Notes under the pieces: generated by a model
Databases searched by the model: none
Seen by the model: the letters and a program-made list of their open reading frames with translations, nothing else
Told to the model about the DNA's origin: nothing
Position numbers and translations under genes: made by a program
Source of the DNA: Flavihumibacter fluvii
GTDB lineage: Bacteria; Bacteroidota; Bacteroidia; Chitinophagales; Chitinophagaceae
Reading direction: 5' to 3'
Length of the DNA stretch: 64,000 nt
Assembly (NCBI RefSeq): GCF_018595675.2
Contig: NZ_CP092333.1
Coordinates: forward strand, 4,488,001-4,552,000
Shown here: positions 1 to 64,000 of the stretch, one piece after another
How the letters are laid out: each line of letters opens with the position of its first letter
Numbering within the stretch: position 1 is the first letter of the stretch

Positions 1-652
1 CGCCTCTGTCGTTGCGGTCATTGCTCCTGTTACCACCGCCGCCGCTACGTTGCTGGAATTTTTGTGGACGTTTACCACTTCCACCACGAAAATCACGCTG
101 GCCTTCATTTGGACGGAACGCTTTTACATAAGGTGTATTCGTAAATTCCAGTTCTCCGCCTGTAATACTTTTCAATTCTTGCTGGATGGCATCATCATGA
201 ACGATTTCTTTATGCCAGTTGCTATAGGCCAGCTTCATATAATATGCAATGGCATTGGCAAATCCTTGTTTTTTCTCCGGATTTTCTTCCTTTAGCGCTT
301 TCTGGATAACTACCTCTATATTCTTGCCTATATGTGAATAGCGGGGATAGCCCTTTGGATATTTCAATGGAGAAGGTTTTGCCTTCAGTGTCTCTTTTGT
401 AGGTATTGGATAGGGTGATTCCACTTCCAGTTTAAAATCCGAAATCAAAAAAAGGTGGTCCCAGAGCATGTGCCGGAAATCTTCCACATTCTTAAGGTGT
501 GGATTTAAAAACCCCATTAGTTCGATAACCGCCTTGGCATTTTTCTGCCGCTTTTCATCGTCTTCCAGCGACATCAGGTATTCGATCATCTTTTGGATAT
601 GACGACCATACTCCCGCATCACGAGGTGATTTCTCGTAGTATTATATTCCAT
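1..652 (-). CDS. DUF4290 domain-containing protein (C-terminus cut by window edge)
   Basis: Open frame running off the left edge; about 217 codons are visible from an ATG at 652. The N-terminus (MEYNTTRNHLVMREYGRHIQ) and the stretch with FRHMLWDHLF match the DUF4290 family, a conserved Bacteroidota protein of unknown function. After about 190 residues the sequence turns into a tail rich in Gly, Arg, Asn and Gln (GGSGKRPQKF, then RSGGGG and NRSNDRND), resembling an RGG-type RNA-binding tail, which continues past the edge. A TAnnTTTG promoter box lies at 673-680, and the gene diverges from the glycosyltransferase at 736. Family assignment is from memory of the motif. The RNA-binding idea is inference. 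Confidence 0.85.
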   Translation of the reverse strand, partial: MEYNTTRNHLVMREYGRHIQKMIEYLMSLEDDEKRQKNAKAVIELMGFLNPHLKNVEDFRHMLWDHLFLISDFKLEVESPYPIPTKETLKAKPSPLKYPKGYPRYSHIGKNIEVVIQKALKEENPEKKQGFANAIAYYMKLAYSNWHKEIVHDDAIQQELKSITGGELEFTNTPYVKAFRPNEGQRDFRGGSGKRPQKFQQRSGGGGNRSNDRNDRG

Positions 653-672
653 TCAAACAATTTGTCTTATTG

Positions 673-680
673 CAAATGTA
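673..680 (-). promoter_or_regulatory. -7 promoter box of the DUF4290 gene
   Basis: Minus strand reads TACATTTG, an exact match to the Bacteroidota -7 consensus TAnnTTTG, 20 nt upstream of the ATG at 652. I could not assign a clear -33 element. Confidence 0.6.
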
Positions 681-735
681 AGTGATGGCAATCAGGAAAA
701 AGAACCAATTTGCAGCCATTGTTTAAATTACCGTC

Positions 736-1869
736 ATGATTACCCTGGCCTATAATATAGACCCACTACTGCAGGAACTCCCCAGGACAGCCGCCCAGTC
801 CTTACTGGACGCGATACCGGACCTGGCGCTTAGCATCCCGGATTGCAGGCATTTAGCTATAACCCATGACGAAACACTTAATTTCGAAGCTGGAACAACT
901 GATCCGCCGCTTGACCTGGCCAGGTTAAAAATTAAGGCCAGGTTCTGGGAAAATCCAGCTACCGCCCGTAAAAATGCCCTGGCCCGGGCTTTCCAGGCCA
1001 ACCAGGTCCGGCTCTGGTTTACTACCGATCCGGGGTCCGTATTACCAGGTCAACCCGTTAAAAGTCTCCTCTTGTCTTCGGCGAGATCATTATTGAGCCG
1101 GCAATACTATCCCCAAAAAAGGTTCAGCCAGCCTGGGGTACCAAACTGGACCCATGCCGCTGCTATAATTGTCCCCCACCACCACGACAGGGAGGCCCTC
1201 ATTTCGATATTTCCGCAACTGGAAAAAACAGTTAATGTGATCTATCCTGCATTGGAAGAACCCGTATTGCCTTTAAGCTGGGCTGAACAGGAACAATTGA
1301 AAATGCGCTATTCAGGCGGTCGCGATTTTTTCCTGTATGCCGGAGATCTTTCGGAATCCCAGGACCTGATCCACCTCCTGAAATCATATTCCCTCGTTAA
1401 AAAATGGCTGATGACGGGTATGCCACTGATAATGGCCGGTCCGGCAACAGACTGGACTGCCAGGCTTGAAAAAATGTTACTCACCTATAAATACAGGGTG
1501 GATGTTTCTGTATATCCGGACATTTCACAAACTGACCTGAAAGAGTTGGTTGCAGGGGCCTATGTACTGGTGAATCCGGGTTCTTCTACAACCGATGCTT
1601 TTGCATTGCAGTGGGCATTTTCTGCTGGTACGCCAGTTATTGCCAGCCAAAGTAAAGACATGAGTGAGTTCTGCAAGGAAGCCGCACAACTGAGTCCGGC
1701 AGGTGATACTGACCAGCTTGCGCATGCAATGATGATATTATATAAAGATGAATACCTGCGCAGTAACCTCATCACAAAAGGAAAGGAAAGGGCTGAATCG
1801 CTCAACCGCCTAAACACCCTGCAGCAATACAAAGCGGTGATAATGGGCCTTTTGCAGGAGAATAGCTAG
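736..1869 (+). CDS. Glycosyltransferase, GT-B fold (GT4-like)
   Basis: Predicted cytoplasmic sugar transferase of 377 residues. The C-terminal half has the GT4 layout: FFLYAGDL (first strand of the nucleotide-sugar domain), PLIMAGP, then VLVNPGSSTTDAFALQWAFSAGTPVIAS, where the usual glutamate-containing motif (E-GFGLP-E) is replaced by a weaker variant before the conserved GTPVIAS. The N-terminal acceptor domain is divergent, so the acceptor cannot be named. There is no signal peptide. The gene runs in the same direction as gldC 23 nt downstream, but gldC has its own promoter box. No other polysaccharide genes are nearby, so this is not part of a visible capsule or LPS cluster. Confidence 0.8.
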   Translation: MITLAYNIDPLLQELPRTAAQSLLDAIPDLALSIPDCRHLAITHDETLNFEAGTTDPPLDLARLKIKARFWENPATARKNALARAFQANQVRLWFTTDPGSVLPGQPVKSLLLSSARSLLSRQYYPQKRFSQPGVPNWTHAAAIIVPHHHDREALISIFPQLEKTVNVIYPALEEPVLPLSWAEQEQLKMRYSGGRDFFLYAGDLSESQDLIHLLKSYSLVKKWLMTGMPLIMAGPATDWTARLEKMLLTYKYRVDVSVYPDISQTDLKELVAGAYVLVNPGSSTTDAFALQWAFSAGTPVIASQSKDMSEFCKEAAQLSPAGDTDQLAHAMMILYKDEYLRSNLITKGKERAESLNRLNTLQQYKAVIMGLLQENS

Positions 1870-1880
1870 TTTTGCATCCT

Positions 1881-1888
1881 TAAATTTG
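1881..1888 (+). promoter_or_regulatory. -7 promoter box of gldC
   Basis: TAAATTTG, an exact TAnnTTTG match, ends only 4 nt before the gldC ATG. A transcript from this box would be leaderless or nearly so. Confidence 0.55.
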
Positions 1889-1892
1889 TATA

Positions 1893-2243
1893 ATGCAGGA
1901 ATCAACAATTACCATAGATGTTCAACTGGATCCTGATAAAGTGCCTTCCAAAATCAGTTGGAAAGCCAGTGGCAGCACTGTTGAAGAAGCGCAGCAGGCC
2001 AAAGCCATGATGTTGGCCTTCTGGGATAGCGCCGATAAAACAGCCATGCGGATCGACCTGTGGACCAAAGAAATGATGGTGGATGAAATGGCCGATTTCT
2101 TTTACCAGACCTTTATGACAATGGCTGATACCTACCACCGGGCAACCCGTAATGATGAAATGGTGAAGGATATGAAGGACTTTGCCAGGGACTTTTATAA
2201 AAAGTTCAGGGATCAGCAGATGAAAGAAAATGCAGCTGGTTAA
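1893..2243 (+). CDS. gldC: Gliding motility protein GldC
   Basis: A 116-residue soluble protein matching GldC: STITIDVQLDPDKVPSKISW at the N-terminus, RIDLWTKEMMVDEMADFF in the middle, then MADTYHRAT. In Flavobacterium, gldC belongs to the gliding/T9SS gene set; loss impairs gliding without abolishing it, and the biochemical role is unknown. Length is normal for the family. The start is the first ATG after a perfect TAnnTTTG box. No gldB or T9SS core genes are adjacent, so the gld genes of this chromosome are dispersed. Confidence 0.9.
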   Translation: MQESTITIDVQLDPDKVPSKISWKASGSTVEEAQQAKAMMLAFWDSADKTAMRIDLWTKEMMVDEMADFFYQTFMTMADTYHRATRNDEMVKDMKDFARDFYKKFRDQQMKENAAG

Positions 2244-2274
2244 CCCCCTATTTCTAATAAAAAAAATCACAAAT

Positions 2275-2724
2275 ATGTCATTGGAAGAAAAAGTGATGGC
2301 CGAAATGAAAGACGCCATGAAATCTAAAAATGAGGCTGCCTTGCGCGGGCTAAGGGCAATAAAAGCAGAGATCATTAAGGCAAAAACAGAGCCGGGCGCC
2401 AATGGCCAAGTGTCTGAGGAAACGGAAGGCAAATTGTTGCAAAAAATGGTGAAACAGCGGAAAGATTCACTGGAAATTTTCCAGCAACAAAACCGGACTG
2501 ACCTTGCCGCAAAAGAAGAGGAAGAAATTGGCATTATCGAAAAATTTCTGCCAAAGCAGTTGGGAGAAGCAGAGTTGAAACAGGCGCTGACTGCTATCAT
2601 TGCCGAATTGGGGGCTACCAGTGCAGCTGACCTTGGTAAAGTAATGGGCGTGGCTTCCAAAAAACTGGCTGGCCAGGCCGATGGTAAAGCTATCAGCACC
2701 ATGGTAAAAGTGCTGCTTGCATAA
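2275..2724 (+). CDS. GatB/YqeY domain-containing protein
   Basis: A 149-residue YqeY-family protein related to the tRNA-binding tail domain of GatB. Diagnostic stretches are MKDAMKSKNEAALRGLRAIK near the start, LQKMVKQRKDSLEIFQQQNR, EEEEIGIIEKFLPKQL and the ending DLGKVMGVASKKLAGQADGK. A longer frame opens at 2230, inside the end of gldC, but the 15 extra residues are not family-like, so I prefer the ATG at 2275. The role in bacteria is poorly defined; association with tRNA or amidotransferase is family knowledge, not shown here. It follows gldC closely and is probably co-transcribed. Confidence 0.9.
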   Translation: MSLEEKVMAEMKDAMKSKNEAALRGLRAIKAEIIKAKTEPGANGQVSEETEGKLLQKMVKQRKDSLEIFQQQNRTDLAAKEEEEIGIIEKFLPKQLGEAELKQALTAIIAELGATSAADLGKVMGVASKKLAGQADGKAISTMVKVLLA

Positions 2725-2797
2725 ATTCCTCCATTTCTAACTTTTCGCTGGTTGGGGAAAAGGGAGGAACAGGGCTAAAACACGGTAAATTTCAGTT

Positions 2798-3352
2798 ATG
2801 CTATTGGATATTATTACTTTAGGCGTATTGATTTTGGCGGTTATTAAAGGCATCTCAAAAGGGCTTTTGGTGGCTGTATTTTCCCTGCTGGCCTTTGTAA
2901 TTGGTATTGCTGCAGCCCTGAAGTTATCAGCTGTAACCGCGAAATGGCTGGATGGATCCATCGATATTTCATCACGCTGGCTTCCCCTGGTTGCATTCCT
3001 CCTGGTATTTATTGTTATAGTAATCCTGGTGAACAAAATTGGTCAGTTACTGGAAAAAACGGTGGAATGGGCATTCCTTGGATGGCTCAATAAGGCCGGT
3101 GGAGTATTATTTTTCAGTATTCTTTATTTGTTGGTATGGAGTGTCTTATTATTTTACCTGGGCAAAATGAACATCATCACGGAACAACAAATGGAACAGT
3201 CGACTACCTATTCTGTAATTGCCCCATGGGGTCCGCTGGTCATGAAATGGATAGCTCAGCTGGTACCGGTGTTTAAAGACGTTTTTGAAGACATAGAACG
3301 GTTTTTTGAACACTTGTCCAACAACATAAAGACACCTGCACCAACTGCTTAG
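2798..3352 (+). CDS. CvpA family membrane protein
   Basis: A 184-residue inner-membrane protein. The start MLLDIITLGVLILAVIKGISKGL is the typical CvpA pattern: a short hydrophobic helix, then a Lys-Gly pair. Four predicted membrane segments lie at about residues 5-22, 25-45, 63-82 and 100-122, followed by a soluble, partly amphipathic C-terminus. CvpA homologues in enterobacteria are linked to colicin V export and bile tolerance; the molecular role is unsettled. The 73-nt gap before it contains a CCTCC/GGAGG inverted repeat (about 2727-2775) without a T-run. Confidence 0.85.
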   Translation: MLLDIITLGVLILAVIKGISKGLLVAVFSLLAFVIGIAAALKLSAVTAKWLDGSIDISSRWLPLVAFLLVFIVIVILVNKIGQLLEKTVEWAFLGWLNKAGGVLFFSILYLLVWSVLLFYLGKMNIITEQQMEQSTTYSVIAPWGPLVMKWIAQLVPVFKDVFEDIERFFEHLSNNIKTPAPTA

Positions 3353-3439
3353 CAGTAATGAAGCCGGGAGCCTACTAGCTATTATTGAGTCAAATGGCCT
3401 ATTTTAGCAAATAATTCGAAGTCTTATTTTTAGATACAG

Positions 3440-4216
3440 ATGCAATACGAGATCAAACAGCTGGATAAGTTCAGGTTTATTGAGGAAGGAGATGGAGAAC
3501 CCCTGGTGTTATTACACGGCCTCTTTGGGGCACTCAGCAATTTTCAGGACCTGATTGAATATTTCCGCAACCATTATAAGGTTGTGGTACCGATACTGCC
3601 ATTGTTTGATCTGGACATCTTACATACTTCTGTTGGGGGCCTCCAGAAGTATGTCCACAAATTCATGGAAGCAAAAGATCTCAGGAACGTACACCTCCTG
3701 GGAAATTCACTGGGTGGGCATGTTGGTTTGGTGCACGTTTTAAAACAACCTGAAAGAATCAGGAGCCTTATTCTAACCGGAAGTTCTGGCCTTTTTGAAA
3801 ATGGTATGGGAGATACTTATCCCAAGCGTGGCGACTATGAATACATCCGCAAAAAAACCGAACTTACGTTCTATGATCCTAAGATGGCCACTAAGGAACT
3901 GGTAGATGAAGTATACGATATTGTGAACGTGCGGTTGAAAGTGATTAAAATCATCGCACTTGCCAAAAGTGCCATCCGAAATAACCTTGGAGAAGAATTG
4001 AATCAAATTAAACAACCAACATTGTTGGTTTGGGGAAATAATGACACCATAACCCCGCCATTTGTTGCCAGGGAATTTAATCGGCTAATACCAAACAGTG
4101 AACTGCATTTCATTGACCATTGCGGGCATGCGCCAATGATGGAAGTGCCGGCTGAATTTAACGCTATCCTGCATAAATTTTTGACAAAGCTCAATGAACC
4201 TGCAGCGGTATCATGA
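3440..4216 (+). CDS. Alpha/beta hydrolase
   Basis: A 258-residue alpha/beta-hydrolase-fold protein. The oxyanion-hole segment is LLHGLFGALSNF near residues 24-35. The nucleophile elbow is GNSLGGH near residue 88, with the serine as predicted nucleophile. An acid appears in the LLVWGNNDTITP strand, and the catalytic histidine in DHCGHAPMME near the end. No signal peptide, so it is cytoplasmic. The substrate is unknown; the HGLFG motif occurs in esterases and in MhpC/BioH-like hydrolases. It precedes the CBS protein by 29 nt and may share its transcript. Confidence 0.85.
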   Translation: MQYEIKQLDKFRFIEEGDGEPLVLLHGLFGALSNFQDLIEYFRNHYKVVVPILPLFDLDILHTSVGGLQKYVHKFMEAKDLRNVHLLGNSLGGHVGLVHVLKQPERIRSLILTGSSGLFENGMGDTYPKRGDYEYIRKKTELTFYDPKMATKELVDEVYDIVNVRLKVIKIIALAKSAIRNNLGEELNQIKQPTLLVWGNNDTITPPFVAREFNRLIPNSELHFIDHCGHAPMMEVPAEFNAILHKFLTKLNEPAAVS

Positions 4217-4245
4217 GATTTGACGTCTTCATGTAAATTGTACCA

Positions 4246-4908
4246 GTGATTAATAAGGAGCTTATTTCTGCATCCCTTCCTGTTCTGTCGCCAAAAGACC
4301 CACTGCATAAAGCTTTGGGGATGATGGACGATTGTAAGGTAATCCACCTGCCCGTGGTGGATGAAGAGAAATACCTTGGCCTTATTTCGGAAGATGACTT
4401 ATTAAATGCCGATGACGATAACCAGCTGGTAGAGACCTTAATCAGCACTTTATCAAAAGTCAAGGTATTGCCTGGTAATCATTTTACTGATGCCGTTCAG
4501 CTTGCAAATGAATATGGATTGGGTGTAGTGCCTGTTGCAGAAGCTGATTTACAATGGGTGGGGTCAATTGCCGCACCAGACCTCCTTAAGTTCACGGGCC
4601 ATATGATCGGGGCGGATGAACCAGGGGGTATTATCGTACTCCAAATGGATAAACGAAATTTCGCTTTCTCGGAAATTTATAAACTGGTCGAAACAAATGA
4701 CGCACAGATTACCCAGCTCAACACCCATTTCGATAATAACCTGGGTATTTTTTTTGTGACTATAAAACTGAATAAACTGGAATTAGCGGATATCGTCGCT
4801 ACTTTCCAACGCTACGAATACCAGGTGAGCTATTTCTTCGGTGAGGAAGAGTATGAAAATGAACTCCGGAATAACTATGACCACCTGATGAACTACCTGA
4901 ATCTCTAA
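4246..4908 (+). CDS. CBS-domain protein with ACT-like C-terminus, GTG start
   Basis: A 220-residue protein beginning at a GTG codon; the reading MINKELISASLPVLSPKD matches the N-terminus of Bacteroidota CBS-pair proteins, so the GTG start is well supported. Two CBS motifs span about residues 5-60 and 75-125 (LPVVDEEKYLGLISEDDLL and VVPVAEADLQWVGSIAAPDLL). An ACT-like segment follows from GGIIVLQMDKRNFAFSEI. CBS pairs usually bind adenine nucleotides and regulate a partner. The partner is unknown. The gene sits upstream of envelope genes in a layout common in this phylum. Confidence 0.85.
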   Translation: MINKELISASLPVLSPKDPLHKALGMMDDCKVIHLPVVDEEKYLGLISEDDLLNADDDNQLVETLISTLSKVKVLPGNHFTDAVQLANEYGLGVVPVAEADLQWVGSIAAPDLLKFTGHMIGADEPGGIIVLQMDKRNFAFSEIYKLVETNDAQITQLNTHFDNNLGIFFVTIKLNKLELADIVATFQRYEYQVSYFFGEEEYENELRNNYDHLMNYLNL

Positions 4909-4976
4909 AAAATACCCTGACAGTTATAATACTTCTGGCTAAACCTGTATTTTCATGGCCTTGCGCTGCAAATTGA

Positions 4977-6464
4977 ATGGAAAAGGAATGGAAATATAGA
5001 ACCCTATTGCTAACTGCTGCTTTTATGGTGCGATGTGCACTTTATGCACAGAATTTAGATATTACACCTCTGATCAATGACCCGGTGAAACTGTCGCTGG
5101 CTGAAACCACGTTAAAAACTTCCCTGGACTCTGGCCGCAGTCCATTTATCATCAGCAATATCTTCATCTCCGGTAATGATAAAACAAAAGACTTTGTCAT
5201 CAAAAGGGAGCTTCCGTTCCTGGAAGGCGATTCCATAGCACTTTCAGAATTGGTGGAAAAATTCAGGATCGGCAAACAGCAACTGATCAATACCCGCCTT
5301 TTTAATGAGGTAGTTATTTCCCTTAAAAGTTTCAGGGGCTACCTGGTGGATGTCCAGGTAGACGTTAAAGAGCGCTGGTATATTTTTCCGATACCTTATA
5401 TAAAGCCGGTAGACCGGAACCTGCAAGTATGGGCATCACAAGGATATAGTCTTTCCCGCCTTAATTTTGGTGCAAAATTCACCTATTATAACACCACCGG
5501 AAGAAATGACCGCCTGAGACTTTGGCTTATAACCGGGTATTCCCGCCAGATCCAGGCTTCCTATGACCAGCCATTTGCCGATAAATCCCTGAAAAACGGC
5601 TATGGCATTAATTTCAACTATGCAGCACAGAAAGAGGTCAATCCGTTGACTATCAATAATCAGCAATTTTTCCTGAAGGCTGATTCCATCCCTAAAGCGG
5701 GCAAGTTCTTGCAGGAAGTATGGGGTGGTTCCCTGCAATACACCTATCGTCCAGGATTAAAGACCCGGTATCTGTTTAAGGTGGGGTACATTTATAGTCA
5801 GGTGGATAGTGCTGTCCTGGATGTGAATCCAACATACCTCACCAATTCGGGCAAAGCAAAAGTCGGCTTCCCGGAGTTTACCTATACAGTCACCTATCTA
5901 AATGTTGATTATGCGGCATATCCGCAGCGGGGTTTAATTGGAGAGGCAACCCTGTATAAGTCTGGCTTGGGTAAGGATATGAATATGTGGTCCCTGATCC
6001 TGAAAGGTGTGAAAGCATGGGACCTGAAATGGAAGAGCTCTTTTTCCATCCAGGCAAATGGACTTGTCAGGCTACCCTTTGAGCAGCCTTTTGTGAATCA
6101 ACGGTTATTTGGATACGGAGACTTCTATTTACGCGGGTTGGAAAAATATGTAGTAGATGGCGTGGCGGGGGTAATAGTCAGAAACACGGCCAGGCGTGAA
6201 CTTTTTAAGTACAATGTAAGTCTCCCGGTAAGAAGCAGGAGCCATGATATTGTCCCATTCAGGTTTTATGCAAAAACTTATGCAGATTTCGGCTATTCAT
6301 ACAATAAGAACAGTGCAGGTAATTCATTCGCAAACCGGTTTTTATATACTGCTGGCGCGGGTATGGATATAGTAACCCTGTATGATATTGTGTTACGGTT
6401 TGAATACAGTATTAACCAGTTTGGCCAGAAGGGATTGTATTTTCACTTTAAGAATGACTTTTAA
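4977..6464 (+). CDS. BamA/TamA-type outer membrane protein, POTRA plus barrel
   Basis: A 495-residue outer-membrane protein. A signal peptide ends near residue 24 (...LYAQ). One POTRA-like domain at about residues 55-130 contains IFISGNDKTKDFVIKREL, almost the same phrase as in the BamA gene at 9201. The rest is rich in alternating aromatic strands typical of a surface-antigen (D15/Omp85) barrel, ending in aromatic LYFHFKNDF, which fits the C-terminal barrel signal (final Phe). With one POTRA it is not BamA itself; it could be a TamA-like or translocation pore. Export substrate unknown. Confidence 0.85.
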   Translation: MEKEWKYRTLLLTAAFMVRCALYAQNLDITPLINDPVKLSLAETTLKTSLDSGRSPFIISNIFISGNDKTKDFVIKRELPFLEGDSIALSELVEKFRIGKQQLINTRLFNEVVISLKSFRGYLVDVQVDVKERWYIFPIPYIKPVDRNLQVWASQGYSLSRLNFGAKFTYYNTTGRNDRLRLWLITGYSRQIQASYDQPFADKSLKNGYGINFNYAAQKEVNPLTINNQQFFLKADSIPKAGKFLQEVWGGSLQYTYRPGLKTRYLFKVGYIYSQVDSAVLDVNPTYLTNSGKAKVGFPEFTYTVTYLNVDYAAYPQRGLIGEATLYKSGLGKDMNMWSLILKGVKAWDLKWKSSFSIQANGLVRLPFEQPFVNQRLFGYGDFYLRGLEKYVVDGVAGVIVRNTARRELFKYNVSLPVRSRSHDIVPFRFYAKTYADFGYSYNKNSAGNSFANRFLYTAGAGMDIVTLYDIVLRFEYSINQFGQKGLYFHFKNDF

Positions 6465-6496
6465 AACCCTATCTTTCAGCGGATAAATACCCCAGC

Positions 6497-7378
6497 ATGA
6501 GAGTGGCGATTTATAGCCGTGTTATTGATCAGAGCGATCATTCGGAAATACAGGAATTGTTCAATGAACTGGAAGCACAGCAAATAGAGCCAGTCATTTA
6601 CCAGCAATTTTTTGAGCAGATCATCCATACGGTCAAATTCAGGGACCATAATATCAATACTTTTTCCCATTCAGGTGACCTGGATGAATCCATTGAGTTT
6701 ATCATCAGTCTGGGTGGGGACGGTACACTATTAGATACCGTTACCCTGGTACGCAACAAAAAAATCCCGATACTGGGGATTAATTTTGGCCGGCTGGGAT
6801 TCCTGGCGAGTATTGGTAAAAAGGAACTTAAGATAGCGGTCGCTTCTATGGTAGACCGCAGTTTTGTGCTGGATAAACGGTCATTGATCCATCTTGATGC
6901 GGACAGGCATTTATTTGGAGATACGCCCTATGCGTTGAATGAATTTGCCATTCACAAGACGGATATTTCACCTATGATCAAGATCCACACCTACCTGAAC
7001 GGTGAATTTTTAAACACGTATTGGGCAGATGGATTGATTGTGAGTACACCTACAGGCTCAACCGGTTATTCCCTGAGTTGCGGAGGACCGATTGTTTTCC
7101 CGGAATCGGGAAGTTTTGTGATCACACCAGTTGCCCCACACAACCTGAATGTAAGGCCAATCGTAGTCCCGGATGACAATGTGATCTCATTCGAGGTGGA
7201 AGGCCGCTCTGACCAGTTCATTTGCGCACTGGATAGTCGCCGCGAAATTGTTTCCCGCAGCATTCAGCTGGCCGTTAAAAGGGAAAAATTTGACGTCAGC
7301 ATTGTTCGGCTCAATGAGAATAATTTCCTGAGGACCCTTCGTAATAAGCTCTCCTGGGGGCTCGATACAAGAAATTAG
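6497..7378 (+). CDS. nadK: NAD kinase
   Basis: A 293-residue ATP-dependent NAD kinase making NADP. The catalytic GGDGT motif is at residues 73-77 (IISLGGDGTLLD), followed by ILGINFGRLGFLA. The NAD-binding region includes LNEFAIHK and DGLIVSTPTGSTGYSLS, and the segment GGPIVFP completes the family pattern. Length is normal. The start at 6497 follows a near-consensus promoter box TATCTTTC at 6470-6477. Cytoplasmic, standalone, upstream of the DUF6089-uppS-bamA block as in other Bacteroidota. Confidence 0.96.
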   Translation: MRVAIYSRVIDQSDHSEIQELFNELEAQQIEPVIYQQFFEQIIHTVKFRDHNINTFSHSGDLDESIEFIISLGGDGTLLDTVTLVRNKKIPILGINFGRLGFLASIGKKELKIAVASMVDRSFVLDKRSLIHLDADRHLFGDTPYALNEFAIHKTDISPMIKIHTYLNGEFLNTYWADGLIVSTPTGSTGYSLSCGGPIVFPESGSFVITPVAPHNLNVRPIVVPDDNVISFEVEGRSDQFICALDSRREIVSRSIQLAVKREKFDVSIVRLNENNFLRTLRNKLSWGLDTRN

Positions 7379-7447
7379 CATTTCATTTAGACCAAATTTT
7401 ACAGTCTTTCGTTCACAACAACAATGTATAAACAATATCTTGCAGGC

Positions 7448-8302
7448 ATGAAGAAATTAATCCTTATTCTGGGTGTTGTATTGGGCATACAATCTGCAGT
7501 AAAGGCACAAATGGAAGCTGTAACCCAGGAGGGTGAAATTGGATTGGCCATCGGTGCCGCCCATTATTTTGGTGATTTGAATACCCAGGTACATCTTAAC
7601 CGGCCAAAACTTGCCATAGGCGCCTTTTTTCGTAAACAATTCGGTAACTACATTGCTGTGAGGGTTGGCGCCCAATTCGCACAGGTTGGCTATGCCGATA
7701 AATATTATGAGGACAATGAATTCCAGCGTCGTCGCAACCTCAGCTTCAATTCCAGTATTTGGGAGCTGGCCTTGCAGGGTGATTTCAATTTCTTCAAATT
7801 CGTACCGGGTAGTGACGAATACCGGTTTACGCCATATATCACTATCGGTGCCAGTATTTTCAGCTATGACCCTTACGCCTACTTGGACGATCAAAAATAT
7901 TTTTTACGTCCGCTAGGCACTGAAGGCCAGGGCACCTCGGCGTATCCAGATCGTAAACCATACGGAAGTATGGCCTTTGCTATCCCGTTTGGCGTTGGTG
8001 TTAAATATGCCCTGAATGAAAAAATGAATGTTGGATTTGAGCTTTTACACCGGTTCACAGATACTGATTACCTTGATGATGTGAGTACTACATATGTTGG
8101 AATTGATAAATTTCCACCGCTTCCCGACGGATCGCCCTCTGCAGGCTCATTGCTCCAGGACCGGAGTTATGAGGTTGGGGAGCCAATTGGAATTGAAGGG
8201 CGTCAAAGGGGGTATTCAAAGCAAAAAGACCAGTTTATTACGGCACAGGTAACCCTTAGCTTTAACCTGACCTCATACCGTTGTCCTGCGCCGAAGTTAT
8301 AG
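7448..8302 (+). CDS. DUF6089 family outer membrane beta-barrel protein
   Basis: Predicted 284-residue secreted or outer-membrane protein. The start MKKLILILGVVLGIQSAVKA is a clear signal peptide; a frame from 7424 adds eight residues that spoil it, so 7448 is preferred. The mature part begins with EGEIGLAIGAAHYFGDLN and alternates short beta strands with aromatic residues (IAVRVGAQFAQVGY, YRFTPYITIGASIFSYDPY, GVGVKYALNEKMNVGFELLHR), as in the DUF6089 family that sits next to uppS and bamA in Bacteroidota. Position suggests a role in outer-membrane assembly or surface structure, but no function is established. Confidence 0.85.
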   Translation: MKKLILILGVVLGIQSAVKAQMEAVTQEGEIGLAIGAAHYFGDLNTQVHLNRPKLAIGAFFRKQFGNYIAVRVGAQFAQVGYADKYYEDNEFQRRRNLSFNSSIWELALQGDFNFFKFVPGSDEYRFTPYITIGASIFSYDPYAYLDDQKYFLRPLGTEGQGTSAYPDRKPYGSMAFAIPFGVGVKYALNEKMNVGFELLHRFTDTDYLDDVSTTYVGIDKFPPLPDGSPSAGSLLQDRSYEVGEPIGIEGRQRGYSKQKDQFITAQVTLSFNLTSYRCPAPKL

Positions 8303-8327
8303 CGCAGACAACCAATATATTTTTCCA

Positions 8328-8349
8328 AAAGCCCGCTATTGCGGGCTTT
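8328..8349 (+). terminator. Hairpin terminator after the DUF6089 gene
   Basis: Perfect 9-bp stem AAAGCCCGC / GCGGGCTTT with loop TATT, located 26 nt after the DUF6089 stop and 42 nt before the uppS ATG. The run after the stem is short (TTTC), so termination may be partial. The A and T flanks make it usable in both directions. Confidence 0.65.
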
Positions 8350-8391
8350 CAGCTTGATTTTACGTACCTTCGCACCCTGAAAAATGTTCAT

Positions 8392-9147
8392 ATGAGTTCG
8401 CTGGAAGCGAAAATTGACCGGCAGAAATTGCCAAGACACATCGCTATCATTATGGATGGCAATGGGCGTTGGGCCCAGGAAAAGGGGCAAGACCGCCTCT
8501 ATGGCCACTTTCATGGAGTTGAAAGCGTTCGGGATATCGTGGAAGGCTGTGCGGAAATGGGCATCGAATACCTGACGCTGTATGCATTCAGTACTGAAAA
8601 CTGGGATCGGCCTTCTAAGGAAGTGAATGGATTAATGGAGCTGCTGGTTGATACCATCCGTAATGAAGTGGAGACCCTGAACAGGAATAATATAAAGTTG
8701 TATGTGATCGGAGACATGAATATGTTGCCTGATTATGCACGGCAGGAATTAAATGAGGCACTGGAAATGACCAGCCATAATTCTGGACTGAACCTCGTTA
8801 TAGCACTTAGCTACAGTAGTCGCTGGGAACTGGTAAATGCCGTGAAAAGTATTGCAAACGATGTAAAGCAAGGCAAAATTGATCCGGCTGCTATTAACCA
8901 GGACACACTGCAACAATACCTATGTACCAGTGAGTTGCCCGATCCTGAACTTATGATCCGCACCAGTGGGGAATACCGGATCAGTAATTTCCTATTATAC
9001 CAGCTAGCCTACGCCGAACTCTATTTTACCAATGTCAGGTGGCCCGATTTCAGAAAGGAAAACCTGTATGAAGCTATATTAGATTACCAGCAACGGGAAA
9101 GACGCTTCGGAAAAACAAGTACCCAGGTGATTGACGCCCCCCTTTAA
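8392..9147 (+). CDS. uppS: Isoprenyl transferase (undecaprenyl diphosphate synthase)
   Basis: Cis-prenyltransferase making the undecaprenyl carrier lipid for peptidoglycan and O-antigen. Hallmarks: HIAIIMDGNGRWAQEKG (catalytic Asp and FPP-binding region) near the N-terminus, YLTLYAFSTENWDRP, and the C-terminal PELMIRTSGEYRISNFLLYQ and PDFRKENL. The frame is open from 8281, but the added residues run through the hairpin at 8328-8349 and are not family-like, so the start is the ATG at 8392, giving 251 residues. A near-match box TACCTTCG lies at 8365-8372. First gene of the uppS-bamA-skp group. Confidence 0.96.
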   Translation: MSSLEAKIDRQKLPRHIAIIMDGNGRWAQEKGQDRLYGHFHGVESVRDIVEGCAEMGIEYLTLYAFSTENWDRPSKEVNGLMELLVDTIRNEVETLNRNNIKLYVIGDMNMLPDYARQELNEALEMTSHNSGLNLVIALSYSSRWELVNAVKSIANDVKQGKIDPAAINQDTLQQYLCTSELPDPELMIRTSGEYRISNFLLYQLAYAELYFTNVRWPDFRKENLYEAILDYQQRERRFGKTSTQVIDAPL

Positions 9148-9200
9148 CAAAGCTTTTCGAACTATCCCCCTTAATTTGCCTACTTTATAAAACGAACTGG

Positions 9201-11927
9201 ATGTACCGAAGATTACCCGTTGTTGCTTTTTTGCTCCTATTGGTCGGAATTTCTGCGCAGGCCCAACAACCTGATACAACTCGTCCTACTGCTATAGATC
9301 CTGAACTTGAGGCTTTGGCTAACCCTAAAACTCCAAAGGAATTTATTATTGCTGGCATTCAGGTAACCGGTACAAAATTCCGCGATGCGTCTTTGTTACT
9401 TTCTATTTCAGGTCTTACTGTTGGCGATAAATTGGTGATTCCGGGTGGCGATAATCTCAGCAAAGCGATTATGAATCTTTGGAAACAAAATCTGTTTAGC
9501 GATGTCGAAATTTACTATAGCAAAATTGAAGGCAATAATATATATCTCGAGATTAATGTGACCGAAAGACCGAGTCTTGCCGGATATACTTTTAAGGGGA
9601 TTAAAAAATCAGAATCAGAAGATCTTGAGAAAAAGACGGGACTCGTTAAGGGCCGTGTGATCACGGAAAACATGAAACGTACGGCAGTTGAAAATATTGA
9701 AAAATATTATGTGGAAAAGGGTTTCAGAGGCGCAAAAGTCATTATTGAAGAAAAAAATGATCCCGCTTTACCCAACTCACAAACACTTGTTTTTAATATC
9801 AGCAAAGGTAACAAAGTAAGGATCAACCAGGTGAGTTTTTATGGCAATGAAGAAGTGGAGGAGCTGAAGCTGAAAGGTAAGATGAAAGGTACCAAAGAAA
9901 CTACACGACTGACTTTATATCCAAGCCTGGATTCCAGCAGCTTCGGTTCCCATAAACAGCAGTCTTTTGATGAATACATTAATGACTGGGGGTTCATGTC
10001 ACCCACAAAAACAGCAAAATATCTTGATCCCTATTTTAGGTTCAAGCTTTTCTCTTCTGCAAAATATAACCAAGCCAAATATGATGAGGATAAATTGAAA
10101 GTCCTTGAGTATTATAACTCACTGGGTTTTCGTGATGCCAACATACTTGCAGACACACAGTATTTTACCAATAAAGGCAACCTGAATATCGACATGAAAA
10201 TGGATGAGGGTCGCCGTTATTATTTTGGAAATATCAGCTGGCGGGGCAACACAAAATATTCAGATTCCATTTTAAATATGCTGCTAGGTATTAAAAAGGG
10301 CGACATCTATAACATCCAAACCCTCAATAAAAAACTTGGTAAGGAAATGACGCCTGAAGGTGGAGATATCAGCGGCTTGTATATGGATGATGGTTATCTT
10401 TTCTTTTCTGTTGAACCGGTTGAAACAGCGGTGTATAATGATACGATCGACTTTGAAATCAGGATGCGTGAAGGTCCTCAGGCCACTATTAAAAATGTAA
10501 ACATTTCCGGTAACGATAAAACAAAGGAATATGTGATCCGGCGGGAATTAAGAACAGTTCCAGGTGAAAAATTCAGCCGGGCCGACCTGATTCGTTCCAA
10601 TCGCGAAATTGCGAACCTGGGTTATTTCAACCAGGAAAAAATTGATATCAATCCCGTTCCCAACCCGGATGACGGAACAGTTGATATCAATTATAAAGTA
10701 GAAGAAAAATCAAATGACCAGCTGGAACTATCTGCTGGCTGGGGTGGTGGAATTGGATTGACGGGTACACTTGGCGTAACCTTTAATAACTTCTCCCTCA
10801 GGAATATCTTCAACAGGGAAACCTGGGATCCATTACCAACAGGTGATGGCCAGAAATTAAGCGTTCGTTTCCAGAGTAATGGCCGGCAATTCAGGTCTTA
10901 CAATTTCTCCTTTACAGAACCATGGCTGGGTGGTAAACGCAGGAATTCATTTACCGTTAGCTTCTACAGTACAAGATATGCGAATGCCTATAATCCATAT
11001 ACCGGTCGTTATGATAAAGCTGCCGGAGATACATCTTTCCTTAAGACCACAGGTATTTCAATTGCATTGGGTAAACAGTTAAGGTGGCCGGATGACTATT
11101 TCACCCTGGTATACTCGTTGAATTTCACGCAATATAAATTGAAGAATTACCCCAATCTCTTCCCTGGGTTAAATAATACCACGGCACATAATGTCAGCTT
11201 GAAACTGGCGCTTAGCAGGTCTTCTGTGGATCAGCCGATATTCCCGCGCAGCGGATCAACCTTTATGGCCAGTGTCCAGGCGACACCACCTTATTCTTTA
11301 ATTGATCCAAGCAGGGTGACTTCGGCAAATCCGTATGAATTACCGGAATTCCATAAATGGCGATTTAATGGAGAATGGTATGTGCCAATTGGCCGGCCAA
11401 TGGGTGCTGACCGAAGCAAACAGTTTGTAATAAAGGCAGCAGCCAAATTCGGATTCATGGGTCGCTATAATTCAGACCTGGAATACTCACCGTTTGAAAG
11501 GTTCCAATTGGGTGATGCGGGCCTTACCAATAACTTCGGTTTACTGGGTTATGATATCATTGCACACAGGGGTTATCCGGTTTATGATAATTCAAACCCT
11601 AACATTAATCCGGATAAATCATCAGCCCAGCAGTTCTTTACCATATTCAACAAGTATACAGTAGAGTTACGTTATCCCTTTTCAACCAACCCGAATAGTA
11701 CAATTTTCGGTCTGGCATTCTTTGAAGCAGCTAACGGATGGTATAATTACGCAGACTATAATCCCTTCCGTTTGAGGCGCAGTGCAGGTTTGGGTATGCG
11801 TTTCTTCCTGCCGATGTTTGGCTTACTCGGATTTGATTATGGTATTGGTTTTGACCGTCTTACCCCAAATGGAAGGATCAGGGATGCGGCTAAATTCACC
11901 TTTATGCTCGGATTTGAACCAGAATAA
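9201..11927 (+). CDS. bamA: Outer membrane protein assembly factor BamA
   Basis: A 908-residue Omp85 protein that inserts beta-barrels into the outer membrane. Signal peptide up to about residue 22 (LLLVGISAQAQ). Five POTRA repeats fit the region of residues 50-500; the last carries VNISGNDKTKEYVIRRELRT. The barrel covers about residues 530-908 and includes the lid-loop-type motif region near YDKAAGDTSF and the conserved FDYGIGFDRL. It ends in FMLGFEPE, so the last residue is Glu rather than the usual aromatic, while Phe lies three positions before. Directly followed by two Skp-type chaperones, its functional partners. Confidence 0.95.
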   Translation: MYRRLPVVAFLLLLVGISAQAQQPDTTRPTAIDPELEALANPKTPKEFIIAGIQVTGTKFRDASLLLSISGLTVGDKLVIPGGDNLSKAIMNLWKQNLFSDVEIYYSKIEGNNIYLEINVTERPSLAGYTFKGIKKSESEDLEKKTGLVKGRVITENMKRTAVENIEKYYVEKGFRGAKVIIEEKNDPALPNSQTLVFNISKGNKVRINQVSFYGNEEVEELKLKGKMKGTKETTRLTLYPSLDSSSFGSHKQQSFDEYINDWGFMSPTKTAKYLDPYFRFKLFSSAKYNQAKYDEDKLKVLEYYNSLGFRDANILADTQYFTNKGNLNIDMKMDEGRRYYFGNISWRGNTKYSDSILNMLLGIKKGDIYNIQTLNKKLGKEMTPEGGDISGLYMDDGYLFFSVEPVETAVYNDTIDFEIRMREGPQATIKNVNISGNDKTKEYVIRRELRTVPGEKFSRADLIRSNREIANLGYFNQEKIDINPVPNPDDGTVDINYKVEEKSNDQLELSAGWGGGIGLTGTLGVTFNNFSLRNIFNRETWDPLPTGDGQKLSVRFQSNGRQFRSYNFSFTEPWLGGKRRNSFTVSFYSTRYANAYNPYTGRYDKAAGDTSFLKTTGISIALGKQLRWPDDYFTLVYSLNFTQYKLKNYPNLFPGLNNTTAHNVSLKLALSRSSVDQPIFPRSGSTFMASVQATPPYSLIDPSRVTSANPYELPEFHKWRFNGEWYVPIGRPMGADRSKQFVIKAAAKFGFMGRYNSDLEYSPFERFQLGDAGLTNNFGLLGYDIIAHRGYPVYDNSNPNINPDKSSAQQFFTIFNKYTVELRYPFSTNPNSTIFGLAFFEAANGWYNYADYNPFRLRRSAGLGMRFFLPMFGLLGFDYGIGFDRLTPNGRIRDAAKFTFMLGFEPE

Positions 11928-11955
11928 ATCATGAATTAATTCAAAATATTCAGTC

Positions 11956-12468
11956 ATGAAAAGATTATTTTTTACTGTTTGTTTTTTTGCGTTAGCTGCA
12001 GTAGCCGTTCAGGCCCAGCGGTATGCCATCGTTGATACTAAATATATCCTCGATAAGATGCCTGAATATAAAGAGGCACAAACCAGGCTTGACCAGTTCA
12101 GTGAACAATGGCAAAAAGAGATTGATACTAAACAGGCCGCCCTGGATAAAATGTATAAAGACTATGAGGCCGAGCAAGTTATGCTTAGTGAAGACCTGCG
12201 TAAGAAAAGGGAAGATGAGATATTTATACGGGAGAAAGAAGTAAGAGACCTCCAGCGGAAACGTTTCGGATTTGAAGGTGATCTTTTTAAAAAGCGCCAG
12301 GAACTCGTGAAACCCGTACAGGATAAGGTTTACACTGCCATCCAAAAAATCGCCGTAGCCAGGATGTACGACTTTATTTTGGATAAAAGTGAAGGAATTA
12401 CCGTTATATTTGCCGACCCCAAGCTCGACAAGAGTGAAGAAGTGCTGAAGGAACTGGGTGTTAAATAA
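11956..12468 (+). CDS. OmpH/Skp family periplasmic chaperone, copy 1
   Basis: A 170-residue Skp-like protein that would hold unfolded outer-membrane proteins for BamA. Signal peptide with FFALAAVAVQAQ, then RYAIVDTKYILDKMPEYKEAQ, the typical OmpH opening. The centre (about residues 50-120) is a charged Lys/Glu-rich coiled coil matching the tentacle helices. The end (YDFILDKSEGITVIFADPKLDKSEEV) is the second part of the body domain. Lies 28 nt after bamA and 68 nt before a paralogue, so probably in the same operon. Confidence 0.92.
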   Translation: MKRLFFTVCFFALAAVAVQAQRYAIVDTKYILDKMPEYKEAQTRLDQFSEQWQKEIDTKQAALDKMYKDYEAEQVMLSEDLRKKREDEIFIREKEVRDLQRKRFGFEGDLFKKRQELVKPVQDKVYTAIQKIAVARMYDFILDKSEGITVIFADPKLDKSEEVLKELGVK

Positions 12469-12536
12469 ACATTAAAGGCTTTTTATAAGACAACTAAAAC
12501 CACAACGAAAACAACTTTTAAGTAACAAACAATCGC

Positions 12537-13043
12537 ATGAAAAAAGTTTTATCAATTCTGATGGTGGCTGTGGCACTAGTAATGGTCAGCAGCACCGTTA
12601 AGGCACAAACCAAAATTGGCTACGTTAGTTTCAATGAGATAGTAGCTTCAATGCCTGAAGCTAAAAAGGCAGACTCTACACTTTCGCAATTCCGCGATGC
12701 ATTGATTGCGAACGCACAGGAAAAGGAAAATGCTTTAAATGAAGGCATCCAGAAATTCAATGCCGATTCAGCTAAGTATACAACTGCAGTTAAAGATGTA
12801 AAGCGCAAGGAACTTCAGACTAAACTGGCAGAATTGCAAGGTGAAGAGCAGCGTATCCAACAGGAGCTGCAGAAAAAGCAGGAAGAGTTGAGTGCGCCTA
12901 TCCAGAAAAAAGCACAGGATGCGGTTGCAGCCGTTGCTAAAGAAGCTGGTTATACTCATGTATTTCCAAAAGAATACCTGATTGTTTCACCTCCCGCTGA
13001 TGATTTATTACCTTTAGTGAAGAAGAAACTTGGTTTAAAATAA
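12537..13043 (+). CDS. OmpH/Skp family periplasmic chaperone, copy 2
   Basis: A 168-residue paralogue of the preceding gene. Signal peptide MKKVLSILMVAVALVMVSS...VKAQ; mature start TKIGYVSFNEIVASMPEAKKAD; coiled-coil centre rich in Gln, Glu and Lys; ending AGYTHVFPKEYLIVSPPADDLLPLVKKKLGLK. The two copies differ clearly in the coiled coil, which suggests an old duplication and perhaps different clients. A strong terminator follows at 13070-13102. Confidence 0.92.
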   Translation: MKKVLSILMVAVALVMVSSTVKAQTKIGYVSFNEIVASMPEAKKADSTLSQFRDALIANAQEKENALNEGIQKFNADSAKYTTAVKDVKRKELQTKLAELQGEEQRIQQELQKKQEELSAPIQKKAQDAVAAVAKEAGYTHVFPKEYLIVSPPADDLLPLVKKKLGLK

Positions 13044-13069
13044 AAATCTTTTCACAGGCTCTGTATGAA

Positions 13070-13102
13070 CGCCGGGATAGCATCCCGGCGTTTGTTATTT
13101 TT
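13070..13102 (+). terminator. Strong Rho-independent terminator after the skp genes
   Basis: Perfect 9-bp stem CGCCGGGAT / ATCCCGGCG (13070-13078 and 13082-13090) with loop AGC, followed by TTTGTTATTTTT. The T-rich tail is shared with the -7 box of murI, so terminator and next promoter are overlaid. Confidence 0.85.
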
Positions 13103-13103
13103 G
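13096..13103 (+). promoter_or_regulatory. -7 promoter box of murI
   Basis: TATTTTTG, an exact TAnnTTTG match, 3 nt before the murI ATG at 13107. Predicts a leaderless transcript. The box lies inside the T-tail of the terminator at 13070-13102. Confidence 0.5.
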
Positions 13104-13106
13104 GGT

Positions 13107-13928
13107 ATGAAATATGCACCCATCGGTGTTTTCGATTCCGGGTATGGCGGACTTACTATCCTCAAGGAAATCGTTAAATACCTTCCTCAATACGATTATG
13201 TTTACCTGGGTGATAATGCCAGGGCGCCATATGGTAACCGGAGCTTTGAAACTGTTTATCGCTATACCCTGCAATGCGTAGAGTGGTTTTTTGCGCAGGG
13301 CTGCCCCTTGGTGGTCTTAGCCTGCAATACTGCTTCAGCCAAGGCCCTGCGAACAATACAGCAAAATGATTTACCACTGATTGCGCCTGACCGGCGGGTT
13401 TTGGGTGTGATAAGACCTACCACTGAAGTTATCGGTAATTACTCGGTTACACGCAGGGTGGGTATTATGGCTACTGCTGGTACGGTCAATTCTGGTTCTT
13501 ACACCATAGAAATCAATAAGTTTTACCCCGATATCCAGGTTTTCCAGGAGGCATGTCCCATGTGGGTTCCGCTGGTAGAAAATAATGAGCACAATGGCCA
13601 GGGGGCAGATTATTTTATACAAAAAAACCTGCAACACCTGCTCGGCCAGGGTGCAGGAATTGACACTATCCTGCTGGCATGCACCCATTACCCATTACTG
13701 GCGAATAAAATCATGCAATACCTGCCGGCAGGTATAAAGCTATTATCGCAAGGTGAGATTGTGGCCCGAAGCCTGGTCCATTATCTTGAAAGGCATCCCG
13801 AAATTGCAAACCGGATATCCTATTCAAAGCTGCGGAAGTTCTGCACTACAGATGATGCCATTGATTTTGAACAAAAAGCCAGTATTTTCTATGGGGAATC
13901 GGTAGCGGCTGAACGGATTGAACTTTGA
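13107..13928 (+). CDS. murI: Glutamate racemase
   Basis: Cytoplasmic enzyme interconverting L- and D-glutamate for peptidoglycan. The opening APIGVFDSGYGGLTILKEI, the first catalytic cysteine in LACNTASAKALR and the second in LLACTHYPLL are all present. The frame is open from 13065, but that segment is the terminator stem; the family begins at the ATG at 13107, giving 273 residues. Ends 164 nt before rpmH. Confidence 0.95.
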   Translation: MKYAPIGVFDSGYGGLTILKEIVKYLPQYDYVYLGDNARAPYGNRSFETVYRYTLQCVEWFFAQGCPLVVLACNTASAKALRTIQQNDLPLIAPDRRVLGVIRPTTEVIGNYSVTRRVGIMATAGTVNSGSYTIEINKFYPDIQVFQEACPMWVPLVENNEHNGQGADYFIQKNLQHLLGQGAGIDTILLACTHYPLLANKIMQYLPAGIKLLSQGEIVARSLVHYLERHPEIANRISYSKLRKFCTTDDAIDFEQKASIFYGESVAAERIEL

Positions 13929-13978
13929 CCCGGATCAAATTTTTCAGTATTTGGAAGCCATTTTTCATTGTATTCCCT

Positions 13979-13986
13979 TACCTTTG
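13979..13986 (+). promoter_or_regulatory. -7 promoter box of rpmH
   Basis: TACCTTTG, exact TAnnTTTG match, 51 nt after the murI stop. Transcription would begin near 13990 and give an rpmH leader of roughly 100 nt. Confidence 0.5.
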
Positions 13987-13995
13987 CCGTCCCTT

Positions 13996-14071
13996 TCACG
14001 ACACAAGCGGGTATGGTGGCCCGATGTGACAGGAATTCAATCGTCTGTTTCTCCACAGGCGACTATTTTTT
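13996..14071 (+). promoter_or_regulatory. Structured rpmH leader, possible attenuator
   Basis: Two hairpins lie between the putative promoter and rpmH. The first (13996-14029) pairs TCAC with GTGA and CGGG with CCCG. The second (TCGTCTG at 14041-14047 with CAGGCGA at 14056-14062) is followed by six T at 14066-14071, an intrinsic-terminator layout 21 nt before the rpmH ATG. It could be the murI terminator, or an attenuator in the L34 leader. Confidence 0.4.
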
Positions 14072-14092
14072 AGGGTCGTTAAATATTGTAAT

Positions 14093-14248
14093 ATGAAAAG
14101 AACATTTCAACCACACCGTCGTCGTCGTAAAACCGTTCACGGTTTCCGCAAGCGTATGCAAACAGCTAATGGCCGCAAAGTTTTGGCCAGCCGTCGTGCA
14201 AAGGGTCGTAAGAAACTGTCGGTTTCTTCTGAAAGCAAGCTTAAATAA
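14093..14248 (+). CDS. rpmH: 50S ribosomal protein L34
   Basis: A 51-residue very basic protein, [20 protein letters not shown] at the start and the L34 signature [18 protein letters not shown]. The four consecutive Arg after the His are typical of Bacteroidota L34. It is part of the large ribosomal subunit. The order rpmH-rnpA-yidD is the near-universal one. A terminator lies downstream at 14285-14323. Confidence 0.97.
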
Positions 14249-14284
14249 TTAAACCCGCCTAGTGCGAGGTTAAGAAAGATATAA

Positions 14285-14323
14285 TTAGCTCCGCCCCGGT
14301 TAGCCGGAACGGGGCTAATTTTG
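14285..14323 (+). terminator. Terminator hairpin between rpmH and rnpA
   Basis: Stem built from GCCCCG (14293-14298) and CGGGGC (14310-14315), flanked by TTAGC/GCTAA, and followed by TAATTTTGTTATTAT. The possible TTG start of rnpA at 14321 lies in its T-rich tail. Confidence 0.65.
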
Positions 14324-14749
14324 TTATTATATTCACCAAAATTTTTAACAATCGCCAGGAATACACTTGGGAAATCAGCGCGACTTAAGCACCGAAAGCA
14401 GATCGACGCACTTTTTAAAACAGGGAAAACTATAGTGTCTTTTCCTTATCGCCTGTATTTCAGGGAATCAGCGGCCATGGAATCCCAGTCTCCACAAGTG
14501 TTATTTGGTGTTGGAGTGAGCAAACGATATTTCAAAAAAGCAATAGACAGGAACCGGATAAAACGCCTTACCCGAGAGGTCTACCGCCACAGGCAGCACT
14601 CCCTGAATGCTATAATGGCGGCGAAAAATAACCGGCTCGATCTTTTCATTATTTTCACCGGGAAGGAACTGCCAACACTGCCAGATTGTGAACATGCATT
14701 AGAAACCGGGCTGGACAAGCTCTCGCGTATTGTAAGGCCGAAACCATGA
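14321..14749 (+). CDS. rnpA: Ribonuclease P protein component, non-ATG start
   Basis: Protein subunit of RNase P, which trims tRNA 5' ends. Family features: [21 protein letters not shown], then [28 protein letters not shown], the RNR-type RNA-binding signature (here [14 protein letters not shown]). The conserved N-terminus has no in-frame ATG or GTG before it; the frame is open back to a stop at 14282-14284. The best candidate is TTG at 14321, giving 142 residues; ATT or ATC codons in the same stretch are alternatives. Its stop overlaps the yidD ATG by 4 nt (ATGA), so the two are translationally coupled. Confidence 0.9.
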
Positions 14750-14976
14750 AATTCCTTAAAACCATACTTAGTTTTCCATTTATTGCCCTTATTAAGGTTT
14801 ACCAATGGATGATTTCACCGATCCTCGGACCAAAATGCAGGTTTACGCCTACCTGCTCGCAGTATGGTCTGGAAGCTTTCCGGAAATATGGGCCCATTAA
14901 GGGATTTTGGTTAACGATTCGCCGGGTCAGCAAATGCCACCCATGGGGTGGGAGTGGTTATGACCCCCTGCCCTAA
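14746..14976 (+). CDS. yidD: Membrane protein insertion efficiency factor YidD
   Basis: A 76-residue protein with the family pattern [34 protein letters not shown] and [13 protein letters not shown]. The cysteines in KCRF, TCSQY and KCHPWG are conserved. An amphipathic N-terminal helix associates with the inner membrane, where YidD aids YidC-dependent insertion. The 4-nt overlap with rnpA is typical. YidC itself is not in the window. Confidence 0.96.
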
Positions 14977-15012
14977 CGAAGTAACCAGTTTTGACAGTTT
15001 CCCGCTAAAAGC

Positions 15013-15600
15013 CTATTGCTTCAGCAATTTTTCCAGCCGGTTCAAAGTCTCCCGGGCATCCTTATTGCTCACAAATTTATACACCTCAGGGACATTGCCG
15101 TCTTTATCGGGTTGCAGGGAGGCGGGCATGCCTTTGAATGGCCCAACCAGGATGGCATTGTCAGCTGTGCTGATCAGTTTGAGGTCCTGAGGTGCAAGAA
15201 AAAAATTCTTTTTTGCTGCGCTTATATTGGAGCCAACCATTAACTGTTGCAGACTATCCATCCTTTGTTGTAGCTGATCCTGGGTGATTTTCGCTTCCCT
15301 GGATGCAGCATCCCCAAATGACTGGTAACCGCCTATCAGGGTATCGTTTTGCAAGTTCAGGAGCCAGGTGCCAGCCGAAGGAACTGAATATTCTTTTGAG
15401 GCAGCGCCAGATTTAACGACCAGTTTGTCGCCGGTAAGTGTGACTGTTGCTTCATTATGCTGTGTTCCGGCTTCGTAATTAATAGTCTCGCCCGTCACAT
15501 CCAGTTTACCACTCGCCATCACTACAACTTTTTTCGCAGGGGCTGAAGAGCAGGCGGCTAATACAACAAGCGTTGATAATCCAATGAATAATTTATGCAT
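15013..15600 (-). CDS. Putative lipoprotein of unknown function
   Basis: A 195-residue protein with a lipoprotein signal: LSTLVVLAACSS gives a lipobox (LAAC) at about residue 17. The mature protein has a beta-rich first half (KLVVKSGAASKEYSVPSAGT, TWLLNLQNDTLIGGYQ), a central charged segment with a Gln-rich coiled stretch (QDQLQQRMDSLQQLMVG) and a C-terminal SPOR-like segment (DNAILVGPFKG...EVYKFVSNKDARETLNRLEKLL), which resembles a SPOR fold with its typical final helix. I do not recognise a named family. It is preceded by the sod terminator, so it needs its own promoter. Confidence 0.75.
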   Translation of the reverse strand: MHKLFIGLSTLVVLAACSSAPAKKVVVMASGKLDVTGETINYEAGTQHNEATVTLTGDKLVVKSGAASKEYSVPSAGTWLLNLQNDTLIGGYQSFGDAASREAKITQDQLQQRMDSLQQLMVGSNISAAKKNFFLAPQDLKLISTADNAILVGPFKGMPASLQPDKDGNVPEVYKFVSNKDARETLNRLEKLLKQ

Positions 15601-15611
15601 AGTTTGGGTTT

Positions 15612-15643
15612 AAAAAAACGATCCTGCACAAAGCGCAGGATCG
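15612..15643 (-). terminator. Rho-independent terminator of the sod gene
   Basis: On the minus strand CGATCCTGC, loop GCTTTGT, GCAGGATCG, then seven T: a perfect 9-bp stem with a T-run, 23 nt after the sod stop. It separates sod from the lipoprotein gene that starts at 15600. Confidence 0.85.
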
Positions 15644-15666
15644 CAATATTCAAAAAAATTACTGAA

Positions 15667-16275
15667 TTATTTGGATGCAGCACCAAATCGTTCGCTGACC
15701 TTACTCCAGTTTACTACATTCCAGAAAGCAGCCAGGTATTCAGCACGTCTGTTTTGGTATTTTAGGTAATAAGCATGTTCCCAAACGTCTACACCCAGAA
15801 TGGGATGACCTTTTACTTCGGCGACATCCATCAATGGGTTATCCTGATTAGGTGTTGAGCTGATTTCAAGTTTGCCGTCTTTCACCAGCAACCAGGCCCA
15901 GCCACTTCCAAAGCGGGTCATACCAGCATTGGCGAATTTCTCTTTGAAAGCATCGAAGGATCCAAATGCAGCAGTGATCGCTTCAGCTAAAGCGCCGGTA
16001 GGCTGACCACCGGCTTTAGGCGCCAGGCTTTCCCAGAAAAAACTATGATTCCAATGGCCACCACCATTGTTGCGGACTGCCGGTGAAATGCTGCCAGCAA
16101 CTGCAACCAGTTCTTCCAGAGATTTGGATTCATTTGGTGTACCGGCAATTGCTTTATTAAGATTGTCAACATAAGCCTGGTGGTGTTTACCATGATGAAT
16201 TTGCATGGTCAGGGTGTCAATATGCGGCTCCAATGCTTCATGAGCATAAGGGAGTGCGGGGAGAGTAAATGCCAT
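15667..16275 (-). CDS. sodA: Superoxide dismutase (Mn/Fe family)
   Basis: A 202-residue dismutase converting superoxide to oxygen and peroxide. Metal ligands are visible: H27 in [10 protein letters not shown]77 in [12 protein letters not shown]163 and H167 in DVWEHAYY. The GGGHWNHS context and GSGWAWLL favour Mn or cambialistic use over strict Fe; metal choice is inference. A frame starting at 16299 is eight residues longer, but a promoter box lies across it (16297-16304), so [10 protein letters not shown] at 16275 is the start. No signal peptide, so cytoplasmic. Confidence 0.95.
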
Positions 16276-16296
16276 AATAGTAGAATTTATAATATT

Positions 16297-16304
16297 CAAA
16301 TTTA
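16297..16304 (-). promoter_or_regulatory. -7 promoter box of sod
   Basis: Minus strand TAAATTTG, exact TAnnTTTG match, 21 nt before the preferred ATG at 16275. It rules against the longer start at 16299. Confidence 0.6.
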
Positions 16305-16354
16305 CGGCATCTGACCCTATGGGCCTCTAATCAAATCATAAAATTTACCAATGG

Positions 16355-16726
16355 TTATGGCCGGCTGCAATTCCAATCCATCTGGTCTATCGCATCCCAA
16401 TAATTTAACCAGTAATCCAGAACATCGGCCTGCATGAGGTAGCCTTCCGAACGGTTATAGATAGTGTGCACACCATAACGGCTGAAGTCGCCGTAAACTA
16501 TTGATCCACGTGAAGGGGCATAACCACCCCAGATCCTTGCCAGAGTATATCCATTATAAGTTTCAATGACAAAATAGTTACAGCTAAAATCACTATAGGC
16601 AATTATTCCCCTTTCACGGGTAAGCCAGTAAGATTCATCTATTGGTGGTCCTGGACTAATATCCTGCCTGGTGCAGGCAGCCAGAAGCAGGACTATGGGA
16701 AATATACTGCGTAGTATTTTTTTCAT
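16355..16726 (-). CDS. Small putative lipoprotein
   Basis: A 123-residue protein. MKKILRSIFPIVLLLAACTR carries a signal sequence with lipobox LAAC at residue 18. The mature part is rich in Tyr, Trp and Gly (YWLTRERGIIAYSDFSC, GYTLARIWGGYAPSRGSIVYGD, YWLNYWDAID) and contains two further cysteines that could pair. A frame open from 16750 adds eight residues ahead of the signal and is less likely. Family not recognised; probably a small beta-rich envelope protein. Confidence 0.7.
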   Translation of the reverse strand: MKKILRSIFPIVLLLAACTRQDISPGPPIDESYWLTRERGIIAYSDFSCNYFVIETYNGYTLARIWGGYAPSRGSIVYGDFSRYGVHTIYNRSEGYLMQADVLDYWLNYWDAIDQMDWNCSRP

Positions 16727-16798
16727 GGTTCCAACTTTTATTTGAACCATTGACTACAAATATTGGCTAAGGATTAATAATGGCCTGTTAAAACCTGT

Positions 16799-17239
16799 CT
16801 AGCGTCGCTGCCGGAAAAATGATTTCATCAATTCAGCACATTCATCGGCCAGAACACCTTTTGTTATGGTTGCTTTCGGGTGGAATGGAGAGTGTTGGCC
16901 CGTTAACCTGGCATGTCCGTTTTTATCGTCATCTGCACCCCAGACAATTCGGGCAACTTTGCTCCAATAGAGTGCACCTGCACACATCAGGCATGGTTCT
17001 ACCGTAACATATACTATAGCATCGGGAAGGTATTTTGCCCCCAAATAATTAAATGCTGAAGTCAGGGCGATGATTTCTGCATGTGCTGTAGGGTCATTAA
17101 GTTGCTCAACCTGATTATGGCCACGGGCGATAATTTTACCAGCCACAACCACTACTGCCCCAACCGGAACTTCACCTTCTTTAAAAGCTTTTTGTGCCTC
17201 TTTTAAAGCATGTTGCATATAATATTCATCATCCATCAT
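16799..17239 (-). CDS. tadA: tRNA adenosine(34) deaminase / nucleoside deaminase
   Basis: A 146-residue zinc deaminase. The HAE motif is at residues 53-55 (TAHAEIIAL) and PCLMC at 82-86, giving zinc ligands H53, C83 and C86 with E55 as proton shuttle. TadA converts A34 of tRNA-Arg to inosine. The N-terminal MQHALKEAQKAFKEGEVPVGAV fits TadA well. A guanine or cytosine deaminase cannot be fully excluded by reading alone. Diverges from the aldehyde dehydrogenase, with 20 nt between the starts. Confidence 0.88.
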   Translation of the reverse strand: MMDDEYYMQHALKEAQKAFKEGEVPVGAVVVVAGKIIARGHNQVEQLNDPTAHAEIIALTSAFNYLGAKYLPDAIVYVTVEPCLMCAGALYWSKVARIVWGADDDKNGHARLTGQHSPFHPKATITKGVLADECAELMKSFFRQRR

Positions 17240-17259
17240 AATGTTGTAATTTAATCAAT

Positions 17260-18681
17260 ATGCCTACAGCTATTCCAACAACGATTAAAACAACTTCTAT
17301 GGCATCTGCTACATTATCTGAACAGCTCGATCTGGTTGAGAAAAAATACCGGTCCGGAATTACAAAATCCTACACCTGGCGCCGTAATAAATTGCTGCAA
17401 TTAAAAGCATTGGTCTTACAACACGAACAGGATATTTATGACGCTTTGTATAAAGACCTGCATAAAAGTAAGGAAGAAGTGTGGGCTACAGAACTGGGTA
17501 TTCTGCTTGCAGAGATCAACTTTGCACTCAAGCATCTGAAAGCCTGGATGCAGCCGAAACGTGCAGGTACCAATCTTGTGAACCTTCCTTCATCCAGTTA
17601 TATTTATACAGAACCACTTGGTGTGGTTCTGATCATCGGTCCATGGAACTATCCATTTATGTTATTGATGAGTCCATTTGTCGGTGCGCTGGCAGCAGGC
17701 AATACCGTTGTATTAAAACCCAGTGAATTTGCTCCTGCAACTGCAGCGCTGCTGCACAAAATGATCAGTTCAGGTTTCGACCCATCGGAAGTATTTTTAG
17801 TAGAAGGAGATGGTGCTGTAGTTGTTCCTGAAATGATGCAGCAATTTACTTTTGGCCATGTTTTTTTTACCGGAGGAACAGCCATCGGCAAAATCATTTA
17901 TGAAATGGCTGCCAGTAAATTAGTGCCGGTAACGCTGGAACTTGGCGGCAAAAGTCCCTGTGTGGTAGAAGCTGATGCCAATATTTCAGTAGCAGCCAGG
18001 CGCATTGCAGGTACCAAGTTTTCAAATGCCGGGCAAATGTGCATCGCGCCTGATTATATCCTTGTCCATGAGTCCGTAAAGGATAAATTGGTGCTGGCTT
18101 TGAAAAAGGCGCTGACAGATTTTTTTTCTGCCAATCCTGAAGAAAATGAGAATTATGGCAGAATTATAAACGATAGGCAATTTAATCGACTGGTAAATTA
18201 TTTGCAGGAAGGACATATTATACATGGAGGCGAATTAAGCGCCGAAAAAAAATATATCGCACCAACGCTAATGGATCAGGTGAAGGCTGGCGCTGCTGTT
18301 ATGAAGGAAGAAATATTCGGGCCAATTTTGCCGATCCTGACATTTTCCAGCCAACAGGAAGCCCTTGATATCATTGCACAGAACCCCAATCCATTGTCAT
18401 TTTATGTATTTACCAACAGTGTATCCAAAGAAGAGGCATGGATTGAAGCGGTAAGTTTTGGCGGCGGGTGTGTAAATAATTCCAGCTGGCATTTTGCCAA
18501 TCCGCATTTGCCATTTGGCGGCCGTGGCAAAAGTGGCCTGGGTGCAGCACATGGAAAAGCTTCTTTTGATTGTTTTACGCATTATAAATCGGTGATGAAG
18601 ACGCCTACCTGGTTTGATCCGTCTATAAAATATCCGCCATACAAGGGTAAATTATCCCTGTTCAAAAAATTAATCAGGTGA
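17260..18681 (+). CDS. Aldehyde dehydrogenase family protein (class 3-like)
   Basis: A 473-residue NAD(P)-dependent aldehyde dehydrogenase. Motifs: NAD-binding PWNYPFMLLMSPFVGALAAGN and VVLKPSEFAPATAAL, FFTGGTAIGKIIYE, general base Glu in VTLELGGKSP, nucleophile Cys in NAGQMCIAPDY. The C-terminus (LPFGGRGKSGLGAAHGKASF) and short length match class 3 / fatty-aldehyde dehydrogenases. A second ATG at 17299 could be the real start, because the first 13 residues (Thr/Ile/Pro-rich) are not conserved. Its stop overlaps the GTG start of the peroxidase gene. Confidence 0.9.
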   Translation: MPTAIPTTIKTTSMASATLSEQLDLVEKKYRSGITKSYTWRRNKLLQLKALVLQHEQDIYDALYKDLHKSKEEVWATELGILLAEINFALKHLKAWMQPKRAGTNLVNLPSSSYIYTEPLGVVLIIGPWNYPFMLLMSPFVGALAAGNTVVLKPSEFAPATAALLHKMISSGFDPSEVFLVEGDGAVVVPEMMQQFTFGHVFFTGGTAIGKIIYEMAASKLVPVTLELGGKSPCVVEADANISVAARRIAGTKFSNAGQMCIAPDYILVHESVKDKLVLALKKALTDFFSANPEENENYGRIINDRQFNRLVNYLQEGHIIHGGELSAEKKYIAPTLMDQVKAGAAVMKEEIFGPILPILTFSSQQEALDIIAQNPNPLSFYVFTNSVSKEEAWIEAVSFGGGCVNNSSWHFANPHLPFGGRGKSGLGAAHGKASFDCFTHYKSVMKTPTWFDPSIKYPPYKGKLSLFKKLIR

Positions 18682-19379
18682 TACATCCATCCAGTCGTAA
18701 ACGCAGGGTATTTATTCCTGTTTCCCTCTTTATCGCAGTAGCAACATGTATAATTTATATCAGTACAAATCCGGGTATGAGTGTTAGACAACAATTATTG
18801 CAGTGGATTTACCCCACATTGATTAAAGCCGGTAAATTATTCGGGTCTGAAAACAAAGTACTCGTTAACCAGCAAAGTGTCAGACCCATTGAATCATTGT
18901 ATAACCTGGTGATTTCTTTGAATGATGGAAGTAAACTTTCAATGGCAACGTTGAAAGGTAAAAAAATCCTGCTGGTGAATACCGCATCGGATTGCGGTTA
19001 TACGGCCCAGTATGAAGAATTGCAGGAACTATCGGAACAGTATAATAAAAACCTGGTGGTGATCGCATTCCCTGCCAATGATTTCAAGGAGCAGGAAAAA
19101 GGTGATGATGCATCAATTGCGCAGTTCTGCAAAAAGAATTATGGTGTAAGTTTTCCACTTTCTAAAAAGACCAGCGTAATAAAAAGTAATCAACAGGATC
19201 CTGTATTTCACTGGCTATCAGACCATCGCTTGAATGGTTGGTGTGACCGTGATCCAGAATGGAATTTTTCAAAATACCTGGTGGATGAAAACGGAACGCT
19301 GACCCATTATTTTCCAGCAGCCATTTCTCCTTTAGACCCTATTGTAACAAAATTTATCCAGGCAAACACCGATAAATAG
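18678..19379 (+). CDS. Membrane-anchored glutathione peroxidase family protein
   Basis: A 233-residue thiol peroxidase. It begins at GTG overlapping the dehydrogenase stop. An N-terminal hydrophobic segment (VFIPVSLFIAVATCIIYIS, about residues 11-29) predicts a membrane anchor, leaving the peroxidase domain outside. The domain has the peroxidatic Cys C106 in NTASDCGYTAQYEEL, FPANDFKEQEKG and WNFSKYLVDENG, all family motifs. It likely reduces hydroperoxides using thioredoxin-like donors, as Cys-type bacterial members do. Coupling to an aldehyde dehydrogenase suggests handling of lipid peroxidation products; that is inference. Confidence 0.85.
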   Translation: MIHPSSRKRRVFIPVSLFIAVATCIIYISTNPGMSVRQQLLQWIYPTLIKAGKLFGSENKVLVNQQSVRPIESLYNLVISLNDGSKLSMATLKGKKILLVNTASDCGYTAQYEELQELSEQYNKNLVVIAFPANDFKEQEKGDDASIAQFCKKNYGVSFPLSKKTSVIKSNQQDPVFHWLSDHRLNGWCDRDPEWNFSKYLVDENGTLTHYFPAAISPLDPIVTKFIQANTDK

Positions 19380-19385
19380 CGGACT

Positions 19386-19901
19386 ATGTTTACCAAAAGC
19401 GACATTGAGAAGTATTTTATTGCAGAAAAACAGGAGAGCATGTTTTTCCTGGTGATTGGCTTGATCGCCATCAGCCTCTCGGCTTATTTTTATTTTGTGC
19501 ATAAGGCCCCATTCCAGAAAGGGCTGGCCATTCCCATTCTCCTTATAGGATTCATCCAGGCTGTGGTGGGTTATACGGTCTATGACCGAAGTGACCGGCA
19601 AAGGATTGATAATGTGTATGCCTATGATATGAACCCCTCAAAGTTGCAGGTGGAAGAATTGGCTAGGATGAAAACAGTGAACCATAATTTTATTGTGTAC
19701 CGGTGGGTAGAAATCGCTTGCCTGACTGCCGGCATCATTTTGGTGGTCATGTTTTGCAAAGAAGACACTAACCGGTTTGTTTTAGGAGTGGGAACCGGAC
19801 TGGCGATACAGGCAGCCATCATGCTGACCGCTGACTTTTTTGCTGAACGACGGGCTTTATGGTATACAAAAGGAATAGAAGAATTCCTCCAGATAAAATA
19901 G
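19386..19901 (+). CDS. Unknown four-helix membrane protein
   Basis: A 171-residue protein of no family I recognise. Four predicted membrane segments: about residues 20-38 (FFLVIGLIAISLSAYFYFV), 45-65 (GLAIPILLIGFIQAVVGY), 108-125 (VEIACLTAGIILVVMF) and 133-152. The loop between helices 2 and 3 (about 66-107) is charged and likely cytoplasmic. It starts 6 nt after the peroxidase stop, so it is the third gene of the dehydrogenase-peroxidase unit. It ends 5 nt from the convergent dusB stop. Confidence 0.75.
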   Translation: MFTKSDIEKYFIAEKQESMFFLVIGLIAISLSAYFYFVHKAPFQKGLAIPILLIGFIQAVVGYTVYDRSDRQRIDNVYAYDMNPSKLQVEELARMKTVNHNFIVYRWVEIACLTAGIILVVMFCKEDTNRFVLGVGTGLAIQAAIMLTADFFAERRALWYTKGIEEFLQIK

Positions 19902-19906
19902 GTGTA

Positions 19907-20941
19907 TTAGCCACATGTGTATGCCATAGTATCCATATCAACCACCCTTCTTTCAAAAGCGAATCCGGTATAGTTTTTATTGATCTCATCAAGAATGGCA
20001 TCAATTTCTTCAACTGATTTCATAACCACCAGTTTTGTGCGGAATTCCTTGATATTGGGCAAGCCTTTGAGGTAATTATTATAATGTCTTCTCATTTCAT
20101 TGATGCCGGGAATAAGTCCTTTCCATTCGACAGATCTATGTAAATGTTTCCTGATCACTTCAACCCGCTGTTCAATGGTTGGTGGTGGGAGGTGCTGTCC
20201 TGTTTGCAGAAAATGCCTGATTTCCTGGAATATCCAGGGATAACCAATGGCTGCGCGGCCGATCATAATGCCATCAATGCCATATCTTTTTTTGTATTCC
20301 AATGCTTTTTCAGGGGAATCGATGTCGCCATTACCAAAGATGGGAATAGTGATGCGGGGATTTTCCTTCACCCTTGCAATATGCGTCCAGTCCGCCTCGC
20401 CTTTATATAATTGGTTTCTGGTCCGTCCATGGATTGAAAGGGCTTTAATACCAACATCCTGCAATCGTTCTGCAACTTCAACAATATTGATGGATGTTGC
20501 GTCCCAGCCCAGCCTTGTTTTTACCGTGACCGGGAGGCGGGTAGCCCGAACGCAGGCAGCGGTAAGGCGAACCATCAGGTCGATGTCTTTTAATACTGCA
20601 GCACCAGCCCCCTTTGTCACAACCTTTTTCACCGGGCAGCCAAAATTGATATCCAGCAGGTCTGGGTTAACAGTATCAACGATCTGTGCACTCATAGCCA
20701 TCGCATCTTCATCCCCCCCAAAAATCTGGATTCCAACCGGCCGCTCGTAATCAAAGACGTCCAGCTTTTGGCGGCTTTTAATGGCATCCCTGATCAGGCC
20801 CTCACTACTGATAAATTCAGTAAACATAAGGTCTGCGCCGTTGTCTTTGCAGACTGCACGAAATGGCGGGTCACTCACGTCTTCCATGGGTGCCAGGAGC
20901 AGGGGAAACTCAGGTAATGTTATGGGGCCGATCTTAACCAG
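19907..20941 (-). CDS. dusB: tRNA-dihydrouridine synthase DusB, apparent CTG start
   Basis: FMN enzyme reducing uridine in the tRNA D-loop. Motifs: APMEDVSDPPFRAVC, TEFISSEGLIRDA, DINFGCPVKKVVTKGAGAA, VKTRLGWD and IFGNGDIDSPEKAL. The first ATG (20887) would delete the family N-terminus. Upstream codons read in frame V-K-I-G-P-I-T-L-P-E-F-P-L-L-L-A-P before that Met, exactly as in DusB, and open back to a stop at 20948-20950. Only TGC, ATC and CTG precede, so CTG at 20941 (position of the usual Met) is the likely start, giving 344 residues. A perfect promoter box sits at 20958-20965, allowing this short leader. Confidence 0.85.
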   Translation of the reverse strand: MVKIGPITLPEFPLLLAPMEDVSDPPFRAVCKDNGADLMFTEFISSEGLIRDAIKSRQKLDVFDYERPVGIQIFGGDEDAMAMSAQIVDTVNPDLLDINFGCPVKKVVTKGAGAAVLKDIDLMVRLTAACVRATRLPVTVKTRLGWDATSINIVEVAERLQDVGIKALSIHGRTRNQLYKGEADWTHIARVKENPRITIPIFGNGDIDSPEKALEYKKRYGIDGIMIGRAAIGYPWIFQEIRHFLQTGQHLPPPTIEQRVEVIRKHLHRSVEWKGLIPGINEMRRHYNNYLKGLPNIKEFRTKLVVMKSVEEIDAILDEINKNYTGFAFERRVVDMDTMAYTCG

Positions 20942-20957
20942 GATGCACTATTTTTCG

Positions 20958-20965
20958 CAAAGCTA
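20958..20965 (-). promoter_or_regulatory. -7 promoter box of dusB
   Basis: Minus strand TAGCTTTG, exact TAnnTTTG match. It lies 16 nt upstream of the proposed CTG start at 20941 and supports transcription covering the extended N-terminus. Confidence 0.55.
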
Positions 20966-21037
20966 GGTTAATGTGGTCTAATTTTATTGCATATTGCATC
21001 ACAGGATCATCCGGTTACCCGGTCAGAATTAAAAAAT

Positions 21038-21994
21038 ATGACGAAATATCTTAAGTATAAACCCGCCTGGATTCAACTGGTGATTTTTGGTAGCCTGACA
21101 TTTGGTTTTTATTTATGTTTCGGATTGCTCGCTTTTTTTGGCATAGCCAAATTTCACAACCTTTCCCCGGAGCAGTTACAAGCCACAAACTTCAATGATC
21201 CCGCAGTGCTGGCCGCGCTTAAAGTTGTATTGGCTGTAATGACCATCGTGATTTTTCTTTTACCCGCTTTGGTTTTTGCTTATTTAAGCGATAAAAGACC
21301 CCTTCAATATATAGGCCTGAAAAAGCCGGCGCCGGTTAATTTCTGGTGGCTTGGCGCACTAATGATGTTGCTGGCATTTCCATTGGCATCCTGGCTCAAC
21401 CAGATAAACCAGAACTTGCATCTGCCTTCATTCCTGAAATCTACTGAAGATGCGTTGCGGACTGCCGAAGCCAATGCCAACGAATTAATGGCCGCTATGC
21501 TTGATATGAGAAATCCATTGGACCTTGTTGCGATGTTATTTGTAGTGGCTTTGTTGCCCGCCATTTGTGAAGAGTTGTTTTTCAGGGGCGTATTACAGCG
21601 GTTGTTTATCCAGATTTTTCAAAGACCCTGGACAGGTATCATTATTACCGCCATCCTGTTTTCTGCATTCCATGGGCAATTCCTGGGATTTTTCCCCAGG
21701 GTATTTCTGGGCATTGTCCTGGGCGCCATCTATTGGTATAGTGGAAGTATCTGGCCCGCAATTGTAGCTCATTTTATTAATAATGCCATTCAGGTTGTTT
21801 ATGTGTATAAGGACAAATCCTACATCAATAACGAACCCGATGTACAGCCCATCCTGGTCATCTTCAGTGCACTGCTGGTGGTGGGAATAGCCTGGTATAT
21901 GCGCCGGATTTCACAAACACATTATGGTGAGTTATACGATACAGATGACGAATTGATTTTGCCTTCTAGGGATGAGGAAGGTAAGGAGAAGTAA
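21038..21994 (+). CDS. CPBP family intramembrane glutamic endopeptidase
   Basis: A 318-residue polytopic membrane protease of the CAAX/bacteriocin-processing (CPBP, Abi) family. The catalytic motif EELFFRG occurs near residue 185, followed by FHGQFLGFFPRVFLGIVLGAI and HFINNAIQV, which supply the second and third motif residues. About eight membrane segments are visible. The frame extends upstream to a TTG at 20987, but the ATG at 21038 (MTKYLKYKPAWIQL) is the natural start. Substrate unknown. Confidence 0.88.
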   Translation: MTKYLKYKPAWIQLVIFGSLTFGFYLCFGLLAFFGIAKFHNLSPEQLQATNFNDPAVLAALKVVLAVMTIVIFLLPALVFAYLSDKRPLQYIGLKKPAPVNFWWLGALMMLLAFPLASWLNQINQNLHLPSFLKSTEDALRTAEANANELMAAMLDMRNPLDLVAMLFVVALLPAICEELFFRGVLQRLFIQIFQRPWTGIIITAILFSAFHGQFLGFFPRVFLGIVLGAIYWYSGSIWPAIVAHFINNAIQVVYVYKDKSYINNEPDVQPILVIFSALLVVGIAWYMRRISQTHYGELYDTDDELILPSRDEEGKEK

Positions 21995-22124
21995 GCAGGT
22001 TGCTGTGGATTACATTATCACGGTGGAATAGTACATGGAATATTAACTAGTAATCAAATCAATATAAATTGCATGCGTGAAGTTCACGGTTTTCAGCTTC
22101 CTGCTCACTGCTAACAAATTAACC

Positions 22125-22970
22125 ATGGCATTTAACTGGCAAACATTCTGGACCAGGACCTGGACCGCCCTTATTTTTGCGGCAGTAATGGTGACGGGCT
22201 TATTCTGGAATCAGTGGGCGTTTTTTATCCTTTTTTCCATCGTTCATTTTGGGTGTTGGTATGAGTACCAAAAATTGGTGGCCAAATTTGCTACAGACTA
22301 TGAAGCGATTACCCCTTTCCACAGGTATGGGGTGATGCTTGCCGGATGGACCCTGGTCCTGTATTTCACAGGTAAGGGATTAACCTTTGGTTCGTTTTCC
22401 CTGCATGCATTGGGCTGGTGGGCCGGACTTTTATTCCTTTTTGTGCTACCAATTACGGAATTGCTGTTTACCAGGCATATTTCCCTCCAAAATATCCGCT
22501 ACTCTGCTTTAGGAATCCTCTACATATCATTAAGTCTGGGTCTGCTGATGGACCTACGAACGCATCCTGAATTTGGATACCTGCTTCCCGTAACCATTAT
22601 TTTTTCTATCTGGATCAATGACACTATGGCCTACCTGGTGGGTTCAATGATCGGCAAAACACCCTTAACTGCCATCTCCCCGAAAAAGACCTGGGAAGGG
22701 ACGCTGGGTGGAATTATAATCAGCATAGCTGCAATGGGAGTACTGTCTTATTTCACCCACCATCCGGTTTTCCATGCTGCCGTGATTGCGGCCATAGCAG
22801 CCATTTCCGGAACATTTGGCGACCTGCTAGAAAGTAAATTAAAAAGGTTGGCCGGGGTTAAAGACAGTGGCCAGATCATGCCAGGCCATGGCGGTTTCCT
22901 GGATCGATTTGACTCCTTGTTGCTGGCGGTACCCTTCGTTTGGGTATATGTAAAATTTATCCTGACCTAG
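22125..22970 (+). CDS. cdsA: Phosphatidate cytidylyltransferase
   Basis: Inner-membrane enzyme making CDP-diacylglycerol from phosphatidic acid and CTP. The family signature is clear at the C-terminus: SPKKTWEGTLGGI and then GDLLESKLKRLAGVKDSGQIMPGHGGFLDRFDSL. About seven membrane segments. The frame opens at a GTG (22077), but the ATG at 22125 gives a normal start (MAFNWQTFWTRT) and 281 residues. Supplies precursor for the phosphatidylserine branch completed by Psd at 36278. Confidence 0.93.
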   Translation: MAFNWQTFWTRTWTALIFAAVMVTGLFWNQWAFFILFSIVHFGCWYEYQKLVAKFATDYEAITPFHRYGVMLAGWTLVLYFTGKGLTFGSFSLHALGWWAGLLFLFVLPITELLFTRHISLQNIRYSALGILYISLSLGLLMDLRTHPEFGYLLPVTIIFSIWINDTMAYLVGSMIGKTPLTAISPKKTWEGTLGGIIISIAAMGVLSYFTHHPVFHAAVIAAIAAISGTFGDLLESKLKRLAGVKDSGQIMPGHGGFLDRFDSLLLAVPFVWVYVKFILT

Positions 22971-22988
22971 CAATACCGGGTCGTTCCT

Positions 22989-22996
22989 TATCTTTG
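22989..22996 (+). promoter_or_regulatory. -7 promoter box of pheS
   Basis: TATCTTTG, exact TAnnTTTG match, 4 nt before the pheS ATG. Predicts a leaderless mRNA. It lies 18 nt after the cdsA stop. Confidence 0.55.
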
Positions 22997-23000
22997 CGGT

Positions 23001-24047
23001 ATGGAGAACCTTTTACAGCAAATTGAAGGATATAAACAAGAGATCGATGCTATCGAAATCAATGGCGCAGTTGCACTGGAAGAATACCGCATCAGATTCC
23101 TGGGCACCAAGGGCATCGTGAAGGCATTATTCGGGGAAATGCGAAATATACCTGCAGACCAGAAGAAAGAATTCGGTGCTATCCTGAACGACTTCAAACT
23201 CTTTGCTGAAAGGAAATTTGATACCTGGAAAAACAGCCTGGGAGATTTGGTAACCGTTAATGAAGAAGCTCCTGCTGGTGCAGGGATTGACTGGACGCTC
23301 CCGGGTGATCCTTCCCCCATAGGTTCACGGCATCCCATCAGCATCGTCAGAAATGAGATCGTATCCATTTTCCGAAGGCTGGGTTTTTCAGTGGCTGAAG
23401 GCCCTGAGATAGAAGACGACTGGCATAATTTCACGGCACTGAACCTGCCTGAAAATCATCCTGCCCGCGATATGCAGGACACATTTTACATGAACCAGAA
23501 CCCTGACTGGTTGCTGCGCACGCATACCAGCAATGTACAGGTAAGGGAAATGGAAAAGCATAAATTACCGATAAGGATTGTTTGCCCGGGTCGCGTTTAC
23601 CGCAACGAGACCATCTCTGCACGGGCCCATTGTTTTTTCCATCAGGTAGAGGGGTTATATATTGATGAACATGTTTCCTTTGCCGACCTCAAGCAAACCT
23701 TGTATTTTTTTGTACAGGAATTATTTGGAAGGGAGGTGAAAATAAGGTTCCGGCCTTCTTATTTTCCATTTACCGAGCCTAGTGCGGAAATGGATATCAG
23801 CTGCCTGCTATGCAACGGTAAGGGATGCAATGTATGCAAGCAAACTACCTGGGTTGAGATTTTAGGTTGTGGTATGGTGCATCCCCAGGTACTTGAAAAT
23901 TGCGGTATTGATTCCAATAAATATACAGGGTTTGCCTTCGGCATGGGCATCGAGAGGATCACGATGTTAAAATACCAGATCAATGACCTGAGGTTGTTCA
24001 GTGAAAATGATGTCCGTTTCCTGCAACAGTTTACGGCCACCTATTAA
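23001..24047 (+). CDS. pheS: Phenylalanine-tRNA ligase alpha subunit
   Basis: Catalytic subunit of PheRS, 348 residues. N-terminal coiled coil (about 1-90), then class II motifs: GSRHPISIVRNEIVSIF, GFSVAEGPEIEDDWHNF, DTFYMNQNP, LLRTHTSNVQVR (motif 1/2 region), RVYRNETISARAHCFFHQVEGL, and motif 3 GFAFGMGIERITMLKY. A Cys-rich insert (SCLLCNGKGCNVCK) before motif 3 is a feature of many bacterial alpha subunits. The beta subunit gene pheT is not adjacent, so the two subunits are encoded apart. Confidence 0.97.
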   Translation: MENLLQQIEGYKQEIDAIEINGAVALEEYRIRFLGTKGIVKALFGEMRNIPADQKKEFGAILNDFKLFAERKFDTWKNSLGDLVTVNEEAPAGAGIDWTLPGDPSPIGSRHPISIVRNEIVSIFRRLGFSVAEGPEIEDDWHNFTALNLPENHPARDMQDTFYMNQNPDWLLRTHTSNVQVREMEKHKLPIRIVCPGRVYRNETISARAHCFFHQVEGLYIDEHVSFADLKQTLYFFVQELFGREVKIRFRPSYFPFTEPSAEMDISCLLCNGKGCNVCKQTTWVEILGCGMVHPQVLENCGIDSNKYTGFAFGMGIERITMLKYQINDLRLFSENDVRFLQQFTATY

Positions 24048-24067
24048 GCGGCATTATTTATACAACT

Positions 24068-24922
24068 ATGCCAGCCATCAATAAAACAATTTGTGTTTGC
24101 GGAGCCGGAACCATGGGTGCAGGAATAACTCAGGCTGCAGCCCAACAAGGCTTTGCTGTAATACTTTATGACCTGAATCCCGCTGTTCTCCAACAAGCCA
24201 GGGACCAGGTTGAAAATAACCTGCAAGTGCTTCATGAAAAGCAAAAATTATCCCTTGCGGAGAAAGCATCCATTATTGAAAATATACAATGGTCAGGCGA
24301 CATAAATCAATGCCGGGCAGAAATTATTATTGAAGCCATTGTTGAAAATCTGCCAGCTAAAATTGATCTCTTTAAACAGTTGGCTGCAATAAACGGACCC
24401 ACTGCTATATATGCCAGTAATACCTCATCCCTGGCCATAACTGCTATTGCCTTGGCACATCCTTTTCCAGCAAGAGTTGCTGGCCTGCATTTTTTTAATC
24501 CGGCAACGCTAATGAAGCTTGTTGAAGTAGTACAAACAATCCATAGTGCCGATAATACCATTCAAACCCTGGTGCAGTTGGTAAAAAACCTGGGCAAAAC
24601 ACCTGTGGTTTGCAATGACGCTCCAGGGTTTATAGTGAATAGGGTTGCAAGGCCATTTTATATTGAATCATTGCGCCTGGCAGAAGAAGGGATTCCCATT
24701 CCAGTTATTGATGCGCTGATGACCGCAGCCGGTTTTAAAATGGGTCCGTTCCGGTTGATGGACCTGATTGGGAATGATATCAACTATGCGGTGAGCTGCA
24801 GCATATATGAACAGATGGGTGAACCTGCACGATTGAAACCTTCTTTTATTCAGCAAGAGAAAGTAGCCCAGGGAAAACTGGGTCGCAAATCAGGCGCTGG
24901 TTATTATACTTATTCAGCATGA
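24068..24922 (+). CDS. 3-hydroxybutyryl/3-hydroxyacyl-CoA dehydrogenase
   Basis: A 284-residue NAD-dependent dehydrogenase acting on 3-hydroxyacyl-CoA. Rossmann motif GAGTMGAGITQAAAQQGF at the N-terminus. Catalytic region AGLHFFNPATLMKLVEVV contains the active His. C-terminal dimerisation domain has DAPGFIVNRVARPFYIE and FRLMDLIGNDINY; the ending GKLGRKSGAGYYTY is typical. Cytoplasmic. Likely part of fatty-acid oxidation or butanoate-type metabolism; the partner hydratase is not in the window. Its stop overlaps the next gene by 4 nt. Confidence 0.92.
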   Translation: MPAINKTICVCGAGTMGAGITQAAAQQGFAVILYDLNPAVLQQARDQVENNLQVLHEKQKLSLAEKASIIENIQWSGDINQCRAEIIIEAIVENLPAKIDLFKQLAAINGPTAIYASNTSSLAITAIALAHPFPARVAGLHFFNPATLMKLVEVVQTIHSADNTIQTLVQLVKNLGKTPVVCNDAPGFIVNRVARPFYIESLRLAEEGIPIPVIDALMTAAGFKMGPFRLMDLIGNDINYAVSCSIYEQMGEPARLKPSFIQQEKVAQGKLGRKSGAGYYTYSA

Positions 24923-25938
24923 CGCAAACTAGTATGCAGCCAATTCAATATAAGGTTTTGGTAACCGGAGGTACCGGTTTTTTAGGTGCCTGGATTATCA
25001 GGGCACTGGTATTGGAAGGATACCAGGTTCGCGCAATAAAAAGGTCCGGCAGCGAATTGCCTGGGTTTATTGAAAGCCACGTCCTTCAAAAGGTAAATTG
25101 GGTAGAGGGCGATGTATTGGATATCATGAGCTTGAAGGAAGCTATGGCAGGGATAGATGTTGTAATCCATGCAGCAGCCATTGTTTCATTCCAAAAAGCC
25201 GACCGGGCCAATATGTATGCCACGAATATTAATGGCACTGCTAATGTGGTGAACCTTTCCCTCGAAGCCGGCATAAAAAAACTCATCTATATAAGTTCGG
25301 TTGCAGCCCTGGGAAGAACAAAGGACGGAGACAAGGTGGATGAAAAAAAAGTATGGGAAGAAAGTGCCGTAAACACCCATTATGCCATTTCAAAATACAG
25401 GGCAGAAATGGAAGTCTGGCGTGGGTTTGCTGAAGGGCAGGAAGGAGTGATCCTTAATCCAAGTACAATTATTGGATATGGAAACTGGAACAACAGCAGT
25501 TGCGCCATTTTTAAAAATGTATATGATGAATTTCCCTGGTATACCAATGGCGTGAATGGATTTGTTGACGTTGAAGATGTTGCCAGGGCTGTCATTATCC
25601 TGATGAGCAGTAAAATCAACGGAGAACGATTTATTCTCAATGGCGATAACTGGAGTTTTCGCCTATTATTAAATACCATGGCAGATGCATTTCAGAAGAA
25701 ACACCCTTTCAGGGAAGCGTCACCAATTATGGGTCAGATTGCCTGGCGCCTGGAAAAAATCAAATCCAGGTTCACGGGTAAAAAACCATTATTAAGTAAA
25801 GAAACTGCTAAAGTTGCCCAGAGCAAGACCTATTTTGATAATAGTAAAATCCTTTCCGCATTACCCGGATTCCAATTTACCCCACTGGATTCTGCCATTT
25901 CGCAAAGTTGCAAACGGTATTTAGCGCAGCATTCATGA
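24919..25938 (+). CDS. NAD-dependent epimerase/dehydratase (extended SDR)
   Basis: A 339-residue extended short-chain dehydrogenase. Rossmann motif VTGGTGFLGAWIIRAL, VIHAAAIVSFQK, and the catalytic triad with Ser in YISSVAALG and the YxxxK motif in HYAISKYRAEMEVW. Resembles dihydroflavonol-4-reductase-like or sterol/UDP-sugar-type enzymes; the substrate cannot be read from sequence. Translationally coupled (ATGA overlap) to the hydroxyacyl-CoA dehydrogenase, so a joint role in lipid or CoA-ester metabolism is possible. Confidence 0.88.
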   Translation: MTQTSMQPIQYKVLVTGGTGFLGAWIIRALVLEGYQVRAIKRSGSELPGFIESHVLQKVNWVEGDVLDIMSLKEAMAGIDVVIHAAAIVSFQKADRANMYATNINGTANVVNLSLEAGIKKLIYISSVAALGRTKDGDKVDEKKVWEESAVNTHYAISKYRAEMEVWRGFAEGQEGVILNPSTIIGYGNWNNSSCAIFKNVYDEFPWYTNGVNGFVDVEDVARAVIILMSSKINGERFILNGDNWSFRLLLNTMADAFQKKHPFREASPIMGQIAWRLEKIKSRFTGKKPLLSKETAKVAQSKTYFDNSKILSALPGFQFTPLDSAISQSCKRYLAQHS

Positions 25939-26065
25939 TAAATGGCCTTTTTTTTGCATTATCCATATACGAGTCTGGACTATTTCACGTTTTTTACCTG
26001 CCAATGTCCACGCCACCTTATACGGTCAGCGCAGGCGGGCAATGTTTTTTAAAATTCATTTCCAT

Positions 26066-27148
26066 ATGAAAAGAGTTGTTTTCTTTTTTATTGCCCTGGT
26101 GAGCTGCACAAGTGCCCTATTTTCGCAGGAACAATTTACCGTCAGCGGTAAAGTAACTGATTCGGCCACACAACAACCTCTTGGCGGTGCTTCAGTATTT
26201 TGCCAGAATACCACTTTTGGGGTTATTACGAACGCTTCCGGAGAATTTACGATTCGATTACCTCGTGGTGGTTATGACCTGGTTGTTTCATATACCGGAT
26301 ACCAATCCGCAGAACAACGAATTAGTACATCAACAACCGACCCGATCCAGATCGTAATGAAGGCCAAGGATAAAAGCATGGAAGCCGTAACAGTGGCAGG
26401 AAGTAATGAAGTGGCTGACGGCTTCACAAAATATGGCTCATTTTTTAAGGAACAGTTTTTTGGATCTACGGCAAACGCTGTCGAATGTGAATTGCTTAAC
26501 CCCGAAGTGCTGCGATTTTTTTATAGTAAAAAAAGAAACCGGTTAAAGGTACTTGTCAGGGAAGACCTGAAATTCATTAACCATGCCCTTGGATATAAGG
26601 TCCGCTACCAGTTAGACTCCCTTACCTATGAATATGCCAGCCAGGTGAGTACATTTTCCGGTTACCCATTTTTCGAAGAAATGACAGGAACTCCAGAACA
26701 GGAAGCTAAATGGACCATTAACCGAAATAGAGCTTACCGCGGAAGCAAATTGCATTTCATGAAAAGCTGGTATGATAAAGCCATCCAGCAACAGGGTTTC
26801 GCTCTGGAAAAAGTAAATCCCGAAGCAAAAAATTTTGAAGCGACCCCTGTTAATGATTATTATGATACAAGTTTTTATCAGTTAGACAGCAGCGTTGTAG
26901 ATGTTTCCTTAACCGGGCGGTACAGGATCATTTATAAAAAAGAAATGCCTGACCCGAAATTTGTCAGCTTTTATAAACTTCCACCACATATAAGGGTGCA
27001 GTTATCGATCCTTGACATCCAGGATGGATTTTTCATAGAAGAAAATGGTTACTGGTATGAACAGGCCGACCTGGTGAACACTGGTTATTGGAGTTATGAA
27101 CGGATAGCAGAAGCAGTACCTTATGATTTCAGGCCTACCGATAATTAA
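26066..27148 (+). CDS. Carboxypeptidase-like regulatory domain protein, exported
   Basis: A 360-residue exported protein. Signal peptide MKRVVFFFIALVSCTSALFS. It is followed by a CarboxypepD_reg-like (transthyretin-type) domain at about residues 22-110: FTVSGKVTDSATQQPLGGAS and VSYTGYQSAEQRIST. The rest has no clear motif; blocks such as YSKKRNRLKVLVREDLKFIN and GRYRIIYKKEMPDPKFVSFY suggest beta structure. In Bacteroidota this N-terminal domain is common in TonB-dependent receptors and cell-surface proteins. There is no TonB barrel here. The frame opens at 26042, eight residues earlier. Confidence 0.75.
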   Translation: MKRVVFFFIALVSCTSALFSQEQFTVSGKVTDSATQQPLGGASVFCQNTTFGVITNASGEFTIRLPRGGYDLVVSYTGYQSAEQRISTSTTDPIQIVMKAKDKSMEAVTVAGSNEVADGFTKYGSFFKEQFFGSTANAVECELLNPEVLRFFYSKKRNRLKVLVREDLKFINHALGYKVRYQLDSLTYEYASQVSTFSGYPFFEEMTGTPEQEAKWTINRNRAYRGSKLHFMKSWYDKAIQQQGFALEKVNPEAKNFEATPVNDYYDTSFYQLDSSVVDVSLTGRYRIIYKKEMPDPKFVSFYKLPPHIRVQLSILDIQDGFFIEENGYWYEQADLVNTGYWSYERIAEAVPYDFRPTDN

Positions 27149-27156
27149 GTAACTCT

Positions 27157-28101
27157 TTATTGCATCAGTTTCTGCCAAATCTGGGGGATTCGCTTTATCC
27201 AGACAAATTCTTTCATTTTGACAGAAGCTTCCTCAGCGGGGCTGCCAAAATAAGATTTACCCGGTTCTGTAGATAAACGGACGCCGGATTGCGCCAGGAC
27301 AACTGAATCCTTAGCAAGGGTAAGTGTTTTATTTACGCCAACCTGGCCCCAGAGTACGACGCCATCTTCAACGGTCACCGCTCCGGCAATGCCTACCTGC
27401 GCAGCGAAAAGACAATTCCTGCCCACAACGGTATCATGTCCGATATGCACCTGGTTATCTAATTTTGTTCCCCTTCCAATTGAGGTGTCATGGCTTACAC
27501 CACGGTCAATGGTACAACCTGCCCCAATTTCAACATCATCTTCAATGATTACCCTTCCGCAACTCTCCATCCGCTTATACCAGACCTCACGGTCTTTTTT
27601 GGTATTGTAATAGAAAGCATCGGATCCTATCACGGTGCCTGGTTGTATCACAACATTGTTACCAATAATGCAATGGTCCATTATGGTAACATTTGCATGA
27701 ATCCTGCAATTGCGGCCAACAATAACATGGTGCCCGATAAAAGCAGTTGGTGCTATATAAGTGCCTTCTCCAATTACAGAAGAATCACTGATCACCTGGG
27801 TTGCCGGAGTAAAAGGACGAAAATGGTTGACGATGGTTGTGTATGCTTCAAAAGGATTATCAACCACCAGTAATGCCTTTCCTGCCGGTATATTAACAGA
27901 AGGATTATTGATAATGATAAATGTGGCTGCAGAGTTCAGGCACTTCTCATAATATTTTGGATGATCAACAAAAACAAGATCTCCGGCTTCTACCCGATGG
28001 ATTTCATTTATTCCCGTTGCTGTTCCGGTAATGTCGCCAATCACTTCAGCTTTGATTAATTCAGCTATCCAGGTAATTGCGACAGGAGAAGGAAAACGCA
28101 T
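27157..28101 (-). CDS. lpxD: LpxD-like UDP-3-O-acylglucosamine N-acyltransferase
   Basis: Acyltransferase adding the second acyl chain to lipid A precursor. It begins with a uridine-binding-like domain, then left-handed beta-helix hexapeptide repeats from about residue 95 (IGEGTYIAPTAFIGHHVIVG, IGNNVVIQPGTVIGSDAF). The catalytic His is in NQVHIGHDTVVG. LpxD-type VLWGQVGVNKT follows. Length 314 is shorter than the usual 340, so this may be the second, shorter LpxD homologue found in Bacteroidota. Upstream in-frame starts at 28131 and 28143 are possible. The neighbourhood lacks other lpx genes. Confidence 0.8.
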   Translation of the reverse strand: MRFPSPVAITWIAELIKAEVIGDITGTATGINEIHRVEAGDLVFVDHPKYYEKCLNSAATFIIINNPSVNIPAGKALLVVDNPFEAYTTIVNHFRPFTPATQVISDSSVIGEGTYIAPTAFIGHHVIVGRNCRIHANVTIMDHCIIGNNVVIQPGTVIGSDAFYYNTKKDREVWYKRMESCGRVIIEDDVEIGAGCTIDRGVSHDTSIGRGTKLDNQVHIGHDTVVGRNCLFAAQVGIAGAVTVEDGVVLWGQVGVNKTLTLAKDSVVLAQSGVRLSTEPGKSYFGSPAEEASVKMKEFVWIKRIPQIWQKLMQ

Positions 28102-28240
28102 AGATTGAAATTTGCACAAAGGTAATTGCATATCATTTGCCACAACAAATCATTCCCTTTTCCACAGTACAATAAAAAATGTGTATAAAATTCCCAGAAA
28201 TATTTTTTTCGGTAGGAAAAATTATTTTTAATATTGTGGA

Positions 28241-28309
28241 GGGAATTTTGTTCCCTTACTTACTAACCCATCTATATATTAAAGCTCGGCTTACTCCCGG
28301 GCTTTTTTT
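28241..28309 (+). ncRNA. Candidate small RNA or 5' leader ending in a terminator
   Basis: Between divergent lpxD and the pseudouridine synthase gene. GGGAA-TTTTG-TTCCC (28241-28255) forms a 5-bp hairpin. An unpaired AT-rich linker follows. A terminator hairpin AAAGCTCGG / CCGGGCTTT (28281-28305, one G-T pair) ends in seven T (28303-28309) directly before the ATG at 28310. A near-consensus box TAATATTG precedes the first hairpin. No plus-strand gene lies upstream, so the terminator must act on an RNA starting inside this gap. sRNA versus attenuator is not decided. Confidence 0.4.
28281..28309 (+). terminator. Intrinsic terminator directly before the pseudouridine synthase start
   Basis: 9-bp stem (one wobble pair), 7-nt loop, then TTTTTTT, immediately before ATG at 28310. 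The gene upstream is on the other strand, so this is not an ordinary gene-end terminator. Confidence 0.7.
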
Positions 28310-28315
28310 ATGCCC

Positions 28316-28897
28316 ATGTTTTACTACTTCGTACTATATAAACCATTTGAAGTTTTATCGCAATTCAGCCCGGAAGGAAATAAGAAAACTTTGAAAGACT
28401 GTATGGATGTGCCGGAGGATGTTTATCCTGTTGGTAGATTGGATTTTGATAGTGAAGGATTATTGATCTTAACTAATGATAGTTCCCTGAATGCTTCACT
28501 GCTATTGCCTCGGCGGGCGCATGAAAGAACTTATTTTGTTCAGGTTGAAGGCGAGGTCACAATGGATGCATTGCATCAATTAGAGCAAGGTGTACTGATC
28601 AGCAGTAATGGTAAAAAGTTTACAACACTACCCACAAAAGCAAAATTATTGGCATCGCCTCCACAGCTTCCTGAACGCCATCCTCCCATTCGATACAGAA
28701 AAAATATTCCTACCAGTTGGATCAGCCTGACCCTTACAGAGGGAAAGAACCGACAGGTGAGAAAGATGACAGCTGCGGTTGGGTTTCCAACACTTCGGCT
28801 GGTTCGGCATAGTATGGGCCAATTAAACATTAGTGGATGGCAATCCGGTGAACTCCGGCAATTCAACAGGAAAGAACTGTTTTCAAAGTTGGGATAG
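28316..28897 (+). CDS. rluE: Pseudouridine synthase, RsuA/RluE type
   Basis: A 193-residue pseudouridine synthase without an S4 domain, as in RluE. It has FYYFVLYKPFEVLSQF, the catalytic Asp in YPVGRLDFDSEGLLILTND, and the C-terminal GKNRQVRKMTAAVGFPTLRLVR. RluE modifies 23S rRNA near position 2457 in E. coli; the target here is inferred from family. An ATG at 28310 adds two residues and directly abuts the terminator T-run. Translation may be controlled by the leader hairpin. The symbol is by closest subfamily. Confidence 0.85.
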   Translation: MFYYFVLYKPFEVLSQFSPEGNKKTLKDCMDVPEDVYPVGRLDFDSEGLLILTNDSSLNASLLLPRRAHERTYFVQVEGEVTMDALHQLEQGVLISSNGKKFTTLPTKAKLLASPPQLPERHPPIRYRKNIPTSWISLTLTEGKNRQVRKMTAAVGFPTLRLVRHSMGQLNISGWQSGELRQFNRKELFSKLG

Positions 28898-28959
28898 CTG
28901 ATATCCTGGTCCTCGCATTTTGCGCTTATTCATTAACTTGCTGCTTAAATATACTTTTC

Positions 28960-29835
28960 ATGCTGAAATCAATGACGGGCTTTGGACGGGCAGAAATGAA
29001 TGTTGGTGATAAGACTTTCCTGGTAGATATAAAATCACTTAATGGAAAACAGTTTGAATGCTCTATTAAAATGCCTGCTTTTCTCAAACCTTTTGAATTT
29101 GATATCCGGAAAAGGCTTTCTGAGAAATTACAAAGGGGTACCATTGACTGCATGATCAGCCTGAAACAAACAGGGAATGCCAAACCTGTTACAGTAAATA
29201 TATCACTGGCTAAGGCTTATTTCCAGTCCATCTCAGAATTATCTGCTGAATTGGGGCTTGACCCGTCCCAGATCCTGGGAAATATCCTCAAGCTGCCGGA
29301 AGTGATTACACCAACATCAGAAACACTAACAGATGATGAATGGATAGAATTCAGGAAAATTATCGATACGGCAGTGGATGACCTGAACAATCATCGCCTG
29401 GAAGAAGGCAAAGTGCTGGAAGAGGACTTGTTAAAAAGGATTAGCAATATTGAAAAGCATGAAAAACTCATTGCAACGCTCGAACCCCAGCGTAAACAAA
29501 AAATCAGGGATGGCCTGGTGAAATTGCTGGAGGAGAATGTCGGATCTGATAATTATGATAAAAACCGGCTGGAGCAGGAGATCATTTTTTATATCGAGAA
29601 AATTGATATAAGTGAAGAGCAGGTGCGGCTCAGGAACCACTGTGATTATTTCAGGTCACTGCTTAACCAGAATGATGCAGAAATTGGTAAGAAATTATCA
29701 TTCCTTTTACAGGAAATAGGCCGTGAGATTAATACCACCGGTGCAAAAGCCTATGATTCAACCATCCAGCAATCTGTGGTGATGATGAAAGATGAATTGG
29801 AAAAGGCAAAGGAGCAGGTCCTTAATGTACTATAA
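28960..29835 (+). CDS. yicC: YicC family endoribonuclease-type protein
   Basis: A 291-residue YicC/YloC protein. Start MLKSMTGFGRAEM is the family signature; the centre carries SLNGKQFECSIKMPAFLKPFE, and the C-terminus ends with KLSFLLQEIGREINTTGAKA, then IQQSVVMMKDELEKAKEQVLNV. E. coli YicC is an RNase linked to turnover of the RyhB sRNA and adaptation in stationary phase. In many bacteria gmk follows yicC, but here gldH does. Near-consensus promoter TACTTTTC sits just before the ATG. Confidence 0.95.
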   Translation: MLKSMTGFGRAEMNVGDKTFLVDIKSLNGKQFECSIKMPAFLKPFEFDIRKRLSEKLQRGTIDCMISLKQTGNAKPVTVNISLAKAYFQSISELSAELGLDPSQILGNILKLPEVITPTSETLTDDEWIEFRKIIDTAVDDLNNHRLEEGKVLEEDLLKRISNIEKHEKLIATLEPQRKQKIRDGLVKLLEENVGSDNYDKNRLEQEIIFYIEKIDISEEQVRLRNHCDYFRSLLNQNDAEIGKKLSFLLQEIGREINTTGAKAYDSTIQQSVVMMKDELEKAKEQVLNVL

Positions 29836-29853
29836 GCCCAATTTTTAATTTGT

Positions 29854-30333
29854 ATGAAATTGTATTGTAAAATAGTATTCCCCCTCATTGCACTGGTGCT
29901 ATCATTTTCAGCTTGTCAAAAAGTGGATGTATTTGAAAAGAATATTTCATTGAAAGACCAGCATTGGCCTTCATCCTTTAAACCGGAAATCAGTTTTAAT
30001 ATTTCGGATACCATATCACGCTATAATATCTATGTGGTAGTAAGACATAATGATACTTACCGTTACAATAACCTTTGGTTGAATATTTACACCTTGTCTC
30101 CAGGCGACTCGGTCACAAAGCCACAGGCTCTTGACCTTCAGCTGGCCAGTAATGAACAGGGTTGGTTGGGAACCGGTATGGATGATATATTTGAGCATCG
30201 TATAAAGATATCACAGACCCCTGTTTCCTTAAAAGCCGGTACATACCGTTTTCAATTGGAGCAGATCATGCGCGATGATCCGCTCGAGAGCATTCTGAAT
30301 GTTGGAATAAGGGTGGAAAGGACCCTGAATTGA
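29854..30333 (+). CDS. gldH: Gliding motility lipoprotein GldH
   Basis: A 159-residue lipoprotein. Signal peptide with lipobox-like SFSAC at about residue 21. The family stretches FEKNISLKDQHWPSSFKPEI, then FNISDTISRYNIYVVVRHND, YNNLWLNIYT and the ending YRFQLEQIMRDDPLESILNVGIRVE match GldH. GldH is required for gliding and chitin use in Flavobacterium johnsoniae. It is anchored at the periplasmic or outer-membrane face. The histidine kinase starts 2 nt after its stop, so they are likely co-transcribed. Confidence 0.9.
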   Translation: MKLYCKIVFPLIALVLSFSACQKVDVFEKNISLKDQHWPSSFKPEISFNISDTISRYNIYVVVRHNDTYRYNNLWLNIYTLSPGDSVTKPQALDLQLASNEQGWLGTGMDDIFEHRIKISQTPVSLKAGTYRFQLEQIMRDDPLESILNVGIRVERTLN

Positions 30334-30335
30334 AT

Positions 30336-31319
30336 ATGCCGCATCGATTCCTTCCAAAGCAGAAACTGGCCTTGCTAACGACCATTTATTGGTTTATGCT
30401 TTCCTATATTATTGCGGCACTGCTCTTCTGGTATATCAGGCTGCAGCAGCAGAATGAGCAAATGGCCAATTATAAATTGCTTGAGCTGGTAGCAGATGAT
30501 CCTGCATACCTGCAGAAAGTGGAAAGGATCAACCTGGAGTCTCAACGCAAAAATATACAATACAGGGGTGAGGGTCTTACATTTTTAGGCATCATTATAA
30601 TTGGTGCCATTTTTGTTTTTCGGGCTGTGCGGCGCCAGTTTAGGGTTAGCCAGCAGCAGCAAAATTTCATGATGGCAATTACCCATGAATTGAAAACACC
30701 CATCGCCGTGGCTAAGCTAAACCTGGAAACATTACAGAAACACCGGCTGGATGAACAGAAACAGCAAAAACTGATTCACATGACCCTTCAGGAGACCAAC
30801 AGGCTGAATACCCTTACCAATAATATCCTTATTTCATCCCAATTAGATGGAGGTGGTTATAAACTAGTTAAAGAGGAATTCAATCTTTCATTAATCATTG
30901 AAAAATTGCTGGTTGATTTTCAGCAACGGTTTCCTGAAAGAATTTTTCAATGGACTATTGCACCTGATATAGACTTCCGCGGTGACCCTTTATTGGTGCA
31001 GATCATGATCAGCAACCTTATAGAAAATGCTGTGAAATATTCCCCCCGTAACGAGCCGATCAGTTTGGCGCTATATTCTGATGACAGATTTATAATTATT
31101 GATGTGAAAGACCTGGGACCCGGCATACCTGATGCAGAAAAATCAAAAGTATTCCAGCGGTTTTATCGCATTGGAAATGAGGAAGTACGCCGCACAAAAG
31201 GTACTGGCCTGGGCTTGTACCTTTGTAAGAAAATAGCCGAAGACCACCATGGAACAATACGGCTTGCAGATAATCTTCCAACCGGAAGTATCTTTACCTT
31301 AAAATTCCACCATAGCTGA
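30336..31319 (+). CDS. Sensor histidine kinase
   Basis: A 327-residue membrane kinase. Two membrane segments (about residues 10-31 and 80-98) flank a short periplasmic loop (about 32-79), so the input domain is small. HisKA box: MAITHELKTPIAVAKLN near residue 115, with the phospho-acceptor His. HATPase: NLIENAVKYSPRN (N box), DLGPGIPD (G1), FQRFYRIGNE (F) and GTGLGLYLCKKIA (G2). Partner of the response regulator, whose ATG overlaps its stop. TTG at 30330 is an alternative start. Confidence 0.93.
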   Translation: MPHRFLPKQKLALLTTIYWFMLSYIIAALLFWYIRLQQQNEQMANYKLLELVADDPAYLQKVERINLESQRKNIQYRGEGLTFLGIIIIGAIFVFRAVRRQFRVSQQQQNFMMAITHELKTPIAVAKLNLETLQKHRLDEQKQQKLIHMTLQETNRLNTLTNNILISSQLDGGGYKLVKEEFNLSLIIEKLLVDFQQRFPERIFQWTIAPDIDFRGDPLLVQIMISNLIENAVKYSPRNEPISLALYSDDRFIIIDVKDLGPGIPDAEKSKVFQRFYRIGNEEVRRTKGTGLGLYLCKKIAEDHHGTIRLADNLPTGSIFTLKFHHS

Positions 31320-32020
31320 TGCCCGAACAAATGTCTATACTTCTGGTTGAAGATGAAGAAAACCTTCATGATGCACTTAAGCTGAACCTTGAGTTGGAAG
31401 GCTATGAAGTGACTTCTGCATATGATGGACTCGCGGCTATCAAGGCAATTCAAAATGAATATTTCGACCTCATTATCCTGGATATCATGTTACCGGAAAT
31501 GGATGGCTTAACCGTTATGGAAACTATCCGTATTCAGAATAACCAGGTGCCTATATTGATTTTGAGTGCCCGGAACAGCAGTTCAGATAGGGTTCTCGGT
31601 TTAAAAAAGGGGGCAGATGATTACCTGACCAAGCCCTTTAACCTGGAGGAATTATTACTGCGGGTGCATAAGCTCATCGATAAGAATAAAAAGCTGCTGG
31701 ATAAAGACAGTATAGGCACCACCTACAATTTTGGAAATAACCGTGTTGATTTTAATGCTCAGGAAGCTATTACAAAGAGCGGGGAAAGGATCCAGCTCAG
31801 CAAGAAGGAAGCTATGCTGCTGAAACTATTATTTGAAAATAAAAATGAAGTGGTGCCAAGGGAAAAAATCCTTCAAACTGTTTGGGGCTATAATGTATAT
31901 CCCACAACCCGCACCATTGATAATTTCATCCTCAACTTTCGGAAATACTTTGAAGACGACAGTAAAAATCCCCGATACTTCCATTCCGTTCGGGGCGTTG
32001 GGTATAAATACAGTGAATGA
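31319..32020 (+). CDS. OmpR-family response regulator
   Basis: A 233-residue regulator with a receiver (about 5-120) and winged-helix DNA-binding domain (about 135-230). Acidic pocket VEDEE, phospho-acceptor Asp in LIILDIMLPEMDGLT, Thr/Ser in ILSARNSS, Lys in YLTKPFNLEEL. The effector has REKILQTVWGYNVYPTTRTIDNFILNFRKYFEDD and HSVRGVGYKY. TGATG overlap with the kinase gene. The target genes are unknown; adjacency to gldH raises the idea of motility or envelope control, without direct evidence. Confidence 0.95.
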   Translation: MPEQMSILLVEDEENLHDALKLNLELEGYEVTSAYDGLAAIKAIQNEYFDLIILDIMLPEMDGLTVMETIRIQNNQVPILILSARNSSSDRVLGLKKGADDYLTKPFNLEELLLRVHKLIDKNKKLLDKDSIGTTYNFGNNRVDFNAQEAITKSGERIQLSKKEAMLLKLLFENKNEVVPREKILQTVWGYNVYPTTRTIDNFILNFRKYFEDDSKNPRYFHSVRGVGYKYSE

Positions 32021-32022
32021 TC

Positions 32023-33876
32023 TCAGTATAATGTGGTAATAGCTTTTACGACATCATCGGCCATTTTAAGGAGCCTGGGGTCAACCTGGTTTTCAGAATT
32101 TGGGACATACAAGGCCCATTCGCAGGTTTTCCAGCAATCTTTTAATTGTTGCAGTTTGTCGGGGGGCAATCCACGCAATTCCAGCAATTCCAGCACCAGT
32201 GGTTTTTGTAATGCCGATTTGGATAGCTTCATTTTTTCTGCGATTGCTTCCCACAAGCCTGCTTCGACGGCCCTGTAGAATTCAGCTGGCTGGTTATTCC
32301 CGGCTGCTTGCCGGGCTGCTTCCAGCGGGTCTTTTTTGATGATTACTTCCGGAAGGCTGTTAGCACCCGCCGTAACGCTGGTTTGTTTTTTCTTTTTCCG
32401 CAAAAGCAATACCAGTCCGGCCATGCCAAGTAAAAAGACTAAGGCACCAACCACATTGTTTTTCGACCCGTTATTTTTTTGGGAGATATCCTGCTGCGGT
32501 AATACTGATAATGTTGGCGCAGTTTTCAATCCTGGGGTTACGGTGAGCGCCACACCCAAGGTTTGAATGGATTTATAGGTTTGCGTGGCGGGATCAAAAT
32601 AACTGAATTCTACAGGGGGTAAGGTAAATCTTCCGGTTGAACCTGTGGTGAAGGTGTAGGTAAAGGTTTTGTTGCCCTGCATAGGAGCTACCGTCTTATT
32701 GATTTCTTCTGAAACAGCCGGGTCAAAATTTTCGAAACCACCAGGTAATTGCCAATCAGGAGCATTAACCAGGGGAAGGTTTCCAGAGCCTTCTATCTTT
32801 ACTTCGTAAGTAGCATTTTCTCCTGCAGCTACAATACTGTCTTTAAGAAAACCCTGTATAGAAAAATTTCCAACTGCACCATTAAATGAGGCCGGCGCAC
32901 CGTCAGGCAGGGCTCTAATATTTATTTGCCTGGGCATACTGCTCAGGGTGATCTTGTGTTCTTCCCATTCTCCATTGGGTTCAGCAAGCAGGTCATCAAA
33001 CATTTTTTCCAATGGTGATTTTGCAGGTGGGGCCAAGCTTTTTGAATTAGTCCGTAAAAAACGTACCGTATTTTCAAGTTCAACAGGTTCAAGTACAAAA
33101 CTGCCATCCTGTAATGGGATGAGCTGGGTTTTGCGGATAATATGCATCATGAAAGGTTTGCCATTAATTTTTTCAATAACTGGTCCGGCTGCATAAGGAT
33201 CTATCATTTCATATACACTAAACCCGTTCATTGATGGCCGTTTACTTACCCTAGATTCCGATCTTAAACGAGTATATAATTTATAGGTTGCTACAATGGG
33301 TTCACCAACAAATGCACTGTTTTTATCAAGGTCCAGCTTTACAATGAGGTTATTTTTTATTTTATCACTGGCATTATCATTTTCTCCCAGTAAAAAATCT
33401 TCTTCAGCAGATTCCTGTAAACCGGAAATACCGGGATTCCTGGGATATGGATTATTGGCAGGGGGCGTAGCTTCACGAACTTCTACAATTACTTTATTGG
33501 AAATCATCTTCTTTCCATTGATCACGGCTGATGCACCTGGAACAGTAAGCCTGCCTTTGTGCATGGGTTGCAAAACGTAAGTGAGCGCCTTGTACTCAGT
33601 GAGTTGGTTGTTCACCAGGCTCATACCGGAAGTTTCCATCGGTCCCTGCATGATTTTGAAATCATGGAAAATCGGAGGCTCAAAAGCTTCGATCTTGGTG
33701 GCATTTTCTACGATATATTGAACCTGTACAATACCATTCAGCCGAATCACAAGTTCATCAGTAATCGTAGAGAAGCTAACTTGGGCAAACCCAAAAAATG
33801 GATGAAGCAATGCAATGAATAATACTATAAATGACCTCAAACTCAAGTTGCGATTTTTTGGGAAATTACAAATCAC
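32023..33876 (-). CDS. batD: BatD family protein
   Basis: A 617-residue protein of the oxygen-tolerance (Bat) family. Signal peptide ending ...HPFFGFAQ, then repeated beta-sandwich domains: VSFSTITDELVIRLNGIVQ, FEPPIFHDFKIMQGP and GAVGNFSIQGFLKDSIVAAGENATYEV. A membrane helix near residue 485 (VVGALVFLLGMAGLVLLL) is followed by a cytoplasmic C-terminal helical domain. BatD normally sits in a moxR-batABC operon; none of these is in the window, so this copy is isolated. Its start overlaps the SDR gene by 11 nt. Confidence 0.88.
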   Translation of the reverse strand: MICNFPKNRNLSLRSFIVLFIALLHPFFGFAQVSFSTITDELVIRLNGIVQVQYIVENATKIEAFEPPIFHDFKIMQGPMETSGMSLVNNQLTEYKALTYVLQPMHKGRLTVPGASAVINGKKMISNKVIVEVREATPPANNPYPRNPGISGLQESAEEDFLLGENDNASDKIKNNLIVKLDLDKNSAFVGEPIVATYKLYTRLRSESRVSKRPSMNGFSVYEMIDPYAAGPVIEKINGKPFMMHIIRKTQLIPLQDGSFVLEPVELENTVRFLRTNSKSLAPPAKSPLEKMFDDLLAEPNGEWEEHKITLSSMPRQINIRALPDGAPASFNGAVGNFSIQGFLKDSIVAAGENATYEVKIEGSGNLPLVNAPDWQLPGGFENFDPAVSEEINKTVAPMQGNKTFTYTFTTGSTGRFTLPPVEFSYFDPATQTYKSIQTLGVALTVTPGLKTAPTLSVLPQQDISQKNNGSKNNVVGALVFLLGMAGLVLLLRKKKKQTSVTAGANSLPEVIIKKDPLEAARQAAGNNQPAEFYRAVEAGLWEAIAEKMKLSKSALQKPLVLELLELRGLPPDKLQQLKDCWKTCEWALYVPNSENQVDPRLLKMADDVVKAITTLY

Positions 33877-34564
33877 CTAGTTGCGGACGAAGCACAATGT
33901 CTTCAACGCAGGCCTGTACTGATAAGCGGCTGGCAGCTTCTACCATAATAGCGATATCCTCAGCGGTCATGATTCTTGCTGGGTCAATACCGGCACCTTC
34001 CCAGGATGCAGTATATGCAGCACCGGGTGTAATGGCAGTGACTTTTATGCCATGTGGTTTCATTTCTTCCCGTAAATTACGGGTAAACCCAAGCAGCGCA
34101 TATTTACTGATGCTGTAGGAGCCGCCATTATCATAAGCTTGCAGGGAGGCAACAGAACACATATTGAAGATGTGCCCCGAACCCCTTTTCATCATGGCTG
34201 GTAATAAGGCCCGTGTGAGATGATAGGCACTATATAAATTTTGTTTGAGCATCTGCTCAAGCACACCCTCGTCCTCGTTGTGGATACTACCGGGAATAAA
34301 TTGTCCGGCATTATTGATCAGGATATCGGGAACATCTTTTGCCAAAACCCAATTGGCAAATTCTTCTACAGTAGTTTTATCGCTTATATCGGTAGGTTTT
34401 GACCAGATTATGGCAGATGGGAAACGACTTGTTAACTCATCTGTCGTTTGATGTAAACTTGCTTCCCCCCGGCTGCATAAAAATAGGGTATGTCCGCCGG
34501 ATGCAAATTGCTCGGCCATAGCTTTTCCCAACCCCTTACTGGCCCCTGTGATCACAATTTTCAT
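33866..34564 (-). CDS. SDR family oxidoreductase
   Basis: A 232-residue classical short-chain dehydrogenase. Cofactor motif TGASKGLGKAMAEQ, NNAG in DILINNAGQF, catalytic Ser in FNMCSVASLQAY and YxxxK in GSYSISKYALL. Substrate unknown; some fabG-like enzymes look like this but differ in the C-terminus. The three genes DUF2167, SDR and batD run in one direction with 13-nt spacing or overlap, so they are likely one transcript. Confidence 0.88.
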   Translation of the reverse strand: MKIVITGASKGLGKAMAEQFASGGHTLFLCSRGEASLHQTTDELTSRFPSAIIWSKPTDISDKTTVEEFANWVLAKDVPDILINNAGQFIPGSIHNEDEGVLEQMLKQNLYSAYHLTRALLPAMMKRGSGHIFNMCSVASLQAYDNGGSYSISKYALLGFTRNLREEMKPHGIKVTAITPGAAYTASWEGAGIDPARIMTAEDIAIMVEAASRLSVQACVEDIVLRPQLGDL

Positions 34565-34577
34565 CCTTAAATGTACA

Positions 34578-35507
34578 TCATTGTGCGTTAGCCATAGTCA
34601 GCCGGGTCTTTTTTAAAATGCTAAATCCGGCATAGCCTGCAACACCAAAAGCAATCAAGGCGAGCCAGAGTTTCCAGTTAGAATACAAGGAAGACCAAAA
34701 CCCATGGCTATTTCGATTACCTGCAACTAGCTCAGTAATAGTCCATTCCCCTGGGGTGTCTTTTCCTTTTACAAAATCAACATATTTTTCCCCGCTCTCA
34801 AACCTGGCTTGGGTGATGATCATAGGAAGCACCTGTTTAATCTCAGGGAACTGGTCCATAGTGGCTACTGCATTGATTTTTATAACGCCGGTTTTTCCCA
34901 AAAGCCGCAGGTTGTAATTGAGTATTTTTTCATCAGTACCATTTACTCCAATCTGGTTGGCCCAGTACACTGCTTTTTTATATGCATCATAATACGGTAC
35001 CAAAGCCCAGCCTTCAATGGTCATCGTATTAATGCCCTGGGTAATTCTATTCTCATTGCTGATGTCCATGTTTGATTTCAGGGTTTCCAGTAATTCTGCA
35101 TGATCCAGGTCTGTATCAATATTGTCCGGCACATAACCTATATCGCTGAAACTGATCACAAAACTATAATCATTGACCAGCCTGGTGACCTTAAAATTGT
35201 CTTTTACGAGCATACCATAAACATCTTTATCCTCCATATTACCCCAAAGATCTTCTAATATGTACCGGCTTTGTTCTGCATTTATAAATTTAAACCCTTC
35301 CGGTACAGTTAGTTTAACCCTGCCACCAGCAAGTGCTATTACCCCATGCATATACTCAATACTTTGTTCTGCCGAATCCAATTGTTTGTTGAATTGTTTA
35401 TATAGAGGCGCCTCATCTTTAGGTGTTATGGCTGCTGAATCTGCAGGGTCAGCCGCGGCAAAAAGCGCGTTGAGGATGAAAAATCCTGTAATTACGGGTT
35501 TTAGCAT
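34578..35507 (-). CDS. DUF2167 domain membrane-anchored protein
   Basis: A 309-residue exported protein. Signal peptide (ITGFFILNALFAAA), a large extracytoplasmic DUF2167 domain with GGRVKLTVPEGFKFINAEQS, DSYSFVISFSDIGYV-like features (read as DYSFVISFSDIGYV) and MTIEGWALVPYYDA, and one C-terminal membrane helix (WKLWLALIAFGVAGYAGFSIL) before a short basic tail. The function of DUF2167 is unknown. It starts 75 nt from the divergent HAD gene. Confidence 0.85.
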   Translation of the reverse strand: MLKPVITGFFILNALFAAADPADSAAITPKDEAPLYKQFNKQLDSAEQSIEYMHGVIALAGGRVKLTVPEGFKFINAEQSRYILEDLWGNMEDKDVYGMLVKDNFKVTRLVNDYSFVISFSDIGYVPDNIDTDLDHAELLETLKSNMDISNENRITQGINTMTIEGWALVPYYDAYKKAVYWANQIGVNGTDEKILNYNLRLLGKTGVIKINAVATMDQFPEIKQVLPMIITQARFESGEKYVDFVKGKDTPGEWTITELVAGNRNSHGFWSSLYSNWKLWLALIAFGVAGYAGFSILKKTRLTMANAQ

Positions 35508-35565
35508 AGATGTTTTGGTTTATAGCCTTGTTTTGTCTGGGTATTGTGGTGGTTATATCAATAGT

Positions 35566-35573
35566 TACCTTTG
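35566..35573 (+). promoter_or_regulatory. -7 promoter box of the HAD gene
   Basis: TACCTTTG, exact TAnnTTTG match, 9 nt before the ATG at 35583. It excludes the longer start at 35571. Confidence 0.55.
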
Positions 35574-35582
35574 CTGCTCATT

Positions 35583-36281
35583 ATGAAAAAATACCGGCAC
35601 CTTTTTTTTGACCTTGATCATACTTTGTGGGACTTCGAAACAAATGCCCGGCAAACGCTGGAACAATTGTATGCTTCCCTCTCACTTGCGGATCGGGGAA
35701 TTACCAGTTTCGAAGATTTCTACAAACAATATATTATTCACAATGACAAATTATGGGACCGATACCGTAATGGGTTTATCAAGGTTGATGAACTCCGCTG
35801 GAAACGCATGTGGCATACCCTTATTGATTTCAAGATCGGCGACGATAAACTGGCCAGGCAGATGAGTGATGAATTCCTCAGTTTGCTACCAACCAGGAAA
35901 GCGCTTTTTCCTTACACCCTCGAACTTTTACGCTATTTAACCAATAAAGGGTACCACCTACACTTAATAACCAATGGATTTGAAGAAACGCAGCATAGCA
36001 AATTAAAGTATGCAGGAATCGATGGATTTTTCGGAAAAGTGATCACTTCTGAAGGTAGCAGCAGCCTAAAACCGCATCGGGAGATTTTTGACTATGCCCT
36101 GAATGCAACCGGAGCGATTGCCGAATCAAGTATTATGATTGGTGATAATATTGAAGTAGATATTATTGGCGCAAAAAATGCAGGGTTGGACCAGGTTTAT
36201 GTGAATCACATTAATGAAGTTCCGAATATAGAGCCAACTTTTACCGTGTATTCACTGAAAGAACTGGAAGGAATATTTTAG
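35583..36281 (+). CDS. YjjG-type noncanonical pyrimidine nucleotidase (HAD)
   Basis: A 232-residue HAD phosphatase. Motif I FFDLDHTLWDFETN (nucleophile Asp), motif II Thr in HLITNGFEE, motif III Lys in SSLKPHREIF, motif IV acidic pair in IMIGDNIEVDIIGA. The YjjG group dephosphorylates noncanonical pyrimidine nucleoside monophosphates for nucleotide-pool cleaning; assignment is by motif likeness. The last 4 nt overlap the convergent psd gene. Confidence 0.88.
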   Translation: MKKYRHLFFDLDHTLWDFETNARQTLEQLYASLSLADRGITSFEDFYKQYIIHNDKLWDRYRNGFIKVDELRWKRMWHTLIDFKIGDDKLARQMSDEFLSLLPTRKALFPYTLELLRYLTNKGYHLHLITNGFEETQHSKLKYAGIDGFFGKVITSEGSSSLKPHREIFDYALNATGAIAESSIMIGDNIEVDIIGAKNAGLDQVYVNHINEVPNIEPTFTVYSLKELEGIF

Positions 36282-36940
36282 GGGTTCAACGTCGCAAGCA
36301 CCGTTACCCCCCCCTGTACATCCTGGTTCAAGGTTACATTTACCATGGTACCTACCGGTAGCAAAATATCTACCCTGCTACCGAATTTAATAAAGCCCAT
36401 CTCATCATTCTGGCGAACAGTCATTCCCGGTTGCAGGTAATTCACAATCCTGCGGGCAACGGCACCAGCAATTTGTTTTACCAGGATTTCCGTATTGTCT
36501 TTACGGTACACCACGCTATGGCGCTCATTTTCAGTGGAGGATTTAGGATGCCAGGCCACCAGGAATTTGCCTTTGTGGTATTGGCTGTATACAATCTGGG
36601 CGGAGACTGGGTTTCGGTTTACATGAACATTGGCCGGACTCATAAAAATGCTTACCTGCAGTCTTTTGTTGTGGAAATATTCAACATCGGTCATTTCTTC
36701 AATTACGACCACTTTGCCATCTGCCGGACAAATCAACTGATTATCCGAGAATGTCATGGTACGATTCGGGATGCGGAAAAAAGAGATGATGAAAAGCAAT
36801 AATCCGAGCAGGGCCACAAATATGATCCAGCTAAGCCAGGGTAATTTTGCACTAATGAAAAAGAAAGATAATAGATTTAAAAAGGCAAAGATCAGGGTTG
36901 CAATCGCAATGGATTTATAGCCTTCCTTATGAATGGTCAT
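36278..36940 (-). CDS. psd: Phosphatidylserine decarboxylase family protein
   Basis: Pyruvoyl enzyme making phosphatidylethanolamine. Two N-terminal membrane helices (about 10-55), then CPADGKVVVIEEMTDVEYF, SIFMSPANVHVNRNP and GFIKFGSRVDILLP. The self-cleavage site is Gly187-Ser188 in KFGSRVD. The motif fits the short (archaeal-type) Psd rather than the LGST E. coli form. A frame extends to 37000, but a perfect -7 box at 36958-36965 lies in it, so the start is the ATG at 36940, 220 residues. Confidence 0.92.
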   Translation of the reverse strand: MTIHKEGYKSIAIATLIFAFLNLLSFFFISAKLPWLSWIIFVALLGLLLFIISFFRIPNRTMTFSDNQLICPADGKVVVIEEMTDVEYFHNKRLQVSIFMSPANVHVNRNPVSAQIVYSQYHKGKFLVAWHPKSSTENERHSVVYRKDNTEILVKQIAGAVARRIVNYLQPGMTVRQNDEMGFIKFGSRVDILLPVGTMVNVTLNQDVQGGVTVLATLNP

Positions 36941-36957
36941 ATTAGTGGGTTGAACTG

Positions 36958-36965
36958 CAAAAGTA
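36958..36965 (-). promoter_or_regulatory. -7 promoter box of psd
   Basis: Minus strand TACTTTTG, exact TAnnTTTG match, 17 nt before the ATG at 36940. It supports the downstream start. Confidence 0.55.
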
Positions 36966-37016
36966 GGATTCCCGATTATTAGCGGGAAAAAACAGTTCAA
37001 TTATTATCTTGCAGCC

Positions 37017-38156
37017 ATGAGTGACCTACAGCATTTATCAGATTTCCTGGAATCAATTTCCCTGTCAGAATTAAGCGGGGATGAAGGATACCGCTCCGGA
37101 CAAATTGGAAAACACATCAGTTGTTTTGAGGAAAACCAGTTTCCTGAACTGGGAGATGCTGACCTTATTATTGTCGGATGTGGTGAGGAAAGGGGCCTTG
37201 GTATGGGCCGGCCTTTCTCAGCAGCCCCGGACAAAATCCGCCAGGAATTTTACAAAACCTTCTATTGGCACCATGATATCAGGCTTGCCGACCTGGGCAA
37301 TATCAAAGCCGGGGAATCTCTCGGTGATACCTATGCTGCACTAAAACTGGTCATCAGGGAACTCACTGAAGCTGGCAAAAAAATACTAGTCCTTGGAGGT
37401 AGCCACGACCTTACTTTGTCTCAATACCACGCTTGCGCCGATCAAAAACAGATCATTGAGGCTGCTTGCATTGATGCAAAGATTGACCTTGATATGGACG
37501 CATTGCCGCAGTCTGAACATTTCCTGATGGAAATCCTGACCGGTGAACCCAATTTTGTTAAACATTACAGCCATCTTGCATTCCAAAGCTATTATGTTCA
37601 TCCATATATGCTTGAGAATATGGATAAACTCCGGTTTGATTGTTTCAGGGTTGGCAAGATCAAGGAACATATTGATGAAATGGAACCGGTCATCCGCAAT
37701 TGCAGGATAGTGAGCTTTGATCTATCTGCTATTGCCCATGCCTATGCGCCGGGAACGGGAATATCCCCTAATGGCCTTAATGGAGAAGAAGCCTGTGTAT
37801 TGTCAAGGTTTGCTGGCATGAGCCAACAGGTCAGCAGCTTTGGGATTTATGGCTACCAGCCTGCAACTGACCAGCAAGGCCTTACCGCCAAACAGGTTAG
37901 CCAAATGATTTGGTATTTTATTGATGGTATGAATAAGGGAAGGCAGGAGTCCCTGCTTAAAGAACGGGAGTCGTTTTTTGAATTCAATACAGCATTTGCA
38001 GAAGTGGAAACAATATTCCTGCAAAGCAAAAAGACCGGCAGGTGGTGGATGCAATTACCCGACCATCGTTTTATTGCCTGTTCCTACAAAGATTACCTGA
38101 TTGCCAGTAACAATGATATACCTGAAAGATGGCTTAGGGCACAGGAAAGAAACTAG
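37017..38156 (+). CDS. Arginase-fold (formimidoylglutamase-like) protein, metal site incomplete
   Basis: A 379-residue arginase/agmatinase-fold protein of the Bacteroidota type usually labelled formimidoylglutamase. The first metal motif GGSHD (127-131) keeps H130. The second, normally DAHxD, reads D153-A-K155-I-D157, so one His ligand is replaced by Lys. The third, normally SxDxD, reads SFDLS with D235 kept and S237 replacing Asp. Two of six ligands are thus lost. The Trp/Arg-rich C-terminus (GRWWMQLPDHRFIAC, IPERWLRAQ) is family-like. It may be a non-catalytic member; I would not annotate an arginase activity. Confidence 0.75.
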   Translation: MSDLQHLSDFLESISLSELSGDEGYRSGQIGKHISCFEENQFPELGDADLIIVGCGEERGLGMGRPFSAAPDKIRQEFYKTFYWHHDIRLADLGNIKAGESLGDTYAALKLVIRELTEAGKKILVLGGSHDLTLSQYHACADQKQIIEAACIDAKIDLDMDALPQSEHFLMEILTGEPNFVKHYSHLAFQSYYVHPYMLENMDKLRFDCFRVGKIKEHIDEMEPVIRNCRIVSFDLSAIAHAYAPGTGISPNGLNGEEACVLSRFAGMSQQVSSFGIYGYQPATDQQGLTAKQVSQMIWYFIDGMNKGRQESLLKERESFFEFNTAFAEVETIFLQSKKTGRWWMQLPDHRFIACSYKDYLIASNNDIPERWLRAQERN

Positions 38157-38192
38157 CCTGGTTTTCACGATAAGTTTAAAATCCAGATGTAT

Positions 38193-38200
38193 TACTTTTG
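38193..38200 (+). promoter_or_regulatory. -7 promoter box of the carboxypeptidase gene
   Basis: TACTTTTG, exact TAnnTTTG match, 4 nt before the ATG at 38205. Predicts a leaderless mRNA. Confidence 0.5.
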
Positions 38201-38204
38201 AATA

Positions 38205-39548
38205 ATGCGTTCAACCTGTATAAAAACCGGCCTCCCTGCACTATATGTCTTGCTTTTATTTTCCTGTTCCCCAGCGCGTCAAATTAGCCGGTCGGCGCAG
38301 TCCACCCTTTTAGATAAACCTGGCCTGAAGGAAGCCCATATAGGCATCAGCATTTTCGATGCAGACAAAGCGACCTTCCTGTATAATTACCAGGCGGAAA
38401 AATATTTTGTTCCAGCCAGTAATGCCAAATTGTTTACCCTGTATGCGGCCCTTCACTACCTGGGTGATAGCCTACCCGGAATACGGTATGCTGAAACACC
38501 AGACAGTATTTACCTGCTACCTGCAGGAGATCCTACTTTCCTGCATCCTGATTTTATGCATCAACCTGTTTTCGACTGGTTAAAGAAAACGCACAAGGAG
38601 CTGGTAATCAGTGATGGAAACTGGCAGGAAAAACAGCTGGGATTTGGTTGGTCCTGGGATGATTACAACAGTGGTTATATGGCCGAACGCAGTTCCCTTC
38701 CTGTATATGGTAATGTGATTAAATGGACCCAGGTCATCGAAAAAACAGAAAACCCGGAAGGCAAGATGGTTGATGATGCATTCGTTTATTCAGAGCCGGA
38801 AGTATCCTGGAAACTACAGTTTAATCCTGTTAAAGGCAATAATTTCATTGTAGTGCGAGACCAGCACGATAATATCTTCCATGTTACGGAAGGCAAGGAA
38901 ATCTTACGCACCATTGAAGTGCCTTTTGTAACCAATGGAGTGCTTTCGGCTATCGACCTGCTGCGTGATACTTTGCAGAAATCCATTATATATATACCGC
39001 AGAATAAATCACGTCAGGCTGATCACATCCTGTATTCACAACCGTTGGATTCAATGCTTTACCGCATGATGCACCGGAGTGATAACCTGTATGCAGAACA
39101 AACCCTTTTGATGGTATCACAGAAGGTTCTTGGTGTGATGAACACGGAACATATCATTGATAGTCTGATGAAAAAAGACCTTGCTGGGATTAACCAACTA
39201 CCAAATTGGGTTGATGGCAGCGGGCTGAGCAGGTATAATTTGTTTACACCCAGGAATTTTATCTGGGTTCTACAGGCGATGCAAAAGGAATATCCAACCA
39301 CACGCCTGGAACTTATTTTGTCAGGGGCTAATAAAGGTACTCTGGCTGGATATTATAAAGGCCTTGAAGGGGCAATTTTTGCCAAAACCGGAACATTGAG
39401 CGGCCAGGTGGCCCTTAGCGGTTACCTGAAGACAAAAAATGGGAAACGACTTATTTTTTCCATTTTGGTCAATAACCACCAAACGAGCACCACTACCGTA
39501 CGCAGAAGCATAGAAAATTTTTTGGTCGGGTTGTACAACAAATACTAG
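38205..39548 (+). CDS. dacB: D-alanyl-D-alanine carboxypeptidase/endopeptidase (PBP4 type)
   Basis: A 447-residue serine peptidase acting on peptidoglycan cross-links. The N-terminus is a lipoprotein signal (VLLLFSCSPARQ). Active-site motifs: SxxK in VPASNAKLFTLY (Ser near residue 71), SxN-like in DGSGLSRYNLFTPRNF, KTG near residue 394 in FAKTGTLSGQVALSG. It belongs to the S13 family; the long insertion between the first two motifs fits PBP4. Membrane-anchored at the periplasmic face. Confidence 0.92.
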   Translation: MRSTCIKTGLPALYVLLLFSCSPARQISRSAQSTLLDKPGLKEAHIGISIFDADKATFLYNYQAEKYFVPASNAKLFTLYAALHYLGDSLPGIRYAETPDSIYLLPAGDPTFLHPDFMHQPVFDWLKKTHKELVISDGNWQEKQLGFGWSWDDYNSGYMAERSSLPVYGNVIKWTQVIEKTENPEGKMVDDAFVYSEPEVSWKLQFNPVKGNNFIVVRDQHDNIFHVTEGKEILRTIEVPFVTNGVLSAIDLLRDTLQKSIIYIPQNKSRQADHILYSQPLDSMLYRMMHRSDNLYAEQTLLMVSQKVLGVMNTEHIIDSLMKKDLAGINQLPNWVDGSGLSRYNLFTPRNFIWVLQAMQKEYPTTRLELILSGANKGTLAGYYKGLEGAIFAKTGTLSGQVALSGYLKTKNGKRLIFSILVNNHQTSTTTVRRSIENFLVGLYNKY

Positions 39549-39605
39549 GGAAGGGGTTGGCCAGAACGATTATTGTACCTTTATAACCGAAAAGGAGATT
39601 CATCA

Positions 39606-41504
39606 TTGGCAGACAGCATACAATTATTACCCGATCATATTGCAAACCAGATCGCAGCTGGTGAAGTGATTCAGCGGCCGGCCAGCGCGGTTAAAGAACT
39701 TCTGGAAAATGCCGTCGATGCCGGAGCAACGGAAATCCGCCTAATAATTAATGATGCGGGGAAATCCCTCATCCAGGTAGTGGATAATGGCCGGGGGATG
39801 ACAGAAACTGATGCCCGGCTTTGTTTTGAACGGCATGCCACCTCCAAGATCAGGCAGATAGAGGACCTATTCCATATTAATACCATGGGTTTCCGGGGTG
39901 AGGCACTTGCCTCAGTTGCTGCGGTAGCGCAGGTAGAATTGCGAACCCGAAGACCGGAGGATGAAATAGGAACTTATATTGAAATTGAAAATAGCCAGGT
40001 CATCAGGCAGGAGCCTTGTGCAACGGCAGTGGGCACCAGCATTGCCATGAAAAACCTTTTTTTCAATGTTCCTGCCCGCAGGAATTTCCTGAAAAGCAAT
40101 GCTGCAGAAATGCGGCATATTATCGATGAATTCATGCGGGTCTCCATGGCCTTCCCACAATTGTTTTTTTCCCTTTCCCATAATGGACAACAGGTTTTTC
40201 ACCTTGAAAAAGGTTCGCTCAAACAAAGGGTCGTTCAATTGCTAGGAAGCCAGTATACTTCAAGGTTGGTAAGTGTCCAGGAACAAACTGACTACCTCAA
40301 TATCCAGGGTTTTGTGGGGAAACCCGATGCCGCCAAGAAAACCAGGGGCGACCAGTATTTTTTTGTCAATAACCGATTTATCAGGAGTGGTTATCTGAAC
40401 CATGCAGTGATGCAGGCCTACCAGGACATTATAGCGGCTGATAGTTTTCCGATGTATGTCTTATTTATTGACCTCAATCCGGAACAGATAGACGTAAATG
40501 TGCATCCGACCAAGCAGGAAATCAAGTTTGAAGATGAAAAAATTGTATATGCATTTGTGCAGGCTGCTGTAAAACATGCCCTGGCACAATTCAGTATCAC
40601 TCCAACCCTTGAATTTGATATAGATGCCGGCATACAGCAGCTCGATGCCGTAAGCAAACCCTTTACAGAAGCGCAGCAGACCGCTGCCAGTAATTCAGGG
40701 CTCTACCAAACCTTTACCAAACAAAACCAGGCGCATTTTATCGAAAAGGGGCCAGCAATTTCAGGAAACAATTTCAATGGTACATCTGCATTGGATTTCA
40801 GGGGAAATGAAACTGCCGGATTAAAAAACTGGCGTGATTTCCTGGGGCCGGTAACTGGAAAAGGCCCGGAGGTTTCAGGCAATTCCGGAGCGAGTGGGTT
40901 TGATTGGGAGCTGCCCCGTAAAAAATGGAATTTATTAGAACATGGTGACCTTTTACAGCTGCAGGGGCAATATATAATAGCACCTACCCCGCAAGGCTAT
41001 TTATTGCTGCACCAGCAGTTTGCGCACGAGCGGATTTTATACGAACGATATGCCGCGGCCCTGATAGGAAAGCCTGTAGCTGCACAACGCAGTCTTTTTC
41101 CGGCAAATCTCGACCTTACGCCTGCTGATGCCGGTTTATTAAATGAACTCATCCCCGATATGGCTTTGCTTGGTTACCTGATTGAGCCATTTGGTCAGCA
41201 TAGTTTTGTGATTCAGGGAACACCGGCAGACATCATTGCCGGAAATGAAAAGTCGGCCATTGAACACCTGATGGATCAATACAAGCATTTTAGTTCTGAT
41301 ATAAAGTTTTCCCGGCGGGAGAAACTGATTCGTTCCCTCGCGAACCAGCATGCCATAAAATCAGGCACATTACTTACCCAGAAGGAAATGCGGCAATTGG
41401 CCACAGACCTTTTGAATTGCGCCCAGCCGAATATTACGGCCACCGGTAGCCCAACATTTATCGAGTTTAATTCAGACTACCTATCCAGGTTATTCAGCCA
41501 ATAA
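39606..41504 (+). CDS. mutL: DNA mismatch repair protein MutL, TTG start
   Basis: A 632-residue GHKL ATPase mediating between MutS and downstream repair. Motifs: IANQIAAGEVIQRPASAVKE, LLENAVDAGA, VVDNGRGM, HATSKI and FRGEALASVAAV. No ATG precedes the conserved start; TTG at 39606 (reading MADSIQLLPDHI) has a good Shine-Dalgarno AAAGGAG at 39591-39597 with 8 nt spacing. An earlier TTG at 39573 is weaker. In the C-terminal domain the usual DQHAxxE motif reads HQQFAHE and the CPHGRP motif reads C-AQPNITATGSP, so endonuclease activity is doubtful. Confidence 0.93.
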   Translation: MADSIQLLPDHIANQIAAGEVIQRPASAVKELLENAVDAGATEIRLIINDAGKSLIQVVDNGRGMTETDARLCFERHATSKIRQIEDLFHINTMGFRGEALASVAAVAQVELRTRRPEDEIGTYIEIENSQVIRQEPCATAVGTSIAMKNLFFNVPARRNFLKSNAAEMRHIIDEFMRVSMAFPQLFFSLSHNGQQVFHLEKGSLKQRVVQLLGSQYTSRLVSVQEQTDYLNIQGFVGKPDAAKKTRGDQYFFVNNRFIRSGYLNHAVMQAYQDIIAADSFPMYVLFIDLNPEQIDVNVHPTKQEIKFEDEKIVYAFVQAAVKHALAQFSITPTLEFDIDAGIQQLDAVSKPFTEAQQTAASNSGLYQTFTKQNQAHFIEKGPAISGNNFNGTSALDFRGNETAGLKNWRDFLGPVTGKGPEVSGNSGASGFDWELPRKKWNLLEHGDLLQLQGQYIIAPTPQGYLLLHQQFAHERILYERYAAALIGKPVAAQRSLFPANLDLTPADAGLLNELIPDMALLGYLIEPFGQHSFVIQGTPADIIAGNEKSAIEHLMDQYKHFSSDIKFSRREKLIRSLANQHAIKSGTLLTQKEMRQLATDLLNCAQPNITATGSPTFIEFNSDYLSRLFSQ

Positions 41505-41546
41505 GCTGGCCTTCTTCCTATCTTAGCCATTCAACAGTGTCATATT

Positions 41547-44465
41547 ATGAAAAAAGGCTGGTTGTTATTATTACTGCTCGTGATGCAGGTAGACTTAATG
41601 GCCCAACGATCATCTGTTTTGCCGGCTGACAAATGGGTTGACAGTGTCTTCTCCACTCTTTCAGATAATGAAAAAATTGCCCAACTGATGGTTATACGGT
41701 CATCCGGCTTAAAGGATGGCACACCAGTTTTTTTTGATGAACAGGTAATGGCAGCTGTCAGGAAATACAATATTGGCGGCATTTGTTTATTCCAGGGTGG
41801 GCCAGTTCAGCATGCGCAAAGAATCAACAGTATTCAGTCTGCTGCAAAAACACCAGTATTGGTAACTGTTGATGGTGAATGGGGATTGGGGATGCGATTC
41901 GATAGCGTTTTATCGCTACCTCGCCAAATGATGATGGCTGCAGTGCCGGATGCGACGATCATGTATGATTACGGAAAAATTGTTGCTGCCCAATGTACAC
42001 GTATGGGTATTCAGGTGAATTATGCACCGGTAGTGGATATTAACAATAATCCAGATAATCCGGTCATCAATGATCGCTCCTTCGGCGAGAACAAATACCG
42101 GGTTGCAGAACTCGGCTTGCAATACATGAAGGGCCTGCAGGATCATGGCGTAATGGCCTGTGCCAAACATTTTCCCGGCCATGGTGATGTTGCAGTTGAT
42201 TCCCACAAGGACTTGCCAATAATTTTGAAAACCCGGGCCGAGCTTGATTCCATGGAGCTTTATCCCTTTAATGTATTGTTTAAGGCAGGTGTAGGCAGTG
42301 TGATGATCGCGCATTTATCGGTCCCGGCAATTGACAATACCGCCAACCTGCCAACTTCCTTATCGAAAAAAAATATTGACGGCCTGTTAAGGAATGAACT
42401 GGGATTCCAGGGCCTCAGTTTTACAGATGCCCTGGAAATGCAAGGGGTAGCCAAATATTTTCCAGATGGAGAAGGCTCTGCCCGATCGCTCATCGCGGGT
42501 AATGACATGCTATGCCTGCCGGGGGATATTCCAGGGAGCATTAAACGAATCAGGAAAGCAATCAAAAAGAAAAACCTGAGCTGGAATGATCTTAATTCAA
42601 GGGTGAGGAAAGTATTGTATGCCAAATACCAATATGGATTGGCTAACTGGATGCCGATAGACCTGCATCACCTGGCAGATGACCTTAACAAGGATGTCCC
42701 ACGTATGCGCCGCCGGGCCGCAGAACAGGGACTGACCTTACTGCGAAATGACAATAGCACCATACCCTTCCCATCAGGCACAACCCGCAGGGTGGCCTAT
42801 ATCGGTATCGGTCTAACCCAGGATAATCGTTTTGCAGAGCGCATACGGACGGATTACAATGCGCATACCTACTATTTTGATTACGATATGGATTCAGTAA
42901 AAGCCAATGCTTTATTGGCACTTATCCAGAACCGATATGATGTGGTGATCATGGCGTTTCACAATTATAACAGACGCCCTGCCAATAATTTTGGCATCAG
43001 TAATGCAGCCGTTTATCTTGCAAATAAGGTCAGCCAGCAGCAAAAGACGATCACCGTATTTTTTGGTAACCCATATGCCATAAAAAACGCCTGCAATAAT
43101 TCCACCTTAATTGCGGCTTATGAGGATGATGCTATAGTCCACGAAACTACAGCAGACCTGTTGAACGGGAAGTTCCAATCCAAGGGTAAACTTCCAGTTA
43201 ATGTATGCAATGACTATCCTTATGGTTCAGGAATCGTTCACCAGCGCGCACTGCCCGATGCCTGGGCAGGCAGCCTTGGATTCAACTACAAAAAATTGCA
43301 GGCCATCGATTCTATTTGCGAAAACGCTATTGCCCAGAAAGCTATTCCAGGCTGTGTTGTTTTAGTAGCAAAAGATGGTAAAATCGCGTATGAAAGATCT
43401 TTTGGTAGGTATGCCTATACTGATTCTACACCGGTTTATTGCGAAACCCTATACGACCTCGCCTCTGTTACAAAAGTGATGGCAGCGACTTTGGCTGTCA
43501 TGAAGCTGTATGATGAGGGTCGGTTGGACCTTGCTAAAACCCTGGGCGATTACCTGCCCTGGACCAAATCAAGTAATAAAGCCGGATTAGTTATAAAGGA
43601 TGTATTGCTACACGAAGCTGGTTTGAAAGATTTTATCCCGTTTTATAAAGAAACAATTGATCCTGCAGATGGTGTTCCCAGTGGAGCTGTATATGGGTAT
43701 AAGCCAGATTCACTTCACACAGTAAGGGTTGCGGATAATTTGTATATGCGCACCGATTTTACTGATACCTTGTACCAGCGTATCCTTCAAAGCAAACTTA
43801 CGGAACGGGGTAAATACATTTATAGTGATAACGATTTCATATTTCTTGGTAAGGTGGTTGAAGCAATAACCGGGAAGCCGTTGGATCAATATGTACAGGA
43901 AACTTTTTACGCGCCGTTATCTTTAACATTTACTGGGTTCAGACCCAGGTTGCGGTACCCCAAAAATTATATAGCGCCAACTGAAATGGAGCCGTTATTT
44001 CGCCGGCAGCTGATACAAGGCGATGTCCATGATCCGGGTGCAGCAATGTTTGGTGGGGTTGCCGGTCATGCCGGACTATTCAGTAATGCATACGAACTGG
44101 CTGTATTGTCCCAATTGCTGCTGAATAAAGGAACAATAAACGGGGTGTTTTTTTTTAAGCCTGCTACAATTGAACTGTTTACAGCTTATAATAGTGGTAT
44201 CAGCCGGCGAGGGCTTGGTTTTGATAAGCCTGAAAAAGATAATGCCAGCCGGTCAGAACCTTATCCATCCCGTTCAGTTTCAGCGGCAACATTTGGTCAT
44301 ACCGGGTTCACTGGCACTTGCATCTGGATTGATCCGCAATTTAACCTCACGTATATTTTCCTGAGTAACCGGGTGAATAACAATGGTGACCCGGGCAGGT
44401 TTTCTAAAATGAATGTCCGGCCTAATATTCAGGAAGTGATTTATGGCGCATTGGAAGGGAAGTAG
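41547..44465 (+). CDS. GH3 beta-N-acetylglucosaminidase fused to serine beta-lactamase-type domain
   Basis: A 972-residue two-enzyme fusion. Signal peptide MKKGWLLLLLLVMQVDLMAQ, so exported. N-terminal GH3 domain (about 35-370) has the NagZ-type motif CAKHFPGHGDVAVDSHKDLP near residue 208, with the catalytic His-Asp loop. A GH3 C-terminal-like domain follows (about 390-560). The C-terminal domain (about 590-965) is a class C-like serine hydrolase: SVTK near residue 640, YSDN near 759 and HTG near 918. It probably trims muropeptides. Such fusions occur in Bacteroidota. Confidence 0.9.
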   Translation: MKKGWLLLLLLVMQVDLMAQRSSVLPADKWVDSVFSTLSDNEKIAQLMVIRSSGLKDGTPVFFDEQVMAAVRKYNIGGICLFQGGPVQHAQRINSIQSAAKTPVLVTVDGEWGLGMRFDSVLSLPRQMMMAAVPDATIMYDYGKIVAAQCTRMGIQVNYAPVVDINNNPDNPVINDRSFGENKYRVAELGLQYMKGLQDHGVMACAKHFPGHGDVAVDSHKDLPIILKTRAELDSMELYPFNVLFKAGVGSVMIAHLSVPAIDNTANLPTSLSKKNIDGLLRNELGFQGLSFTDALEMQGVAKYFPDGEGSARSLIAGNDMLCLPGDIPGSIKRIRKAIKKKNLSWNDLNSRVRKVLYAKYQYGLANWMPIDLHHLADDLNKDVPRMRRRAAEQGLTLLRNDNSTIPFPSGTTRRVAYIGIGLTQDNRFAERIRTDYNAHTYYFDYDMDSVKANALLALIQNRYDVVIMAFHNYNRRPANNFGISNAAVYLANKVSQQQKTITVFFGNPYAIKNACNNSTLIAAYEDDAIVHETTADLLNGKFQSKGKLPVNVCNDYPYGSGIVHQRALPDAWAGSLGFNYKKLQAIDSICENAIAQKAIPGCVVLVAKDGKIAYERSFGRYAYTDSTPVYCETLYDLASVTKVMAATLAVMKLYDEGRLDLAKTLGDYLPWTKSSNKAGLVIKDVLLHEAGLKDFIPFYKETIDPADGVPSGAVYGYKPDSLHTVRVADNLYMRTDFTDTLYQRILQSKLTERGKYIYSDNDFIFLGKVVEAITGKPLDQYVQETFYAPLSLTFTGFRPRLRYPKNYIAPTEMEPLFRRQLIQGDVHDPGAAMFGGVAGHAGLFSNAYELAVLSQLLLNKGTINGVFFFKPATIELFTAYNSGISRRGLGFDKPEKDNASRSEPYPSRSVSAATFGHTGFTGTCIWIDPQFNLTYIFLSNRVNNNGDPGRFSKMNVRPNIQEVIYGALEGK

Positions 44466-44547
44466 TGACCGGGACCATTTTAAAATATTTCTTTTATATG
44501 CCAAAGACTTCTGCCTCCTGCTAACCGCTTCCTGTTCACTTTTTTAA

Positions 44548-44555
44548 TACATTTG
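44548..44555 (+). promoter_or_regulatory. -7 promoter box of eno
   Basis: TACATTTG, exact TAnnTTTG match, 50 nt before the eno ATG. The resulting leader of about 45 nt is A/C-rich and shows no strong structure. Confidence 0.55.
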
Positions 44556-44602
44556 CTAACGCTTGCTATACACACACTCATCCAAAAAACCAAACAAGCT
44601 AA

Positions 44603-45895
<1,293 letters not shown>

Positions 45896-45904
45896 ATATT
45901 ATAT

Positions 45905-45938
45905 ATAGGTGGATGGGCTTTTAGCTTTATCCACCTAT
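45905..45938 (+). terminator. Hairpin after eno
   Basis: Perfect 10-bp stem ATAGGTGGAT / ATCCACCTAT (45905-45914 and 45929-45938) with a 14-nt loop, starting 9 nt after the eno stop. No T-run follows, so it may be an RNA-stabilising or processing element rather than a strong terminator. It also lies 18 nt before the next start. Confidence 0.5.
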
Positions 45939-45956
45939 TATCCTTCAATCTGGCAT

Positions 45957-46268
45957 ATGAATTACCTCCTTTCGCGAATTCCATCCCCCCTGAAAAACAA
46001 ATACCTGCTGACAACAGTGGTTTTTGTGATCTGGATGGTTTTTTTTGACGACAGGGATATCATAACCACCCATTTTAGGTATAAAAAAGAGCTGAGCAAC
46101 CTGGAAAAGAGTAAGGAATACTTCGAAGGCAGGATTGCTGAAACTCGCATTGAACTGGATAAATTGCAGTCAGATCCCATTTTATTGGAAAAGTATGCAA
46201 GAGAAAAGTATCGCATGAAAAGGGACAATGAAGACCTCTATATAATTAGAGAATTAGCGCCGCAGTAA
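45957..46268 (+). CDS. Septum formation initiator family protein (DivIC/FtsB-like)
   Basis: A 103-residue bitopic protein. Short cytoplasmic N-terminus, membrane helix (YLLTTVVFVIWMVFFDD, about 16-32), then a long coiled coil (about 40-85: LSNLEKSKEYFEGRIAETRIELDKLQ) and the typical ending LEKYAREKYRMKRDNEDLYII. DivIC/FtsB links early and late divisome proteins. A GTG-initiated frame from 45909 is blocked in plausibility by the eno hairpin, so the ATG at 45957 is chosen. Downstream of eno in many bacteria. Confidence 0.9.
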   Translation: MNYLLSRIPSPLKNKYLLTTVVFVIWMVFFDDRDIITTHFRYKKELSNLEKSKEYFEGRIAETRIELDKLQSDPILLEKYAREKYRMKRDNEDLYIIRELAPQ

Positions 46269-46374
46269 ATTTTTTTTGGTTAAGGCAATAATGCGCAATT
46301 GATTGCGTTTAAACACATGGACGAAACCCCGGACTGGACCCCGGGAATTTACTGGACAAAAAAATGGTTTGCTT

Positions 46375-46605
46375 ATGTCAATCTTTACACCTGAAGATTT
46401 GCTGCTCTATCTTTACAAAGAAACATCTCCTGAACAAAATGCTGCAATTGAGGCCGCCCTTAAACAAGATTGGGCACTTGGCGAAAAGCTGGCCACCTTG
46501 CAGGAATCCATCAAAGAACTGGAACAACCACTTGAATCACCTCGTACCGAAGTGGTTCTGAATGTGCTGAGTTATGCCAGGGAAGCGGTGGAGACAGGCG
46601 CATGA
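46375..46605 (+). CDS. Small acidic protein of unknown function
   Basis: A 76-residue protein coupled to nth by a 4-nt overlap (ATGA). The sequence FTPEDLLLYLYKETSPEQNAAIEAAL followed by GEKLATLQESIKELEQPLE resembles the short cytoplasmic part of anti-sigma-type proteins, but no membrane helix or HxxxCxxC motif is present. The upstream frame from 46303 lacks an ATG. Function unknown. Confidence 0.7.
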   Translation: MSIFTPEDLLLYLYKETSPEQNAAIEAALKQDWALGEKLATLQESIKELEQPLESPRTEVVLNVLSYAREAVETGA

Positions 46606-47273
46606 CAACAAAAGAGCGTTACCAGCAAGTAATAGCGTATTTTACAAAAACGGCCCCCGACGCCGAAACGGAATTATTATATGATAACCCGTTTCAGCTT
46701 TTGGTGGCCGTTGTTTTATCCGCCCAATGCACCGATAAACGAGTCAACCAGACCACACCTGCACTTTTTTCCAGGTTTCCCACAGCAGCAGCATTGGCCG
46801 CTTCAACCCCGGAAGAGGTATTGCCATATATAAAAAGCATTTCCTATCCAAACAATAAAGCCAGGCATTTGGTCGGACTTGGTACAATGCTTCAGGAAAA
46901 GTTTAAGGGCCACGTACCGATGACTGTCGATGAACTTGTTCAATTGCCCGGAGTTGGCCGTAAAACCGCCAATGTCATCACATCTGTAGTGGATGCACAG
47001 CCTAATATGGCAGTTGACACCCATGTTTTTCGAGTGTCTGAAAGAATTGGTCTGACCACCCGTGCAAAAACACCGTTAGCGGCTGAAAAACAACTGGTTA
47101 AACATTTGCCAAAAGAATTTGTCCATATCGCACACCATTGGCTGATACTTCATGGCCGGTATATATGTACAGCAAGATCTCCTAAATGCCAATCGTGTGG
47201 TTTACAAGATGCCTGCCGCTTTTTCAAAAGGCAGATAGTTAAAGCTACAAGCAAAACCACTCATGGTAAATAG
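46602..47273 (+). CDS. nth: Endonuclease III
   Basis: A 223-residue DNA glycosylase/AP lyase removing oxidised pyrimidines. Helix-hairpin-helix LPGVGRKTANVITSVV with the catalytic Lys region, then catalytic Asp in AVDTHVFRVSERIG. The Fe-S cluster is present: CTARSPKCQSCGLQDAC, spacing C-x6-C-x2-C-x5-C. A short basic tail extends past the cluster. Cytoplasmic. Confidence 0.97.
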   Translation: MTTKERYQQVIAYFTKTAPDAETELLYDNPFQLLVAVVLSAQCTDKRVNQTTPALFSRFPTAAALAASTPEEVLPYIKSISYPNNKARHLVGLGTMLQEKFKGHVPMTVDELVQLPGVGRKTANVITSVVDAQPNMAVDTHVFRVSERIGLTTRAKTPLAAEKQLVKHLPKEFVHIAHHWLILHGRYICTARSPKCQSCGLQDACRFFKRQIVKATSKTTHGK

Positions 47274-47384
47274 GTAGGCGGCTTCGGATTTCGCGATTGC
47301 AATCTCCATAATTTGGTCGAAAAATACGGACCATTCATCGAATCGGTTTTTTATTATCCATTGATTATCAGTTTATTAAATAGC

Positions 47385-47447
47385 ATAGTAATTATACTAT
47401 AGGGGTTTTTCATGTGCTTTTACCTTTCTTCGAAGCATAAAAGGTAA
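47385..47447 (+). promoter_or_regulatory. Palindromic sites upstream of the L,D-transpeptidase gene
   Basis: Two inverted repeats lie in the 233-nt gap between nth and the transpeptidase: ATAGTA-ATTA-TACTAT (47385-47400) and TTACCTTT / AAAGGTAA (47420-47427 and 47440-47447). The second contains a near-consensus -7 box TACCTTTC (47421-47428). They may be operator sites or hairpins. Nothing else is visible in this gap. Confidence 0.3.
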
Positions 47448-47506
47448 TAATTTTCGTTTTAGAAAGAGCCTGATCCGCATTCTATTAAAACGAAAACATC
47501 TAATCT

Positions 47507-48823
47507 ATGAAAGCAAAGCTATGCGTAGCTGGTATTGGTGGCTGTCTGCTACTGATGTCCTACTTTAAACCCTACGACATGTTTTCTTCAAAACCTACCG
47601 AACAGTCCCGGCAGGAATTAACGAAGTCTGAAGGATTGTTGAACTATGAAAAATCCAATATCCCTGGACTGGAAGTAAAAACTCCGGCCAAAATCGCTAT
47701 AGTAAACAAGCTGGCAGTGGCGAAAATGAAAAAATCGCCCAAAAAGGAGAAAGCAGGAACTGCTAAAAATTCATCCGACAATTATTGGTTGGCCTCTCTT
47801 AAAAAGGTGACAAAAACCAAAAAACAGCCGGTTGAGGCAATCAAAGAAGAGAAGCCTAGGATTTCTAAGGATGAGTCCGCCGAAGAATCATTGGATGAAT
47901 TGGAAAATAACCAATCCGACATCAATCCATATGTTGCCGCAAAGGAGAATGAAAACTCTTCCAAGCCACTGGTAAACATGCCAAAACCAGGGTCACATCT
48001 AAAAGAAAACTCTGGTCGTACCGTCATCAATTATTCCACAAACAGTTATGTGGAAAATACATCCAACAAAAAGTTCCCGCGTGATGAGGACGCTGAGGCC
48101 GCTACTGTTAAAGAAGAAACCGTGAATCATATGTCGGTTGCCGACAAATCTGAGAAAGTATATGCTTTCAGGGGAAAAACGACGGTGAAATCGAGCCTTT
48201 ACAAATATATTCCGCCATACTGGGATGGATTCTCGGAAGAAATTGGAGCGAACAGGGCAGATCATAGTTTGTTAATGGCGAAAGCCCGTCAGTTGGCGAA
48301 AGTTGCTGCACAGAATGGATACAATACAGAATTTGCATTCCTGGTTGATATGAGTGTGAAATCTAATAAAAACCGCTTTTTTGTTGTAAACCTCAGGACC
48401 TTATCTATTGAAATGACTTCATTGGTTGCGCAGGGCAGGGGTAAAGAGCGGTTGAACCTTGACAAAGATTATTCAAATAGCCCGGGAAGCAATTGTAGTT
48501 CACTGGGTATGTATAAAATAGGTAAGTCTTACGACGGTGATTTCGGCCGCTCCTACAGACTCTTTGGAATGGATGCAACAAATAAGAATGCATACCAGCG
48601 CGCTATTGTCCTGCATGCCATGGGAAGTATTCCTAATATAGAAACCAACTTCCCTATCTGGCAAAGTGAGGGTTGTCCATCAGTTTCTACCCTTATGCTT
48701 GAAAAGCTGGGTTCACTGATTGATGGCAGCAAAAAACCGGTATTAATGTGGATGTATGATGATACATATATTCCAATGACTGACAAAAGCAGTAATAGTC
48801 AACCTGGAAATTCAGGTAGCTAA
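47507..48823 (+). CDS. Murein L,D-transpeptidase catalytic domain protein (YkuD_2 type)
   Basis: A 438-residue exported protein. A short N-terminal signal or anchor (AGIGGCLLLMSYF) is followed by a Lys/Glu/Ser-rich low-complexity region (about 30-210), probably a flexible spacer across the periplasm. The catalytic domain (about 235-425) has LDKDYSNSPGSNCSSLGMY, the conserved His in VLHAMGSIPN (near residue 370) and the Cys in QSEGCPSVS (near residue 390), as in the YkuD_2 family. It could make 3-3 peptidoglycan links or attach proteins; activity is inferred. Confidence 0.85.
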   Translation: MKAKLCVAGIGGCLLLMSYFKPYDMFSSKPTEQSRQELTKSEGLLNYEKSNIPGLEVKTPAKIAIVNKLAVAKMKKSPKKEKAGTAKNSSDNYWLASLKKVTKTKKQPVEAIKEEKPRISKDESAEESLDELENNQSDINPYVAAKENENSSKPLVNMPKPGSHLKENSGRTVINYSTNSYVENTSNKKFPRDEDAEAATVKEETVNHMSVADKSEKVYAFRGKTTVKSSLYKYIPPYWDGFSEEIGANRADHSLLMAKARQLAKVAAQNGYNTEFAFLVDMSVKSNKNRFFVVNLRTLSIEMTSLVAQGRGKERLNLDKDYSNSPGSNCSSLGMYKIGKSYDGDFGRSYRLFGMDATNKNAYQRAIVLHAMGSIPNIETNFPIWQSEGCPSVSTLMLEKLGSLIDGSKKPVLMWMYDDTYIPMTDKSSNSQPGNSGS

Positions 48824-48920
48824 TATTGAATACATCACTTGTAAACACGGATATCGCGGCAAGTTTTATCCTCCAATAGTTAACAAAAAACCTTTAGCAA
48901 TTAAACATTTTTACTCATAG

Positions 48921-48953
48921 AAAACCCTTCAGTTGCAAATGCAGGGTTTTTTT
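48921..48953. terminator. Bidirectional terminator between convergent genes
   Basis: AAAACCCT / AGGGTTTT (48921-48928 and 48943-48950), 8-bp stem, with T-run on the plus strand to 48953 and an A-run on the other side. It serves the transpeptidase and overlaps the stop of the minus-strand lipoprotein gene. Confidence 0.75.
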
Positions 48954-49785
48954 ATGGATTTTTTCCAGGAAACAAGGGGAAATACAATAAACTAGCCTTA
49001 TGCTCGGCACCTTCATTAGAAATAAACAGGTCTCCAGCCGGTGTAAAACAAAGTCCCTCTGGTTGCGGGAAAAGGTCGGGATTGATAGTATATACCATTT
49101 CAGCCTTGCCTTCCCGACTGCATTGTACCAGTATTTTCCCCACAGATGCGATAAGATATAGTTTACCTGTTAAGGGATGGAAGGCAGCAGCCGATGGTTT
49201 ACAGATAATTTCATCATTTTTGCCCAATTTCCTGATTTCTTCCATTGGTATGGAAAACCCGGGCATGTCTTCATAAGTATTTGTATTAATGACAAAACGC
49301 CAGGCGTGAATAAAAGGTTCTTTGGGGCCGCAGGACTTACAGATCAGCACTAATTCATTCTTTTCTGAATCATAACAAAGGCTTTCAAATTCAATAGATT
49401 TTGGGAATTTCCGGCCAAATACGGCGAGTTCGTTGCCTTCTTTGTCCAATTGATGAATGGATCCATTACTTTTCAGCACATAAAACCCACTTGGGGTTTC
49501 CACGACATCTTCATAATCGCCCTTAGCCCCGAAATTTTTTTTCCTGAATTCACCTGTACCGGTATTAATAAAAAACAAGGCGCCTTCTTCATCATTAATA
49601 GCTACCAGCTCAGTGGGTGAATGGAAAAAAATACCTGATATTTCGCGTAAAGGTTTTTTTAAAAAGATCATTTTTTGGGGTGAAGCAGTAATGCCGGGTA
49701 CAAGCGGTGAAAATGCATGGCCTTTCATCTGTTCGCATCCCGAAAATAAGACGGCCAAAACAAAACTTGCAACTATCCGGAACAT
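48952..49785 (-). CDS. SdiA-regulated-like lipoprotein
   Basis: A 277-residue lipoprotein. Signal with lipobox AVLFSGCEQ. The rest looks like a six-bladed propeller of the SdiA-regulated family: LREISGIFFHSPTELVAIND, KGDYEDVVETPSGFYVLKSNG, IEFESLCYDSEKNELVLICK and PQPEGLCFTPAGDLFISNEG. These E-rich blade motifs are typical. Phytase-like folds are related, but no catalytic evidence is seen. Its role is unknown. Preceded by 130 nt without recognisable elements, shared with the divergent HD/PycTM gene. Confidence 0.82.
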   Translation of the reverse strand: MFRIVASFVLAVLFSGCEQMKGHAFSPLVPGITASPQKMIFLKKPLREISGIFFHSPTELVAINDEEGALFFINTGTGEFRKKNFGAKGDYEDVVETPSGFYVLKSNGSIHQLDKEGNELAVFGRKFPKSIEFESLCYDSEKNELVLICKSCGPKEPFIHAWRFVINTNTYEDMPGFSIPMEEIRKLGKNDEIICKPSAAAFHPLTGKLYLIASVGKILVQCSREGKAEMVYTINPDLFPQPEGLCFTPAGDLFISNEGAEHKASLLYFPLFPGKNP

Positions 49786-49915
49786 GTCGATCTTTTATTG
49801 TAAGTTAATGACAAAATAAGAAAGGGATAACAGAAAGCAATAGGGAATTTGATAGTTGGTTAGGCGATGAATTGGTAAACTAGCCTTAAATTCGGGCATA
49901 AATGGTTGTATAGTT

Positions 49916-51148
49916 ATGAATGAAACAATTGAAGCAGCTGCCGAACGATATGTTCGGAAATTCTTTGCAGAGCAGATGCCCAATACCTACCATTTCCATA
50001 ACCTAAATCATACGATTGGTGTAGTAAATGCTGCCCTGACCATTGCCTTAGAATATCCCTTATCAGAAGAGGATCATTCCGTTTTAATTCTGGCTGCCTG
50101 GTTTCATGATACAGGTTATAGCCGGATATATGAAGGCCACGAAGCTGCGAGCGTAGAGATAGCCACAAATTTTCTGCGTGAGCAAAAGGCTTCTGAATCA
50201 TTCATTGAAAAAGTGTCAGCCTGCATTATGGCCACCAAAATGCCACAGTCACCTTACGGCTTGACAGCGGAGATCCTTTGTGATGCAGATCTGCTTCACC
50301 TGGGCACCGATGATTTTATGAGGGAGAATAAACTATTGCGAAGGGAGCTTATTGATACAAACTCAAAAAAGATCAGTAAAAAATCCTGGCGCAAGAGCAC
50401 CATTAAATTCCTAAAAGACCACCAATATTTTACCAGTTATGCCAAAACGTATGCTGATCCGGTAAAAGTAAGGAATTTGAAAAACCTACTGGTTAAACCG
50501 GATAAGCAAAACAAAGCTGAAACTGTTGTAGCCGCAGCTATTTTGCCCGAACAGCAGGATTACCTGGCAAATGCACTTGCATCTGGAAAAAAATTCAACG
50601 GGAAAGAAAAACCTTATTCAACCGAGAGAGGAGTAGCTACCATGTTCCGGATTATGAGTGCAAAGCATGTAAGCCTGAGCCAAATGGCTGACAGTAAGGC
50701 CAATATTATGATTTCCCTGAACACGATCGTACTGTCGATTCTTGTATCCACATTATTGGGCAAGCTTCAGTTCTATCCACAATTTATTATTCCATCAATC
50801 ATTATGGTGATTGTTTGTCTTTGTGCGGTAGTATATTCCATTATGGTCACCCGGCCGAATGTTAACAAAGGTGTTTTTACCGAAGAAGAAATACATGAGA
50901 AAAAAGTAAACCTGTTGTTTTTTGGTAATTTCTTTAATATGGAATTGCAGGATTATGAATGGGGCATGAAAGAAATGATGAATAACAATGATTTTTTATA
51001 TGGTAGCATGATCAAGGATATATATTTCCATGGAAAAGTATTAGCCAAAAAATATCACTACCTCCGTATTTCCTATAATATATTCATGTACGGATTAATT
51101 TTCGCCATTTTTGTATTTGGTGTCGCTGCATTGTTGGGGAAAAACTAA
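49916..51148 (+). CDS. HD-domain protein fused to a PycTM (Pycsar effector) membrane domain
   Basis: A 410-residue two-part protein. The N-terminal HD phosphohydrolase domain (about 5-165) has H28/H32 in HFHNLNHT, the HD pair H64-D65 in AWFHDTGY, H75 in EGHEAAS and D125 in LCDADLLH. A linker follows. The C-terminal part (about 245-407) has the PycTM signature LSQMADSKANIMISLNTIVLSI, membrane helices at about 263-283, 291-311 and 386-407, and a charged loop between. Known PycTM proteins act as cCMP/cUMP-triggered membrane effectors in Pycsar antiphage defence. No pyrimidine cyclase is in the window. Confidence 0.85.
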   Translation: MNETIEAAAERYVRKFFAEQMPNTYHFHNLNHTIGVVNAALTIALEYPLSEEDHSVLILAAWFHDTGYSRIYEGHEAASVEIATNFLREQKASESFIEKVSACIMATKMPQSPYGLTAEILCDADLLHLGTDDFMRENKLLRRELIDTNSKKISKKSWRKSTIKFLKDHQYFTSYAKTYADPVKVRNLKNLLVKPDKQNKAETVVAAAILPEQQDYLANALASGKKFNGKEKPYSTERGVATMFRIMSAKHVSLSQMADSKANIMISLNTIVLSILVSTLLGKLQFYPQFIIPSIIMVIVCLCAVVYSIMVTRPNVNKGVFTEEEIHEKKVNLLFFGNFFNMELQDYEWGMKEMMNNNDFLYGSMIKDIYFHGKVLAKKYHYLRISYNIFMYGLIFAIFVFGVAALLGKN

Positions 51149-51208
51149 AGCTGCAAGCATTGCCATAATTTGGATGAATTACTCATTAGAATACCGGGCG
51201 GTTAATCC

Positions 51209-53431
51209 ATGATTGATTATATAAGGGAATATAAAAAATACAGTAGCAGTTATTATGTATCTGAAGGCATTCGAACTACTGCTGGTGTTATGATTCCCTT
51301 ACTGGTAGCCAGTTACTTCGGTCAATTGCAAACCGGTGTTGCATTGGCTTTGGGGGCGATGTGTGTAGGCCTTACAGACAATACGGGTCCTATTCATCAT
51401 CGGATCAACGGAATGGTCGCAGCCATCCTGCTTATATTTTTTACCACATTACTAACGGGGTTCATTATCCGCTTTCCATGGATGTTGGCAATTTTTATTG
51501 CCGTCATGGGTTTTGCCTGTTCTTTTGTTGGTGTTTATGGTGTTAGGGCTAGCAATGTAGGAGGAGCAGGCGTGCTGATCATGGTCTTAAGTATCGATGA
51601 ACAGTATGACCCTGCACGGGTTATCCGTAATGCCTTGCTTGTTAGCAGCGGAGGTTTATTTTATCTTACGATAAGCCTATTGCTGTACCGCCTTCGACCA
51701 TATAAATTGATTCAGCAGGCACTGGGCGATGAATTACTGGCAACAGCCACTTACTTGCGCACCCGTGCTGCATTTTATCAATCCTCCGTAGATTATACAG
51801 GCACCTACCAGTTATTGTTGGAACAACAGGTGCAGGTGCACAATAAACAAAACCTGGCTCGTGAAATGCTGTTCAAAACCCGGGATATAGTGCGGGAGTC
51901 TACACATGTCAGCCGGATCATGATGATGATTTTCCTGGATAGTGTTGACCTTTTTGAAAGGATTATGACGTCTCAGCAGGACTACCGGAAATTGCACGAA
52001 CAGGCAGATGGCAGTAATTTATTGCCTGCCTTTGGTGCATTTATAAAAAGGCTGGCAGAGGAAGCGGAATCCATCGGACTTGCGCTTCAGGAAGGTAAAG
52101 TTTCAATTCCCAATCCCGTTTTGGCTAATGAACTGAAGTCATTGGAAGAACAGTTCATTAAGGTTCGGGCAGCAACTATGGATGACAGCAATATTGAAGG
52201 TTTTATAAGCATGCGCCATATCCTCGATAGCCTGAAGGACCTTTACCAGCGGATTGAAACACTGCACCGTTATACGAGCTTCGATAAGAAATTGGGAAAT
52301 GATTTGAATCCCCAGATCCAATACGACAAATTCGTTTCGCCCTCTGATTTCAATCTAAAACTGTTAACCAATAATATCAGTATTGATTCCAATATTTTCA
52401 GGCATTCCATCAGAGTTAGTGTTTCCCTCCTGGCTGGTTTTTTTATTTCCCGGATTTTTCCTTTCGGACATGGGTACTGGATTTTATTAACGATAGTGGT
52501 GATCCTTAAACCTGCCTACAGCCTTACCAAAACAAGGAATATTGAACGCTTGGTGGGTACATTTACCGGGGCAGTTATTGGTGGAATGATTTTGTGGGTC
52601 ATTACTGATAACCATGTTTTACTGGTCATTATGATTATAGGAATGGTGGTTGCTTACAGTATGATCCGGTTAAAATACCTGGTAAGTGTAATTGCCATGA
52701 CAGCCTATATATTGATCGCATTTCATTTCCTGAAACCGGGTGATTTTTCTGAAGTGCTGCGTGACAGGCTAATTGACACATTTGTGGGATCGGTCATCGC
52801 TTTTATTACCACAATTGCTATCCCGCCTAAATGGGAGCATGAGCAAATCCAGGAACTGATCAGGAATGCCATAAGGGCAAATGCCAAATATTTCTCCTTT
52901 ATCAGTAAGCCATTCCTGGGAGAACACTTAAGTAACCTCGATTATAAACTTCACCGTAAAGAGGCTTTTGTACAGCTGGCGAATTTGTCTGATGCATTTC
53001 AGCGAATGCTGAATGAACCCAAGCGCCAGCAGAAAAAAATTCAGATCATCCACCAAATGGTGGTCTCAAATCATATGCTGGCCTCGCATATTGCAACGCT
53101 TTCGGCATACCGGAAAATGGCCGAATTGTTTTCAATTCAGAAATTCAGGCCGATTGTAGATGCTTCATTAGGCCACCTGGAATCTGCATCAGATATCCTT
53201 TCAACTGAAATCCATCACCTGAAGTCCATCAATTCGGATGAAAATTTTGCTATTCGTGAAGAGCTAAAGCAATTGCTGCAAAAGCGATTACAGGAACTGG
53301 CCAAAGGCAACCTGGAAACGGCAACTCGCAAAGAGTTATCCGGGCTTAAAAGCCTGGTTGACCAGTTTGAATACATCAATAAAATAAGTACCGAACTTGA
53401 GAAGTTAAGCGGGAAATTGGTAGCTGCTTAA
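51209..53431 (+). CDS. FUSC family membrane protein (YccS/YhfK-like)
   Basis: A 740-residue inner-membrane protein with two hydrophobic blocks: about residues 25-160 and about 405-540, each of some five or six helices, with a long soluble middle and C-terminal domain. The start GIRTTAGVMIPLLVASYFG and the second block FRHSIRVSVSLLAGFF and GHGYWILLTIVVILKPAYSLTKTRNIERLVGTF are classic FUSC. Relatives include fusaric-acid and aromatic-acid efflux components. Substrate unknown. It follows the HD/PycTM gene by 60 nt on the same strand. Its stop overlaps the korA stop by 3 nt. Confidence 0.9.
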   Translation: MIDYIREYKKYSSSYYVSEGIRTTAGVMIPLLVASYFGQLQTGVALALGAMCVGLTDNTGPIHHRINGMVAAILLIFFTTLLTGFIIRFPWMLAIFIAVMGFACSFVGVYGVRASNVGGAGVLIMVLSIDEQYDPARVIRNALLVSSGGLFYLTISLLLYRLRPYKLIQQALGDELLATATYLRTRAAFYQSSVDYTGTYQLLLEQQVQVHNKQNLAREMLFKTRDIVRESTHVSRIMMMIFLDSVDLFERIMTSQQDYRKLHEQADGSNLLPAFGAFIKRLAEEAESIGLALQEGKVSIPNPVLANELKSLEEQFIKVRAATMDDSNIEGFISMRHILDSLKDLYQRIETLHRYTSFDKKLGNDLNPQIQYDKFVSPSDFNLKLLTNNISIDSNIFRHSIRVSVSLLAGFFISRIFPFGHGYWILLTIVVILKPAYSLTKTRNIERLVGTFTGAVIGGMILWVITDNHVLLVIMIIGMVVAYSMIRLKYLVSVIAMTAYILIAFHFLKPGDFSEVLRDRLIDTFVGSVIAFITTIAIPPKWEHEQIQELIRNAIRANAKYFSFISKPFLGEHLSNLDYKLHRKEAFVQLANLSDAFQRMLNEPKRQQKKIQIIHQMVVSNHMLASHIATLSAYRKMAELFSIQKFRPIVDASLGHLESASDILSTEIHHLKSINSDENFAIREELKQLLQKRLQELAKGNLETATRKELSGLKSLVDQFEYINKISTELEKLSGKLVAA

Positions 53432-55284
53432 TTCAACCCACCCAGCATTTCTTTAAGTTTTTGTATCAATTCAGTTTTCGTGATGGGAATGCCCATGATT
53501 TTATTATAGGCCCTAGCATCAACAAGGAATTGGTCTCGAATAATCTTTACCAGTTGTCCGTTGTTGATTTCAGGTATCAATACCTGGTCGAAATTTTTTA
53601 GGATGTCCCCGAGATTTCGGGGGAATGGCCGCATGTGCCGCAGGTGGGCATGGCTTATGGCATAACCTTGTTCCTGCATTTCGTGTACCGCACTTTTAAT
53701 AGCCCCATAGGTTGAACCCCATCCTAAAACCAGTATCTGTCCTTTTTCCGGGCCACTATCCAGTTTTTGTTCAGGAATATAGTTGGCAATTCTGTCTATC
53801 TTTTCCTGCCTGATCTTAACCATCAATTGGTGGTTATCGGGATCATAACTGATATTGCCTGTATTATTTTGTTTTTCTAATCCGCCTACCCGGTGTTCAA
53901 GACCCGGTGTGCCAGGAACGGCCCATGGGCGAACCAGTTTTTCATCACGCAGGTAAGGTTGGAATTTTTCTTCGCCAACGCCTAATTCCGTTTTGAAGGT
54001 GACCTGAATTGGGGGAAGGTCGACGCTGATTGGAAATTTCCAGGGCTCAGCACCATTGGCAATATATCCGTCACTCAGAAATATTACAGGGGTCATGTGT
54101 TGTACGGCGATTCTGACTGCCTCATAAATTGCATCAAAACAATCGCTCGGTGTTGATGCAGAAATAACAGGCATTGGACATTCACCGTTTCTACCATAAT
54201 AGGCTTGAAGGAGGTCGCTTTGTTCTGTTTTTGTTGGTAATCCGGTTGACGGCCCACCACGCTGGATATTAATGATCAGGAGGGGGATCTCCAACATTAC
54301 GGCCAGGCCCATGGCTTCTGTTTTCAGAGCCATTCCCGGTCCGGAAGTGGTAGTTACGCCAAGGCTTCCGCCATAAGCGGCACCGATTGCAGCAGAAATC
54401 CCAGCAATTTCATCTTCTGCCTGGAAGGTGCGGATACCAAAACTTTTATACTTACTTAACTCATGTAATATATCAGAGGCAGGTGTAATCGGGTAAGTTC
54501 CCAAAAAAATGGGCAACCCACTTTTTTGACTGGCAGCTATCAATCCGTAGGAAAGTGCCTGATTACCCATGATGTTGCGATATTGGCCAGGCTCCATTGT
54601 GGCCTTTTCAACCTTATAGCGCGTAGTGAAAGTTTCCGTGGTATCTCCGTAATTATAGCCGGCTTGAAGGGCTTTGATATTACTGTTTAGCAGTTCCGGT
54701 TTTTTCCCGAATTTATCAGTTAGGAATTTGATACTGCTATCCATGTCCCGGTTATACATCCAATACAGGAAGCCCAGCACAAACATATTCTTGGCCCTGT
54801 CTTTCTCCTTGATGCCCAGTGTGAAGTCTTTCAATGCTTCACGGGTCATTTTGGTAACATCCATTTTGATCAGCTCATAATTACCCAGGCTGTCGTTTTC
54901 AATAGGATTAACACCTTCCGGATAATTAGCGAGGCGGAGGTTTTTTGCGTCAAAACCATCAGTATTGGCTATGATTTTACCGCCTTTCTTCAAGCTCTTC
55001 AGGTTGGTCTTTAATGCAGCGGCATTCATCGCTACAAGGATATCGCACTCATCGCCAGGGGTAAATATCCGGTCACTCGAAAACCGTAGCTGATAACCAC
55101 TAACCCCAGGGATGGTGCCCTGCGGCGCCCGGATCTCTGCGGGGAAATCAGGGAAGGTTGCCAGATCGATGCCCATCATGGCAGTATTATTGGTGAATTG
55201 GGTGCCGGTCAATTGCATTCCATCGCCGCTATCGCCGGCAAATTTGATAACTACTTCTGGTAGGATTTCTTCTTTACGAATCAT
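53428..55284 (-). CDS. korA: 2-oxoacid:ferredoxin oxidoreductase, fused gamma-alpha subunit (KorA)
   Basis: A 618-residue subunit of 2-oxoglutarate:ferredoxin oxidoreductase or a close relative. The N-terminal gamma domain (about 8-195) has VVIKFAGDSGDGMQLTG; the alpha domain follows with GNQALSYGLIAA, YPITPASDILHELSKY, FQAEDEIAGISAAIGAAYGG and GPGMALKTEAMGLA. The beta subunit (TPP binding) is normally next to it but is not here. The ATG at 55284 follows a perfect -7 box by 4 nt. Cytoplasmic. Confidence 0.92.
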   Translation of the reverse strand: MIRKEEILPEVVIKFAGDSGDGMQLTGTQFTNNTAMMGIDLATFPDFPAEIRAPQGTIPGVSGYQLRFSSDRIFTPGDECDILVAMNAAALKTNLKSLKKGGKIIANTDGFDAKNLRLANYPEGVNPIENDSLGNYELIKMDVTKMTREALKDFTLGIKEKDRAKNMFVLGFLYWMYNRDMDSSIKFLTDKFGKKPELLNSNIKALQAGYNYGDTTETFTTRYKVEKATMEPGQYRNIMGNQALSYGLIAASQKSGLPIFLGTYPITPASDILHELSKYKSFGIRTFQAEDEIAGISAAIGAAYGGSLGVTTTSGPGMALKTEAMGLAVMLEIPLLIINIQRGGPSTGLPTKTEQSDLLQAYYGRNGECPMPVISASTPSDCFDAIYEAVRIAVQHMTPVIFLSDGYIANGAEPWKFPISVDLPPIQVTFKTELGVGEEKFQPYLRDEKLVRPWAVPGTPGLEHRVGGLEKQNNTGNISYDPDNHQLMVKIRQEKIDRIANYIPEQKLDSGPEKGQILVLGWGSTYGAIKSAVHEMQEQGYAISHAHLRHMRPFPRNLGDILKNFDQVLIPEINNGQLVKIIRDQFLVDARAYNKIMGIPITKTELIQKLKEMLGGLN

Positions 55285-55288
55285 ATGG

Positions 55289-55296
55289 CAAAGTTA
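55289..55296 (-). promoter_or_regulatory. -7 promoter box of korA
   Basis: Minus strand TAACTTTG, exact TAnnTTTG match, 4 nt before the ATG at 55284. Predicts a leaderless mRNA. Confidence 0.5.
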
Positions 55297-55304
55297 AGTA
55301 CAGG

Positions 55305-55349
55305 GTGTCAGACATCTATAGGTGTCTGACACTTATAAAGTGTCAGACA
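55305..55349. repeat. Three-arm inverted repeat between gldA and korA
   Basis: A 10-nt unit GTGTCAGACA occurs three times in alternating orientation: 55305-55314 (+), 55323-55332 (as TGTCTGACAC) and 55340-55349 (+). Arms 2 and 3 extend to a perfect 12-bp stem with a 3-nt loop; arms 1 and 2 pair over 10 bp. The two hairpins are mutually exclusive. The gldA stop codon lies in the last arm. No T-run follows. Confidence 0.85.
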
Positions 55350-56263
55350 ATAAAATCTTTTCCAGTCAAGGTGCGAAATACATCCTCAAGGCTTTGTTCA
55401 CCGCTTTGCAGGGAAATAATGTTCAAATTCTCGCGCACGGCCAATTCCAGGAGCTGCTTTTTGGCTTCTGGTAGGTCGGTGGCGGTGATTTCCCATTCTT
55501 GTGCACTGATCCGATCAAGCCCTGTCAGTGACTTAATTGACCTTTCAATCCATTGAGCTTCAAGCGATTCCTTGAATTGTACCCTTATTACAGGTATGCT
55601 ATTTGCTGATTGTAATTCCGCCACAGTGCTATCAGCAATGAGTTTACCTTTATTGATGATAATTACCCTGTCGCAAATGGCTTCAACTTCCTGTAATATA
55701 TGCGAGGAAAAAAGAATCGTTTTATCCTTTCCTAATTGTTTGATTACCTCCCTTATTTCGATAATCTGGTTAGGATCCAGTCCGGTGGTTGGTTCATCAA
55801 GGATGAGTACCTCCGGATTATGAATCAGGGCTGCAGCCAACCCTACACGCTGCTTATAGCCTTTGGACAGCTGGCTTATTTTTTTATCACTTTCACGGGT
55901 AAGCCCAACCTGTTCAATCACATCATTCACCCGCTTTGAGGGGTCGACTATCTGGTGAATATCAGCCATAAAATGCAAGTACTCACGAACAAACATATCA
56001 AAGTAAAGCGGGTTTGATTCTGGCAGGTAGCCAATTTTCTTTTTGGTCTGCAAGGGGTTTTCCTGAACATCAATGCCCGATACTTTTGCTTTTCCTCCAT
56101 CGGGATGCAGATAGCCGGTAAGTATTTTCATTGTTGTTGATTTCCCTGCACCATTAGGTCCAAGAAAACCAACGATCTCACCTTTGCCTACTTCGAAGGA
56201 AATCTGGTCTACAGCTTTTTGCTGACCGTAGTTTTTCGTTATTGATTGAACTGAAATGGACAT
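55343..56263 (-). CDS. gldA: Gliding motility-associated ABC transporter ATPase GldA
   Basis: A 306-residue ABC ATPase. Walker A GPNGAGKSTTMKILTG at about 36-51, signature LSKGYKQRVGLAAAL, Walker B VLILDEPTTGLDP, H-loop SSHILQE. The N-terminal ISVQSITKNYGQQKAVDQIS and C-terminal EQSLEDVFRTLTGKDFIV match GldA, which with GldF and GldG forms a transporter linked to gliding. GldF and GldG are absent here. The last residues are coded by an inverted repeat arm. It starts 25 nt after the carbonic anhydrase stop, so it could be the last gene of the carbon operon. Confidence 0.88.
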   Translation of the reverse strand: MSISVQSITKNYGQQKAVDQISFEVGKGEIVGFLGPNGAGKSTTMKILTGYLHPDGGKAKVSGIDVQENPLQTKKKIGYLPESNPLYFDMFVREYLHFMADIHQIVDPSKRVNDVIEQVGLTRESDKKISQLSKGYKQRVGLAAALIHNPEVLILDEPTTGLDPNQIIEIREVIKQLGKDKTILFSSHILQEVEAICDRVIIINKGKLIADSTVAELQSANSIPVIRVQFKESLEAQWIERSIKSLTGLDRISAQEWEITATDLPEAKKQLLELAVRENLNIISLQSGEQSLEDVFRTLTGKDFIV

Positions 56264-56288
56264 GTTATAACAAACCTACTGAATTATC

Positions 56289-56921
56289 TCATAAATCGTC
56301 ATATTCATAGAGCTCATCTAAATGTGAATTGGCTGGCATTTCAAGAACGGGTTTTATCAACCCGTCTTTTAACCCATATACCCAGCCATGGAGGTCGGGA
56401 CGTTGTTCTGAGCCCCATGCTTTTTGAATAATTGACGTCTTGGCAAGGTTGATGACCTGTTCCTGGACATTTAATTCTACCAGCCGGTTTGTTTTTTCTT
56501 CTTCATCTGTAATATTGTCAATTTCTTCTCGGTGAAACCGGTAAACATCCTTGATATTTCGTAGCCATTTGTTGATAATCCCGAAGTTATGTTTAGTCAT
56601 CGCGGCCTTAATCCCGCCGCAACCATAGTGACCGCAAACAATTACATGTTTAACTTTTAGATGTACCACGGCATATTCCAGGACAGTCAGCAGGTTTAGG
56701 TCGGTATGCACGACCATATTTGCGATGTTGCGGTGGACGAAAATTTCCCCTGGTTGCGTGCCTGTTATTTCATTAGCCGGCACCCTGCTATCACTGCACC
56801 CGATCCACAAGAACTCTGGGGTCTGCAGATGGGCCAACCGTTCAAAATAGTCCGGGTCTAAGGCAACTTGCCCTGCTGCCCAGGACTTGTTTTCGAAGAG
56901 TAGTTTTTCGTGTGCTTTCAT
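56289..56921 (-). CDS. can: Beta-carbonic anhydrase, copy next to dabB
   Basis: A 210-residue zinc enzyme interconverting CO2 and bicarbonate. Ligands C42, D44 and R46 (dyad) in GCSDSRVPANE, then H98 and C101 in CGHYGCGG. HRNIANMVVHTD is conserved. No signal peptide, so cytoplasmic. It follows dabB after a 104-nt gap and precedes gldA by 25 nt. It is closely related to the copy at 61460, which suggests duplication within the cluster. Confidence 0.95.
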   Translation of the reverse strand: MKAHEKLLFENKSWAAGQVALDPDYFERLAHLQTPEFLWIGCSDSRVPANEITGTQPGEIFVHRNIANMVVHTDLNLLTVLEYAVVHLKVKHVIVCGHYGCGGIKAAMTKHNFGIINKWLRNIKDVYRFHREEIDNITDEEEKTNRLVELNVQEQVINLAKTSIIQKAWGSEQRPDLHGWVYGLKDGLIKPVLEMPANSHLDELYEYDDL

Positions 56922-57025
56922 CCTGATGAGGCTTTATTAGGTGGAAATAGACCTTAACTAGAGTATTTATTTCACAGTGCGACACTTAAAACTATAGATT
57001 TCCAACCAGAATTTCAGGCAAGTTT

Positions 57026-58894
57026 TCAGGATGACCGATAAGCAATCGGGTGAAAATTCTTTTTATGCTGTCCCAGGAAAATCCGAGCATATAATCGCAA
57101 AATGGCCAATTCAATAAATATAAAACTTAATGAAGTTGTAATAATCAGGATAAACTGGTCTTTATAAATGTGGGTGAACAACAAATCAATTCCCAGGAAT
57201 GTAGGTGTGAAGGGAAAGCCAAGGAGTGCAAGGCAACATAAAAGGAAAATAAATGCGACTGTTGGTTTTTCATAACTATAGCCGTGGAACCGGTTTAATG
57301 CAATATCCTTGTCAATCCGTTTTATATATAGCAGGCAGAAGAAACCTATAATGGCGGCGACCAGTATACCACTAAGGTAGATAACCACTTTGTGCATTTC
57401 CATGAAGTCATTAAGGCCAACTGATAAGGTAATGAAACACTGCGCTGCAATCACCGAAAACCATGCTTTTATTGCGTTGCCACGTTCTGAAAATGCGGTT
57501 AATACCAACAAAAGGGCGGTCATTGAAAAAAAGATAGCCAATAAATAGTCGATATTGGTTGGGATTTTTTCTTCAATGTACAGGCAATAAAGCCCACCCA
57601 GGAAAAATGATGCCAGTGTAATTATTCCCACCTTTCCGGTAAAATATTTAAGTTGTTTACCCGCGAGTTTAAAAGGCATCCAAAGGTATTTGTATTGGAA
57701 AAGGTCGAGATTCCATTCTTTGATACTTATTACATAAATGGTATTTTTTAATTTTTGCCAGATCCCGGTTCCTGTCGTATGATCTTTTGGTGAAAAATTA
57801 AAAAACATATTATGGATCTGGTAGCTTAGTACGGAAGGCGATACCAATAACTGGTAGGTTCTTAATAAGGCGTTACCCGAAAAGTGAATAATGGCCAGGG
57901 TATGAAAGCCAAGCGCAATTTCAGCAAAAATCAGCCCGATTTGTGTTATAGAGGAATACGCGATCTGTGTCTTTACTGTTGACTGTACTTTAGCAATTGC
58001 TGCGGCGATGATACTGGTTGATAACCCGAGTAAGGTGATCAATATTTTTACTGAAGTGATATCCTGCCAGAAAGGATAGGTACGCAAGAGTAAGAATGCT
58101 CCAACATGAACAGACAATGATCCGTAGAAAACCGCACTGGAAGTGGTAGGCCCTTCCATTGCCCTTGGTAGCCATGATGAAAACGGCAGCATAGCTGATT
58201 TTGCCGCAGCTGCAATAAGGATCATTATAGCGGTAAAAATAAACATGGAATTGTGCTGGGTGAGGTGGCTGCTGACAAAATCGAAGTCATTCAATTTAAG
58301 AAAAGTGATGTTTTCATGAAAGAGGTGGTGGCACATCCACATGGCCAGCATCAGGCATACATCCCCCAACCGGTAAACCGATATCACCTTTAAGCCATTT
58401 TTGACGGGAAGGTACCTGTCACGGTAAAAAGCGATCAGCAAAAACGAACAAAGACCCAATACTTCCCAGCCAACAAAGAGGGTCTCAAAGTTGCCAGAAA
58501 AAATTATCAGGTTATAGGCGAGAAAAAATAAAATAAAGGTGGCGAAAAATCTTTTGTATCCGCTTTCCCGGTGCATATAGTATTTACTGAATATGGCCAC
58601 CAAAAGTGTGATAAAACTGCCGACAAATGAAAAGACGGCAGTTATCTGGTCAAAATAGAAGTCGATAAAAAACTCAAAACTTTCTGATTTGTACAATACG
58701 ATATGCTTGCTGTCGAGTATAGGATGGTTATTCATCAGCCAGTAAATGATAAATAAACTGCAACCGAAAACATGCAGCACTATTGTTGTAATGGTGATAC
58801 CAGAAATAATTTTTTCTTTATTACCCGGTACAAGCATGCAGGTAATAAAACCGATAAATGGCAACCATATAAACAACTGAAGTAACTGTGGCAT
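57026..58894 (-). CDS. dabB: Proton-conducting transporter subunit DabB (NuoL-like)
   Basis: A 622-residue polytopic membrane protein of the NuoL/MrpA/HyfB family. About 14 or more membrane helices. Conserved proton-channel residues appear: Glu in VGWEVLGLCSFLLIAF, Lys in AAKSAMLPFSSWLPRAMEGPTT and Lys in VQSTVKTQIAYSSITQ. A truncated C-terminus compared with NuoL fits the DabB subtype. Paired directly with DabA: it starts 22 nt after the dabA stop. In known systems DabB couples an ion gradient to the DabA CO2-hydrating activity. Confidence 0.93.
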   Translation of the reverse strand: MPQLLQLFIWLPFIGFITCMLVPGNKEKIISGITITTIVLHVFGCSLFIIYWLMNNHPILDSKHIVLYKSESFEFFIDFYFDQITAVFSFVGSFITLLVAIFSKYYMHRESGYKRFFATFILFFLAYNLIIFSGNFETLFVGWEVLGLCSFLLIAFYRDRYLPVKNGLKVISVYRLGDVCLMLAMWMCHHLFHENITFLKLNDFDFVSSHLTQHNSMFIFTAIMILIAAAAKSAMLPFSSWLPRAMEGPTTSSAVFYGSLSVHVGAFLLLRTYPFWQDITSVKILITLLGLSTSIIAAAIAKVQSTVKTQIAYSSITQIGLIFAEIALGFHTLAIIHFSGNALLRTYQLLVSPSVLSYQIHNMFFNFSPKDHTTGTGIWQKLKNTIYVISIKEWNLDLFQYKYLWMPFKLAGKQLKYFTGKVGIITLASFFLGGLYCLYIEEKIPTNIDYLLAIFFSMTALLLVLTAFSERGNAIKAWFSVIAAQCFITLSVGLNDFMEMHKVVIYLSGILVAAIIGFFCLLYIKRIDKDIALNRFHGYSYEKPTVAFIFLLCCLALLGFPFTPTFLGIDLLFTHIYKDQFILIITTSLSFIFIELAILRLYARIFLGQHKKNFHPIAYRSS

Positions 58895-58916
58895 GTATGT
58901 TGGTTGTGGTTTCTTT

Positions 58917-61451
58917 TTAGTTACGTTCTAATATAAATACCGGCAGGTTCTCTTTGGTTGCATCTGTAATATGATTGGTATCCATTTTTTTTGAATCTTC
59001 AACCAGGCTTTCAGTATCGTTAATAGTTTTGACCTCACGAATTATGGGATCGTAAGCTGAAAACCGGCCATCCCTGTAATAATGTATATCATTTGTTTCA
59101 GGATGGATCGCCGCGATATGGACCCATTCATTTTTGTACCATTCAAATATTTCAGGGGCAGATTGAATGGCTTTCAAAACAATATCCGGAAAGTGTTCCA
59201 CCACTACCAATAACCGGACAGGGTCATGCACTTCTATCATCTGGACTGGCAGCCCCGTGCGCAGATCTCCATCACTGCTGTTGGCAACGCCAATCAAACC
59301 CATGACATTGTGGGGTAGTTTAGTACCTGCTCCCAATTTATAATTGTCTACCCTCGAAAAATAGTATTCCAGATTTATGCCCCCGCATACCAATCCAATA
59401 GGACGCATAACACCCATCAGCAGTTTGCCATCAGGATCTGTTCGGTAATCATATGAATTGAGGAAAGCCCTACGGTCAAGGAATAGCCCCCTTGTCAGGC
59501 TCCTGTTTCCAACAATACATAATGAATTAGTTCCGTGACCCAGCTCGGGACGGGGTTCGAACATAGATACACTTCTTTTCAGTATATCCCTTCGAACTTT
59601 TGTCCGGCTATTTTTTGTGTTTATCGAAGCAAACCTGCGCGAACGCTCTTTAGCATTCCCATCTAACGCCTTTTCGAATTTTGACAGGTTTATCTTGTGA
59701 AGCGAAATGTTTTGGGCATTCAACAAATGTTCGTCATAAAATTCTATCTGGTCGGCAGCGGTATCGTGCATCCCGCCTAAAAACTGCGTGGATGCGGGGA
59801 TGATTATTCCCTTCGAGTTCAGCAGCTGCCGGACTTCAGGGTGGTTAGCCATTTGTGCAAATACCCTTGCATTTACCGATCCGGGTCTTCCACTGCAGGC
59901 ACCACAATCATGCGCGCTATGGTGTGGATTATTTGCACTGCTGCTTCCATGTGCTATGGTGTAAACTATCGGCGCAAAATTATCTACCAATCCGATACCT
60001 CTTATCAGCCCTTCTACCCTTGCTGCCATTTCTTCAATGGTAAATCCAATCTGTAAGCCGTTTTCAATATCATCCGGGGATTTGTTTTCTACCGTTAAGC
60101 GTGCGTTTTTTTGCATATGTGTATATGCATTAGAAATAGCCGGACTCATTTTCGGATTAAAAATATGTTGCACTAAGCGCCATCCGGCAACAAATCCGAG
60201 TGAAACGGAACTTATTGCACCAGTTAACAGAGTTTGGGTCCTGTTGGTATAGAGTAATTCGTGTTTCCTTTTTTGATTTTCATGTAATTCCTTGACGAGG
60301 TATTTTGGGTTGACCGGTGCCGGACAAAGTTTCTCATAAAACTTTGCATTTTCTGGTTGGAAAAAGAACTCAACACCAAAAAAACCAGGCGAGCCAAGGG
60401 TTTCACAATCAGGGTCTATATTTTCAATATGCCTCCTGAACGAGCACTCTCTTTCATCGATGCAAAATATGGCCTGAAAACTTTTTTTGGCGGGAAGTGC
60501 GATGGGTCTTGTCTTCTGGTGCATTAGTCCAGCCAGCACATCATCATAATAGCTCCATTCAAAAGCGTTATGCCAAAGCCTTATTACTTCCTGTAATTCA
60601 TTGCCCGGCAGGTCATCAAATAAATTCGTTGGTTTTATCTCTGCAGCCATTGCAAGTGGTTGCCACCGTTCATTTAATACATGATCGATAGCATCTATCT
60701 CAAGCAATAGTTCAAAATAGATCATTTCTTTCAGCGAGATATTTTTTCTGTCCAATAGGGTATGCGGAGCATCTTCTACAGCGGATACCATCCCACTCCA
60801 GCCTGGGTGGCTGAACTGCTGGTCAAAAATATATTGTTCAAATAGGTTTTCATCCCCAACCAGGATATACAACAGGTCTTCTAAATCATTCCGGCCGTTC
60901 ATTAGCAGGTCTTTTGTCCTGCCAGATTTAAAAAAGCTGATCATGCTGGTTTTTTCCAGTTCCTTGATGGAAGCCAGGAAGCCCTTTTTATTTACTGGAA
61001 ATGGCCAAATTGAAATGCCCTGGTCGAGGTAACTACATAAAATCCGGAATAGTATAGGCTGAACGAGATTGTCAATATCAATTCCATATAACCCTTTCCA
61101 ATGAGCCCTTAATCTTCCAACCAGAGGCTCATTGTGGGTATCATATTTTTTTGTTAGCAACCGCCCCTGCCACTCCGTGATGTTTTCGTGCCCATATTTA
61201 TCAGTAATGAGTTTATTTAATACTGCAGTTTTAATACGGCCATTACGATGTAATTTTCTGAAGTCTTCCAGTTCCAGCGTAACCTGGTAGCCAAATATTT
61301 TACCGGCTTTAAAAATTGCGTCATAAAACTTCATATGCTGGAAAGCATGCAAAGTGTTATGGTGTATAAAGTCTTTTATGGGTGTCTGCGATGGAAGGTA
61401 ATGTTTCAATTCATGCAAAACATGGGATTCGTTATAAACTGTAGACTTCAT
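58917..61451 (-). CDS. dabA: DabA inorganic-carbon uptake protein (DUF2309, UPF0753)
   Basis: An 844-residue DabA. The predicted zinc site is intact: C330 and D332 in IFCIDERECSFRRH, then H501 in YTIAHGSSS and C516 in AHDCGACSGRPGS, with the same spacing (2 and 15 residues) as described for Halothiobacillus DabA. The start VLHELKHYLPSQTPIKDFIHHN is family-typical. No long hydrophobic helices, so it is a peripheral protein held by DabB. Together they convert CO2 to bicarbonate in the cytoplasm in one direction. It begins 8 nt after the carbonic anhydrase stop. Confidence 0.94.
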   Translation of the reverse strand: MKSTVYNESHVLHELKHYLPSQTPIKDFIHHNTLHAFQHMKFYDAIFKAGKIFGYQVTLELEDFRKLHRNGRIKTAVLNKLITDKYGHENITEWQGRLLTKKYDTHNEPLVGRLRAHWKGLYGIDIDNLVQPILFRILCSYLDQGISIWPFPVNKKGFLASIKELEKTSMISFFKSGRTKDLLMNGRNDLEDLLYILVGDENLFEQYIFDQQFSHPGWSGMVSAVEDAPHTLLDRKNISLKEMIYFELLLEIDAIDHVLNERWQPLAMAAEIKPTNLFDDLPGNELQEVIRLWHNAFEWSYYDDVLAGLMHQKTRPIALPAKKSFQAIFCIDERECSFRRHIENIDPDCETLGSPGFFGVEFFFQPENAKFYEKLCPAPVNPKYLVKELHENQKRKHELLYTNRTQTLLTGAISSVSLGFVAGWRLVQHIFNPKMSPAISNAYTHMQKNARLTVENKSPDDIENGLQIGFTIEEMAARVEGLIRGIGLVDNFAPIVYTIAHGSSSANNPHHSAHDCGACSGRPGSVNARVFAQMANHPEVRQLLNSKGIIIPASTQFLGGMHDTAADQIEFYDEHLLNAQNISLHKINLSKFEKALDGNAKERSRRFASINTKNSRTKVRRDILKRSVSMFEPRPELGHGTNSLCIVGNRSLTRGLFLDRRAFLNSYDYRTDPDGKLLMGVMRPIGLVCGGINLEYYFSRVDNYKLGAGTKLPHNVMGLIGVANSSDGDLRTGLPVQMIEVHDPVRLLVVVEHFPDIVLKAIQSAPEIFEWYKNEWVHIAAIHPETNDIHYYRDGRFSAYDPIIREVKTINDTESLVEDSKKMDTNHITDATKENLPVFILERN

Positions 61452-61459
61452 AATAATTA

Positions 61460-62134
61460 TTAAACGGGCACCTTGCTGCGGCGTACTGCTTTTTTCGGTT
61501 TTTCTAATTCGAACCGATAGATATTATCAATATCCTCCTTGCTGTCATGAATAATACTCAGGTCTTTTACCAATCCGTCACTTAGTCCATATACCCAGCC
61601 ATGCAGGTGTAATTCCCTGGTTGCCCAGGCCTTCTGGACAATAGTAGTTTTTGCCAGGTTCCTCACTTGTTCAATAACGTTCAGTTCAGTAAGGCGATTG
61701 GCTCTCTGTTCCTCATTTTCAATGGCATCGAGTTCCTTCTGGTTCTGGAAATAGACATCCTTGATATTACGCAGCCAGTTGTCTACAAATCCATGGTAGG
61801 AATTACTCATGGATGCTTTTACACCTCCGCAGCCATAATGGCCGCAAACAATGATATGCTTAACGCCCAGGTATACAACTGCATATTCCAGAACGCTCAG
61901 CAGGTTAGTATCCGTGTGTACCACCAGGTTTGCAATATTGCGGTGAACAAATATTTCACCGCTTTCAGTATTGGTAATTTCATTTGCAGGTACCCTGCTG
62001 TCACTGCATCCAATCCACAGGTAGTCGGGCTTTTGGCCTTTAGACAGATTTTTGAAGTAATTAGGATCAAAATGGAGTTTTGTTTCTGCGTAGAGTTGGT
62101 TGCCCTTAATTAATTTTTGGTATGATTTGTCCAT
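61460..62134 (-). CDS. can: Beta-carbonic anhydrase, copy between sulP and dabA
   Basis: A 224-residue beta-carbonic anhydrase. Ligands C43 with the D45-R47 dyad in GCSDSRVPANE, and H99, C102 in CGHYGCGGVK. HRNIANLVVHTD is present. A basic C-terminal tail (KPKKAVRRSKVPV) is not in the other copy. Spacing of 12 nt to sulP and 8 nt to dabA indicates one transcript. It could equilibrate CO2 and bicarbonate or feed DabA; in a trapping system an unregulated anhydrase in the same compartment would leak, so the partition is a puzzle. Confidence 0.95.
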   Translation of the reverse strand: MDKSYQKLIKGNQLYAETKLHFDPNYFKNLSKGQKPDYLWIGCSDSRVPANEITNTESGEIFVHRNIANLVVHTDTNLLSVLEYAVVYLGVKHIIVCGHYGCGGVKASMSNSYHGFVDNWLRNIKDVYFQNQKELDAIENEEQRANRLTELNVIEQVRNLAKTTIVQKAWATRELHLHGWVYGLSDGLVKDLSIIHDSKEDIDNIYRFELEKPKKAVRRSKVPV

Positions 62135-62146
62135 ATAATTTCTTTT

Positions 62147-63766
62147 TTAGTGGATGGATTGTACACGAGACAGATTTTCAATCTGGTATTTATCATGAAA
62201 TCCTTCCAGGTTACATTCAATGTTTTTGAGAGGTACTTTTATATCCCTGAATTCCTTGATCAGTTCCAATACATCAAAATCAATGTATTTGGTATTGGAA
62301 GCATCAATAATCACTTTCGAGTTTTCCGGAATATGGTCTAATGTTTCCCTAAGGGCAGCCTTATTTAAAAATGACACTTCTTCTGCCAGCCGAATTTGAA
62401 TGAGGTCACCATTCCTATAGGTCGCTTTATGAAAGAAGTAGGAGTTTTTGAGGTTACCATGTAAAATGGCAAAGGATGCTGCAAGGATCCCTGCAATGAC
62501 ACCAATAAGTAACCCTTCCCCCTTAAACGGCTTGTATAAGCCGAAAAGATCAATGCCAATAATGACGGATACTGTGACCATAAATGGAACAAACTGGTAC
62601 TTCCCATTATTATACATCTGTTTAAATACTGAGATTTTGCACAGTTTATAACCAGTTAACAGGAGGATCGCTGCCAGTGCAGATAATGGAATCAGGTTTA
62701 ACAGTTTGGGAATGGCAATTACTGTGACCAGCAAAAGCATCCCATGAACAATAGTAGAGACCTTTGATTTGGCGCCTGCCTGTACGTTTGCGCTGCTTCG
62801 CACAATTACACTTGTAATGGGCAATCCACCAATTAATCCGGATATCGTGTTTCCAATCCCCTGGGCGACCAGTTCCTTATTGGTATTGGTTACATTTCTA
62901 TCAGGATCAATATTATCTACAGCTTCAATACTTAATAATGTTTCAAGTGATGCAATAATGGCTATCATGAATCCTGTTATGATCACCTTGCTGTTTAAGA
63001 AACCGGAGAAGTCGGGTGTAACAAAGAAAGTAAAAAACTCTGCAGCACTGTTGGCGGATTTGATCTGCACCAGGTGTTCTGTAGAAATAGTCAATGCGCT
63101 ATCTGTGGCTTTGAATAGTTCATTCAGCAAAATAGAAACAATTACAGCAACAAGTGCTCCGGGAACAAATTTCATCCTGCGTTTAATAAATGGCTTTTCC
63201 CACACAAGCATGATTACAATAGATATCATGCAAATCATAAACACCCCGATATCGATATGCTGCAGGGGTTGTAGTAATTCATGCCAGTCCTCATTCCCGA
63301 AAGGAATCAATTCGGTCAGGTTTCCTTTTTCATCCTTGTCGTAGCCGGCTGCATGTGGAATTTGTTTAGCGATGATAAGGATACCGATACTGGTCAACAT
63401 ACCTTTTATAACACTGGATGGGAAGTAATTGGCTATGCCACCCATACGGGCAAATCCCATGATCATTTGCAAGATCCCTGCAATCAATACAGCACAGAGA
63501 AAAAGATTGAATGCCCCGATATTGGTAATAGCTGCTAAGACCAATGCAGCTAATCCTGCTGCCGGTCCGCTTACACTTAATTTTGAACCACTAAAAATAC
63601 CTACTACCACCCCGCCGATAATACCGGAAATCAGGCCACTGAAAAAGGGAGCTCCTGATGCCAATGAAATACCTAAACAAAGCGGAAGGGCAACCAGGAA
63701 TACCACTATTGCGGATGGGATATCTGAAGACAGATTACCCGTAAGGTTGCTGGGACGTCGAACCAT
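62147..63766 (-). CDS. SulP family anion transporter with STAS domain
   Basis: A 539-residue transporter. About ten to twelve membrane helices (residues 15-420) including SIPSAIVVFLVALPLCLGISLASGAPF-type start, split here as DIPSAIVVFLVALPLCLGI, the FSGSKLSVSGPAAGLAA motif and the GLIGGLPITSVIVRSSANVQAGAKSK motif. A C-terminal STAS domain (about 440-530) has VIIDASNTKYIDFDVLELI. The bicarbonate-transporting BicA type is in this family; sulfate is possible. Its first-gene position ahead of carbonic anhydrase and DabAB favours bicarbonate. First gene of the module. Confidence 0.9.
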   Translation of the reverse strand: MVRRPSNLTGNLSSDIPSAIVVFLVALPLCLGISLASGAPFFSGLISGIIGGVVVGIFSGSKLSVSGPAAGLAALVLAAITNIGAFNLFLCAVLIAGILQMIMGFARMGGIANYFPSSVIKGMLTSIGILIIAKQIPHAAGYDKDEKGNLTELIPFGNEDWHELLQPLQHIDIGVFMICMISIVIMLVWEKPFIKRRMKFVPGALVAVIVSILLNELFKATDSALTISTEHLVQIKSANSAAEFFTFFVTPDFSGFLNSKVIITGFMIAIIASLETLLSIEAVDNIDPDRNVTNTNKELVAQGIGNTISGLIGGLPITSVIVRSSANVQAGAKSKVSTIVHGMLLLVTVIAIPKLLNLIPLSALAAILLLTGYKLCKISVFKQMYNNGKYQFVPFMVTVSVIIGIDLFGLYKPFKGEGLLIGVIAGILAASFAILHGNLKNSYFFHKATYRNGDLIQIRLAEEVSFLNKAALRETLDHIPENSKVIIDASNTKYIDFDVLELIKEFRDIKVPLKNIECNLEGFHDKYQIENLSRVQSIH

Positions 63767-63857
63767 AAATTGGGAGAATTATGAAATGCACAAATAGGCT
63801 AATCCCTATTGCCAATGAACCGGCAATCCGGGAAATAGAATAACTAGTAAAGGACGT
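63767..63857 (-). promoter_or_regulatory. Upstream region of the inorganic-carbon cluster
   Basis: This region should hold the promoter of sulP and the genes behind it. I see a weak box TATTTG inside TAGCCTATTTGTGC on the minus strand (about 63795-63808) but no exact TAnnTTTG. There is a short inverted repeat CAATgaaCCGGCaATCCGG-like stretch near 63810-63830. No regulator gene is visible in the window. Confidence 0.3.
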
Positions 63858-63998
63858 TTACGCCTTGAAATCAGGAGGCTGGATCACTTTTTGGCAATGA
63901 TTAGATGATAGGATGACAACAGATGCCGGGATCACGTAGGGGGCTTTCTGGAGCCTATGCAGTGCCAGGTAATCTGCAAAGTCCGGGAAATGGCATTG
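63858..63998 (-). CDS. Possible 3' end of a gene running off the right edge
   Basis: Minus-strand frame open from the window edge to a TAA at 63858, 46 visible residues ending QKVIQPPDFKA. The peptide (PDFADYLALHRLQKAPYVIP) has a protein-like composition, and the other two minus frames close early. It is too short to identify and could be chance. Confidence 0.3.
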   Translation of the reverse strand, partial: QCHFPDFADYLALHRLQKAPYVIPASVVILSSNHCQKVIQPPDFKA

Positions 63999-64000
63999 CA

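Follow-up and report, generated by a model that had tools for sequence, protein, structure and literature searches.

The window analysed here is a stretch of 64,000 nucleotides from the genome of Flavihumibacter fluvii. It contains five genes on the minus strand, and the gaps from sulP to CA1, dabA, dabB and CA2 are 12, 8, 22 and 104 nt in turn. The original prediction had described these five same-direction genes and the close spacing of the first four; all five open reading frames were recovered, and the tight packing was borne out. The five-gene observation is real and far beyond chance. The coordinates are collected in Table 1, in which "type II" is a label coined in this analysis for a DAB subtype. 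The genome is one contig of 5.0 Mb (99.99% complete), and it has a single DabA match.

Table 1. Genes and protein features of the locus (positions counted from the first letter of the window).
Feature	Position	Strand	Description
sulP	62147..63766	(-)	539 aa, SulP/SLC26-type anion transporter; probable bicarbonate transporter
CA1	61460..62134	(-)	224 aa, beta-carbonic anhydrase of the operon
dabA	58917..61451	(-)	844 aa, type II vectorial carbonic-anhydrase subunit
DabA zinc site C330, D332, R334, H501, C516	59904..60464	(-)	kept in 95/95 type II and 24/24 other DabA
DabA membrane finger, residues 404-436	60144..60242	(-)	V416 at the position of the essential Glu444 of DAB2
dabB	57026..58894	(-)	622 aa, type II NuoL-like membrane subunit
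DabB type II signature E144, Y257, H263, N341, R345	57860..58465	(-)	from residue alignment
DabB residues 531-609, NuoL TM12-13-like	57068..57304	(-)	D570 aligned to D400 of the genome's own NuoL (L170)
CA2	56289..56921	(-)	210 aa, second beta-carbonic anhydrase; genus-core, paired with gldA, probably outside the DAB operon
gldA	55343..56263	(-)	neighbour of CA2, flank marker; TIGR03522, 434.5 bits vs cut-off 402.6
2-oxoacid:acceptor oxidoreductase alpha subunit	53428..55284	(-)	flank marker; TIGR03710, 667.2 bits vs cut-off 482.75

SulP matched the Sulfate_transp profile (PF00916, E 2.4e-64, 217.9 bits against a cut-off of 23.2). Both carbonic anhydrases (CAs) matched Pro_CA (PF00484; E 1.6e-57 for CA1 and 7.3e-56 for CA2) and carry the CxDSR and HxxC motifs, that is, the C-D-R-H-C site of beta-CAs of the Can type. 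In CA1, which has no evident signal peptide, these motifs are C43xDSR and H99xxC, and its score for NCBIfam NF007756 was 251.2 bits against a cut-off of 251. DabA matched the Pfam DabA profile (PF10070) over positions 2-747 of 747 (E 1.6e-214, 715 bits against a cut-off of 25). DabB, encoded 22 nt downstream of dabA, matched Proton_antipo_M (PF00361, E 7.4e-37) and stayed below the NuoL cut-off of TIGR01974 (200.8 vs 407.5 bits), which two matches elsewhere in the genome exceeded.

The original prediction took all five genes as one module. The first four are tightly packed; the gap between CA2 and gldA, however, is 25 nt, and that between CA2 and dabB 104 nt. In all 14 other congeners sampled, CA2 stands beside gldA and a different SulP (SulP'), and this grouping holds in the 4 congeners with DabA and in the 10 without it. 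SulP' and an MFS neighbour were present in all 12 longer congener stretches, and the oxidoreductase alpha subunit adjoined gldA in 10/12. On synteny and spacing, CA2 is thus unlikely to be the fifth gene of the operon; the operon probably comprises sulP-CA1-dabA-dabB, and CA2 probably belongs to an older CA-gldA block. The GC content of the four operon genes (39.2-42.7%) is slightly below that of the window (43.1%). Promoter and terminator scans returned fewer sites than shuffled sequences did (15 vs 23.7 and 3 vs 8.5, respectively).

In F. fluvii, the four genes fill the SulP' slot and are flanked by the same neighbours, so that a resident bicarbonate-type transporter seems to have been swapped in place. 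The MFS gene lies about 0.7-0.8 kb upstream of SulP' in 5/12 congeners, matching this genome, and about 4-4.6 kb upstream in 7/12; this variability of the upstream side counts against the picture of an in-place swap. Such a swap suggests that selection can treat both sets as interchangeable.

The zinc-site residues that the original prediction had named in DabA (C330, D332, H501, C516) are all present, and R334 accompanies them. In a DabA tree with midpoint root, the type II proteins (95/95) came together with a support of 0.90. Their membrane finger is different. According to the DAB2 study (PMC13144422), a structure-led model has Glu444 of the DabA finger and a His/Lys chain in DabB couple proton flow and CO2 hydration; changes at the channel residues and at Glu444 (E444A and E444Q included) lowered or abolished activity, and Glu444 "took the place of" K399/D400 of NuoL. 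Glu occurs at this finger position in 0/95 type II DabA vs 21/24 of types I/III, and Gln, the equivalent of E444Q, is the commonest type II state (37/95). The finger Glu is also missing in three Bacteroidota type I DabA (L062, L065 and L066) whose DabB is canonical. Even a canonical DabB is thus not always accompanied by this Glu.

Two sequences were left out before counting, namely a "DabB" that is a NuoL-like frame on the opposite strand (L142) and a DabA fragment (L085); a DabB partner was looked for at L068 and not found. E144, the gating Glu of complex I, was present in 93/93 type II DabB. At the other signature sites, where 90 of the 93 have letters, Y257 and R345 were found in 90/90, H263 in 89/90 and N341 in 87/90. 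The channel positions of type I/III DabB hold His, His and Lys in 23/23, and the canonical set was seen in one example each of DAB1, DAB2, MpsAB and the haloarchaeal type. Types I/III vary too, since the K235 position is Gln in 20/23. A degenerate pump was rejected because the altered residues are nearly invariant.

The C-terminal segment of DabB matched TM12-13 of NuoL in hhalign with a score of 47.0, vs a maximum of 24.6 in 20 column permutations and 19.4 when reversed; no such segment was found in type I DabB. The fold alignment ends at about residue 450 of DabB, and D570 is placed by the sequence match only, whose register was checked. For DabB residues 379-423 against the C-terminal arm of NuoL, hhalign gave 22.6, no better than the permutations (best 24.6), so that the likeness to this arm comes solely from the fold alignment. 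The DAB2 structure (9rd0) was absent among the 50 matches listed for either model.

It may be argued that this is an ordinary DAB with exactly the proton mechanism of DAB2, in which the substitutions are conservative and Tyr, Asn and Arg hold the water wire. The zinc site, K308, H337, the K232/R175/D178 set and S/T253 are retained, and the three type I DabA without the finger Glu are consistent with this view. However, H260, H343, K347, Glu444 and I151, positions examined by mutation in DAB2, differ jointly in one clade, and at four of the five the new state is invariant or nearly so; moreover, the substitution equivalent to the commonest type II finger state abolished DAB2 activity, and the C-terminal half of type II DabB is different. 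We consider an ordinary DAB unlikely. Judged from its sequence, the pump represents a DAB subtype of its own, with an intact zinc site and a proton-driving part that appears to be built differently.

In the SulP tree, the window SulP grouped with those of loci L100 and L115 (support 0.91-0.92), nested in a clade whose support is 1.0, that is, with SulPs of other DAB operons and not with the SulP' of congeners; the 14 congeners came together with a support of 0.83, and deep nodes went down to 0.0. SulP could also transport sulfate or another anion, and the carbon system would then be CA1-dabA-dabB only. Its sequence assigns no substrate, and its score is below the cut-off of the BicA equivalog (NCBIfam NF050096, 129.1 vs 880 bits). 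Against this, SulP is present in 63/80 type II loci, and the window SulP appears to have replaced another CA-linked SulP in situ. Among solved chains, 6ki1_A is the closest to it by sequence (E 2.6e-26); its deposited name is "Low affinity sulfate transporter", and we take it to be cyanobacterial BicA. The only other SulP match genome-wide is distant from the window SulP and could serve other duties. A transporter of sulfate or another anion is improbable.

RuBisCO large subunit was not found in the whole genome by a search that was positive in 5/14 control genomes, and with the control search working, autotrophy was rejected. ATP-citrate lyase (PF16114) had no match in the genome, and the control genomes were silent too. 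The genome has phosphoenolpyruvate carboxylase (PEPC) and one biotin carboxylase domain, both candidate bicarbonate users. The expectation of an inorganic-carbon uptake set serving carboxylation outside CO2 fixation thus agrees with the genome-wide result. The likely job of the operon, as read from its genes, would be to supply CO2/bicarbonate to carboxylases through an altered ion path.

PMC8552792 states that a transporter plus CA for carbon supply does not make sense, and that a soluble cytosolic CA beside a bicarbonate-forming pump should waste pump work, which counts against our proposal. The operon joins pump, bicarbonate-type transporter and CA despite this reasoning. A role in pH or anion homeostasis, in which DAB and CA form bicarbonate and a proton and SulP exchanges bicarbonate outward so that the cytoplasm is acidified or buffered, would suit that argument, the presence of SulP, a CA and a pump in one operon, and a SulP that may transport in either direction, but it is quite improbable given that the slot previously held sulP'-CA2, a bicarbonate-type set by its genes, and that the known role of MpsAB is in growth at low CO2 (PMC6689103).

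The order sulP-CA-dabA-dabB was found in about 27/80 of the best-matching public loci, and since it is common there, we dropped the idea of its uniqueness. The type II branch is widespread, and it also occurs in records of Nitrotoga and Nitrosomonas, which are autotrophic nitrifiers. Carriage of type II on plasmids was rejected: all 123 DabA-matching plasmid records are below 60% identity to the window DabA, with 25-33% among the 40 listed. MpsAB/DAB homologues have already been published for heterotrophs and Bacteroidetes (PMC6689103). Titles and abstracts on DabA/DabB in Bacteroidetes and heterotrophs, their subgroups and neighbours gave no description of type II, and prior naming is possible; literature searches turned up no type II DAB that had been assayed.

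Our preferred reading, with a probability of about 0.6, is that a horizontally acquired four-gene operon feeds the carboxylases of a gliding heterotroph by a type II DAB with rewired, more complex-I-like coupling. The operon would have taken the place of the resident sulP' ahead of CA2-gldA. SulP would import bicarbonate, DabA on DabB would carry out one-way CO2 hydration at a zinc site that by its conservation is DAB2-like, and CA1 and CA2 would keep intracellular CO2 and bicarbonate in equilibrium. The DAB2 route of His260/His343/Lys347 and finger Glu444 would be replaced by Tyr257/Asn341/Arg345 with no finger Glu. DabB keeps the complex-I ion-pair set E144/R175/D178/K232, and the periplasmic half-channel may be completed by its own Asp (D570) and not by a DabA finger Glu. 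The residue differences are direct observations; ion, direction and coupling in type II are what we infer from them.

More tentatively, and at slightly less than even odds, type II may be a separate class of energy-coupled CA, with an unchanged zinc core, the finger Glu given up for a NuoL-type TM12-13 Asp on DabB, and complex-I-like or other-ion coupling adapted to the cytosolic CA and SulP of the operon. A large clade with the zinc site and without the Glu/His/Lys chain is a natural test of the DAB2 coupling model.

Among known systems, DAB2 of Halothiobacillus neapolitanus (DabA2/DabB2, PDB 9rd0) shares the zinc ligands (C351/H524/C539), the D353-R355 dyad, the NuoL core of DabB2 and R182/D185/K235. 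It differs in having the finger Glu444 (V416 here), H260/H343/K347 where Y257/N341/R345 stand here, I151 in place of E144, and a DabB of 551 aa, whereas that of F. fluvii has 622 aa with the NuoL TM12-13-like end. The gene order here is dabA-dabB; dabB precedes dabA in the DAB2-type and MpsAB-type examples (L213, L215). An example on Nitrobacter hamburgensis plasmid 1, which we assign to DAB1 from its carboxysome neighbours, likewise combines a zinc-site PF10070-type DabA with a NuoL-like partner. Unlike the present system, it has the finger Glu, canonical H/H/K (here Y/N/R) and a DabA of 1037 aa (here 844 aa); a PII gene and one more hypothetical gene lie alongside, and no SulP is annotated in the compared stretch. 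The carboxysome-linked DAB1 type is not matched here, where RuBisCO is absent. MpsAB of Staphylococcus, proposed in S. aureus as a Na/HCO3 cotransporter (PMC6689103), resembles our system in its zinc site and in supplying inorganic carbon in a heterotroph. The S. pettenkoferi plasmid example differs in its B-A order, a DabB of 492 aa and canonical residues. SulP beside a beta-CA is shared with the bicarbonate sets (BicA) reportedly described by Felce and Saier in 2004; here a DAB pump is added to them in one operon. Finally, NuoL of respiratory complex I shares TM1-11, the gate Glu and the TM12 Asp with DabB, in which, by contrast, the H/H/K half-channel is altered and the C-terminal half rearranged.

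All five genes of the original prediction were found in one direction (table), and the measured gaps from sulP through the first beta-carbonic anhydrase (CA1) and dabA to dabB were 12, 8 and 22 nt, exactly as predicted. The second one (CA2) is followed after 25 nt by gldA. The whole genome, a single 5.0 Mb contig, was searched and contained one DabA match, four beta-CAs and two SulPs, together with PEP carboxylase and one biotin carboxylase domain. That no CO2-fixation genes were in view also agreed with the absence of a RuBisCO large subunit from the whole genome. NuoL-family matches, the family which DabB resembles, formed a second cluster on the same contig (G000:C1:4410640-4415428), in which the frame 4412570-4414123 is broken by two TAA codons.

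Positions of the SulP, carbonic anhydrase and DAB genes and of the adjacent gldA in the window
Feature	Position	Strand	Basis
Five genes: SulP, beta-CA, DabA, DabB, second beta-CA	63766-56289	minus	ORFs and profile matches
sulP	63766-62147	minus	
CA1	62134-61460	minus	
dabA	61451-58917	minus	
dabB	58894-57026	minus	
CA2	56921-56289	minus	
gldA	56263-55343	minus	

The second CA had been predicted as part of the module, but it lies 104 nt from dabB. Each of the 14 other genomes of the genus in the sample has it too (identity 75-89%), with a different SulP (SulP') directly upstream of it and gldA downstream in 14/14. The distance from CA2 to gldA in these congeners is 23 to about 170 nt, except in the congener locus L191 (about 700 nt). 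Longer stretches were examined in 12 of the 14, two genomes with short contigs being excluded. All 12 carried gldA, CA2, SulP' and an MFS gene, and the same MFS gene flanks sulP in the window. An oxidoreductase gene was located beyond gldA in 10 of the 12; it was not seen in L217 and L227 within the approximately 1.4 kb covered there. The sulP-MFS interval is 774 nt in the window; among the 12 congeners it measures about 0.7-0.8 kb in five and about 4-4.6 kb in the other seven. The two congener intervals aligned by eye (L216 and L221) are similar to that of the window throughout.

In the window genome, dabB-dabA-CA1-sulP occupies the position of SulP'. The identity between the window SulP and SulP' is just 43.7-47.9%, and in our SulP tree the former clusters with those encoded in other DAB operons, whereas SulP' of the 14 congeners forms a separate clade. 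The second SulP of the window genome is distant (about 30%), thus no SulP' was found there. The simplest reading is that an incoming four-gene operon (sulP-CA1-dabA-dabB) replaced SulP' in place. Elsewhere, CA2 lies divergently beside a sulP-DAB operon in nine loci (L089, L099, L103, L111, L114, L115, L118, L119 and L127), with gldA visible in six of them.

DabA was present in 10/59 relatives and 30/395 genomes of the phylum, the window genome being counted in both. Gene order was analyzed in the best 80 DabA matches listed from a scan of GTDB contigs, whose ends cut many loci. Among these 80, SulP occurred in 63, and the order sulP-CA-dabA-dabB in 27 (25 by the distance rule, and L092 and L095 by eye); CA-sulP-dabA-dabB was seen in six and dabA-dabB-sulP in seven. 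Record titles naming Chitinophagaceae, Chitinophagales, Chitinophaga, Ferruginibacter or Flaviaesturariibacter accounted for 23 of the 80, and loci with the same CA2-gldA pair came mostly from such titles. The 27 CAs located between sulP and dabA were compared with the window CAs: eight showed at least 55% identity and 19 at most 35% (among matches listed), so CAs of different lineages have come to occupy this position.

Several loci came from other groups. L134 (CP025011.1, 6977-11386), titled as a Candidatus Saccharibacteria complete chromosome, has a dabA-dabB pair of the window's type (58% and 40% identity), which is unexpected in a small genome (1.45 Mb). L102 and L130, contigs labelled as Methylotenera/Methylophilaceae MAGs, carry a Bacteroidota-like sulP-CA-dabA-dabB with His at 341 of DabB; it may reflect either transfer or mis-binning.

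The combination of SulP, CA and DAB points to CO2/bicarbonate supply for PEP carboxylase and for biotin-dependent and biosynthetic carboxylations under scarce CO2. The Schleiferia thermophila announcement offers a comparable anaplerotic reading for other Bacteroidetes that carry a bicarbonate transporter and a CA (PMC4148732). Fan et al. argue that the work of a bicarbonate transporter should be wasted if a soluble CA accompanies it, and report slightly reduced growth on co-expression (PMC8552792). Thus, it is a real puzzle why type II operons, such as that of the window, so often contain a CA.

We divided the DabA loci with flanks by gene order and DabB length. Our types I and III have the order dabB-dabA and a DabB of 447-568 aa (24 DabA, 23 DabB), whereas type II, there the window and 14 others, has dabA-dabB and a DabB of 619-642 aa. 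With the best 80 listed included, 95 type II DabA form one clade in a midpoint-rooted tree. At the zinc site, the residues C, D, R, H and C, all but the R named in the original prediction, are invariant in 95/95 type II and 24/24 types I/III. The finger position was aligned to Glu444 of Halothiobacillus neapolitanus DabA2, with the invariant Gly three residues on as anchor. Glu was found there in 21/24 types I/III and in 0/95 type II, which have Q (37), L (24), I (16), F (10) and others; an acid elsewhere in the 30-residue finger stretch was present in 15/95. Three Bacteroidota type I DabA (L062, L065 and L066) have Ser or Gly at the finger Glu with a canonical DabB. A short DabA (733-774 aa, DabB 447-457 aa), missing about 60 profile positions near the N-terminus, occurs in L047, L048, L051, L053, L054 and L081, four of which come from congeners and two from other genomes; those four are the only DabA among the 14 congeners, all of type III in dabB-dabA order. 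L085 is a C-terminal DabA fragment (open frame of 293 aa) for which BLAST searches using the window DabB detected no dabB in the vicinity, and is perhaps a decayed DAB.

The type II DabB set comprised 93 sequences after removal of L142, a NuoL-like frame, and 90 at most sites because three end before them. DabB2 H260 corresponds to Y257 (90/90), H343 to N341 (87/90; His in L094, L102 and L130) and K347 to R345 (90/90), where types I/III have His, His and Lys in 23/23. H263 is found in 89/90, E144 replaces I151 in 93/93, and K308 and H337 (DabB2 K310 and H339) are retained in 90/90. Types I/III vary at the ion-pair sites, the K235 position being Gln in 20/23. In the Nitrotoga and Nitrosomonas records L147, L154 and L158, where sulP follows dabA-dabB, the type II signature is unchanged except for Glu at 570 in L147.

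The DAB/MpsAB family in heterotrophs and Bacteroidetes has been published (PMC6689103), and DAC, SulP and CA genes were tallied earlier with an autotroph focus (PMC10880623). Descriptions of the type II signature and of the SulP' swap were not found in the literature searched and may exist elsewhere.

In the DAB2 study, alanine at S256, H260, K310, S316, H339, H343 or K347 impaired function, E444A/Q abolished activity, I151E halved growth yield, and Glu444 was described as a substitute for NuoL K399/D400 (PMC13144422). DAB1 is functional, since CA-free E. coli was complemented by it (PMC7714395). Four outside examples all have the canonical residues and the finger Glu: a Staphylococcus MpsAB, a haloarchaeal pump, a DAB2-type from Thiodictyon, and a DAB1-type encoded near carboxysome and RuBisCO genes on a plasmid of Nitrobacter hamburgensis.
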